A DNA stretch of 38,494 nt, taken from Thermoanaerobaculia bacterium. Lineage in GTDB: Bacteria > Acidobacteriota > Thermoanaerobaculia > Multivoradales > Multivoraceae. Below the pieces are notes generated by a model that saw only the letters and a list, made by a program, of their open reading frames with translations, had not been told where the DNA came from and ran no database searches. The stretch spans positions 1 to 38,494 of the forward strand of contig JAJDZH010000352.1 of assembly GCA_022824725.1 (NCBI GenBank). Direction: 5' to 3'. The translations under genes and the position numbers were made by a program. Positions 1 to 38,494 of the stretch are shown piece after piece. The stretch's first letter is position 1; each line of letters opens with the position of its first letter.

Positions 1-4
1 AAGT

Positions 5-532
5 GTGGAGGAGCTGGTCTGGGCGGCCGCCGGTGGTGATCGTGAGGCCTTTGCGGAGTTCCTGGGTCTGCACTACGAGCGGATCTTCCGGCTCTGCTTC
101 CGGCTGACGGGCCGGCGGGAGGAGGCGGAGGATCTGACGCAGGACATCTGTCTCGCCTTGCCGGGGAAGCTGAGGAGTTTTCGAGGGCAGGCCCGGGTGA
201 CGACCTGGCTCTACCGGATTGCCGTGAACGCGGCGCATGACCGTCGCCGGCGGGCCGCGAGCCGGACCAGGGCCACGGGAGGTTGGGGGGACTGGGAAGT
301 GAACCGGCGAGCGGCGGCAACAGACACAGCGGCGAGTCTGGATTGGCTGCGGCGCTCGATGAGTTCGCTGCCCGGCGACCTTCGCGACACGGTGGCGCTC
401 ACGATCGATGGCGAGATGACCCATGCAGAAGCCGCCGCGGTGCTCGGAATCTCCGAAGGCACCGTGAGTTGGCGGCTCTCCGAGGTTCGCAAGCGGTTGC
501 GGGCCATGTGGCAAGAGGAAACAGGACGATGA
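5..532 (+). CDS. ECF-family RNA polymerase sigma factor
   Basis: A 175-residue protein with the two domains of an extracytoplasmic-function sigma-70 factor. Region 2 lies at about residues 12-80, with the core-binding and -10-recognition stretch around AEDLTQDICLALPGKL and TTWLYRIAVNAAHD. Region 4 lies at about 115-170, with an HTH around MTHAEAAAVLGISEGTVSWRL. It should direct RNA polymerase to a small regulon, probably including its own operon. The GTG at position 5 is the first possible start, but the window edge is four bases away, so the true start could lie upstream. The stop overlaps the next gene's ATG (ATGA), so the two are translationally coupled. By analogy with sigma/anti-sigma pairs, the downstream membrane protein may control it; that is inference. 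Confidence 0.9.
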   Translation: MEELVWAAAGGDREAFAEFLGLHYERIFRLCFRLTGRREEAEDLTQDICLALPGKLRSFRGQARVTTWLYRIAVNAAHDRRRRAASRTRATGGWGDWEVNRRAAATDTAASLDWLRRSMSSLPGDLRDTVALTIDGEMTHAEAAAVLGISEGTVSWRLSEVRKRLRAMWQEETGR

Positions 533-2859
533 CCGATCCGCTTGACGATCTGAAACGCGCATTCGAGCGCGCGACGCCGGCGCCGGACGCCGAGAGGCGG
601 AAGGCGAACCTGGCTCGCGCCCAGGAACTCTTCGACCGTGTCCAGGACCCGGAGGCCGAGCACCGTCGTACCGATGACCGCACCAATACCTGGGCGGCTA
701 TCGGTCAGGGAGTACGACACATGCTGAACACGCTGACTTCCCGACCTTTCCTGGCTGTGGTCGGTGCTGTGGCCGCGGTTGGGCTGACTGCTCTCCTCGT
801 GACTGCCACTCGGACCGAGACGCCGCCATCCGGCATCGTCGTCGCGGATGCCGCCGTCGAGCCAGAGCCCGTCGTCACACGCGCAGACGACCCTGTAGCG
901 GAACGTCCTACACCTGTGCCGACCGAGGAACCTCGGGCCGTTGGCGATGTCGACCAGCCGGAAAGCCGGCCGGTTCCGACAGAAGAGCCCGCTGCCACCG
1001 AGACGTCGCTCCGTGAAGTCGGCCTGCCGGCTGATAGCGACGCTTCGGAGGCGGTCGCGACGGCGTTGGACCACCAGGTACCCACCGTTGACCGCTTCGA
1101 ACTTCCGGAAGCACCGCTCAGCGCTGAGGAGCGGCTCCCCGCTGTTGCGCCTCGGAGAGATCAGTCGGCAGAGTCTTTCGACGCCACGATCTCTGAGTTG
1201 GAGAGACGGAGGGAGACCCTGAGGGCCGAGTTGGAGAGTGTGCCCGGCGCCGCCGTGGCCCGCGACGGTGAAGTAGTCGTCGTCCCCGAACCGCCTCCGC
1301 CCCTGGCAGCGGTACCGCCTTCACCCCGCCTCGTTGCGGAGTTTGCGCCCGACCCCGCGGAGTTGAGGCAGAGCGTTCGTTCCGTTGCGGAGGCTCACGT
1401 TGCGGCCTGGGCCCACGACGTTCCGAGTCCCCGGCGGCCCAACACCGAAGCCTTCGCCAACGAAGGCGCCAGTCCGGTCAGGACCACGAGCGAAGAACCC
1501 GTCTCGACCTTCTCGATCGACGTGGACACCGCCAGCTACTCGGTCGTCCGTTCCTCCTTGTCGAACGGCTACCTGCCGGCGCCCGAGTCGGTGCGCATCG
1601 AGGAGTTGATCAACTACTTCCCGTACGCCTATCCGCCGCCCGAGGGGCCCGGCGCGCCGTTCCGGCCGACGGTCACGGTCTCCGGGACGCCGTGGAACCC
1701 GGACACGCTGCTGATGCACATCGGCATCCAGGGCCGCCAGCCGGCCACGGACGACCGGCCGCCGCTCAACCTCGTGTTCCTGATCGACACGTCGGGTTCG
1801 ATGGATCAGCCGAACAAGCTGCCGCTGCTCGTGCAGTCCTTCCGCCTCCTGCTCGGCCAACTGGGCCCAGAGGACGAGGTTGGCATCGTCACCTACGCCG
1901 GCAGCGTGCGCCGCGTGCTCGACGCCACCCCCGCCACGGAACGAAGCACGATCCTGAACGCGCTCGACGGCCTCCGGGCCGGCGGCTCGACGGCTGGCGC
2001 GGCTGGCATCCAGGTGGCTTACGGGACCGCCGCCGGCATGGCGGTGGAAGGCGAGGTCACGCGCGTCGTCCTCGCCACCGACGGCGACTTCAACGTCGGC
2101 ATCTCCGACCCGGACCAGCTCGAGAGCTTCATCGCCCGCCAGCGCGACAGCGGCGTCTACCTCTCGGTGCTCGGCTTCGGCCGCGGCAACCTGGACGACG
2201 CGACGATGCAGGCGCTCGCCCAGAACGGCAACGGCCAGGCGGCCTACATCGACACACTCGCGGAGGCGCAGAAGGTCCTCGTCGACCAGCTTGTGGGTAC
2301 CCTGTTCCCGATCGCGAACGACGTGAAGATCCAGGTCGAGTTCAATCCGGCCACGGTCGCCGAGTACCGCCTGATCGGCTACGAGACGAGGGCGCTCCGG
2401 CGCGAGGACTTCAACAACGACCGCGTCGACGCTGGCGAGATCGGCGCCGGACACGCGGTCACCGCGATCTACGAAGTCACGCCTGTGGGGTCGCCCGCCG
2501 TGCTGCACGACGCCCTGCGGTATGCCGGTCGCGCGGCCGAGCCGCCGGTGGCCGCCGAAGTCCCCGCAGGGTCCCGGGAGCTCGCGTTCCTGCGGCTGCG
2601 CTACAAGGAGCCGGGCCGGGACACGAGCGAACTCGTCGAACTGCCGATCGCTCGCGACGTGGGCGAGGCCGGCGCCGATCAGCGATTCGCCGCCGCGGTC
2701 GCCGGCTTCGGCCAGCTCCTTCGAGGCGGTGTCTACACCGGCGGCTGGTCCTACGCGGACGCAATTGCCCTGGCTGAGGCGAACACCGGCGACGATCCCT
2801 TCGGCTACCGCCGCGAGGCGGTGACCCTGATGCGCCTTGCGGAGAGCTTGGCCCGATAG
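529..2859 (+). CDS. Membrane-anchored YfbK-like von Willebrand factor A protein, possible anti-sigma partner
   Basis: A 776-residue protein starting at the ATG that overlaps the sigma-factor stop. Residues 1-70 are polar and predicted cytoplasmic. One membrane segment follows at about 74-95 (FLAVVGAVAAVGLTALL), then a long Pro/Glu-rich linker, a vWA N-terminal domain from about 326 (STFSIDVDTASYS), a vWA domain with the MIDAS motif DTSGS near 421 and the ATDGD motif, and a C-terminal DUF3520-like region. This is the YfbK family order. The vWA metal site probably binds a protein ligand outside the membrane. Coupling to an ECF sigma gene and the small cytoplasmic N-terminus suggest a sigma-binding or signal-relay role, but no canonical zinc anti-sigma motif is visible. 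It ends directly against the stop codon of the convergent hydrolase gene. Confidence 0.88.
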   Translation: MTDPLDDLKRAFERATPAPDAERRKANLARAQELFDRVQDPEAEHRRTDDRTNTWAAIGQGVRHMLNTLTSRPFLAVVGAVAAVGLTALLVTATRTETPPSGIVVADAAVEPEPVVTRADDPVAERPTPVPTEEPRAVGDVDQPESRPVPTEEPAATETSLREVGLPADSDASEAVATALDHQVPTVDRFELPEAPLSAEERLPAVAPRRDQSAESFDATISELERRRETLRAELESVPGAAVARDGEVVVVPEPPPPLAAVPPSPRLVAEFAPDPAELRQSVRSVAEAHVAAWAHDVPSPRRPNTEAFANEGASPVRTTSEEPVSTFSIDVDTASYSVVRSSLSNGYLPAPESVRIEELINYFPYAYPPPEGPGAPFRPTVTVSGTPWNPDTLLMHIGIQGRQPATDDRPPLNLVFLIDTSGSMDQPNKLPLLVQSFRLLLGQLGPEDEVGIVTYAGSVRRVLDATPATERSTILNALDGLRAGGSTAGAAGIQVAYGTAAGMAVEGEVTRVVLATDGDFNVGISDPDQLESFIARQRDSGVYLSVLGFGRGNLDDATMQALAQNGNGQAAYIDTLAEAQKVLVDQLVGTLFPIANDVKIQVEFNPATVAEYRLIGYETRALRREDFNNDRVDAGEIGAGHAVTAIYEVTPVGSPAVLHDALRYAGRAAEPPVAAEVPAGSRELAFLRLRYKEPGRDTSELVELPIARDVGEAGADQRFAAAVAGFGQLLRGGVYTGGWSYADAIALAEANTGDDPFGYRREAVTLMRLAESLAR

Positions 2860-3699
2860 CTACTTCGCGCCCAGAAATCCCCGCAGGCAGCGGGTCACGG
2901 CGCCGGGCGCCTCGGCCATCAGCATGTGGCCGGCGTCCGCCACGGTCACGAATCCGGCGCCGCCCCTGTTGCCTGTCGAGCTGCCGCCGCGGATGCGGTC
3001 GGCGAGGGCGCGGCCGGCCCTCGGCGGCGTCATCCTGTCCTTCGCGCCGGCGACGACGAGCGTGGGGCAGGTTATGGCCGGGGCGCTTTCGCTGCCTTCC
3101 CATTCGTTGCAGGCGGCGAAGTCGCGGTGGAGCACTTCCGGCAGGCAGCGGTCGAGCAGCGCCATCGTCGACCCGAGCATCCACAGTCCGGGGGCCTCGG
3201 CGCCGCCGAAGTGGGCGCCGGCGCCGTGCCCGAAGGCGGCGATGAAGCGGTGGGCGTTGAGCGGCCGTTTCAGCGTGTCCGCCAGCAACCCCGGGTTGAC
3301 CCGCAGCGTTTCGCCGGCGCCGAGCAGGGCCAGCCGGCTCAGGCGGCCGTTCATCCGGCTCGCCGCGTCGACGGCGATGCAGGCGCCCATCGAGTGGCCG
3401 ACGAGCGCGATGTCCTTGCTGCCCGCTCGCGCCGCGGCCGCTGCCGCGAAGTCGACGGTCCAGGCGGCGTAGTCCCCGATCGTCGTGATGGCGTCCAGGT
3501 CCTCGGACGCGCCGTGACCGGGCAGGTCGGGAGCGGCGACGTTCCAGCCGTGTTGAGCCAGCGACCGGGCCTGCAGCGCCCATACGGTGTGGTCGCTGCC
3601 GGCGCCGTGGAGCAGCAGGGCCAGGGGAAGTCCCTCCTGCCAGGCGGAGCCGCCGGTGCCGCAGTACGCCTTGCGGCCCTGGATCTCGAGTTCGGTCAT
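2860..3699 (-). CDS. Alpha/beta-fold hydrolase
   Basis: A 279-residue protein with the alpha/beta hydrolase layout. It has an oxyanion segment LLLHGAGSDHTVW at about 28-40, a PDLPGHGAS strand-turn, the nucleophile elbow GHSMG with Ser103, and a late histidine in DAGHMLMAEAPG near residue 257. The substrate cannot be read from the sequence; esterase, lactonase or acyl-transfer roles are all possible. It lies 28 bases downstream of metY on the same strand, so the two are probably co-transcribed. MetX-type homoserine acetyltransferases share this fold, but this protein is shorter than MetX and lacks recognisable MetX landmarks, so I do not assign that function. Its stop codon abuts the stop of the vWA gene. 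Confidence 0.82.
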   Translation of the reverse strand: MTELEIQGRKAYCGTGGSAWQEGLPLALLLHGAGSDHTVWALQARSLAQHGWNVAAPDLPGHGASEDLDAITTIGDYAAWTVDFAAAAAARAGSKDIALVGHSMGACIAVDAASRMNGRLSRLALLGAGETLRVNPGLLADTLKRPLNAHRFIAAFGHGAGAHFGGAEAPGLWMLGSTMALLDRCLPEVLHRDFAACNEWEGSESAPAITCPTLVVAGAKDRMTPPRAGRALADRIRGGSSTGNRGGAGFVTVADAGHMLMAEAPGAVTRCLRGFLGAK

Positions 3700-3727
3700 C
3701 GGCGTGCGCGCAGTCGACGAGTACGGG

Positions 3728-5050
3728 TCAGGAGGCCACCGCCCGCGGCCGCTGAGCCCGCCTATGGGAGCGCTTGAGCGCCCGGTCGAGGTCGGCTGTG
3801 AGGTCGGCTGGATCCTCGAGGCCGACCGACAGCCGCACCATCTCCTGGGTGACGCCAGATTCGGCGAGCTCTTCGGCGGTCATCTGCTGGTGCGTCGTGC
3901 TCGCCGGGTGAATGACCAGGCTCTTCGCGTCGCCGACGTTGGCGAGGTGCGACCAGAGCTCCAGGCTCTCGATGAAGGCGATCCCCGCCTCGAGTCCGCC
4001 GCGAATCCCGAAGGTCAAGAGGGCGCCGCTGCCGTTCGGCAGCAGCTTGCGGGCGAGTTCGTGCTGCGGGTGGCTGGGCAGGTCGGGGTAGCTCACCCAC
4101 TCGACCGCCTCGTGCTGCTCCAGGAACCCGGCGACCGCCCGCGCGTTCTCCACGTGGCGGGCGACCCGGAGCGGCAGGGTCTCCAGGCCCTGAATCAGGT
4201 AGAAGGCGGCCTGCGGGTTCAGGCAGGCGCCGAAGTCGCGCAGTCCTTCGAGCCTTGCCTTGAGGATGAAGGCCGGCGGGCCGTAGTGCTCGGCGAAGGC
4301 GATGCCGTGGTAGCCCGGGCAGGGCTCGGTCATGATCGGGAAGCGCCCGGAAGCGGCCCAGTCGAACTTGCCGCTGTCGACCAGGACGCCGCCCAGGGTG
4401 ACGCCGTGGCCACCAATGAACTTGGTCGCCGAGTGCATCACGATGTCCGCGCCGAGATCGATCGGCCTCGACAGGAACGGCGTGCCGAACGTGTTGTCGA
4501 TCAGCAGCGGTACGCCGATCTCGTGGGCGATCGTGGCGACGGCGGGGATGTCCAGCACGTCGATCCGCGGGTTGCCGATCGTCTCGCCGAAGAACAGCTT
4601 GGTGTTCGGACGGGCGGCTCGCCGGAAGTTCGCGGGCTCGGTCGGTTCGACGAACGTCGTTTCGATGCCGAAGCGGCGCAGCGTGTGGTTCAGCAGGTTG
4701 TGCGTACCGCCGTAGATGGCCGCCGAGGAGACGACGTGGTCGCCGGCGGAAAGGATCGTCGCCGCGGCGAGGTGGAACGCGGACTGCCCGGAAGCGGTGG
4801 CCACCGCGCCGACGCCGCCTTCGAGCGCGGCAATCCGCTCCTCGAACACCGCCACCGTCGGGTTGGAGATCCGCGAGTAGATGTGCCCCGCCTCTTCCAG
4901 GTTGAACAGTCCGGCGGCGTGGTCCGTGTCCCGGAACACGTAAGACGTCGAGTTGTAGACCGGCACGGCGCGCGCTCCCGTGGCCGGGTCGGGCCGCTGG
5001 CCGGCGTGAAGGGACAGGGTGTCGAACTTGTAGAACCAGTCGCTGCTCAT
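3728..5050 (-). CDS. metY: O-acetylhomoserine sulfhydrylase / Cys-Met metabolism PLP enzyme
   Basis: A 440-residue PLP-dependent enzyme of the Cys/Met family. An N-terminal TLSLHAGQ motif is followed by YSRISNPTVAVFEERIA, the cofactor-binding region, and the PLP lysine in HSATKFIGGHG. Length and the LHAGQ start fit O-acetylhomoserine aminocarboxypropyltransferase, which makes homocysteine directly from O-acetylhomoserine and sulfide. Cystathionine gamma-synthases are usually about 50 residues shorter. The ATG at 5050 begins right before the conserved WFYKFDTLSLHAGQ start. No Shine-Dalgarno is visible, and a TACACT hexamer sits exactly six bases upstream, suggesting a leaderless mRNA. The divergent neighbour is a homocysteine S-methyltransferase, so the pair could carry out the last two steps of methionine synthesis. 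Confidence 0.92.
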   Translation of the reverse strand: MSSDWFYKFDTLSLHAGQRPDPATGARAVPVYNSTSYVFRDTDHAAGLFNLEEAGHIYSRISNPTVAVFEERIAALEGGVGAVATASGQSAFHLAAATILSAGDHVVSSAAIYGGTHNLLNHTLRRFGIETTFVEPTEPANFRRAARPNTKLFFGETIGNPRIDVLDIPAVATIAHEIGVPLLIDNTFGTPFLSRPIDLGADIVMHSATKFIGGHGVTLGGVLVDSGKFDWAASGRFPIMTEPCPGYHGIAFAEHYGPPAFILKARLEGLRDFGACLNPQAAFYLIQGLETLPLRVARHVENARAVAGFLEQHEAVEWVSYPDLPSHPQHELARKLLPNGSGALLTFGIRGGLEAGIAFIESLELWSHLANVGDAKSLVIHPASTTHQQMTAEELAESGVTQEMVRLSVGLEDPADLTADLDRALKRSHRRAQRPRAVAS

Positions 5051-5056
5051 CGCGTG

Positions 5057-5062
5057 AGTGTA
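5057..5062 (-). promoter_or_regulatory. Predicted -10 element of metY (leaderless)
   Basis: TACACT on the minus strand matches TATAAT at four of six positions, including the key A and final T. It is spaced so that transcription would start at the A of the metY ATG. No convincing -35 hexamer is seen upstream. Confidence 0.45.
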
Positions 5063-5117
5063 GCTGTAGCGGCGGCGCGGGCTGACCTGTGGCAGAGTGG
5101 CGTCCCGAGGAGGCCGG

Positions 5118-6032
5118 ATGGGAATCGTCGAAGAGTGGCACGAATGCCTGGACCGGGGGGAGATCCTGCTGCTCGATGGCGGCACCGGGACGGAGCTGGA
5201 GCGGCGAGGGGTGCCGATGGACACGGCCGCGTGGTGCGGGACGGCGGCGCTGGAGCACCAGGACGCAATCCGGGATCTGCACGAGGAGTACATCCGTTGC
5301 GGCGCGGATGCGATCATCACGAACACGTTCGCGACGCACCGCCCGTTGCTTGAGGCCGCGGGTCTGGGCGACCAGGTCGCGGTGATCGTGCGGCGGGCGG
5401 TGGAGGCTGCGCTCGAGGCCCGCGATCGGGCCGGATGCCCGGGCGTGCTCGTGGCGGGATCGATGTCGAGCATGCCGGCGAACAACATCCAGGGCGGCTA
5501 CCCGTCGGCCGGCGAGCAGATGGCGGCCTATCGGGAGCAGTGCGGGCTTCTGGCCGAGGCCGGAGTCGACGTGATCGCGCTCGAGATGATGCAGTTCCAC
5601 GAGCGTGCCCTGCTTGCCTTCAGGGCAGCGAAGGAGACGGGTTTGCCGGTTTGGCTCGGGGTCAGCGCCCGAAAGGACCCGGAAACCGGTGCGATCACGC
5701 CCTTCAACTGGCCTGACGAGTCCTTCGAGGAGTTGCTCGACACGCTGATCCCGCTCGGTCCCTCGATCGTGCACGTGATGCACAGCGAGATCGCCGCGGT
5801 GCCGGAAGCGGTAGCGATGGTCCAGGAGCGCTGGGACGGCCCCGTCGGCGTCTACCCGGAGTCGGGTTACTTCACGATGCCGAACTGGAACTTCGTCGAC
5901 GTGATCGAGCCGGCCGATCTGCTGGAGGAGGCGCGCGGCTGGGTGGCCGCGGGCGTTCAGATCGTCGGCGGCTGCTGCGGTTTGGGGCCGGAACACATCC
6001 GAGCCCTGGGAGCGCTTCGCGGATCCGGCTGA
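5118..6032 (+). CDS. Homocysteine S-methyltransferase family protein
   Basis: A 304-residue TIM-barrel enzyme of the homocysteine S-methyltransferase (Pfam S-methyl_trans) family. It starts with ILLLDGGTGTELERRG and ends with the zinc-binding GGCCG motif (Cys286, Cys287). The family transfers a methyl group from S-methylmethionine, betaine or a related donor to homocysteine, forming methionine. I chose ATG 5118 over the upstream in-frame GTG at 5097 because GAGGAGG lies at a good distance from it. The third zinc ligand, normally a cysteine in an INC-like segment about 65 residues earlier, is not found. That position reads VHVMHSE (217-224), so His222 or His219 may replace it. The donor substrate is unknown. 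The gene is divergent from metY, and the TPR-sulfatase follows after 47 bases. Confidence 0.88.
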   Translation: MGIVEEWHECLDRGEILLLDGGTGTELERRGVPMDTAAWCGTAALEHQDAIRDLHEEYIRCGADAIITNTFATHRPLLEAAGLGDQVAVIVRRAVEAALEARDRAGCPGVLVAGSMSSMPANNIQGGYPSAGEQMAAYREQCGLLAEAGVDVIALEMMQFHERALLAFRAAKETGLPVWLGVSARKDPETGAITPFNWPDESFEELLDTLIPLGPSIVHVMHSEIAAVPEAVAMVQERWDGPVGVYPESGYFTMPNWNFVDVIEPADLLEEARGWVAAGVQIVGGCCGLGPEHIRALGALRGSG

Positions 6033-6079
6033 GGAGGCCGGAACGATCGTGACAGCGGGCGGCGAACCGGATCGGGACG

Positions 6080-8449
6080 ATGCGAAGCGCGTCCGGCGCT
6101 GGTTGTAGCGCGGCCCGCCAGGTCCTTGTGCCGGCCTCGATGCTGGCGTTGGTCCTTGCCGCCTGCGGACCCGGGCCGGAGGACGCGGCGCCATCGTCGG
6201 TCCGGGCGGACGTGGAGCACCTGCTCAGTGGCGCGTCGACCGCGCGGCCGCCCGTCATCCTGATCACGATCGACACCCTGCGTGCCGATCGGCTGTCGAG
6301 CTACGGCTCGGATCGGGTCGCGACGCCGCACATGGACCGTCTGGCGGCGGAGGGCATTCGCTTCGCCAACGCGTCGTCGACCGTGCCGTTCACGTTGCCT
6401 GCGCACAGCTCGATCATGACGGGGCTCTACCCGCCGTCCCATGGGGTGCGCGAGAACGTCGGCTACGTGCTGGCGCCCGAACTGGTGACGATCGCCGAGC
6501 GGTTCCAGGATGCCGGCTACCGGACCGGCGGTTTCGTCAGCGCCTTCGTGCTCGATGCGCGCTGGGGCATCGCCCGCGGCTTCGACCACTACGTCGACGA
6601 CTTCGACCTCGACGCGATGGCGGGCGCCAACCTGGGCTCGGTCCAGCGGGCGGGGCCGGAGACGATCGCGCACGCGCTCACGTGGCTCGATGACGTGGGA
6701 GACGAGGGGCCGTTCTTCCTCTGGCTCCACCTGTTCGATCCCCACGATCCGTATGACCCGCCGGAACCGTTCCGGTCCGGGTACCAGGGCCGGCCCTACG
6801 ACGGCGAGGTCGCCTACACGGATTCGCTGGTCGGCGAGTTCCGCGCCGCCCTCGAGGAGCGCGGTCTCTTCGATGAATCCGTCCTCGTGCTGACGTCGGA
6901 CCACGGCGAGGGACTGGGCGACCACGGCGAGAGCTACCACGGCTTCTTCGTCTACGACTCCACCGTCCACGTGCCGCTCATCGTCCGGCTGCCCGGCGGC
7001 ACGGAGCGCGGCCGGGTGGTCGGCGACGCGGTGAGCCACGTCGACATCGCGCCGACCCTGATCGAGCTTCTGGACCTCGACGGGGCTGGAGAAGGCCAGG
7101 GCCGGAGTCTGCTCCCGGACATGCAGGGACTGCCGAATCCTCTTGCCGAACGGAGCGTGTACGCCGAGTCCTTCTACGCGCTCGACCACTACGGCTGGGC
7201 GCCGCTTCGCTCGCTGCGCACGGCGGAGCACAAGTACATCGAAGCGCCGGAACCCGAACTCTACGCCCTGCTCGAAGACCCGGGCGAGCTAGCGAACGTC
7301 CTGCTCGAAGAGCGCGACCTGTCGCGCCGGCTGCGGGCGGAGGCTCTCGAACTCTCGGCGGAGCTCGATCGGGCGGCCCCGAGTTCCAGCGCGGAACCGG
7401 ATCTCGACGAGGACACGCTGGCGCAGTTGCGAGCGCTCGGTTACCTCGCCGGCCGCGGCGCCGCCGGCCGGGGGGATTCCGAAAGCCCGCGCGCCGACCC
7501 GAAGGACAAGGCCCACCTGCATCGCGCCATCATGCGGGCGCAGAGCGCCTTCGGCGCCGGCGACGAGGACGCGGCCGCGGCCGAGCTGCGAGCGGCGCTG
7601 TCCGAGGACGATGGGCTGCTCGACGCGCACCAGCTCCTGGGCACGATCACGCTTCTCGCGGGCGATCCGGAACAGGCGTCAGGCCACTTCCAGAGCGCGC
7701 TGGCCCTCGATTCCGAGCACCGGCAGTCCCTGCTTGGCCTCGCCAACGCCTACCGCGAACTGGGACGCATCGACGAGGCGGTGGTCGGCTACCGCCGGCT
7801 GCTCGAAGTCGCGGGTCAGGACGCGAAGGCGACGATGGCGCTGGCGCGAATCCACGTCGACCGCGGCGAGCTGAGCGAAGCGGAGCAGGTGCTGACGGCC
7901 GCCGCCGAAGGGCGCGAGCCGCCCGCGGTCGTCACGAACAAGCTGGGCGAGGTGATGGCGCTCCTCGGCCGTAGCGGCGACGCGGAGGCGAAGTTCCGGG
8001 AGGTCATCTCATCGAACCCGGAACTCGGCGAGGCCCACTTCAACCTGGCCGTTCTGCTGGATGAGTCGGGGAGGATGGAGGACGCGGTCACCGCCTACCG
8101 GCAGGCGGAGGAACTGCGCCCGCGCGACCATCGGCCCCGGTTCAATCTGGGCCGGCTCTACGGCCGGCAGGGCCGCGCGGACCTCCAGATCGAGGCCTAC
8201 CGCGGCGCGGTCGAGGCGGCGCCGGACTTCACCGTCGGCTACTTCCACCTGGCGAAGGCGTTGATGGACCACGGGCGGGATCTCGAAGAAGCGGAGACGT
8301 TCGTGCGCCGCGGTCTGGAGGACGAGCCGACCGGTCGGGACGGCGCGCTCGGCTACTTCGTGCTCGCCGACATCCTGAACCGGCTGGGGCGGCCGGCCGA
8401 GGAGCGGCAGGCACTGGCCCGCGGACAGGAACTTCTCGACCGCCGCTGA
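6080..8449 (+). CDS. Lipoprotein sulfatase-like hydrolase with C-terminal TPR repeats
   Basis: A 789-residue protein. The N-terminus has a hydrophobic segment ending in a lipobox (LVLAAC), predicting a lipid-anchored exported protein. Residues about 57-400 form an alkaline-phosphatase/sulfatase superfamily domain. Metal ligands include Asp65 in ITIDTLRAD and Asp274-His275 in TSDHGEGLGDHGE. The nucleophile position reads FTLPAHSS, so Thr105 stands where classic sulfatases have a formylglycine Cys/Ser in CxPxR. Residues about 470-789 are helical tetratricopeptide repeats. The family could cleave sulfate or phosphate esters or transfer phospho-groups; with Thr, true sulfatase activity is doubtful. 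It follows the methyltransferase gene closely but shares no obvious pathway with it. It is convergent with the next hydrolase across 9 bases. Confidence 0.88.
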   Translation: MRSASGAGCSAARQVLVPASMLALVLAACGPGPEDAAPSSVRADVEHLLSGASTARPPVILITIDTLRADRLSSYGSDRVATPHMDRLAAEGIRFANASSTVPFTLPAHSSIMTGLYPPSHGVRENVGYVLAPELVTIAERFQDAGYRTGGFVSAFVLDARWGIARGFDHYVDDFDLDAMAGANLGSVQRAGPETIAHALTWLDDVGDEGPFFLWLHLFDPHDPYDPPEPFRSGYQGRPYDGEVAYTDSLVGEFRAALEERGLFDESVLVLTSDHGEGLGDHGESYHGFFVYDSTVHVPLIVRLPGGTERGRVVGDAVSHVDIAPTLIELLDLDGAGEGQGRSLLPDMQGLPNPLAERSVYAESFYALDHYGWAPLRSLRTAEHKYIEAPEPELYALLEDPGELANVLLEERDLSRRLRAEALELSAELDRAAPSSSAEPDLDEDTLAQLRALGYLAGRGAAGRGDSESPRADPKDKAHLHRAIMRAQSAFGAGDEDAAAAELRAALSEDDGLLDAHQLLGTITLLAGDPEQASGHFQSALALDSEHRQSLLGLANAYRELGRIDEAVVGYRRLLEVAGQDAKATMALARIHVDRGELSEAEQVLTAAAEGREPPAVVTNKLGEVMALLGRSGDAEAKFREVISSNPELGEAHFNLAVLLDESGRMEDAVTAYRQAEELRPRDHRPRFNLGRLYGRQGRADLQIEAYRGAVEAAPDFTVGYFHLAKALMDHGRDLEEAETFVRRGLEDEPTGRDGALGYFVLADILNRLGRPAEERQALARGQELLDRR

Positions 8450-8458
8450 GCCCGGTGC

Positions 8459-9328
8459 TCAGCGGCCTTGGCCGGCGTCGAGCGCTGAGGCCACAAGGAC
8501 CGCCATCTGCTCCGGATCCTCCAGCGGGCCGAGGTGGCCGAGCCCCTCGACCTGAAGGAAGAGCACGTTCGGCAACTCGCTCACGATCGCTTCGGCCCAG
8601 TACGCGGGTCCCGGTATGAGCACGGATCCCCGCATCAGGGTCACCGGGCACTCCACTTGGCGGAGCCCATCCCAGGCACGGTGGCGGGGCCCCATGAGGT
8701 AGAGCTGCGCCTCGACGTCGGGGTGGCACTTGATCTCGACCGCGCCGTCCGTCGACGGTGCGAAACCATGCCGGACGTACACGTCGAGCGCTTCCGGGTC
8801 GATCAGCGAGTAAGGCACCTTCTCCGCGTAGTTGGCGACGGCGGCTTCGTACGACGAGAAGCGTCTGCGGCGACGCCGGGTCCGTTCGACCCAGACCCCG
8901 AGGCGGGCGTCGTCGTCCGTGACGCCCGGTGGATAGATGACCGGTTCGTAGCAGACGAGGCCGGCGAACAGGCCCGGCCGCTTGGGCGCGATCATCAGCA
9001 GCGCGGCGGCGCCCATCGAGTGGCCGAAGCCGAACAGCGGCCTTTCGGCGCCGAGTTCCAGCGCGTCGATCACCGCGACCAAATCCTCCGCACAGCTTTC
9101 CCAGCTGTAGTCGAGGCCGTCCGGCGCGGTCGCGTCGCCGTGCCCCCGCACGTCGACGCTGATCCGGCGAAAGCCGCCGAGGTGCTCGAGCATCGGGTCG
9201 TAGACCCGTCCGTGAAAGCCGGTGGCGTGACCGGCGATCAGGTCGGGGCCATCGCCGCCGAAGTCGTAGACGGCGAGTTCGACGCCGTCGGTGGACTGGA
9301 CGCGGTGGACGGAAACCGGTTCGAGCAT
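8459..9328 (-). CDS. Alpha/beta-fold hydrolase
   Basis: A 289-residue protein, unlike the hydrolase at 2860-3699 except for fold. It has a HATGFHGRVYDPM oxyanion region at about 34-46, SVDVRGHGDATAP, a nucleophile elbow GHSMG with Ser104, and a C-terminal GLGHLGPLEDPEQ carrying the likely catalytic histidine. The pattern is that of soluble alpha/beta hydrolases such as epoxide hydrolases, haloperoxidase-like proteins and lactonases. The substrate is not identifiable. It is a single gene, divergent from the histidine kinase across about 50 bases, and tail-to-tail with the sulfatase. The ATG at 9328 is the only early start; there is no Shine-Dalgarno, and a weak TAGTTT lies nine bases upstream. 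Confidence 0.82.
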   Translation of the reverse strand: MLEPVSVHRVQSTDGVELAVYDFGGDGPDLIAGHATGFHGRVYDPMLEHLGGFRRISVDVRGHGDATAPDGLDYSWESCAEDLVAVIDALELGAERPLFGFGHSMGAAALLMIAPKRPGLFAGLVCYEPVIYPPGVTDDDARLGVWVERTRRRRRRFSSYEAAVANYAEKVPYSLIDPEALDVYVRHGFAPSTDGAVEIKCHPDVEAQLYLMGPRHRAWDGLRQVECPVTLMRGSVLIPGPAYWAEAIVSELPNVLFLQVEGLGHLGPLEDPEQMAVLVASALDAGQGR

Positions 9329-9369
9329 CGGCCGGGGAAACTAGCAGCATCCGGTTCAGGCCCTCGTTG

Positions 9370-9375
9370 CAGAAT
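9370..9375 (+). promoter_or_regulatory. Predicted -10 element of the histidine kinase gene (leaderless)
   Basis: CAGAAT matches TATAAT at four positions and ends six bases before ATG 9382, which would make the start codon the 5' end of the mRNA. No clear -35 or Shine-Dalgarno is present. Confidence 0.35.
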
Positions 9376-9381
9376 AGGACG

Positions 9382-10524
9382 ATGCCCAAGCATGTGACCC
9401 GGTTCAGCCGGGGAAGCCGCCGCTCGGCGGAGAGTGTCCGCATCTGGCGGTTCCAGATCGGCTTCCTGCTGCTGTTTGCCATCACCGCCGTCCAGGTGGT
9501 GTGGTGGATGGTCGATCAGGAGAGGATCGCCGACCGCATCGCCGCCGACCGTGCCACGGAGTTCGAGCTGGATCGGGATGCGGCCGAATCAGCGCTTCGG
9601 GCCGGGCAGTCGCTCCAGGAGCTGAATGGCCTGTACCCGCACCTGGAGATCGATGTCGGGGGAGTACGGGTGCGCCCGGAGGCTCGCGAGAGTGTTGCGC
9701 GGGATCGTCGCAGCCACCTGAACCAGTACCGCTGGGAAGGGGGGTTCTTTCTCGCCGTTCTGGCGGGCGGGGTCCTCGTCCTCTGGGTTGTACTGCGCCG
9801 GGAGGGCGACCTGCTGAACCGCCAGCAGAACTTCCTCGCCGCGGTGTCCCACGAGTTGCGGAGTCCGCTGGCGAGCCTGCGGCTGACGACGGAGACGTTG
9901 CTGCTCCGTGATCTGGCGGCGGCGGATCGTCGCGAGCTGCTCGACCGCAACCTGGAGGATCTGAGACGTCTGGAACGGATGATCGGCAATCTCCTGGAGA
10001 CGAACCGCCTGGAGCATGCGAAGGTCGAGCCGCGCCGCGAACCGGTCGACCTGGCTGAGGCGGTGTCCCTCGCCTTCGCCGAACTCGGCCACCGGCACGA
10101 CGGCGGCGAGGGCATCCAGATCGAGGTCAGGGTCGAGGACGGCCTCGATCTGCAGGCGGACCCCGTGGGCCTGGGCACGGTGCTGCGGAACCTGATCGGC
10201 AACGCGATCGAGTCCGCCCAGGCGGCCGGCACGAGAGTGGAAGTCGTGGCGAGACGGCTGGACTCGATCGTCGAACTCGAGGTGCTCGACGACGGCGTCG
10301 GCTTCGACCCCGCGGACGGCCGTCGCCTGTTCGAGAAGTTCTACCGACCCGGCAGCGAGTTGCGGCGCGACAAGAAGGGCAGTGGTCTGGGGCTCTACCT
10401 GGTGCGGAGCTTCGTGACGCTCGAGGGAGGTGAAGTGGAGGCGAGCAGCGAGGGCCCGGGCCGCGGCGCGGTGTTCCGGGTCACATGGCCGACCAGGCGC
10501 CAGGCCGAGGGAGCGGCGTCGTGA
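9382..10524 (+). CDS. Membrane sensor histidine kinase
   Basis: A 380-residue sensor kinase. Two membrane segments (about residues 25-45 and 118-140) bracket a short extracytoplasmic sensor of about 70 residues. The cytoplasmic part has HisKA with the H box VSHELRSPL (His157), then HATPase_c with the N box LRNLIGNAIESA, G1 DDGVGFDP, F box FEKFYRP and G2 GSGLGLYLV. It should autophosphorylate on His157 and pass phosphate to the regulator encoded next, whose GTG overlaps its TGA. ATG 9382 is preferred over an in-frame TTG at 9367 because a -10-like hexamer lies exactly upstream. The signal sensed is unknown. Confidence 0.93.
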   Translation: MPKHVTRFSRGSRRSAESVRIWRFQIGFLLLFAITAVQVVWWMVDQERIADRIAADRATEFELDRDAAESALRAGQSLQELNGLYPHLEIDVGGVRVRPEARESVARDRRSHLNQYRWEGGFFLAVLAGGVLVLWVVLRREGDLLNRQQNFLAAVSHELRSPLASLRLTTETLLLRDLAAADRRELLDRNLEDLRRLERMIGNLLETNRLEHAKVEPRREPVDLAEAVSLAFAELGHRHDGGEGIQIEVRVEDGLDLQADPVGLGTVLRNLIGNAIESAQAAGTRVEVVARRLDSIVELEVLDDGVGFDPADGRRLFEKFYRPGSELRRDKKGSGLGLYLVRSFVTLEGGEVEASSEGPGRGAVFRVTWPTRRQAEGAAS

Positions 10525-11237
10525 GACCCGTAGTCGAAGACCAGGTGCGGGTCCTGCTGATCGAGGACGAGGAGAATCTCGCCGCCGGCATCCGCTTCAA
10601 CCTGGAGGCCGAGGGCCTCGACGTCGATTGGGTTCGCGACGGCGGGCAGGCGCTGGAACGGGTTCGGGATCCGCGCTACCAGCTCGTGATTCTCGACGTG
10701 ATGTTGCCGGGCGTGGACGGGTTCACGCTATGCGAGGAGGCGCGTAGAGCCGGCGTCGATACGCCCGTCCTCTTCCTGACCGCCAAGGCGGAGGTGTCCG
10801 ACCGGATTCGCGGCCTCGAGGCCGGAGGCGACGACTACCTCGCGAAGCCGTTTCACCTGACGGAGCTGCTGCTGCGGGTGCAGGCGATCCTCCGGCGACG
10901 GTCATGGCGTCCCGGCGACGCGCCTGACGCCGTGCGCTTCGGCGGCAACCACTTCGACTTCGCGGCCTTCGCCGGCGCCTCCTGGGACGGTCAGGCGCAG
11001 CAGTTGACCCAGAAGGAGGCGATGATCCTCAAGACCCTGGCGGAGCGGGAGGGTGAAGTCGTCTCGCGCGAGGACATCCTGGACCGCGTCTGGGGCTACG
11101 AGGCCTTTCCGTCGTCCCGGACAGTCGACAACTTCATCCTCCGGCTGCGCAAGCGCTTCGAGCCCGACCCCGAGCGGCCGCGACACTTCCACACCGTCCG
11201 CGGTGTCGGCTACCGGTTCACCGCCGACGCTGACTGA
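10521..11237 (+). CDS. OmpR/PhoB-family response regulator
   Basis: A 238-residue two-domain regulator. The receiver domain has the acidic pocket IEDEE at about 13-17, the phosphoacceptor Asp59 in VILDVMLPG, Thr/Lys switch residues in FLTAKAE, and YLAKPF. The C-terminal winged helix carries LTQKEAMILKTLAEREGEVVSR and a DNA-recognition helix around SSRTVDNFILRLRKRFE. It is the cognate partner of the upstream kinase. The GTG at 10521 overlaps the kinase stop (GTGA), giving translational coupling; an in-frame ATG at 10485 lies inside the kinase gene and is less likely. Its targets are not visible here, though the convergent FKBP gene and uppP (envelope functions) are plausible neighbours to test. 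Confidence 0.93.
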   Translation: MRPVVEDQVRVLLIEDEENLAAGIRFNLEAEGLDVDWVRDGGQALERVRDPRYQLVILDVMLPGVDGFTLCEEARRAGVDTPVLFLTAKAEVSDRIRGLEAGGDDYLAKPFHLTELLLRVQAILRRRSWRPGDAPDAVRFGGNHFDFAAFAGASWDGQAQQLTQKEAMILKTLAEREGEVVSREDILDRVWGYEAFPSSRTVDNFILRLRKRFEPDPERPRHFHTVRGVGYRFTADAD

Positions 11238-11247
11238 GCCGCGGGCG

Positions 11248-11976
11248 CTACTCGACTTCAAGCAGCTCGACCTCGAAGACAAGGGCGGCGGCGGGGGGAA
11301 TCGTGGGGGGTGAGCCGTGGGCGCCGTAGGCGAGTTCGGCGGGGATGAAGAGCTCCCACTTGGCGCCCGGCTTCATGAGTTGCAGGGCTTCGGTCCAGCC
11401 GGGGATCACGCCGCCTACCGGAAAGGTCGCCGGTTGGCCGCGGTCGTAGCTGCTGTCGAACTGGGTGCCGTCGATCAGGGTACCGCGGTAGTTGACGGTG
11501 ACCGCCTGGGTGGCCGTGGGGCTGTCCCCTTCTCCGGGGCGGATTTCGCGGTAGAGGAGTCCTGAATCCGTCTTGACGATGCCGTCTTCCCCGGCCTTCG
11601 CGGCCAGGAAGGCGGCGCTCTTGGCGGTGTTTTCCATCATGGCGGCCTTCCTCGCGCGGTCCGCGTGTTCCTGCATCTTCGTACTCAGTTCGCCCAGCAC
11701 GCTGTCGATCTCTTCGGATTCCATCGCCTCGGTTCCTTCCAGCGCGTCCATGAAGCCGCGGAGGACCAGGTCGGCGTCGAGGGTCAGATCCTCGGGATCC
11801 AGGTTGCTGCCGATGTTCACGCCGAGGGCGTAGGAGGCCTTCTCGTCCCAGGTTTCGGCGACCGGCGCTTCAGCTCCGTTGTCGGCGCCGGCCTCCTCCT
11901 GGGCGCAGGCCGGCAGCGTGGCAAGGAGTACGGGAATGGCGGCGGTCGACAGGACGGGGGTTCGTGGCTTGTTCAT
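11248..11976 (-). CDS. FKBP-type peptidyl-prolyl cis-trans isomerase, lipoprotein
   Basis: A 242-residue protein with a hydrophobic signal ending LLATLPACAQ, which predicts lipidation and export. An N-terminal dimerisation domain of the FkpA/Mip type (about 45-140) comes first. The FKBP catalytic domain (about 150-242) includes VTVNYRGTLIDGTQFDSS, FPVGGVIPGWTEAL and IPAELAYG. It should isomerise prolyl bonds and act as a periplasmic or outer-membrane folding factor. Two starts are possible, ATG 11985 and ATG 11976. I favour 11976 because TACGAT lies seven bases upstream, fitting the leaderless pattern seen at other genes. It is convergent with the response regulator, ten bases apart, and divergent from uppP. 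Confidence 0.9.
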   Translation of the reverse strand: MNKPRTPVLSTAAIPVLLATLPACAQEEAGADNGAEAPVAETWDEKASYALGVNIGSNLDPEDLTLDADLVLRGFMDALEGTEAMESEEIDSVLGELSTKMQEHADRARKAAMMENTAKSAAFLAAKAGEDGIVKTDSGLLYREIRPGEGDSPTATQAVTVNYRGTLIDGTQFDSSYDRGQPATFPVGGVIPGWTEALQLMKPGAKWELFIPAELAYGAHGSPPTIPPAAALVFEVELLEVE

Positions 11977-11983
11977 GGCGCGC

Positions 11984-11989
11984 ATCGTA
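11984..11989 (-). promoter_or_regulatory. Predicted -10 element of the FKBP gene
   Basis: TACGAT on the minus strand matches TATAAT at four of six positions. It lies seven bases before ATG 11976, so the mRNA would begin at or next to that start codon. Confidence 0.35.
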
Positions 11990-12022
11990 TCCGCAAGGGG
12001 AGGGTCGGCGTCACCGCTTCGC

Positions 12023-12028
12023 TATCCT
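12023..12028 (+). promoter_or_regulatory. Predicted -10 element of uppP (leaderless)
   Basis: TATCCT matches TATAAT at four of six positions and ends six bases before GTG 12035, so +1 would fall exactly on the start codon. No Shine-Dalgarno precedes the GTG. Confidence 0.45.
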
Positions 12029-12034
12029 CGCCGC

Positions 12035-12829
12035 GTGCAGCCGCTGCAGTTGATCCTCGTGGCACTCGTGCAGGGGCTGACCGAGTACCTGCCGATCAGC
12101 TCGACGGCGCACCTCATCCTGCTGCCGCGACTGTTCGGCTGGCCCGACCAGGGTCTGGCGGTCGACGTGGCGGCGAATACCGGCACGCTGGTGGCCGTCG
12201 TCGCCTACTTCCGAAAGGACCTTGCGGTCTACGTGCGGGCGCTGTTCCAGGGCGGCGACGCCGGCGACCCCGCTGCGAGGCGGATGATCCCGTTGCTGGC
12301 GCTTGCCTCGCTGCCGGTTCTCGTCGCCGGCATCGTGGCGGGCGACTGGATTGCCGGCGACGCCCGCAGTCCGGGCGTGATCGCCTGGGCGACGATCGGC
12401 TTCGGCCTGGTGCTTGGCGCCACGGATCGCTGGGGGGCGCAAGAGCGCCGGCTGGAGCAGGTGAACTGGCGGAACGCCCTGGTGTTCGGGCTGGCGCAGG
12501 CAGCGGCGCTCATTCCGGGCGCCTCCCGGGCCGGAGTCGTCATGAGCGCCGGCCGTCTGCTCGGCTTCGACCGCGAGTCGTCGGCCCGCTTCGCCTTCCT
12601 GCTGGCGCTGCCGGTGGGCGTCTTCGTCGCCGGCAAGGACAGCCTGGACCTGATGAGCGGCACGCTGCCGCTGTCCCAACTGCCGTCGCTGCTCCTGGTC
12701 GCCGCGCTGTCGGCGGTGGTCGGCTACCTGGTCATCGGCGGCCTGCTCGGCTGGCTCAGACGGCGCAGCCTGCAGCTCTTCGTCGGCTACCGGCTGGCGC
12801 TGGGCTCCGTGCTGCTCGTGGTCTTCTAG
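12035..12829 (+). CDS. uppP: Undecaprenyl-diphosphatase (UppP/BacA)
   Basis: A 264-residue integral membrane enzyme, normal length for the family. It carries both signature segments, GLTEYLPISSTAHLILLP near the N-terminus and PGASRAGVVMSAGRLLGF in the second half, with several hydrophobic helices. It dephosphorylates undecaprenyl diphosphate to recycle the lipid carrier for peptidoglycan and other envelope polymers, and is known to confer bacitracin tolerance when abundant. The start is GTG 12035, directly before the conserved QPLQLILVALVQG helix; longer in-frame extensions lack family similarity. A TATCCT hexamer six bases upstream suggests a leaderless transcript. It is divergent from the FKBP lipoprotein gene, another envelope function. 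Confidence 0.95.
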   Translation: MQPLQLILVALVQGLTEYLPISSTAHLILLPRLFGWPDQGLAVDVAANTGTLVAVVAYFRKDLAVYVRALFQGGDAGDPAARRMIPLLALASLPVLVAGIVAGDWIAGDARSPGVIAWATIGFGLVLGATDRWGAQERRLEQVNWRNALVFGLAQAAALIPGASRAGVVMSAGRLLGFDRESSARFAFLLALPVGVFVAGKDSLDLMSGTLPLSQLPSLLLVAALSAVVGYLVIGGLLGWLRRRSLQLFVGYRLALGSVLLVVF

Positions 12830-12927
12830 CCGGCTCGTCCACGACCGCGAAAGGCAGCGCAGCGCGACGCGGCGCCGCTGCCTGAACTGCTCGATCGCGC
12901 AAGCATCGCGAAAGAAGTAGAGGAGTT

Positions 12928-12949
12928 CGCCCAAATGCCACCTTGGGCG
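12928..12949. repeat. Inverted repeat upstream of the LuxR-type regulator gene
   Basis: A perfect 7-base inverted repeat, CGCCCAA and TTGGGCG, is separated by eight bases. It ends 16 bases before the regulator's GTG start and overlaps its likely promoter region. It could be an operator for a dimeric regulator, possibly the gene's own product. No T-run follows, so it is not a terminator. Confidence 0.4.
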
Positions 12950-12965
12950 GCTAGCCTTCGTGCTC

Positions 12966-14114
12966 GTGAGCTCACTCGTTCCCTTCGATCGAATCCTCGC
13001 GTTGCTGCATCGGGCCGCCCTCGACGACGTGCACTGGCCCGCCGCCACCGCCCTGATCGAACATGCCTGTGGCGCCACGGGAAACGTCCTGACGGTCTGC
13101 CAAGGCACCGGCAACGGGGCGCGCGTCCTCTTCGCCCGGTTGCTCTACGGCGGCGAGCCTCGACAGGACCTGGCGCAGGAGTACTTCGACGTGTACTACG
13201 CCCACGACGAAGGGCCGCCCCGCCTCGCGGAGCGGCCTGTCGGCCAACTGGTCAATGTTCCCGACCTGTACACCCAAAGGGAGTTGAGGACGTCGGCGGC
13301 GTACAACGAGGGATGGGGCCGCGGCCAAGGCCAGAACGGCTTGATTACGCGCCTCGACTGGGTGGACGGCCTGAGTGTGGTCTGGGCTATCGGCAACCCG
13401 ATCGCTAGCGGCGGCTGGCAGTCGGCTCAGCTCCGGTTGATCGAGTCTCTGCTGCCGCATGTCCGCCACGTGGTTCGGGTTCGTCAGGCGCTGGCCGGCG
13501 CCGAGGCGTTGAGCGGGGGGCTGGCCGGTCTGCTGGACAACAGCCGGATCGGCGTCCTGCGCCTGGACCGCCACGGGCGCGTGGTGGCGGCGAACGCCCC
13601 TGCCCGGGACATTCTGCGCCGCGGCGAGGGCTTGTCCGACCGGAACGGCGCCCTGCACGCTTCGCTGCCGGCGGATGACGGTGGTCTGCAGCGGCTGCTG
13701 AAAGGCGCGCTGCCGGTGTTCGGGAGCGAGACGCCGCCGAGGGGCGGCTCGATCAGGATCCAGCGGCCCTCGCTTCGGTCTCGGCTGGAGCTTCACGTAC
13801 ACGCCATCGACGCCAGGCAGGCGGACTTCGGGGGCCGCCGGGTGGCGGCCCTGGTGCTCGTGGTCGACCCGGAGAACCGCCCGTGCATCGACCCGGTCCG
13901 GTTGTCGATGCTGCTCGACCTGTCGCCGTCGGAGGCCCGGGTGTCGGCGCTGCTGGCCGAGGGCCGGCCGGTACGAGAGATCGCCTCGACCGCGGGCTAC
14001 AAGGAAAGCTACGTTCGCTGGCTTCTGAAGCAGGTCTACAAGAAGCAGGGAGTGTCCGGGCAGGTCGCCCTGGTGCAGCGGGTTCTCACGGCGTACGCGT
14101 TTCCCCGGCGCTGA
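12966..14114 (+). CDS. LuxR-type helix-turn-helix transcriptional regulator
   Basis: A 382-residue protein with a C-terminal LuxR/GerE-type HTH (about 315-380): LSPSEARVSALLAEGRPV, then EIASTAGYKESYVRWLLKQVYKK. The first 300 residues have no family I can name with confidence. A middle segment (IGVLRLDRHGRVVAANAPARDIL) looks PAS-like, so a small-molecule or redox sensor is plausible. Two GTG codons, 12960 and 12966, are possible starts. I chose 12966 because a TAGCCT hexamer lies eight bases before it. The gene stands alone, convergent with leuB across 87 bases and preceded by a perfect inverted repeat that may be its operator. No autoinducer synthase gene is nearby, so quorum sensing is not implied. 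Confidence 0.82.
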   Translation: MSSLVPFDRILALLHRAALDDVHWPAATALIEHACGATGNVLTVCQGTGNGARVLFARLLYGGEPRQDLAQEYFDVYYAHDEGPPRLAERPVGQLVNVPDLYTQRELRTSAAYNEGWGRGQGQNGLITRLDWVDGLSVVWAIGNPIASGGWQSAQLRLIESLLPHVRHVVRVRQALAGAEALSGGLAGLLDNSRIGVLRLDRHGRVVAANAPARDILRRGEGLSDRNGALHASLPADDGGLQRLLKGALPVFGSETPPRGGSIRIQRPSLRSRLELHVHAIDARQADFGGRRVAALVLVVDPENRPCIDPVRLSMLLDLSPSEARVSALLAEGRPVREIASTAGYKESYVRWLLKQVYKKQGVSGQVALVQRVLTAYAFPRR

Positions 14115-14130
14115 CGGCCGGCGACGGTAC

Positions 14131-14142
14131 CCGCGATCGCGG
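14131..14142. repeat. Perfect 12-base palindrome between convergent genes
   Basis: CCGCGATCGCGG lies in the 87-base gap between the LuxR-type gene and leuB. It contains the octamer GCGATCGC. There is no loop or T-tract, so a terminator role is doubtful; a protein-binding or methylation site is possible. Confidence 0.3.
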
Positions 14143-14201
14143 ACGCCACGGCGGTTCCGGACGGTTGCCGCCCGTAGCTGCTGTCGCCAGCTGCGTCGCG
14201 G

Positions 14202-15272
14202 TCAGACTTCGCCGATTCTGGCGGTGATGGCTCCGCCCATCTCCGCCGTGGACACGGCCGGCTGCCCTTCGGGCGCCAGATCGGCGGTACGGAATCCGTC
14301 GTCCAGCACCGCGGCGACCGCCGCCTCGACCCGGGCCGCCTCGGCTTCCAGGTCGAGGCTGTGGCGGAGCAGCATCGCGGCGCTCAGGATGGCGCCGATC
14401 GGGTTGGCGATGCCGCGGCCGGCGATATCGGGCGCGGAACCGTGGACCGGCTCGTACAGGCCCTGGCTGCCGGCGCCCAGGGACGCCGAAGGCAGCATGC
14501 CGAGCGAGCCGGCGAGGATCGCCGCCTCGTCGCTCAGGATGTCGCCGAACATGTTGCCGGCGAGGATCACGTCGTACTCCGCGGGCGAGCGCATCAACTG
14601 CATCGCGAAGGCGTCAACGAGGTGATGGCTGACCTCGACGTCCGGATACGCGCTGGCGACTTCCGTCACGGAACGCCGCCAGAGCCGCATCGAGGCCAGC
14701 ACGTTCGCCTTGTCGACCGACGCGACCTTGCCGCGGCGACCCCTCGCCGCCCGCAGCGCGACCCGGGCGACGCGCTCGACCTCGGCGGTGGAGTAGACGA
14801 GAGTGTCGTGCGCCACGTCGCCGTCGCCCTGCTCCTGGCGGGGGCCGAAGTAGATGCCGCCGGTCAGCTCCCGTACGAACAGCAGGTCGACGCTCCGCAG
14901 CAGTTCGGGCCTGAGCGGCGCGAACTCGATCAGCGACTCGAACACAGGTACCGGGCGCAGGTTGGCGAACAGGCCCATCTCGGCGCGCAGGTCGAGGAGT
15001 CCCTGCTCAGGCCGGAGTTCGGCGCTCGGGTCGGACCACTTCGGGCCACCGACGGCGCCGAGCAGCACCGCGTCGGCCGCCTTGCACGCGGCCAGCGTGG
15101 CTGGCGGCAGCGGGTTCCGGTAGTCGTCGATCGCGTTGCCGCCCATCGGCTGGGACTCGAGCTGGAACTCGTGTCCGCCGAGGTCGGCCACGACCTTCAG
15201 GACGCGGGACGCTTCCTCGGTGACTTCGGGTCCTATGCCGTCGCCGGGCAGGAGGACGATGTTCGCCTGCAT
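14202..15272 (-). CDS. leuB: 3-isopropylmalate dehydrogenase
   Basis: A 356-residue protein matching LeuB throughout. It has [11 protein letters not shown] at the N-terminus, [10 protein letters not shown], the arginine-bearing [32 protein letters not shown], the metal-binding DILSDEAA and the cofactor segment [18 protein letters not shown]. It oxidises 3-isopropylmalate with NAD+ to 2-oxoisocaproate in leucine synthesis. With citramalate synthase in the same window it probably also oxidises 3-methylmalate to 2-oxobutyrate for isoleucine. It is the last gene of the eight-gene ilv-leu operon, starting 14 bases after leuD, and is convergent with the LuxR-type gene. Confidence 0.96.
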
Positions 15273-15286
15273 GGGGAGTCGCTCGC

Positions 15287-15910
15287 TCAGCCCGACCGGG
15301 TGTCGAGCCGCGCCGGGTGGGCGGCCTCGAATGCCTGGATCGAGGACGCCTGGTTCAGCAGGTAGCCGAGCTGATCCGTGCCGTCGAGCAGGCAGCGACG
15401 GGCGAAGGGGTCGACCTCGAAGTTCGTCTCGCCGCCGGCGGGCAGGCTGAGGGTCTGCGCCTCGAGGTCGATCGTGACCTCGGCGGCCGGATCCGCGGCG
15501 ACGGCGTCGAACAACGACGCGGAGACTTCTTCGGTTACCGGTACGACGAGGAGGCCGTTCTTCAGCGAGTTGCTGCGGAAGATGTCGGCGAAGGAGGTGC
15601 TGATGACCGCGCGGAAGCCATAGCCGACGAGGGCCCAGGGCGCGTGCTCTCGCGAGCTGCCGCAGCCGAAGTTGTCGCCGGCGAGCAGGATTCTGGCGTC
15701 TGCGTGCTCGGCACGGTTCAGCACGAAGTCGGCGATGGGCTCGCCTTCGGGATCGCCGTCCCGGTAGCGCCAGCGGCAGAACAGGCCGGAGGCGAGGCCG
15801 CTGCGGTCTGTGACCTTCAGGTAGGACGCCGGGATGATCTGGTCCGTGTCGACGTTCTGGATCGGCAGCGGCGCCATCGTGCCGCTGAAGCGGGTGAAGC
15901 TCTTGCTCAC
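15287..15910 (-). CDS. leuD: 3-isopropylmalate dehydratase small subunit
   Basis: A 207-residue protein with the LeuD hallmarks: [20 protein letters not shown] near the N-terminus, [15 protein letters not shown], and [16 protein letters not shown]. It forms the isopropylmalate isomerase heterodimer with LeuC, moving the hydroxyl group of 2-isopropylmalate, and by inference also isomerises citramalate. The GTG at 15910 overlaps the leuC stop codon (GTGA), so translation is coupled, which suits a 1:1 complex. An internal ATG would remove the conserved FTRFSGT lead-in and is not favoured. It is followed 14 bases later by leuB. Confidence 0.96.
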
Positions 15911-17324
15911 GACAGCACCTCGCGGACGTCGGTGACGCGACCCGTGATCGCCGATGCGGCCGCGGTCAGGGGGCTGGCCAGGAAGGTGCGCCCGCCGGCG
16001 CCCTGCCGCCCCTCGAAGTTGCGGTTCGAGGTGCTGACGGCGTACTGGCCGGGCGCGAGCTGGTCGCCGTTCATCGCCAGGCACATGGAGCAGCCGGCTT
16101 CGCGCCACTCCGCGCCGGCGTCGACGAAGACCTGGGCGAGACCGTCCCGTTCGGCCTGCCGCTTGACGGCGTCGGAGCCGGGCACGATGAGCACCCGCAA
16201 GCCGTCGGCGACCTTGCGGCCGCGCAGCACGTTCGCCGCGGCCACCAGGTCGCTGTATCGCGAGTTCGTGCAGCTTCCGACGAAGACGACGTCGATCGGC
16301 TTGCCCTGAAGCTGCTGGCCGGGTTCGAGGGCCATGTAGTCGAGCGCCTTGCGGAAGGACGCCCGCTTCTCGGGTTCGATGGCGTCGTCTTCCGGTACCG
16401 CTCCCGCGATCGGGATCGCCATGCCGGGGTTCGTGCCGTACGTGACCATCGGCTCGAGCGCGGAGCCGTCGAGAGTCGTGGTCCGGTCGTAGGCCGCCCC
16501 GTCGTCGGTGGGCAGCGACCGCCAGTCGTCCACGGCCCCCTCCCAGGCGTCGCCGGCGGGCGCCATCGGGCGGCCTTCCAGGTACGCGAAGGTAACGTCG
16601 TCGGGGGCGATCAGGCCGGCGCGGGCGCCGCCCTCGATCGACATGTTGCAGACCGTCATCCGGCCTTCCATGTCGAGGGCGCGGATGGCTTCGCCGGTGT
16701 ACTCGAAGACGTGCCCCGTGCCGCCGCCGATGCCGAGCCGGGCGATCACCGCCAGGATGATGTCCTTGGCGACCACGCCCTCCTGCAGGCGGCCGTCGAT
16801 GCGCACCTCGTACGTCTTCGGCCGGTGCTGGAGCAGGCACTGGGTGGCGAGCACGTGGCCGACCTCGCTGGTGCCGATGCCGAAGGCGAGGGCCCCGACC
16901 GCGCCGTGCGTGCTCGTGTGGCTGTCGCCGCAGACGACGGTCATGCCGGGCTGGGTGGCGCCGAGCTCGGGGCCGATCACGTGGACGATGCCGCGGCGCT
17001 CGTCGCCCATCGCGTAGAGCGGGATCCCGTGCCGTTCGCAGTTCGCCAGCAACCGATCGAGTTGCGCGGAGCCCTCCGGGTCGAGCACGCGCAGCTTTGC
17101 CGTGTCGATCGAGGGATCGGTCGGCGTGGAGTGGTCCATCGTCGCCAGCGTCAGGTCGGGCCGCCGCACGGGGAGCCCGCGCTCGGCCAGCTCGGTGAAC
17201 GCCTGCGGCGAGGTCACCTCGTGCACCAGGTGCAGGTCGACATAGAGAGTCGCGGGCAGGCCCTCGGCCTCCGTGGCGACCAGGTGGCGCCGCCAGATCT
17301 TCTCGAACAGCGTCCTCGGTCGAC

Positions 17325-17328
<4 letters not shown>
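15907..17328 (-). CDS. leuC: 3-isopropylmalate dehydratase large subunit
   Basis: A 473-residue aconitase-family protein. The three iron-sulfur cysteines are present: Cys353 in [11 protein letters not shown], and Cys413 and Cys416 in GCSMCLAMN. Other landmarks are [36 protein letters not shown] and [14 protein letters not shown]. With LeuD it binds a [4Fe-4S] cluster and isomerises 2-isopropylmalate to 3-isopropylmalate. The same enzyme probably serves the citramalate route to isoleucine. ATG 17328 overlaps the leuA stop codon (ATGA), and the gene overlaps leuD by four bases, so leuA, leuC and leuD form one coupled block. Confidence 0.96.
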
Positions 17329-18953
<1,625 letters not shown>

Positions 18954-18955
18954 CG

Positions 18956-19957
18956 CTACACCTCCTTGGCGTCCAGGAACGGCATCATCCGACGCAGTTC
19001 CCGGCCGACCTCCTCGATCGGGTGGCTCCGCTCCCGCTGCCGCCGGGGATCGAAGCGCGGCCGGCCGTTCCTGTTCTCGGCGATCCAGTCGCGGGCGTAC
19101 GTCCCGTCCTGGATGTCGCTCAGGATCTTGTCCATCACCGCCCGCACGTCCTCCGTGATCATCTGATCGCCAGCGTGGTAGCCGCCGTGCTCGGCGGTAT
19201 CGGAGACGCTGTACCACATGTAGCCGAGCCCGCCTTCGTACATCAGGTCGACGATCAGCTTCAGTTCATGCAGGCATTCGAAGTACGCGACTTCCGGCTG
19301 GTAGCCGGCGGCGACCAGCTTCTCGAAGCCGGCGCGGACCAGGGCGGAGGCGCCGCCGCAGAGCACGATCTGTTCGCCGAAGAGGTCGGTCTCCGTTTCC
19401 TCGGCGAACGTGGTCTCGATCACTCCGGCGCGGGTGCAGCCGATGCCCTTCGCGTAGGCCAGGGCGTCGGCCAGGGCGCCGCCGCTGGCGTCGTTCTCGA
19501 CCGCGACCAGGCCCGGCGTGCCGGCGCCCTCCGTGAACACCTCCCGCACCCTGTGCCCCGGCGCCTTCGGCGCGACCAGGGACACGTCGACTTCCTCCGG
19601 CGCTCCGATCTCGCCGTAGCGGACGTTGAACCCGTGGGCGAACATCAGGGTGTTCCCCGGCTTGAGATTCGGGGCGAGGTCCTGCTCGTAGAGTTCGGCC
19701 TGCACCGTGTCGGGCGCCAGGACCATGATCATCTGCGCCCGCGCGGCCGCGGCCGCGTTGCCGAGCACCTCGAGGCCGTCGGCTTCGGCCTTGGCGGCGC
19801 TGCCGCTGCCTTCGCGCAGGCCGACAACGACGTCCACGCCGCTGTCGCGCAGGTTCAGCGCGTGGGCGTGGCCCTGGCTGCCGTAGCCGATCACCGCGAC
19901 GGTGCGGCCGTCGAGCCGGGAAAGGTCCGCGTCGTCGTCGTAGTAGAGCTTCGCCAT
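18956..19957 (-). CDS. ilvC: Ketol-acid reductoisomerase
   Basis: A 333-residue class I (short) ketol-acid reductoisomerase. The Rossmann start reads [21 protein letters not shown], followed by a [13 protein letters not shown] loop with Arg and Ser residues typical of NADPH preference. The C-terminal knotted domain has the metal and substrate motifs DLFGEQ and [17 protein letters not shown]. It rearranges and reduces acetolactate (valine/leucine) and acetohydroxybutyrate (isoleucine). It sits 39 bases after ilvN. A short GAGCG/CGCTC hairpin in that gap is weak and probably not a terminator. No ilvD, needed for the next step, is present in the window. Confidence 0.96.
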
Positions 19958-19996
19958 CTGGTTGGGTTCCTCGTCTGGTGATTCGAGCGGAGGCGC

Positions 19997-20542
19997 TCAG
20001 AGCACGTTGCTGCGCGCCGCGGCGCGGCTGCGGTTGGGCTTGAAGCCTTCGTCCTTCAGGGTGTGGCCGCCGCGCCCCAGCGCGATCATGCCGGTGCGCA
20101 CCATCTCGACGATGCCGAACGGACGCACGAGTTCGGTGAAGTTCTCGAGTTTCTCTTCCTCGCCGGTGATCTCCACCACCAGGCTTTCGGCGGAGACGTC
20201 GATGATCCGGGCGCGGAAGATGTCGCAGAGCTGGATCACCTCCCGCCGGTTGTCGGAGGTCGCCCGGACCTTGACCAGAGCCATCTCCCTCACCACCGAG
20301 GGCTGACTGTGGAGGTGGTCGACGTGGACGACGTCGACCAGCTTGTACAGGTTCTTGACCAGGCGGTCCGCCTCCGCGCTGTCGGACTCCATGACGATCG
20401 TCATCCGGGACATCTCGTCGCGCTGAGTGCGGCCGACGGACAGGCTGTCGATGTTGAAGCTGCGCCGCCGGAACAGGTTCGCCACCCGGGCCAGGACCCC
20501 GGGGCGATTCTCGACCAGCGCTGCCAGGATGTGTTTCGCCAT
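19997..20542 (-). CDS. ilvN: Acetolactate synthase small (regulatory) subunit
   Basis: A 181-residue protein with an N-terminal ACT domain (ALVENRPGVLARVANLFRRR, then FNIDSLSVGRT) and the C-terminal small-subunit domain (about 85-160). It activates the catalytic subunit and carries valine feedback inhibition in this family. The usual name is IlvN or IlvH; the two cannot be told apart here. It follows ilvB after 28 bases and precedes ilvC. The C-terminus has a basic tail (KPNRSRAAARSN) with no evident function. Confidence 0.95.
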   Translation of the reverse strand: MAKHILAALVENRPGVLARVANLFRRRSFNIDSLSVGRTQRDEMSRMTIVMESDSAEADRLVKNLYKLVDVVHVDHLHSQPSVVREMALVKVRATSDNRREVIQLCDIFRARIIDVSAESLVVEITGEEEKLENFTELVRPFGIVEMVRTGMIALGRGGHTLKDEGFKPNRSRAAARSNVL

Positions 20543-20570
20543 TTCGCCGTTCCTCGGGAACCGGCCGACC

Positions 20571-22502
20571 TCAGACCCCGAACCGGGAACCCAGGGCCGC
20601 TGCGGCAGCGGGCGCCTCTGGCTCGGTTCCTTCGGGTTCAGGGGTTGTCGCTGCTTCCGGGATCTCCGCCGCTGCCGCCCGTTCCCGCTGCTGCCGCTCG
20701 AACTCCGCCGGGGTGGGCCGGCGGATCATGTCGTCGAGGTCGGCGCCTGCCGGCACCATGGGAAAGACGATCTCTTCCTTCTCGACGACGAAGTCGATCA
20801 GGGTCGGTCCGGCTGTCTGCGCGCGCGAGGCGTTGACCGCCTCTTCGATCTGGCCGCGCTCGGTGACGCGAACGGTCGGGATGCCGTAGGCCTCCGCGAG
20901 CTTGCAGAAGTCCGGGTTGACCATTGGCGTCTGGTTGTAGCGCTCCTCGTAGAAGAACTCCTGCCACTGGCGGACCATGCCGAGGAAGCCGTTGTTGATG
21001 ATCGCGATGTGGACGTTGACCCGCTCCTGGACCGCGGTGGCGAGTTCCATCATCGTCATCTGGAAGCCGCCGTCGCCAACGATGGCCCACACTTCCTGGT
21101 CGGGGCGGGACATCTTGGCGCCGATCGCCGCCGGCAGGCCGAAGCCCATCGTTCCCAGGCCGCCGCTGGTGATCAGGCTGTGCGGCCGTTCGTGCTGGTA
21201 GTACTGGGCCTCCCACATCTGGTGCTGGCCGACATCGGTGACGGTGATGGCTCCGCCCGCGGTGAACTCGAACAGGTCGCGGATGACCTGGGCGCCGAGC
21301 AGCTTGCCTTCGGGCACCGCCGGGTGCTGGGGCGCCTCGGCCGGCCGCACGATCTCACGCAACTCGGAGTCCGCCCGCCACTCGGCGATGCGGTCGAACC
21401 AGGCCTCGTTCGGCCGCCGCTCGACCCGGTCGAGCAATTGCCGCAGGACCTCGCCGAGGTCGCCGACGATGCCGACGTCGACGGTCACGTTCTTGTTGAT
21501 CTCGGAGGGGTCGATGTCGACGTGGATCTTGCGCGAGTCCCGGGCGTAGGTCGCCAGGTTGCCGGTCACCCGGTCGTCGAAGCGCATGCCCAGGGCGATC
21601 AGCAGGTCGGCCTGCTGGATCGCGTGGTTCACCTCGGCGCCGCCGTGCATTCCCATCATTCCGAGGCAGAGCGGGTGCTGCTCGGAGATCGCGCCCTTGC
21701 CGAGCAGGGTCAGGGCGATCGGAATCTGCGCCTTCTCCGCCAGTTGCGCGAGCTCCTCGTTGGCGCCCGCCATCGAGATGCCGTGCCCGGCCAGGATGAT
21801 CGGCCGCTCCGAATCGCGGATCAACTCCAGGGCCGCGGCGACCTGGCGCGCCCTTGCCGTCTTCGGCGGGCTGTAGCCGGCGAGTTGAATCGGCTCCGTC
21901 GGGTAGACGAACTCGGCTTCCTGGATCTGGACGTCCTTGGGAATGTCGACCAGCACCGGACCGGGCCGCCCGGTCCGGGCGATATGAAACGCCTCGCGCA
22001 TGACCTCGGGCAGTTCGTCGATGCTCGTCACCAGGTAGTTGTGCTTGGTGATCGGGAGGGTGATGCCGGTGACGTCCGTCTCCTGGAAGGCGTCGCTGCC
22101 GATGGCGCCGGTGGGGACCTGTCCCGTGATGCAGACGATGGGAGACGAGTCCATCATCGCCGTGGCGATGCCGGTGACGAGGTTCGTCGCGCCGGGGCCG
22201 CTGGTCGCCATCGCCACGCCGACCTTGCCGGTGGCGCGGGCGTAGCCGTCAGCCATGTGCGACGCGCCCTGTTCGTGGCGGGTCAGCACGTGATGGAGTT
22301 GCGGGTACCTGGTCAGGGCGTCGTAGGTGGGCAGGATGGCCCCGCCCGGGTAGCCGAAGACGATGTCGACTCCCTCGTGCAGCAGGCACTCGCACACGAT
22401 TTCGGCGCCGGTCAGCACGACGGCGTCGGCGCCCCCATCCGGCGGGTTCACTGCCTCCGGGTTCACTGCCTCTCGGTTCGTTGCGGCGTCTTCGTTGCTC
22501 AT
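20571..22502 (-). CDS. ilvB: Acetolactate synthase large (catalytic) subunit
   Basis: A 643-residue ThDP-dependent enzyme. Its core matches acetohydroxyacid synthase: VFGYPGGAILPTYDAL, the glutamate-bearing HVLTRHEQGASHMADGYAR, FAD-domain segments, and the ThDP motif starting VGDGGFQMTMMELAT and ending IINNG. It joins two pyruvates, or pyruvate and 2-oxobutyrate, in the first shared step to valine, leucine and isoleucine. It is about 70 residues longer than usual. There is a 28-residue N-terminal extension encoded partly by a 15-base tandem repeat, and a C-terminal tail rich in Ala, Glu and Pro. ATG 22502 is assumed; starts closer to VVLTGAEIVCECL would remove the repeat, but no better start codon with a ribosome site was found. 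Confidence 0.95.
   Translation of the reverse strand: MSNEDAATNREAVNPEAVNPPDGGADAVVLTGAEIVCECLLHEGVDIVFGYPGGAILPTYDALTRYPQLHHVLTRHEQGASHMADGYARATGKVGVAMATSGPGATNLVTGIATAMMDSSPIVCITGQVPTGAIGSDAFQETDVTGITLPITKHNYLVTSIDELPEVMREAFHIARTGRPGPVLVDIPKDVQIQEAEFVYPTEPIQLAGYSPPKTARARQVAAALELIRDSERPIILAGHGISMAGANEELAQLAEKAQIPIALTLLGKGAISEQHPLCLGMMGMHGGAEVNHAIQQADLLIALGMRFDDRVTGNLATYARDSRKIHVDIDPSEINKNVTVDVGIVGDLGEVLRQLLDRVERRPNEAWFDRIAEWRADSELREIVRPAEAPQHPAVPEGKLLGAQVIRDLFEFTAGGAITVTDVGQHQMWEAQYYQHERPHSLITSGGLGTMGFGLPAAIGAKMSRPDQEVWAIVGDGGFQMTMMELATAVQERVNVHIAIINNGFLGMVRQWQEFFYEERYNQTPMVNPDFCKLAEAYGIPTVRVTERGQIEEAVNASRAQTAGPTLIDFVVEKEEIVFPMVPAGADLDDMIRRPTPAEFERQQRERAAAAEIPEAATTPEPEGTEPEAPAAAAALGSRFGV
22445..22489. 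repeat. 15-base tandem repeat inside the ilvB N-terminal region
   Basis: Two near-identical 15-base units (GGTTCACTGCCTCCG, then GGTTCACTGCCTCTC) and a decayed third copy lie in frame. They encode EAVNP-like repeats in the IlvB N-terminal extension. This looks like slippage-generated length variation in a disordered leader. Confidence 0.7.
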
Positions 22503-22516
22503 CTCGGCCTCCTCGC

Positions 22517-23473
22517 TCAGCCGGCCAGGGGCTTCGCGGCCTCCTGCAGCCGGGGTACCTGGGTGAGCCAGTTGTGGCGGTCGGGGAGGCGGCCCTCGAC
22601 CAGCCCGAAGAACTCCTCCTGGAGGTGGTGCGTGATCTCACCGCGCGTGCCGCTGCCGATCGGGATCCGGTCCACGGAGCGCACCGGGCTCACTTCGGCC
22701 GCCGTACCGGTCATGAACAGCTCGTCGGCGAGATAGAGCTCTTCACGGGCGATCGGCTGGAAGCGGACGTCGTACTTGAGGTCGCGGGCGATCGTGATGA
22801 CCGAGTCCCTGGTGATGCCGCCCAGGATCGAGTTGTAGAGCGGCGGCGTGTAGATCACACCGTCCCTGATCAGGAACAGGTTCTCGCCGGCGCCCTCGCA
22901 GACCAGGCCGCGGTCGTCGAGCATGATGCCCTCCGCGTAGCCGTGCTCGCGCGCCTCGATGGACACGAACTGGTTCGTCACATACTGCCCGCTGATCTTG
23001 CCCAGCGGCACGGCCGTGTTCGAGTTGAAGCGCCGCCAGGAACTGATCGCGGCGTCCACGCCCTGTTCGATCGCCTCCTCGCCGAGGTAGCGCCCCCAGC
23101 GGACCGCGTAGATGGCCAGTCTCGAACTGCAGGAGGTCGGGTTGAGGCCCATCTCCTCGTTGCCCCGGTAGATCAGCGGCCGGATGTAGCACGACTCGAG
23201 ACGGTTGCGGCCCACCGCCTCGATGCAAAGCTCCTCGACCTGGTCCTGCGTGTAGCCGGGTTCCATGCGCATGATCCTGCAACTGTCGAACAGGCGCCGG
23301 ACGTGCGGGCCGAGGCGGAAGATCGCAGTCGTCTCACCCGTGTCGTAGGCGCGAATGCCCTCGAACACCGACGAGCCGTAGTGCAGGCCGTGGGTGGTGA
23401 GGTGGACGGTCGCCTCGTCCCAGGGTTTCCACTGGTCGTCGATCCAGATCCACTCCGATCGTTCTATGGGCAT
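22517..23473 (-). CDS. ilvE: Branched-chain amino acid aminotransferase
   Basis: A 318-residue fold-type IV PLP aminotransferase. Landmarks are WIDDQWKPWDEATVHLTTHGLHYGSSVFEGIRAYDT at the N-terminus (given in part), the PLP-lysine region GKISGQYVTNQ, EGAGENLFLI and a TGTAAEVSPV segment. It exchanges amino groups between glutamate and the 2-oxo acids of valine, leucine and isoleucine, the final step for all three. It is the first structural gene of the operon. ATG 23473 is preceded by GGAG eight bases upstream and lies 25 bases after a strong intrinsic terminator, so its expression depends on transcriptional read-through of the leader. The ilvB gene follows 14 bases later. Confidence 0.95.
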   Translation of the reverse strand: MPIERSEWIWIDDQWKPWDEATVHLTTHGLHYGSSVFEGIRAYDTGETTAIFRLGPHVRRLFDSCRIMRMEPGYTQDQVEELCIEAVGRNRLESCYIRPLIYRGNEEMGLNPTSCSSRLAIYAVRWGRYLGEEAIEQGVDAAISSWRRFNSNTAVPLGKISGQYVTNQFVSIEAREHGYAEGIMLDDRGLVCEGAGENLFLIRDGVIYTPPLYNSILGGITRDSVITIARDLKYDVRFQPIAREELYLADELFMTGTAAEVSPVRSVDRIPIGSGTRGEITHHLQEEFFGLVEGRLPDRHNWLTQVPRLQEAAKPLAG

Positions 23474-23498
23474 GCGGTTACTCCACTGGCGCCGAACC

Positions 23499-23528
23499 AA
23501 AAAAGCCCCCAGGCGTTGCTGGGGGCTT
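23499..23528 (-). terminator. Intrinsic terminator of the ilv-leu attenuator
   Basis: On the minus strand a perfect 10-base stem, AAGCCCCCAG with CTGGGGGCTT, closes a six-base loop and runs into six T residues. It stands between the leader reading frame and ilvE, inside the transcription unit, which marks it as a regulatory (attenuator) terminator rather than an end of operon. Confidence 0.9.
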
Positions 23529-23556
23529 GAAGTCGCTCAGTTTCCTGTTGGTGCGC

Positions 23557-23625
23557 CTAGTTAGCCCCCTGGGTCACAAGGACCAGGACCAGAATCAGCA
23601 GCAGAAGGACGGCGGGGGTAGTCAT
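23557..23625 (-). CDS. ilvL: Branched-chain amino acid leader peptide
   Basis: A 22-codon reading frame from ATG 23625 to TAG 23557. Residues 6-17 are VLLLLILVLVLV: seven Leu, four Val and one Ile in an unbroken run. The stop lies 28 bases before the attenuator terminator. The peptide is not expected to function itself; its translation senses charged Leu/Val/Ile tRNAs. Codons 19-21 contain GGGGGCT, which can pair with the terminator's 5' arm. A ribosome stalled early in the run leaves this free and allows read-through, while one reaching the stop covers it and lets the terminator form. No Shine-Dalgarno precedes the ATG; AATCCT, exactly six bases upstream, could serve as a leaderless -10, competing with the TTGACA promoter 50 bases further up. 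Confidence 0.85.
   Translation of the reverse strand: MTTPAVLLLLILVLVLVTQGAN
23563..23569 (-). promoter_or_regulatory. Antiterminator arm within ilvL
   Basis: GGGGGCT on the minus strand spans the last base of codon 19 to codon 21 of the leader. It is complementary over seven bases to AGCCCCC at 23521-23527, the promoter-proximal arm of the terminator. Pairing would exclude the terminator. It duplicates the GGGGGCT of the terminator's distal arm. Confidence 0.7.
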
Positions 23626-23671
23626 GGCGTAAGGATTCTGTTGATCTACCGGGCGGCAGGTCGTGCGAGGG

Positions 23672-23701
23672 AGCGTAGGAGAGGACGGGAGCGGCTGTCA
23701 A
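23672..23701 (-). promoter_or_regulatory. Predicted promoter of the ilv-leu operon
   Basis: A perfect -35 TTGACA (23701-23696) is followed after 18 bases by TACGCT (23677-23672), a three-of-six -10 with the conserved TA and final T. Transcription would begin near 23665, about 40 bases before the leader ATG. Confidence 0.5.
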
Positions 23702-23756
23702 GCGTGGATGCCTCGAAACCTGGCGCCAGAAGCGACACAACGCTCTGATTCGGCGG

Positions 23757-23762
23757 TATAGT
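23757..23762 (+). promoter_or_regulatory. Predicted -10 element of the SNF2 gene
   Basis: TATAGT matches TATAAT at five of six positions. It lies 32 bases before the GTG start at 23795. A GCGACA sequence 19 bases upstream is a weak -35. A 10-base palindrome ACGCGCGCGT (23772-23781) sits in the presumed untranslated region. Confidence 0.4.
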
Positions 23763-23794
23763 CGAGCGTTTACGCGCGCGTTTCGTGACTTTCC

Positions 23795-26734
23795 GTGAAG
23801 CTGTTTCCACGCCTCGAGTTCCATCGCACCGGGATTGGCCTCCTCCCCGACCCCCACGACCCGGAGCCCGGTTCGGCCGTTCATCTGGCCAGGGTGGCCG
23901 GGTCGAAGCGGCCGCTGACGTTCTGCAGTTGCTCCACGGGCCGGCGCAGCGGATGCCGCCACCTCAAGCAGCTCGAGGGTCAGATCCGGGAACTCCACCA
24001 GGTCACCGGATGTAGCTGGTTCGACCTCTTCGCTCACAGCGGCTGGTTCCGGCTGGCCCAGACTCTGTTCGAGGAGCGTCTCCCGGCGGCTTCGGAATGC
24101 CTCGTGCTGCAGGAAACGCCCGACGATCCGATTCGCCTGTTCGGTCCAGGCGGAGTGGAGGTCCTTCGCTACCTTGAGCAGGCGCCGGCAACGGTTCGGT
24201 TTCTGGAACGGATCGGGAAGCTCTCGGGCGGCGTGTCGACCGCGGATCGGTCGGGTCTGCTGGAGCGGCTGTCGACGTTCATGCGGACACCCGAGGAACA
24301 GCATCTGAACAAGGCCGGAATGCAGACGAACCGGCAGTTCTTCGAGGGCAGTCTCTGGTTCCGCGTTGCCTACCACGCCCTGAGGGAGTTCGGCGATATC
24401 TCCGGCGGCAGAGCCGAAACGAACGGAGCGACGGTGAGACTCGAGCCGTCAATCGAGCTCTCCAACGGCACGTTCTTCCTGGCGGTCCGCACGGGCTCGG
24501 GTGGGCCGGACCTGCTTCAGATCGCCGTTCCGCGTGGCCGGGTGGACGCTGCGCTGGCGTTCCTCGCGGAAACGGGGCAGACCTCGGCGGTTCCCCTGTC
24601 GGCCGCGGATCTCCTCCACGTCGGCCCCGACACCAGGATCGAGAAGGAAAACCAGCTCGAGATACTGCGCCTGGCCGCGGAGGGGGAGGACGTCCTCGAC
24701 GAGAAGCGGCGCGAGCGCTTCCAGTATGGCGAGCTGGTCTTTCTCGAGGAGTTGGAGGTCCTCGTCCGGCGCGCGGATCGCAGTGAGGGGGGCTGGCGTG
24801 AGCCCGCCGCCATCGATCTCGGACCGGCGCGGGTGCCGACCTTCCGGACCGTGCCGCCGATCGAGGAACCCGAGCCGGTCCTGACCGAGAGTCCGCTGGC
24901 CGCTATCGGGATCCTGACCGAGTTCGACTACATCGAGATCGAGCCGGACGGAGACGAGTCGCTTTCGATCCGCTATGGCTTCGGCGACAGTGACGTGAGT
25001 CTCGGGGAACTCCTGGCAGCGAGGGGTGCCGGCCTGCCGTACCTCGAAACAGCGTCGGGCTGGATCGATCTCAACGCGCCGGCGCTCAGGAACCTCGGAT
25101 CGCTGCCTGCTCAGGCGAGAGCGCGTGCCGAGGGCGCCGGCGGCAATGGCGACTCCGCCAGTCTCCGTCTCTCATCGGCCGAGTTGCTGCGGCTGCAGGC
25201 TTCGAGTACGGCGCCGATCCGCGTCGAGGGCGAAGGCAGCCGTCATGACTTCCTGCGCCGCTTCCTGGAGCTCCGGCCGGCCGATCCGATGGTGAGTCCT
25301 TCGGGGCTCACGAGCGTCCTGCGTCCCTACCAGAAGCTAGGTGTCGAATGGCTGAAGTTCCTGTACGAGAACGATCTCGCTGGTCTTCTCTGCGACGACA
25401 TGGGCCTGGGGAAGACGCACCAGGCGATGGCGCTGATGGTCATCCTGCGGGAGCAACTGGGGGTCGACGAGCCGTTTCTCGTTGTCTGCCCCCGCACCGT
25501 CATCAGCCACTGGCGCAACAAGCTCCGGGAGTACGCGCCGGGATTGAGCCCGGCGTACTACCACGGACCGCAACGCAATCTCGGGGAATCGCTGGCTCAT
25601 GGCGACGTGATCCTCACGTCCTATGGCGTGATGCGGAATGACGTCGAGCGTTTCGGCGAACGGCGCTGGGGCCTCATCGTGTTCGACGAGGTGCAGCAGA
25701 TCAAGAACCGGAGCACCCAGGGCTACCGTGCCGCCGTTGCGCTCAGGGCCCGGATGAAACTGGGGCTGACCGGCACGCCGATCGAGAACTCGCTCACCGA
25801 GTTGAAGGGCCTGTTCGATCTCGTGCTGCCGGGCTACCTTGGCGGCGACGACACCTATCTGGATGTCCTCGGGACGAACGAACTCGACGCCGATTCCTGG
25901 TACGCGGTGAATCTGCGGCGTCTGACCGCACCCTTCGTGCTCCGCCGGGTGAAGACCGCCGTGCTGGACGAGCTGCCGGAGAAGATCGAGGACGTGCGCA
26001 CCTGCCGCCTGAGCCCCGAGCAGTTCGACCTGTACCGCCAGACGATCGAAACGAAGGGCGTGACGCTGATGAACGCCTTGCGGAGCGAGCGGGGCGCGCT
26101 TCCCTACATCCACATCTTCGCGCTGCTGAACATGCTGAAGCAGATCTGCGATCATCCCGCGTTGGCGGTCGGCGATCTGGACCGCTACGAGAACTACGAA
26201 TCGGGCAAATGGGACCTGTGCAAGGAGCTCCTCGAGGAGAGCTTCGACAGTGGCCAGAAGGTCGTCGTCTTCAGCCAGTACCTGGGGATGATCGGCATCC
26301 TGGAGCGCCACCTGACGAAGCTCGGCATCGAGTTCGTCACGCTGACGGGTTCCACCCGCGAGCGCGGCAAGGTCGTCGACCGCTTCAACGACGACGACGA
26401 CTGCCGCGTCTTTCTGGGCAGCCTGAAGGCGGGCGGCACCGGCATCGACTTGGTCGGCGGGTCGGTCGTCATCCACTACGACCGCTGGTGGAACGCGGCT
26501 CGCGAGGACCAGGCGACGGACCGCCTGTACCGGATCGGCCAGAAGCGGGCGGTCCACGTCTTCAAGCTGATCACCGAGGAAACGCTCGAGGAACGCATCG
26601 CCGCCATCATCGACCGCAAGCGCCGTCTCATGGAGAGCGTGGTGCAGGAGGACGACCCCCAGCTCAAGAAGATCTTCTCGCGCGAGGAGTTGATCGAGCT
26701 GCTGCAGGGGCCGGGCCTCGACGAGCCGGCCTGA
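23795..26734 (+). CDS. SNF2-family DNA-dependent ATPase with SWIM zinc finger
   Basis: A 979-residue protein. A SWIM-type zinc motif CxCx7CxH (Cys44, Cys46, Cys54, His56) opens it. A long, poorly conserved middle region follows, then a Swi2/Snf2 ATPase in the last 480 residues. Motif I reads DDMGLGKTHQ at about 534-543, motif II DEVQ near 630, and motif VI DRLYRIGQKRA near 909-920. The common forms are DEMGLGKT and DEAQ/DEAH, so both walls carry mild variants. Such bacterial proteins are thought to remodel protein-DNA complexes in transcription or repair; the partner here is unknown. GTG 23795 is the first usable start, without a clear ribosome site. It is divergent from the ilv operon and 26 bases ahead of cimA. 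Confidence 0.93.
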   Translation: MKLFPRLEFHRTGIGLLPDPHDPEPGSAVHLARVAGSKRPLTFCSCSTGRRSGCRHLKQLEGQIRELHQVTGCSWFDLFAHSGWFRLAQTLFEERLPAASECLVLQETPDDPIRLFGPGGVEVLRYLEQAPATVRFLERIGKLSGGVSTADRSGLLERLSTFMRTPEEQHLNKAGMQTNRQFFEGSLWFRVAYHALREFGDISGGRAETNGATVRLEPSIELSNGTFFLAVRTGSGGPDLLQIAVPRGRVDAALAFLAETGQTSAVPLSAADLLHVGPDTRIEKENQLEILRLAAEGEDVLDEKRRERFQYGELVFLEELEVLVRRADRSEGGWREPAAIDLGPARVPTFRTVPPIEEPEPVLTESPLAAIGILTEFDYIEIEPDGDESLSIRYGFGDSDVSLGELLAARGAGLPYLETASGWIDLNAPALRNLGSLPAQARARAEGAGGNGDSASLRLSSAELLRLQASSTAPIRVEGEGSRHDFLRRFLELRPADPMVSPSGLTSVLRPYQKLGVEWLKFLYENDLAGLLCDDMGLGKTHQAMALMVILREQLGVDEPFLVVCPRTVISHWRNKLREYAPGLSPAYYHGPQRNLGESLAHGDVILTSYGVMRNDVERFGERRWGLIVFDEVQQIKNRSTQGYRAAVALRARMKLGLTGTPIENSLTELKGLFDLVLPGYLGGDDTYLDVLGTNELDADSWYAVNLRRLTAPFVLRRVKTAVLDELPEKIEDVRTCRLSPEQFDLYRQTIETKGVTLMNALRSERGALPYIHIFALLNMLKQICDHPALAVGDLDRYENYESGKWDLCKELLEESFDSGQKVVVFSQYLGMIGILERHLTKLGIEFVTLTGSTRERGKVVDRFNDDDDCRVFLGSLKAGGTGIDLVGGSVVIHYDRWWNAAREDQATDRLYRIGQKRAVHVFKLITEETLEERIAAIIDRKRRLMESVVQEDDPQLKKIFSREELIELLQGPGLDEPA

Positions 26735-26760
26735 GGCCGGGCCAATAGGGTAGTGGGCCG

Positions 26761-28320
26761 ATGACCACCAGGATCGAGCTGTACGACACGACACTTCGCG
26801 ACGGGACCCAGCGGGAGAACATCTCCCTGTCGCTGGCGGACAAGCTGGCGATTGCCAGGCGGCTGGATACGTTCGGTATCCCCTACATCGAGTGCGGCTG
26901 GCCCGGCTCGAATCCGAAGGACGCCGACTTCTTCGAGGCCATCCGCGAGGTCGAACTCGAACAGGCGAGAATCTGTGCCTTCGGCGCCACCCGACGCAAG
27001 CACAGCGCCTGCAACCGCGACGGCAACGTCCAGGCGCTGGTCGCCGCGGAGACGCCCACCGTCACGCTGGTCGGCAAGAGCTGGGACCTGCACGTCGAGA
27101 AGGTGCTCGAGACCGACGCGCGAGAGAACGAGGCGATGATCGGCGACACGGTCGGCTACCTCAAGGAGCTGGGCCGCGAGGTGATCTACGACGCGGAGCA
27201 CTTCTTCGACGGTCTGGCCGGGAACCCCGAGTGCGCGCTCGGCACGTTGCGCGCGGCGGCCGCGGCGGGCGCCGATTACATCGTGCTCTGCGACACGAAC
27301 GGCGGCACGCTGCCGTGGCAGATCGAAGCGGGGATCGACGCGGCGCGCGCGGAACTCGGTCCGGAGGTCCGGATCGGCATTCACACGCACGATGACGGCG
27401 GCTGCGGCGTCGCCAACTCCCTGGCGGCCGTGCGGGCCGGCGCGGTGATGGTCCAGGGCACGATCAACGGCTACGGCGAACGGGTGGCGAACGCGAACCT
27501 GGTGACCATCGTGCCGGACCTGCAGTGCAAGATGGGGTTCTCCTGCGTCCCCGACGAGAGCCTGCGCGAGTTGACCTCTCTGTCGCGATACGTCGCCGAG
27601 GTGGCGAACATCGCCCACGACGACCACCTGCCCTACGTCGGGCGGAGTGCTTTCGCCCACAAGGGCGGCATCCATGTCGCGGCGATGCTCAAGGAACCGA
27701 CCAGCTACCAGCACGTCGAGCCGGGGGTGGTCGGCAACGAGATGCGGACCGTGGTATCCGAACTCTCGGGCCGCGGCAACATCGCTCATCTCGCGGCGGG
27801 CGCCGGGATCGCCGAGACTCCCCACGCGCGCGAGGTGCTGTACAAGGTCAAGGAGCTGGAGAATCGCGGCTACAGCTTCGAGGCCGCCGAGGCGTCCGTC
27901 GAGCTCATGCTGCGCCGGGCGGAACCCGGCTACGAGGCGCCTTTCCGCCTGATCGACTTTCTCACTGTTGTCGAACACCGCGACGGTCGCGGTCTGGTCG
28001 CGGAGGCGACCGTCAAGGTCGAGGTGCCGGGCGGCGCCATTGCTCACACGGCGGCGGAAGGCAATGGACCGGTGAATGCCCTGGCCCACGCCCTGCGCAA
28101 GGCGCTGGAGCCGCACTATCCGCAACTGTCCGGGATGCGGCTGGCCGACTACAAGGTCCGTATTCTGGACAGCGCCCACGGAACGGCCGCCACGACCCGC
28201 GTGCTCGTCGATTTCGTCGCCGACGGCGAGCGCTGGACCACGGTAGGCGCGGGCACGAACATCATCGAGGCAAGCTGGGAGGCGCTCTCCGACGCGATCG
28301 AGTTCGGACTGACGGCCTGA
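26761..28320 (+). CDS. cimA: (R)-citramalate synthase
   Basis: A 519-residue enzyme of the isopropylmalate/homocitrate synthase superfamily. It has YDTTLRDGTQRENISLS, CGWPGSNPKD, the metal motif HTH at residues 208-210 (GIHTHDDGGCGVANS), GYGERVANANL, and a C-terminal regulatory domain. The GTQRENISLS start and PGSNPKD segment identify the long CimA group rather than LeuA. It condenses pyruvate with acetyl-CoA to citramalate, the threonine-independent route to 2-oxobutyrate and isoleucine. The next steps use LeuC, LeuD and LeuB, encoded nearby in the attenuated operon. It lies 26 bases after the SNF2 gene, perhaps co-transcribed, although GGTAGT six bases before the ATG could be a leaderless -10. 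Confidence 0.93.
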   Translation: MTTRIELYDTTLRDGTQRENISLSLADKLAIARRLDTFGIPYIECGWPGSNPKDADFFEAIREVELEQARICAFGATRRKHSACNRDGNVQALVAAETPTVTLVGKSWDLHVEKVLETDARENEAMIGDTVGYLKELGREVIYDAEHFFDGLAGNPECALGTLRAAAAAGADYIVLCDTNGGTLPWQIEAGIDAARAELGPEVRIGIHTHDDGGCGVANSLAAVRAGAVMVQGTINGYGERVANANLVTIVPDLQCKMGFSCVPDESLRELTSLSRYVAEVANIAHDDHLPYVGRSAFAHKGGIHVAAMLKEPTSYQHVEPGVVGNEMRTVVSELSGRGNIAHLAAGAGIAETPHAREVLYKVKELENRGYSFEAAEASVELMLRRAEPGYEAPFRLIDFLTVVEHRDGRGLVAEATVKVEVPGGAIAHTAAEGNGPVNALAHALRKALEPHYPQLSGMRLADYKVRILDSAHGTAATTRVLVDFVADGERWTTVGAGTNIIEASWEALSDAIEFGLTA

Positions 28321-28335
28321 TCACGGCCGGGGTCC

Positions 28336-31281
28336 TCAGCGAGCGAAAGCTCCCCTGGCGCCGATCGCCTCGAACGGCTCCATACCGATGCAGGTGCAGA
28401 TCAGGTGGCGGTCGCCGTGGGCGTTGTCGACCCGGCCGACCGGCGGCCAGTACTTGTGTTCGTCGTTCCACGGGGCCGGGAACGCCGCCTGCCGGCGGGA
28501 GTAGGGGCGGTCCCAGTCGTCGGCGCTGATGGCGGCCGCGGTATGCGGTGCGCCGCGCAGGGGGCTGTCGGAGATCGCCACGTCACCGCGTTCAACGGCT
28601 GCGATCTCGGCGCGGATCGCGATCATCGCGTCGCAGAAGCGGTCGAGTTCGGCCTTCGACTCGCTCTCGGTCGGTTCGACCATCAGCGTCCCGGCCACCG
28701 GGAAGGACATGGTCGGTGCGTGGAAGCCGTAGTCGATGAGTCGCTTGGCGACATCGTCGACCTCGACGCCGGAGGCCTTGAAGCCGCGCAGATCGAGGAT
28801 GCACTCGTGAGCCACCAGCCCGCTGGCGCCCCGGTACAGAACGGGGTAGTGGGTTTCGAGCCGCTGGGCAATGTAGTTCGCGTTCAGGATCGCGGCTTCC
28901 GTGGCGCGGCGCAGTCCGGCAGCCCCCATCATGCGAATGTAGGCCCAGGAGATGGGCAGGATCGAGCCGCTGCCGACGGCCGTTGCGCTCACCGCGCCGA
29001 CTGTCCCGCTCCCCAGGCTGCCTGCACCGTCTGACTGCCCGATGGACGCGAGGGGGTGCCTCGGAAGGAAGGGCGCGAGATGGGAGGCGACCGCGATCGG
29101 CCCCATGCCCGGACCGCCGCCGCCGTGGGGGATGCAGAACGTCTTGTGGAGGTTCAGGTGGCAGACGTCGGCGCCGTAGTCGCCGGGCCGGCAGACGCCG
29201 ACCTGGGCGTTCATGTTCGCGCCGTCGAGGTAGATCTGCCCGCCGTGGTCGTGGACGATGGCGCAGATGTCGCGGATCGCCTCTTCGAACACGCCGTGCG
29301 TGGAGGGGTAGGTGACCATCAGCGCCGCGAGGTCTTCGCTGTGGGCCTCGGCGCAGGCGCGCAGATCGTCGAGATCGATGTTGCCCTCCTCGTCGCAGGC
29401 GACGGCCGCGACCTTCAGCCCGGCCAGCACGGCGCTGGCGGGGTTCGTTCCGTGAGCGGAGGTGGGGATGAGGCAGACGTTGCGGGCCCCCTCGCCGCGG
29501 CTCGCGTGGTAGCTCCGGATGGCGAGAAGACCGGCGTACTCTCCCTGGGAACCGGCGTTGGGCTGCAGCGAAACGGCGGAGAAGCCCGTGATGCTCGCCA
29601 GCCAGTTCTCCAGGTCGCCGCAGAGCCTCCGGTAACCCGCCGTCTGATCCTCGGGGGCGTAGGGATGCATGTGAGCGAACCCCCGCCACGTGATCGGCAT
29701 CATCTCCGCCGTCCCGTTCAGCTTCATCGTGCATGAGCCGAGCGGGATCATGGAGGTGGTCAGGGACAGGTCGCGCGCCTCCAGCCGGTGCAGGTAGCGG
29801 AGAAGCTCGGTCTCGGAGCGGTAGCTGCTGAACACCGGATGGTCGAGACAGGGCGTCGTCCGCCGCAGCGCGGCCGGCAGGTGTTCCGTCGCGTCGGTCG
29901 AAAGCGGGGTCCGAGCCCCGGCGGCGCCGACTTCGGCGAAGGCCGCGAGCACCGACTCGATGTCGTAGTCGGTCGTCGTCTCATCGCAGGCGACCGAGAT
30001 GGCGCCCGAGCCCCACTCCCGCAGGTTCAGCTTGCGGCGCCGGGCGGCGGCGATCACCCGGCGCTCCTCTTCGACACTGCCGACCTCGGCGGTCACCGTG
30101 TCGAAGAACGTGTCGGAGCGGAGCGTGAAGCCCAGGGCGCGCAGGCGTTCGGCGAGGCGCGCGGCGCGGCGGTGAACCGCCTCGGCAATGGACTCGAGAC
30201 CCTCCGGCCCGTGGTAGACGGCGTAGAAGCTGGCGATCACCGCCGGCAGCACCTGGGCGGTGCAGATGTTGCTGGTGGCCCGGTCGCGCCGGATGTGCTG
30301 CTCCCGCGTCTGGAGCGCCAGACGCAGGGCCGGGCGGTGACGGTCGTCGTGGGTGACGCCGACCAGACGGCCCGGCAGCCGCCGCTTCAAGCGGTCGCGG
30401 ACGGCGATGTAGGCGGCGTGCGGTCCGCCGAATCCCATCGGCAGCCCGAAGCGCTGGGTGTTGCCGACCGCGACGTCCGCGCCCCAGGCGCCGGGCGCCT
30501 CGAGCAGGCAGAGGGCGAGCGGATCGGCGGCGGCGATCGTCATGCCGCCGGCCTCCCGCAGCCGTTCCGCCAGATCGCCGTAGTCGTGGACGCCGCCGTC
30601 GGTGGCCGGTTGCTGGACCAGGGCCGCGAACACGCCTTCCGGGTCGAGCTCCCGGTGATCGCCGACCTCGACCTCGATGCCGAGCGGCTCGGCGCGGGTG
30701 CGGACGACTTCGATTGTCTGCGGGTGGCAGTTCTCCGACACGAAGAAACGGCCCTGGCGCCGCTTCTCGGCCCAGCACAGGGCCATCGCCTCGGCGGCGG
30801 CGGTGGGTTCATCGAGCAGGGAGGCGTTGGCGACCTCGAGGCCGGTGAGGCTCGCGATCATCGTCTGGAAGTTGAGCAGCGCTTCCAGCCGGCCCTGGGA
30901 GATCTCCGGCTGATACGGCGTGTAGGCCGTGTACCAGCCTGGGTCTTCCAGGACGTTGCGCTGGATGACCGGCGGCGTGACGCAGCCGTGGTAGCCCATG
31001 CCGATGAAGCTGCGCAGCACCTGGTTGCTGCCGGCGATCTCGTCGAGTTCGACGAGCGCCGCGGCCTCGGAAGCCGGGGACGGCAGTTCGAGGCCGCCGT
31101 CGTGTCCTTCGCCGCGGATCGCGGCGGGCACGGCGTCGTCGATCAGGCTCGCGAGCGAGGAGTGGCCGAGCGCCTCGAGCATCTGCTCGATCTCGGCGCC
31201 CCGGGGTCCGATGTGACGGTCGGCGAAGGGCAGGGCGCCGCTTGCGGTGGATTCGGACCGTTTCATGGTTCGTTGTGTCAT
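28336..31281 (-). CDS. gcvP: Glycine dehydrogenase (decarboxylating), glycine cleavage P-protein
   Basis: A 981-residue full-length P-protein, with both halves (P1 and P2) in one chain. It starts with [17 protein letters not shown], includes [18 protein letters not shown], and has the PLP lysine at 713 in [19 protein letters not shown]. It decarboxylates glycine and passes the aminomethyl group to the lipoyl H-protein. The companion genes gcvT and gcvH are not in the window, so the system is split. ATG 31281 overlaps the stop of the upstream exchanger gene (ATGA); an alternative ATG at 31266 (MKRSE) is possible. It is convergent with cimA across 15 bases. No glycine riboswitch is visible, and there is no room for one. 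Confidence 0.95.
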
Positions 31282-32231
31282 AGCTTGCTGAAGAGCCAGG
31301 CCACGTAGCCCCCATAGGCTGCCACGAGCAGCGCTCCCCAGGCCCGCCCGATGCTGCGGCCGTGCCGCAGCAGGTAGACGGCGAGGAACATGAGGAGGCT
31401 GAAGGAGAGCATGACCGAAGCGTCCAGCCCCTCGGCGAGGAAGGTGGTCTCGAAGGGGCGGATGAGAGTCGCCACCGGCAGCACGAGCAGGATGTTGAAC
31501 ACGTTCGAGCCGATGATGTTCCCGAGCACGATGCCGTGATGATTCCGGTACGCGGCCACCAGGCAGGCGGCGAGTTCAGGCACGCTGGTGCCGAAGGCCA
31601 CGACGGTGAGTCCGATGACCGTCTCGCTCACGCCAAGTTCGCGAGCGAGCTCTTCCGCCGCCGGGACCAGGATCTCGGCTGCGCCGACGGCGAGCAGGGC
31701 GAGCCCCACCAGGGTGCCGAGGCCGGACCTGAGCCCGCTGACGCCCTGGGGGTCCGCCGCTTCGGCGTCGCCGGCGCGGACCAGCACGATGAGGAAGTAC
31801 GCCATCAGCGCGAGGAGAACCAAGCCCTCGAAACGGCCCAGGCGGCCGAAGGCGGTGAAGATCAGAACGAGCAGGGAAGTGCCCAGCATGAAGGGCAGCT
31901 CGCGGCGGACCAGGCGGATAGCCTGGCGTCTGGCGCCGTCGTGGTGGTTGTGGAGAGGTACGACGAGCACCGAGACGCCGAGGATCAGGCCGACGTTGGC
32001 GATATTCGAGCCGACGACGTTGCCGTAGACCAGGCCGGTGGATTCCCGCAGCGCGGCGGCTATCGCCACGCCGAGTTCCGGCGCCGAGGTGCCGAAGGCG
32101 ACGACGGTCAGGCCGATCACCGTCGGACTGACGCGCAGCACCGCGGCCAGGCCGGTCACGGAACGCACGAGAATCTCGCCGCCGGCCCAGAGCACGGCGA
32201 TGCCGAGAATGATCAGCAGCAGCGAGATCAA
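31278..32231 (-). CDS. Calcium/sodium antiporter (Na+/Ca2+ exchanger family)
   Basis: A 317-residue membrane protein of about ten helices, built from two inverted halves. Each half has the ion-binding alpha-repeats: [15 protein letters not shown] and [16 protein letters not shown] in the first, [15 protein letters not shown] and [15 protein letters not shown] in the second. The conserved glutamates and asparagines coordinate Na+ and Ca2+ in this family (YrbG/CaxA-like). The ion specificity here is unproven. The start is a TTG at 32231 at the beginning of the first hydrophobic helix, with no clear ribosome site, so it is approximate. It overlaps gcvP by four bases and follows the glutamate dehydrogenase gene after 40 bases. 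Confidence 0.92.
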
Positions 32232-32271
32232 GGGGCAGTCTTCGGTCTGGTCGGGGCGAGCGGTCGGGGAG

Positions 32272-33765
<1,494 letters not shown>

Positions 33766-33779
33766 CGCTCTCCAGGGGC

Positions 33780-33808
33780 AACCTAATCCCAGCTACGGCA
33801 CTCGTCAA
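33780..33808 (-). promoter_or_regulatory. Possible promoter of the glutamate dehydrogenase gene
   Basis: TTGACG (33808-33803), a five-of-six -35, is followed after 17 bases by TAGGTT (33785-33780). The -35 overlaps the fdhD stop codon. If real, +1 is near 33773, which would favour the GTG start at 33723 over the TTG at 33765. Confidence 0.35.
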
Positions 33809-34707
33809 TCGGAACCGCCCAGTCTTCTCGCTTCGACTGCTGCTTCGGGATAGAAGTTGCTGCGGTCGGCGGCGACGAAGGCGTAGACGCGGATCCCGGC
33901 CAGGTGGGCGATGTCCAGCGCCAGGCTCGACGGCGCGCCGACCGCGGCAATCACGGGGATGCCGGCCACCGCCGCCTTCTGGACGATCTCGAAACCGAGG
34001 CGGCCGCTGACGGCGAGGATGGTGTCGTGCAGGGGCAGCCGGTCCGCCCGCAACGCCTTGCCGATCACCTTGTCGACTGCGTTGTGGCGGCCGATGTCCT
34101 CGCGAAGCCACAGGAGTCCGGGCTGGTCGGCGGCGACCTCGAACAGGGCGGCGGCATGGACGCCGCCGGTGTCGCCGAAGAGGCGCTGGCCTTCCTGCAT
34201 CGCCGCGGGCAGCGACTGGACCAGGAGACGTTCCCGGTCCGGTTCCAGGTCGAGCGGGCGGATCGCCGGCAGCCGCACCCAAAGGTCTTCGAGCGAGGGC
34301 TTGCCGCAGACTCCGCAGGCGCTGGTGACGCGGAAGGCGCGTTCCCGCTTCATCGTCTCGGCGCGGCGCTTCGTTGCCCGTCGCCCCCCTGCCGAGAGCC
34401 GGACATCGACGATCGACCCGGGGACGGCCGGTTCGCCGCCCGGCGCCGGCGCCTCGTCGAGCCGCGGCGCTCCGTTGACGGTCACGTCCTCGACATCGGG
34501 AGCCTCCTCGATCATCCCTTCGGCGTGGAGGTAGCCGAGCGCGAGGTCCCTCTCCGCGCCGGGGCTGCGCATCGTCACGACGACGGCCTCGCCGTCGACC
34601 CGGATCTCCAGCGGTTCCTCGACCGCCACCACGTCGGGTCCGACGTCGCCCGAGCGCTCGACCAGTGCGCTTCGCTCCGCCGCCGCCTCGCCTCCGGACG
34701 CCTTCAC
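33805..34707 (-). CDS. fdhD: Formate dehydrogenase sulfurtransferase FdhD
   Basis: A 300-residue protein of the FdhD/NarQ family. It carries the sulfur-transfer motif CGVCG (Cys131, Cys134), an RDLALGYLHAEG segment and the C-terminal VSGRLGFEIVQKAAVAGIPVIAAVGAPSSLA. FdhD moves sulfur from a cysteine desulfurase to the molybdenum bis-MGD cofactor of formate dehydrogenase. GTG 34707 overlaps the upstream oxidoreductase stop (GTGA), so the two proteins are made together and this oxidoreductase is its likely client. Longer in-frame extensions to 34800 lie inside the upstream gene and are Arg-rich, unlike the family. A possible promoter for the next gene overlaps its stop. Confidence 0.94.
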   Translation of the reverse strand: MKASGGEAAAERSALVERSGDVGPDVVAVEEPLEIRVDGEAVVVTMRSPGAERDLALGYLHAEGMIEEAPDVEDVTVNGAPRLDEAPAPGGEPAVPGSIVDVRLSAGGRRATKRRAETMKRERAFRVTSACGVCGKPSLEDLWVRLPAIRPLDLEPDRERLLVQSLPAAMQEGQRLFGDTGGVHAAALFEVAADQPGLLWLREDIGRHNAVDKVIGKALRADRLPLHDTILAVSGRLGFEIVQKAAVAGIPVIAAVGAPSSLALDIAHLAGIRVYAFVAADRSNFYPEAAVEARRLGGSD

Positions 34708-36917
34708 GCGTCGGCTTCCGTTCGCTCGACGCGTACGCGGACGCCGTACTCCGGTTCGCCGGAGTCGGGGTCCAGTGACCAGGGCAGGAGCTCCATGCAT
34801 TCGGGCCAGTGCGCTTCGACGTTGCCGGCCTTGATCGGCCCGAAACGCGCGACGAACTCGATCCGCGAGACCGGCGACGAGACGACGACCCGCTGGCCGG
34901 CGCCGATGCCGCGCGCCCGTCCATCCTCCGCGTTCATCAGGAGGTCGGAGCGCTCGAGGCCGGTCAGGGGGTCCCGTCCGGCGTGGACCATCGAGTTGAA
35001 CTGCCGCCCGCGGCGGGTGGAGAGGAAGAGTTCGCCGTCGAGTGGCTCCCGATCAGCCGGCGGTTCGACCGCGTGGAACCTCGCTCGGCCCGACGGTGTG
35101 GCGAAGCGCCCGTCCTCGAACAGTTGGGTGCCGCCCCACTGGAACTGGTCGCCCTTCCGTTTCAGATTCTCGATCCCGGCGTAACGCGGCACGGTAGCCG
35201 CGATCTCGGTCCGAATGGCCCCGGTGCTGCCGAAGCCGAGGACGCCGGGAGGATCGGGACGAGCCCGGGAGACGACCTCGCAGAGCACCTCCCACTCGGG
35301 CCGGCACTCGCCGAGCGTTCGGCTTTCGGCGCCGTCGTGGCGAATCGAGGGCGAGAACACGATGCGCCGCTCGGTCGTCGTCTCGGTCACGCCGCCGGGG
35401 ATCTCGTAACGCGTCGTGGCCGGCAGCAGCAGGACGGTGTCGCTCGGTTCGACCAGCATCGCGGTGTTCAGCACGACATCCTGGTGGATCCGGAACGCGG
35501 GACGGTGCAGCGCGCGCTCGACGCGGTCGCGGTCGGGCGCCGTTTCGAGGAAGTTGCCGCCGACGATCCACCAGGCGTCGACCGCGCCGGCCGCCGCCGC
35601 CTCGATCTGCCCGGTGGCCGCCAGGCCGGGGCCGCGTGGCGGCTCGAAGCCCCAGGCGTCCCCCCAGCGGTCGAGGGTCTCCGTGTCCGACTCCGGGGCG
35701 CAGCCGACCTCTGCGCCTCCCTGCACTCCGGAGTGGCCTCGAATCGGCACCAGGCCGGCCCCGGCCTTGCCCGGAAGCCCGCGCATCAGGCCCAGGTTGG
35801 CGAGCGCCAGGACGGTGTCGACGCCGTGGCGGTGCTGGGTCAGTCCCATCGACCAGACCAGGATCGCCTTCGGCCTGGAGCAGAGAAGCCTGGCGAAGCG
35901 CTCCATCTCGGCGCGGGGAACGCCGCTGGACTGCTCGATCGCTTCCCAGGAGGTGTCGCGGAGCGCCGCCTCGACGTCCGCGAAGCCCTCGGTGGAGCGT
36001 TCGACGAAGTCGCGAGCGACGCCGTCCGGAAGGTCGAGCAGCGCCTTCATCGTGCCGTTCAGGAAGGCGAGGTCGCCGCCGGTGTCAACCGCGTACCAGT
36101 GTTCGGCGAGGTCGGTGCCGAACAGGGCGCTCGATGCCACCGACGGCACCCAGTAGCGATCGAGGCCGGGTTCCCGGTACGGATTGACGACTGCGATCTC
36201 GGCGCCCCGGCGCCGCGCGAAGTGGAGGTACTTGATGGTGACCGGCTGGTTGTTCGGCACGTTGGAGCCGAAGAACACGATCAGGTCGGCGTCCAGCCAG
36301 TCGCGGTACGAGTTCGTGGCGGCGCCGACTCCCAGCGCGCGCCTGAGCGCGATGGTCGATGCCGCATGGCAAAGGCGCGCGGCGGTGTCGACGTGGGGGG
36401 TGCCGAGGAAGCGGGCGGCCTTCTGCGCGACGTAGTAGGTCTCGTTCGGGATGCCGCGCGAGGTCAGGAAGAAGGCCGCTCTGGTGGGGTCGCGTTGACG
36501 AATCTCGGCGAGGCGGGAAGCGGCGAGGTCAACGGCCTCGGGCCACCCGATGCGACGGAACCCGGGCTCGCCGGCGCGCCGGACCATCGGGTGCGTCAGC
36601 CGCCCGAGGGCTCGCAGTTCCGTTGAACCTCTGTCTGTCAGAGCGCCGGCGTCGGCGAGCACGGCCGGGTCGAGGGCCGGCATCGTGTTGAGCCGCAGAA
36701 GATCGAGCCGGACCATGCACAGGTGCACACCGTCCAGCGTCCAGTCGCGCAATCCCGACGTTCCCAGCGCGCAACCATCGCAGACGCCGTCCCGCAGAAT
36801 GCGCCACGCATAGCCGGCTTCGTCCCGGTTCCGCCAGGCCACCCTGGCCATTTCCAGGTAGTGGCGCGGCTTGGTTCGCCCCAGGCCGAAGGGCGTCTTC
36901 AAGCTGGGACCCACCAC
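34704..36917 (-). CDS. FdhF/YdeP-family molybdopterin oxidoreductase
   Basis: A 737-residue protein related to formate dehydrogenase alpha subunits, closest to the YdeP branch. CDGCALG at 46-52 and Cys67 may hold an iron-sulfur centre, with one cysteine fewer than the classic four visible. The Mo-site pair Cys183-His184 lies in ARLCHAAS. Other landmarks are VFFGSNVPNNQP, SMGLTQHRHGVDT, the GHSGVQGGAEVG cofactor loop and a C-terminal molydopterin dinucleotide-binding domain (about 620-735). It may oxidise formate or another small substrate; YdeP itself is linked to acid resistance. No electron-transfer subunit is adjacent. The start is GTG GTG at 36917/36914. A TATGAT box places +1 on the second GTG. 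It is coupled to fdhD by a four-base overlap. Confidence 0.9.
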   Translation of the reverse strand: MVGPSLKTPFGLGRTKPRHYLEMARVAWRNRDEAGYAWRILRDGVCDGCALGTSGLRDWTLDGVHLCMVRLDLLRLNTMPALDPAVLADAGALTDRGSTELRALGRLTHPMVRRAGEPGFRRIGWPEAVDLAASRLAEIRQRDPTRAAFFLTSRGIPNETYYVAQKAARFLGTPHVDTAARLCHAASTIALRRALGVGAATNSYRDWLDADLIVFFGSNVPNNQPVTIKYLHFARRRGAEIAVVNPYREPGLDRYWVPSVASSALFGTDLAEHWYAVDTGGDLAFLNGTMKALLDLPDGVARDFVERSTEGFADVEAALRDTSWEAIEQSSGVPRAEMERFARLLCSRPKAILVWSMGLTQHRHGVDTVLALANLGLMRGLPGKAGAGLVPIRGHSGVQGGAEVGCAPESDTETLDRWGDAWGFEPPRGPGLAATGQIEAAAAGAVDAWWIVGGNFLETAPDRDRVERALHRPAFRIHQDVVLNTAMLVEPSDTVLLLPATTRYEIPGGVTETTTERRIVFSPSIRHDGAESRTLGECRPEWEVLCEVVSRARPDPPGVLGFGSTGAIRTEIAATVPRYAGIENLKRKGDQFQWGGTQLFEDGRFATPSGRARFHAVEPPADREPLDGELFLSTRRGRQFNSMVHAGRDPLTGLERSDLLMNAEDGRARGIGAGQRVVVSSPVSRIEFVARFGPIKAGNVEAHWPECMELLPWSLDPDSGEPEYGVRVRVERTEADA

Positions 36918-36920
36918 TCG

Positions 36921-36926
36921 ATCATA
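36921..36926 (-). promoter_or_regulatory. Predicted -10 element of the YdeP-like gene (leaderless)
   Basis: TATGAT matches TATAAT at five of six positions and ends six bases before GTG 36914. CCGACA 18 bases upstream is a partial -35 that overlaps the start codon of the divergent gene at 36944. Confidence 0.5.
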
Positions 36927-36943
36927 GAAGAGGGAACGTTAGA

Positions 36944-38494
36944 GTGTCGGCGGTGCGGATCATCCGAGTCGTCGTGTTGACATTGGCGGTCGTGCCGGCC
37001 GCGGCGCTGGCGCAGAGCGGGCAGGCGGAGATCACCCCTGCCTTCGAGCCCGTGGACTTTGCCGTCGCGGTCGATCCGCGGGCCGACGGTTGGGATACCG
37101 AGGCGCTCAGCGAACAGGCTGAGGCGCAGCTCAAACGCGTGGCTGCGTGGCTTGCGGAGGTGGCCGCGGGCGGCGCCGATGCCGTGCCTTCCGGCGACGT
37201 GGCGACGGTCGTGGATCAGGCCTTCGAGTCGCCGGGCTTCGTGCCGGACGAACTGACCGCGCGCTTCCAGGGGCCGGCCTTCACCGTCGAGAGCGGGAGC
37301 GCGAGTGGCGCGGATGGCGGCTACCGCGGCGCCGAGGGTTTCGGCCGCGCCCTCGGGGCCCTCGCCGGGCGGCTGGCCGGCGACCGGCCGCCGCGGGTGG
37401 ACTTCAAGCTGTACTCGATCGATGCCGGGTCGGAGGGGTTCACGACGCTGGCCTACTTCGAGGCGGCGGCGGGTGCGGGCGGCGGCTTCAGACAGGTGAA
37501 CGCGGTCTGGTCGACCGTCTGGAGGTTGCCGGCGGGCGGCGCCGGCGAGCCGTTGCTGCTGCGGGTCGAGGTGGCCGACTACGAGGAGACCTCGACTCCC
37601 CGCCGTCCTCTCTTCGTCGACGTCACGGAGGCCGCGGTCGGCCACAACCCGAGCTACGGGGAGCAGTTGCTCCAGCCGCCGGACGCCTGGCTCAACCGGA
37701 TCACCAAGGCGTCGGGCTACAACAAGACCGGCTGGCAGGGAGTCTCGGTCGCGGATGTCAACGGCGACGGCCTGGAGGACCTCTTCCTGCCCGAACAGGG
37801 CGGCCTGCCGAACCGGCTCTACGTGCAGAATCGGGAAGGCACGTTCGACGACCGTTCGGCCGAAGCGGCGGTCAACTTCCTGGAGCGGGCCCTGGCCGGG
37901 CTGTTCGTCGATCTCGACAACGACGGCGACCCGGACCTGGTGCTCTCCAGCCGCCCGGCCGTGCTGGTCCTCGAGAACGACGGCAGCGGCGGCTTCGGCC
38001 GCGTCCGCCACATCGCCGGCGACATACCGGACAGCAACTCGCTCTCCGCGGCCGACTACGACAACGACGGCGACCTCGACCTCTACGTCTGCGCCTACCG
38101 TCGGGCCTACGACGAGCGCGGCGTCGCGAGCCCGGTGCCGTACCACGACGCGAACAACGGCGGCCGGAACGTGTTGCTCCGCAACGACGGCGATTTCCGC
38201 TTTGTCGACGCGACGGCCGGGGCGGGGCTCGACGTGAACAACCGCCGCTTCAGCCTGGCCGCGTCCTGGGAGGACGTCGACGGTGACGGCGACCCGGACC
38301 TCTACGTGGCGAACGACTACGGCCGGAACAACCTGTACCGCAACGACGGCGGCCGCTTCGTCGACGTGGCCGGGGAGGCCGGCGTCGAGGACATCTCCTC
38401 CGGCATGTCCGTGAGCTGGGCCGACTACAACCGGGACGGGCGGATGGACGTCTACGTCGGCAACATGTTCTCCGCCGCCGGCAACCGGATCACC
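36944..38494 (+). CDS. Secreted FG-GAP/VCBS-repeat protein (3' end beyond the window)
   Basis: An open frame of 517 codons runs to the window edge without a stop. GTG 36944 has AGAGGGA eight bases upstream. The N-terminus is a signal peptide (VVVLTLAVVPAAALAQ), so the protein is exported. Residues about 25-235 match no family I recognise. From about residue 260 there are at least five calcium-loop repeats of the FG-GAP/VCBS type: DVNGDGLEDL, DLDNDGDPDL, DYDNDGDLDLYV, DVDGDGDPDLYV and DYNRDGRMDVYV. Such repeats fold as beta-propeller blades and often precede an ASPIC/UnbV domain, which would lie beyond the edge. Binding or structural roles at the cell surface are likely. It is divergent from the YdeP-like gene, with only 26 bases between the start codons. 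Confidence 0.88.
   Translation, partial: MSAVRIIRVVVLTLAVVPAAALAQSGQAEITPAFEPVDFAVAVDPRADGWDTEALSEQAEAQLKRVAAWLAEVAAGGADAVPSGDVATVVDQAFESPGFVPDELTARFQGPAFTVESGSASGADGGYRGAEGFGRALGALAGRLAGDRPPRVDFKLYSIDAGSEGFTTLAYFEAAAGAGGGFRQVNAVWSTVWRLPAGGAGEPLLLRVEVADYEETSTPRRPLFVDVTEAAVGHNPSYGEQLLQPPDAWLNRITKASGYNKTGWQGVSVADVNGDGLEDLFLPEQGGLPNRLYVQNREGTFDDRSAEAAVNFLERALAGLFVDLDNDGDPDLVLSSRPAVLVLENDGSGGFGRVRHIAGDIPDSNSLSAADYDNDGDLDLYVCAYRRAYDERGVASPVPYHDANNGGRNVLLRNDGDFRFVDATAGAGLDVNNRRFSLAASWEDVDGDGDPDLYVANDYGRNNLYRNDGGRFVDVAGEAGVEDISSGMSVSWADYNRDGRMDVYVGNMFSAAGNRIT

Follow-up and report, generated by a model that had tools for sequence, protein, structure and literature searches.

The zinc ligands of the homocysteine methyltransferases MetH and BHMT are described as three cysteines. 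In MetH, the first is found at the end of strand 6 and the remaining pair after strand 8 (PMC539065). In BHMT they are Cys217, Cys299 and Cys300, and a disulfide between Cys217 and Cys299 ejects the zinc (PMC4101490); Tyr77 is given as a fourth zinc ligand (PMC7996840). MetE has a different set, namely His, Cys, Glu and Cys, in which the distance between zinc and Glu grows on binding of homocysteine (PMC539065). In the MesC proteins, which belong to the MetE family, one zinc cysteine is in most cases replaced by His (PMC7857596). No report of a His-type enzyme of the PF02574 family was found in the open-licence literature, which is not proof of novelty.

The DNA analysed here (the window) is a stretch of 38,494 nucleotides from a Thermoanaerobaculia bacterium. 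It carries a PF02574 gene whose product has Met-His in place of the Asn-Cys pair that normally provides the first zinc cysteine, and we refer to such genes and proteins as MH. In some Acidobacteriota, MH is a probable enzyme of methionine formation, with His at one zinc-cysteine position and a change at a second metal-site position as well. The features of the locus are collected in Table 1.

Table 1. Features of the MH locus, in positions of the window
Feature	Position	Strand	Remarks
Alpha/beta-hydrolase	2860..3699	-	Pfam; same strand as metY
metY, O-acetylhomoserine sulfhydrylase (homocysteine synthase)	3728..5050	-	NF006004, 729.1 bits, cut-off 636; divergent from MH
GAGGAGG, possible ribosome site ahead of ATG 5118	5107..5113	+	From sequence
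MH gene, PF02574 homocysteine S-methyltransferase, Met-His replacing Asn-Cys	5118..6032	+	304 residues; Pfam, numbering, fold model
Trp39	5232..5234	+	Common to stand-alone MmuM-like rows, not in MetH-like rows
Glu156-Met157	5583..5588	+	Column of the otherwise usual Glu-Thr
Met221-His222-Ser223-Glu224	5778..5789	+	His222 in place of the first zinc Cys
Glu248	5859..5861	+	Last residue of predicted strand 7; usual residue is Asn
Cys286-Cys287, retained zinc cysteines	5973..5978	+	After strand 8

Metal-site residues and predicted fold

The reading frame of the MH gene runs from 5097 to 6032 on the forward strand, and its likely start is the ATG at 5118, which gives the same residue numbering as in the original prediction. 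The protein matches the Pfam family S-methyl_trans (PF02574) with 170.4 bits, against a cut-off of 22, over positions 1–279 of the 283 in the profile. This is its sole Pfam family, with no match to PF01717 (the MetE catalytic domain), and the protein stands alone, without a folate or cobalamin domain. It falls below the cut-off of each of the NCBIfam equivalogs for MmuM, BHMT and the bifunctional enzyme fused to MTHFR (NF007020, 127.3 of 215 bits; NF005718, 86.8 of 338; NF006396, 135.9 of 453). MH is inside the superfamily by profile and fold, and outside it by the three-cysteine signature. A riboswitch was also sought, and no Rfam match at the gathering score was found in the window, nor was any tRNA; besides the window, structure alignment A4 comprised 12 of the 18 loci from the genus and 10 of the 15 from viral contigs.

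The original prediction was that the first zinc cysteine is absent and that the later pair is intact, and both points are borne out. The three-cysteine zinc pattern, with a single residue in strand 6 and two after strand 8, is broken at its first position. In MAFFT alignments with relatives at 26–55% identity, the column of the first cysteine is occupied by His222 (5781–5783, within VHVMHSE at 5769–5789), and alignment of solved MetH chains with a profile built from seven MH proteins places Met-His over Asn-Cys and Pro-Glu-Ser-Gly over Pro-Asn-Ala-Gly. The seven cysteines of the window protein were all checked (residues 10, 40, 61, 107, 142, 286 and 287), and none is a substitute near residue 222. 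Misalignment or a displaced cysteine was considered, and finds no support in the MAFFT and profile alignments and the predicted strand placement. The Cys286/Cys287 pair (GGCC, 5967–5978) is present in all 17 codon-aligned copies from the genus of the window, as are His222 and Glu248. The prediction had named either His222 or His219 (5772–5774) as the replacement ligand; the former stands, but the latter is to be set aside, as the MH relatives from other genera have N, T or S in its column.

Three further changes had been missed, all in columns that are nearly invariant in the Cys-type relatives: Glu248 (or His) for the Asn of strand 7, and two that are clade-wide, namely Asn to Met before His222 and, following Glu156, Thr to Met. 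Eight reference proteins of the Asn-Cys type show no variation in the Asn-Cys pair, the Asn of strand 7, Glu-Thr or GGCC; in these places MH rows have Met-His, either Glu or His, Glu-Met and GGCC, respectively. His222, Glu156 and GGCC are invariant in seven MH proteins that are 48–55% identical to the window protein.

The motifs VHVMH[ST]E, YPESG and GGCC are found in that order in 38 of the 39 genus loci tested, a set in which the window gene is counted twice and two collections supplied copies of several species. The exception, L020, is a sequence that stops ahead of GGCC, in which MHSE is visible in the alignment. The genus copies are under purifying selection, with a median dN/dS of 0.09 (Nei-Gojobori, 17 sequences, 136 pairs). 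An assembly error or a pseudogene in the window was also considered, and is not supported in view of the intact motifs of these 38 loci and the low dN/dS.

The structure predicted for the window protein has a mean pLDDT of 91.6, and the ten-residue blocks bearing the site have values of 92, 92 and 94. The model, which counts from residue 2, contains seven strands of at least three residues. In it, His222 is placed within predicted strand 6, two residues short of the strand end, and Cys286 and Cys287 come three residues past a predicted two-residue strand, which is taken as strand 8. This predicted placement matches that of the zinc cysteines of MetH, which supports the metal site proposed below. 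Together with the alignment column, the position in predicted strand 6 agrees with the earlier suggestion that His222 is rightly placed for a Cys2His site. The best fold match is MetH from T. maritima with zinc and homocysteine (3bof_B; Z 36.0, rmsd 2.4, 280 residues aligned), followed by MmuM (5dmm, Z 33.7) and BHMT (1lt8, Z 33.3). The listed entries for MetH, MmuM and BHMT span Z values of 28.8–36.0, and the first row outside the family is at 17.5.

A single clade and its distribution

The family tree was made after removal of the metal-site columns (residues 156–158, 218–226, 245–251 and 284–288). It has 44 rows, consisting of 7 from the genus, 7 other MH, 4 Met-Cys (MC) and 26 Asn-Cys; outside it were the near copies from the genus, L051 (which is the same gene as L036), the fragment L057 and seven rows that resemble one another (L061–L065, L069 and L070). 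The 14 MH rows form one clade, with support of 100/99. A tree had been proposed as a way of finding whether His defines a clade, and on this tree it does. The clade is composed of the acidobacterial genus of the window and scattered members of other acidobacterial families. It is divided at position 248, which is Glu in the half containing the window and His in the other half (type 2).

The strand-7 residue co-varies with the first ligand. Site residues were typed for 71 table rows only, in which several MH genes occur twice: in the Asn-Cys rows the strand-7 residue is Asn in 40, His in 2 and Val in 1 (n = 43), in the MC rows it is Asn in 3 and Glu in 1 (a row that is unsure, with an insertion), and in the Met-His rows it is Glu in 18 and His in 6, with Asn in 0 of 24. 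Since MH is one clade, this co-variation amounts to one or two events and not many.

The four MC proteins (L041, L042, L043 and L049, PF02574) have Met-Cys for Asn-Cys and Glu-Tyr for Glu-Thr, and form one clade on both trees. A path from Asn-Cys through Met-Cys to Met-His was considered and dropped: the sister relation of MC to MH, with support of 90/82, is confined to a tree that retains the His222 columns (the Glu248 columns being removed), and MC falls in an unresolved fork once the metal-site columns are removed. MH forms one clade on either tree.

Genome searches for the clade were confined to Acidobacteriota. Among 148 genomes of the window's class, the MH gene is present in 21 genomes of the genus, including that of the window (in one it is cut by a contig end), and there is no genus genome among the non-matches listed, which start with other genera of the family. 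A genome from the same order (G577) has an MH relative at 51% identity. Three genomes from other genera of the window's own family (G152, G590 and G597) gave no match at 1e-30, which makes the distribution of MH patchy. In the class of G077, full-length MH is found in six of 193 genomes (G077, G527, G515, G408, G422 and G531), and Met-His is present in all six copies and in G577. A genome congeneric with G077 contains an MH remnant (L057, G533:C42:16688-16912), in which roughly the last 75 residues are in frame, with stops upstream.

A scan with the window MH as a single-protein query gave 18 loci, which are close relatives only. They are metagenome-assembled and labelled Thermoanaerobaculia, Holophagales, Vicinamibacteraceae, Acidobacteria or Candidatus Multivorans thiocomprendens, names from which we guess that the genus presumably lives in sponges. 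Of 396 sampled genomes of the phylum, 16 (15 from the genus, and G077) matched a DNA pattern encoding Met-His-[Ser/Thr-like]-Glu together with GGCC, and 2 of 396 matched the backward control of this pattern. Plasmid searches with MH gave 25 and 632 records, all at less than 60% identity, of which eight regions were typed and all were Asn-Cys.

Neighbouring genes and other methionine-synthesis genes

The divergent arrangement of metY and the hydrolase beside MH occurs in all 18 genus loci (with a partial metY match in L020). In G077, metY, the alpha/beta-hydrolase and MH are on one strand, with MH last and gaps of 3 bases when taken as longest frames, and metY scores 792 bits against the equivalog cut-off of 636. 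The position of metY next to MH, both in the genus and in G077, points to homocysteine as the substrate. In G527 and G515, the convergent neighbour of MH is a transporter of the BCCT (betaine/carnitine/choline) family, which together with Trp39 favours, but does not prove, a small onium donor. No corrinoid carrier gene was found beside MH among the chosen subset of neighbours scanned, and no mmuP or known betaine gene was seen beside it in the window.

The MH neighbourhoods of G527 (L072, 5007-11195) and G515 (L073, 7396-13322) have in common a UGSC-family protein, a nickel-dependent lactate-racemase-like LarA and the BCCT transporter. All three type 2 MH genes (L075, L076 and L085) adjoin a DUF1326 protein whose start is rich in Cys, and also a PpoB2 protein, described by Pfam as a copper chaperone. 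On the other side of MH, a PEMT-like gene (phospholipid methyltransferase family) lies between MH and a sulfatase-TPR gene in 15 of the 17 genus loci that could be evaluated. Only its two ends are present in the window (6033-6105), and the middle is missing (compare L003, 6953-7432), which is either a real loss or an effect of assembly. The next gene in the window (6080-8449, forward strand) encodes a sulfatase domain and then tetratricopeptide repeats, and is beside MH in 17 of 18 genus loci (L020 stops earlier).

The window genome contains two PF02574 genes, namely MH and a MetH-like gene that keeps Asn-Cys, together with two BCCT transporters; PF01717 has no match in it. Ten further MH genomes (three from the genus, G577 and six others) each have a separate MetH-like Asn-Cys gene of PF02574, which in G408 is a contig-edge fragment only and in G515 an incomplete match. 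Matches to PF01717 occur in one of these ten (G422). The MetH-like gene of carrier genomes keeps the three cysteines. As such a gene is present separately in every carrier checked, MH is taken to be an additional enzyme, and it perhaps needs no cobalamin.

A proposed His-Cys-Cys-Glu site

The best explanation, to which we give about an even chance, is that the window gene encodes a working stand-alone thiol methyltransferase from the barrel family of MetH, BHMT and MmuM, which converts homocysteine to methionine by means of a rebuilt His-Cys-Cys-Glu metal site. We infer the metal, the roles of the ligands, the substrate and the donor as follows. A single metal ion, most likely of zinc, would be coordinated by His222 in strand 6 and by Cys286 and Cys287 after strand 8. 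In the substrate-free enzyme, a fourth protein ligand would come from Glu248 at the end of strand 7, which would yield when the homocysteine thiol binds as a thiolate. These would be the same ligands as in MetE, arrived at independently in a different barrel and from different strands. Homocysteine would be supplied to MH by MetY next door, and a small onium compound (betaine, DMSP or S-methylmethionine) is a likelier methyl donor than methylcobalamin.

All four residues are present, at predicted strand positions that would suit a MetE-type ligand set. In substrate-free MetH, the strand-7 Asn is reportedly a zinc ligand that is displaced. If so, the changes of Cys to His and of Asn to Glu would convert the ligands of MetH into those of MetE with equal charge, the charge lost with Cys being regained with Glu so that the resting charge of the site would be kept. 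This charge argument is weakened by type 2, in which the His at position 248 would give a resting site of Cys2His2. It also counts against the explanation that the genes around MH are not the same throughout the clade (type 2 has DUF1326 and PpoB2), and that no NCBIfam equivalog cut-off is reached.

A wider claim is that the MetH/BHMT zinc site was rebuilt, in a single origin, into the MetE set of His, Cys, Cys and Glu, with a sister branch having His, Cys, Cys and His; we hold this more tentatively, at somewhat below an even chance. If it is true, the same metal chemistry would have been arrived at independently by two methionine-synthase families whose zinc sites differ, and the disulfide switch of BHMT would also be abolished by the swap.

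A rather unlikely alternative is that MH is a thiol methyltransferase for a metal or thiol other than zinc and homocysteine, since His would suit, for example, a softer or redox-active metal. The change of Thr to Met beside Glu156, which is likewise clade-wide, is in keeping with this, as is the putative copper chaperone beside MH in all three type 2 genomes. The copper link, however, is a family name and concerns type 2 only; Glu156 itself is retained, and it is the homocysteine-making metY that adjoins MH in the genus and in G077. We regard it as equally improbable that the reaction and donor are as in the relatives, and that the swap serves mainly to remove a redox switch by preventing a disulfide of the Cys217–Cys299 type. 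The zinc-ejecting disulfide described for BHMT (PMC4101490) makes such a role conceivable, and the MetH of the same genomes keeps its three cysteines, but the changes of the strand-7 Asn and of two other positions would be left unexplained. Removal of the switch can be the reason for the swap and is compatible with a rebuilt metal site. Loss or decay of the site, with another and perhaps non-catalytic role for the protein, is very unlikely: MH could be spared in the window genome and the ten other carriers with their separate MetH-like genes, and G533 holds only a broken-off remnant, but neither the invariance of His222, Glu156 and GGCC among proteins only 48–55% identical to that of the window nor the purifying selection within the genus fits a decaying site.

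The preferred reading of a rebuilt site suggests that the usual description of PF02574 may understate how changeable its metal site is. A clade that keeps the fold and has swapped both a cysteine and the strand-7 residue makes it possible to ask why the ligand sets of MetE and MetH differ, for which thiolate reactivity, resistance to oxidation and choice of methyl donor are candidate reasons, and the Cys-type relatives are ready comparison proteins. A caution also follows for annotation: one missing zinc cysteine is no ground for calling such genes inactive.

Among known systems, MH is like the homocysteine domain of MetH (T. maritima, 3bof) in its fold, in having GGCC after strand 8 and in the strand-6 location of the first-ligand column. 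It differs at the Asn-Cys pair (Met-His in MH), at the Asn of strand 7 (Glu) and at Glu-Thr (Glu-Met), and in the lack of folate and cobalamin domains. With MmuM it shares a stand-alone barrel of similar length and Trp39, and its fold resembles those of both MmuM and BHMT (Z 33.7 and 33.3), whereas it has neither their three-cysteine site nor a score above their equivalog cut-offs. The MC proteins have the same Met for Asn before the ligand position, but unlike MH they keep the ligand Cys. The ligand set proposed from the sequence, namely His, Cys, Cys and Glu, would be like that of MetE, although MetE and MesA-D belong to a different Pfam family (PF01717) and the ligands come from different strands: 5, 6 and 8 in MetE (PMC539065), and 6, 7 and 8 in the site proposed for MH.

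Follow-up and report, generated by a model that had tools for sequence, protein, structure and literature searches.

A putative leader-peptide attenuator upstream of an eight-gene ilv-leu operon in the Acidobacteriota

Background

The DNA considered here, a stretch of 38,494 nt that is referred to in its entirety as the window, raises the question of whether a short region between a SNF2-type helicase gene and ilvE senses branched-chain amino acids through the translation of a leader peptide, and in what kind of organism it does so. A preliminary description had proposed a complete ribosome-mediated attenuator at this position, ahead of eight ilv and leu genes in what looked like a non-proteobacterial genome. 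The phylum can be assigned from the nearest named relatives of the locus, whose ilvE genes are 92-98% identical and come from metagenome-assembled genomes (MAGs) filed as Acidobacteriota, with one (OX638294.1) filed as Thermoanaerobaculia; the host is a member of the Acidobacteriota, class Thermoanaerobaculia, and the expectation of a non-proteobacterial genome was therefore right. With a probability of roughly 0.95, judged from sequence comparisons, the region is a ribosome-mediated (leader-peptide) transcription attenuator controlling ilvE-ilvB-ilvN-ilvC-leuA-leuC-leuD-leuB. In the open-access literature no account of amino acid operons under leader-peptide attenuation was found for the Acidobacteriota, and priority is not certain.

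Organisation of the leader region and the operon

The coordinates first given for the leader, the hairpin, the T tract and the distance to ilvE are correct to the base (Table 1), and the minus strand does encode the reported 22-residue peptide, residues 6-17 of which are all leucine, valine or isoleucine. The region lies between ilvE and the SNF2 gene, as had been stated, with the latter on the plus strand. The run VLLLLILVLVLV is the sole stretch of at least eight Ile, Leu or Val residues in the 38 kb window, all six frames considered, and no such run arose in 40 Markov simulations; it is not a product of chance. The terminator, AAGCCCCCAG-CAACGC-CTGGGGGCTT (23528-23503, minus strand), has a perfect 10-bp stem with T residues continuing to 23499, and is separated by 25 nt from the ilvE ATG at 23473.

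The probable promoter coincides with the start of the block that is kept in relatives, whose sequence farther upstream differs. Its -10 hexamer matches at only three of six positions, under the threshold of the scanner; at the equivalent position in three loci from outside the family are found TTGACA-N18-TAGAGT (L025), TTGACA-N18-TAGGGT (L027) and TTGACC-N17-TATAGT (L029). There is no clear Shine-Dalgarno sequence before the leader ATG. The leader is approximately 165 nt long, most of it occupied by the ORF and the terminator, and folded as a whole it is no more stable than shuffled sequences (z = 0.06), as is expected when structures are mutually exclusive.

Seven of the eight operon genes were identified with NCBIfam models, while leuC was assigned instead by gene order and by the conservation of its frame (95-97% identity in the same-genus loci L032 and L033). 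Apart from the two overlaps listed in Table 1, the intergenic gaps are 2-39 nt. As the site before ilvE is the only terminator-like one on the minus strand between 13300 and 23800, it is likely that the eight genes share a single transcript. Beyond the SNF2 gene, the window also encodes a second LeuA-like enzyme (26761-28317, plus strand) with an HMGL-like and a LeuA dimerisation domain, possibly a citramalate synthase; LeuA-like matches lie upstream in L032, L033 and L035 too.

Table 1. Positions of the leader elements, the operon genes and the divergent neighbour in the window.
Feature	Coordinates	Strand	Basis and remarks
SNF2-type helicase gene	23795-26731	+	Divergent from operon
Probable sigma-70 promoter	23672-23701	-	TTGACA 23701-23696, 18-nt spacer, TACGCT 23677-23672
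Leader ORF, 22 codons, MTTPAVLLLLILVLVLVTQGAN then stop	23557-23625	-	Sequence; ATG 23625-23623, TAG 23559-23557
Control codons 6-17, V L L L L I L V L V L V	23575-23610	-	12/12 Leu/Val/Ile
Arm 2, putative antiterminator strand, CAGGGGGCT	23563-23571	-	CAG GGG GCT, codons 19-21; near-copy of arm 4, pairs with arm 3
Spacer, leader stop codon to terminator stem, 28 nt	23529-23556	-	Median 28 nt over 42 attenuators, range 17-44
Arm 3, terminator 5' arm, AAGCCCCCAG	23519-23528	-	Sequence
Arm 4, terminator 3' arm, CTGGGGGCTT	23503-23512	-	Sequence
T tract, six T	23499-23504	-	Sequence
ilvE, branched-chain aminotransferase	22517-23473	-	NCBIfam TIGR01122, 397 bits (cutoff 245.6)
ilvB, acetolactate synthase large subunit	20571-22502	-	TIGR00118, 760 bits; 14 nt past ilvE
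ilvN, acetolactate synthase small subunit	19997-20542	-	TIGR00119, 190 bits
ilvC, ketol-acid reductoisomerase	18956-19957	-	TIGR00465, 431 bits
leuA, 2-isopropylmalate synthase	17325-18953	-	TIGR00973, 664 bits; start 2 nt past ilvC
leuC, isopropylmalate dehydratase large subunit	15907-17328	-	Place in conserved ilv-leu gene order; conserved frame; ATGA overlap with leuA
leuD, isopropylmalate dehydratase small subunit	15287-15910	-	TIGR00171, 193 bits; GTGA overlap with leuC
leuB, 3-isopropylmalate dehydrogenase	14202-15272	-	TIGR00169, 485 bits

The predicted antiterminator and the proposed mechanism

Of the attenuator that was originally described as complete, the ORF, the terminator and the attenuation reading itself stand, but an antiterminator strand in the last leader codons had been overlooked. 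This strand, arm 2 (23571-23563), nearly copies the 3' arm of the terminator (CTGGGGGCT) and pairs with its 5' arm, AGCCCCCAG, across nine positions with one mismatch. It is the predicted antiterminator and the decisive element of the leader: lying within the ORF, it would be covered by a ribosome at the stop codon and mostly free if the ribosome were stalled in the Leu/Val/Ile run.

Comparison between lineages supports this pairing. Across 36 non-redundant lineages the native arm 2:arm 3 duplexes have a mean of -19.1 kcal/mol, against -15.3 kcal/mol with swapped partners, and none of 20,000 permutations was as good (p = 5 × 10-5). Matched changes are seen in the pairs GGGGGCT/AGCCCCC (window), GGGGGTT/AACCCCC (L122), GGGGGTC/GACCCCC (L125), TGGGCCGT/ACGGCCCG (L131) and CCGGGGGC/GCCCTCGG (L121). 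The 1:3 pairing, used as a control, was not significant (p = 0.28), nor was the 1:2 protector pairing significant as a general feature (p = 0.06-0.08), such that a protector hairpin is only suggested; it is a classic feature of the trp attenuator, and not a universal one. With the scan limited to the ORF end, where nearly all attenuators have a pairing arm, arm 2 falls within the ORF in every one of the 42 attenuators, a median of 11 control codons being upstream of the masking distance. This simple scan found no convincing arm 2 in L037 or in the second ilvD leader of L117, and in L167 it picked a pairing within the control codons. The I/L/V-rich frame of the 42 attenuators holds a mean of 9.9 such residues in 16, versus 0.6 and 2.7 in the other frames.

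In the proposed mechanism, the supply of charged Leu-, Val- and Ile-tRNA would be sensed and would set the transcription of all eight genes. Were all three amino acids plentiful, the ribosome would reach the stop codon at 23559 and mask arm 2 (CAGGGGGCT), leaving arm 3 (AAGCCCCCAG) to pair with arm 4; the terminator would then form and transcription would end near 23499. Scarcity of any one of the three would stall the ribosome among the control codons. Provided that the front of the ribosome extends some 12 nt beyond the A site, stalls at most of these codons would leave arm 2 exposed to capture arm 3, in which case no terminator would form and RNA polymerase would read into ilvE.

By every sequence test the element appears to belong with the ribosome-mediated attenuators, the mechanism itself not being new. 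The ORF is rich in codons for the end products of the pathway (all 12 of codons 6-17 specify Leu, Val or Ile, ahead of ilv/leu genes, with constraint on the second codon position), an intrinsic terminator stands between it and the first structural gene, and the predicted antiterminator, mutually exclusive with that terminator, is placed where a ribosome could mask it (36 lineages, p = 5 × 10-5).

Conservation within the genus

The alignment of regions upstream of ilvE in related genomes, proposed at the outset as a check, revealed that both frame and hairpin are conserved and that compensatory changes occur. Each of the other 20 genomes in the genus has the element ahead of ilvE, despite differing sequence far upstream, and the leader frame is retained in the same-genus loci L003-L021. 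Within the 12-codon run, variable columns are found at seven of the 12 first codon positions and nine of the 12 third positions, but at only one of the 12 second positions. In codons 2-12 of the run no second position changes, whereas 14 of the 22 first- and third-position columns do (Fisher p = 5 × 10-4). A T at position 2 defines the codon box for Leu, Ile, Val, Met and Phe; the constancy of this position while the other two vary implies that Leu, Val and Ile interchange while little else enters. With the exception of one relative (G019), the runs of this genus admit nothing else but a single Met codon and a Gly in first place.

The surrounding parts of the leader are more fluid. In L016-L021 the start has shifted upstream, giving a different and longer N-terminus, with the run, arm 2 and stop unchanged, while a one-base insertion in L010 changes the frame beside arm 2, with a new in-frame stop at nearly the same place. 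In G019 (L022/L035) the run is degenerate, part of it having been lost to proline. The G019 sequence OX638294.1 (L035, 5344-9925) contains a tandem triplication of a unit of approximately 1.5-1.6 kb, each with a copy of the leader and terminator and with a gene of about 380 aa that has a signal-peptide-like N-terminus; several control codons in these leader copies are now proline (LLLPIPVPVLAG), and arm 2 begins at the stop codon.

Upstream of argG, thrA and ilvD in this genus no comparable leader-terminator pair was found, with relatives' regions being read for thrA and ilvD, neither of which was detected in the window's own assembly (G000). Within this genus, the ilv-leu operon is hence the only one known to have such a predicted attenuator.

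Comparison with known systems

The likeness to enterobacterial ilv-type leaders that had been claimed is borne out, with the geometry of Escherichia coli thrL matching and that of ilvL essentially so. In thrL, which precedes thrABC, the control codons are followed by a closing stretch of the ORF, GGTGCGGGC TGA, in which the terminator's 3' arm (AGTGCGGGCT) is repeated, then by a short spacer and a terminator with a T tract, the same compact geometry as in the acidobacterial ilv-leu leader. The two even have the spacer sequence ACAGGAAAC in common, perhaps by chance. However, thrL senses Thr and Ile, and belongs to another pathway and another phylum. In ilvL, the Leu/Val/Ile-rich leader of ilvXGMEDA, the strand likely to act as antiterminator (CCGTGCGGGGCT) is within the ORF, downstream of the control codons, but the ORF continues for several codons past arm 2 and only ilv genes are controlled; E. 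coli leu has a separate leader, leuL, unlike the joint acidobacterial arrangement. The scores of a wider covariance model, R2, for ilvL (29.9 bits) and thrL (28.1 bits) in a 134-kb set are only supportive, as chance matches occur in the same range.

That one leader should precede both ilv and leu genes was presented as unusual: the eight genes do lie downstream, but a joint operon has a precedent in Staphylococcus aureus, in which a single leader peptide attenuator lies upstream of ilvD and the ilv-leu operon is under CodY control as well (PMC5794164). This Firmicutes system differs in its Leu-rich peptide and in an antiterminator proposed to pair with the poly-U tail (PMC5794164). The ilvB leaders of Corynebacterium, Mycobacterium and Streptomyces consist of a short Ile/Val/Leu ORF and a terminator before ilvBNC (PMC1262725; PMC11857589). 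These differ in that they serve ilvB operons only, with the ORF overlapping the candidate terminator in the 2005 analysis; codon substitutions in the S. coelicolor ilvB leader were without effect (PMC1262725; PMC11857589).

Versions for other amino acids

Leaders of the same plan, with other amino acids in the run, are found before other pathways. Five genomes of family f17 have leaders in which WWW(Y/C/Y-like) is followed by ...GGR(V/E)A.. and the stop, with GGAGGGC as arm 2, before trpB, and a WWWC leader occurs in one more genome, outside the class. Trp-leader attenuators in the Acidobacteriota, with WWW peptides, arm 2 GGAGGGC and the terminator AGCCCTCCGG or similar, were noted before trpB in L263 (G178), L269/L297 (G084), L294, L295, L296 and L308. 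In G057 (L169/L182) a Thr/Met-rich leader, MNRAMLTGTLMTPMMITTTPTSTGAI followed by a stop, and a terminator precede a fused aspartokinase-homoserine dehydrogenase, an arrangement similar to that of E. coli thrL. Short Arg-rich ORFs with terminators before argG, in three species of one genus (L212 in G033, L213 in G063 and L214 in G062), are candidate arginine attenuators. Peptide composition that tracks the downstream pathway in this way would be hard to explain except as codon sensing.

These versions bear on whether the ORF instead encodes a functional small membrane peptide or toxin that precedes ilvE by coincidence. The run is indeed very hydrophobic, and in some bacteria a leader peptide can have effects in trans, as is reported for peTrpL (PMC7298713). 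Yet the peptide sequence is not conserved, its N-terminus being replaced and lengthened even within the genus, Leu, Val and Ile interchange freely in it, and there is covariation between its final codons and the terminator; the leaders for Trp, Thr and Arg that stand before matching pathways, moreover, are not membrane peptides. A functional peptide of this kind is very improbable.

Distribution across the class, the phylum and beyond

A covariance model built from 11 leaders (R1) had matches in 43 of 149 genomes of the class, not all of which are ilv/leu leaders; candidates outside the genus were read individually. In our own tally, combining the covariance model with locus-level searches, ilv/leu leaders are present in 40 of the 43 class genomes having ilvB; in two of the three exceptions the site where a leader would be expected may fall beyond the contig end, and in the other ilvB is matched only distantly. 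Outside the family of the window, at least ten more have the layout, placed before ilvE, ilvD, ilvB or leuA. The first gene is ilvE in f1 and f2, ilvD in f6 and f12, ilvB in f13 and f14, and leuA in f2, f6 and f7. Using R2, made almost wholly of acidobacterial sequences, and reading of the matches, leaders before the same four genes were identified in further families of the phylum. Among MAGs of Chloroflexota (Anaerolineae), L037 has a clear Leu/Val/Ile leader upstream of ilvE, and L040 has a match there by model only.

Matches below approximately 35 bits include false positives, and weak ones were consequently counted only after the leader and downstream gene had been read. The main mimics are gene ends encoding hydrophobic C-termini (several of them IPTLGQWGM...RRR) followed by terminators, as at L171, L174, L175 and L176. 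Such cases, and the frequency of GC-rich hairpins with T tracts at gene ends in general, give some plausibility to the reading of the hairpin before ilvE as the ordinary terminator of an upstream transcript, with the ORF a chance occurrence. Against this, no gene ends at the hairpin, the I/L/V run has no second example in the window, and many families share the frame of the ORF, the copy in arm 2 and the location ahead of ilv/leu genes. Because the SNF2 gene is divergent, the hairpin cannot terminate that gene, and an upstream-gene terminator was rejected; the ordinary-terminator reading as a whole merits almost no credence.

Control of the terminator by a T-box or riboswitch, sensing tRNA or ppGpp in place of a translating ribosome, has parallels, since T-boxes control branched-chain genes in other bacteria. 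So too does a ppGpp riboswitch class (PMC8632094). Such control of the terminator is extremely unlikely here: neither the window nor ten related loci have an Rfam match at the gathering threshold, the leader of about 165 nt is largely taken up by ORF and terminator, and the pattern of conservation is codon-like. Searches of the window with the Rfam leader, riboswitch and T-box families gave only chance-level matches at E values up to 5, the best being to Phe_leader (19.7 bits, where the cutoff is 55), and these families were rejected as the identity of the element.

The predicted leader-peptide attenuator is of interest for the new phylum, the breadth of its distribution and the clean covariation. 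For organisms known mainly from metagenomes, it offers a concrete model of how an entire biosynthetic pathway may be regulated, based on leader ORFs so short that annotation can miss them. The lineage-wise covariation of the antiterminator, together with the Trp, Thr and Arg versions, constitutes a natural data set on how switches of this type originate, pass from one operon to another and alter their specificity. It is conceivable, if rather doubtful, that the compact attenuator is one widespread device shared by descent or transfer among Acidobacteriota, Chloroflexota and Proteobacteria, and not reinvented in each phylum; were this so, the device would travel along with ilv/leu operons, and codon changes would re-tune it to Trp, Thr or Arg.

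In two genomes of family f6, two full Leu/Val/Ile leader-terminator units stand in series before ilvD (L122, 14704-15262; L117, 15853-16551). Finally, a clear ilvB was found in only 43 of 148 genomes of the class Thermoanaerobaculia, which implies that many of its members may be auxotrophic for branched-chain amino acids.
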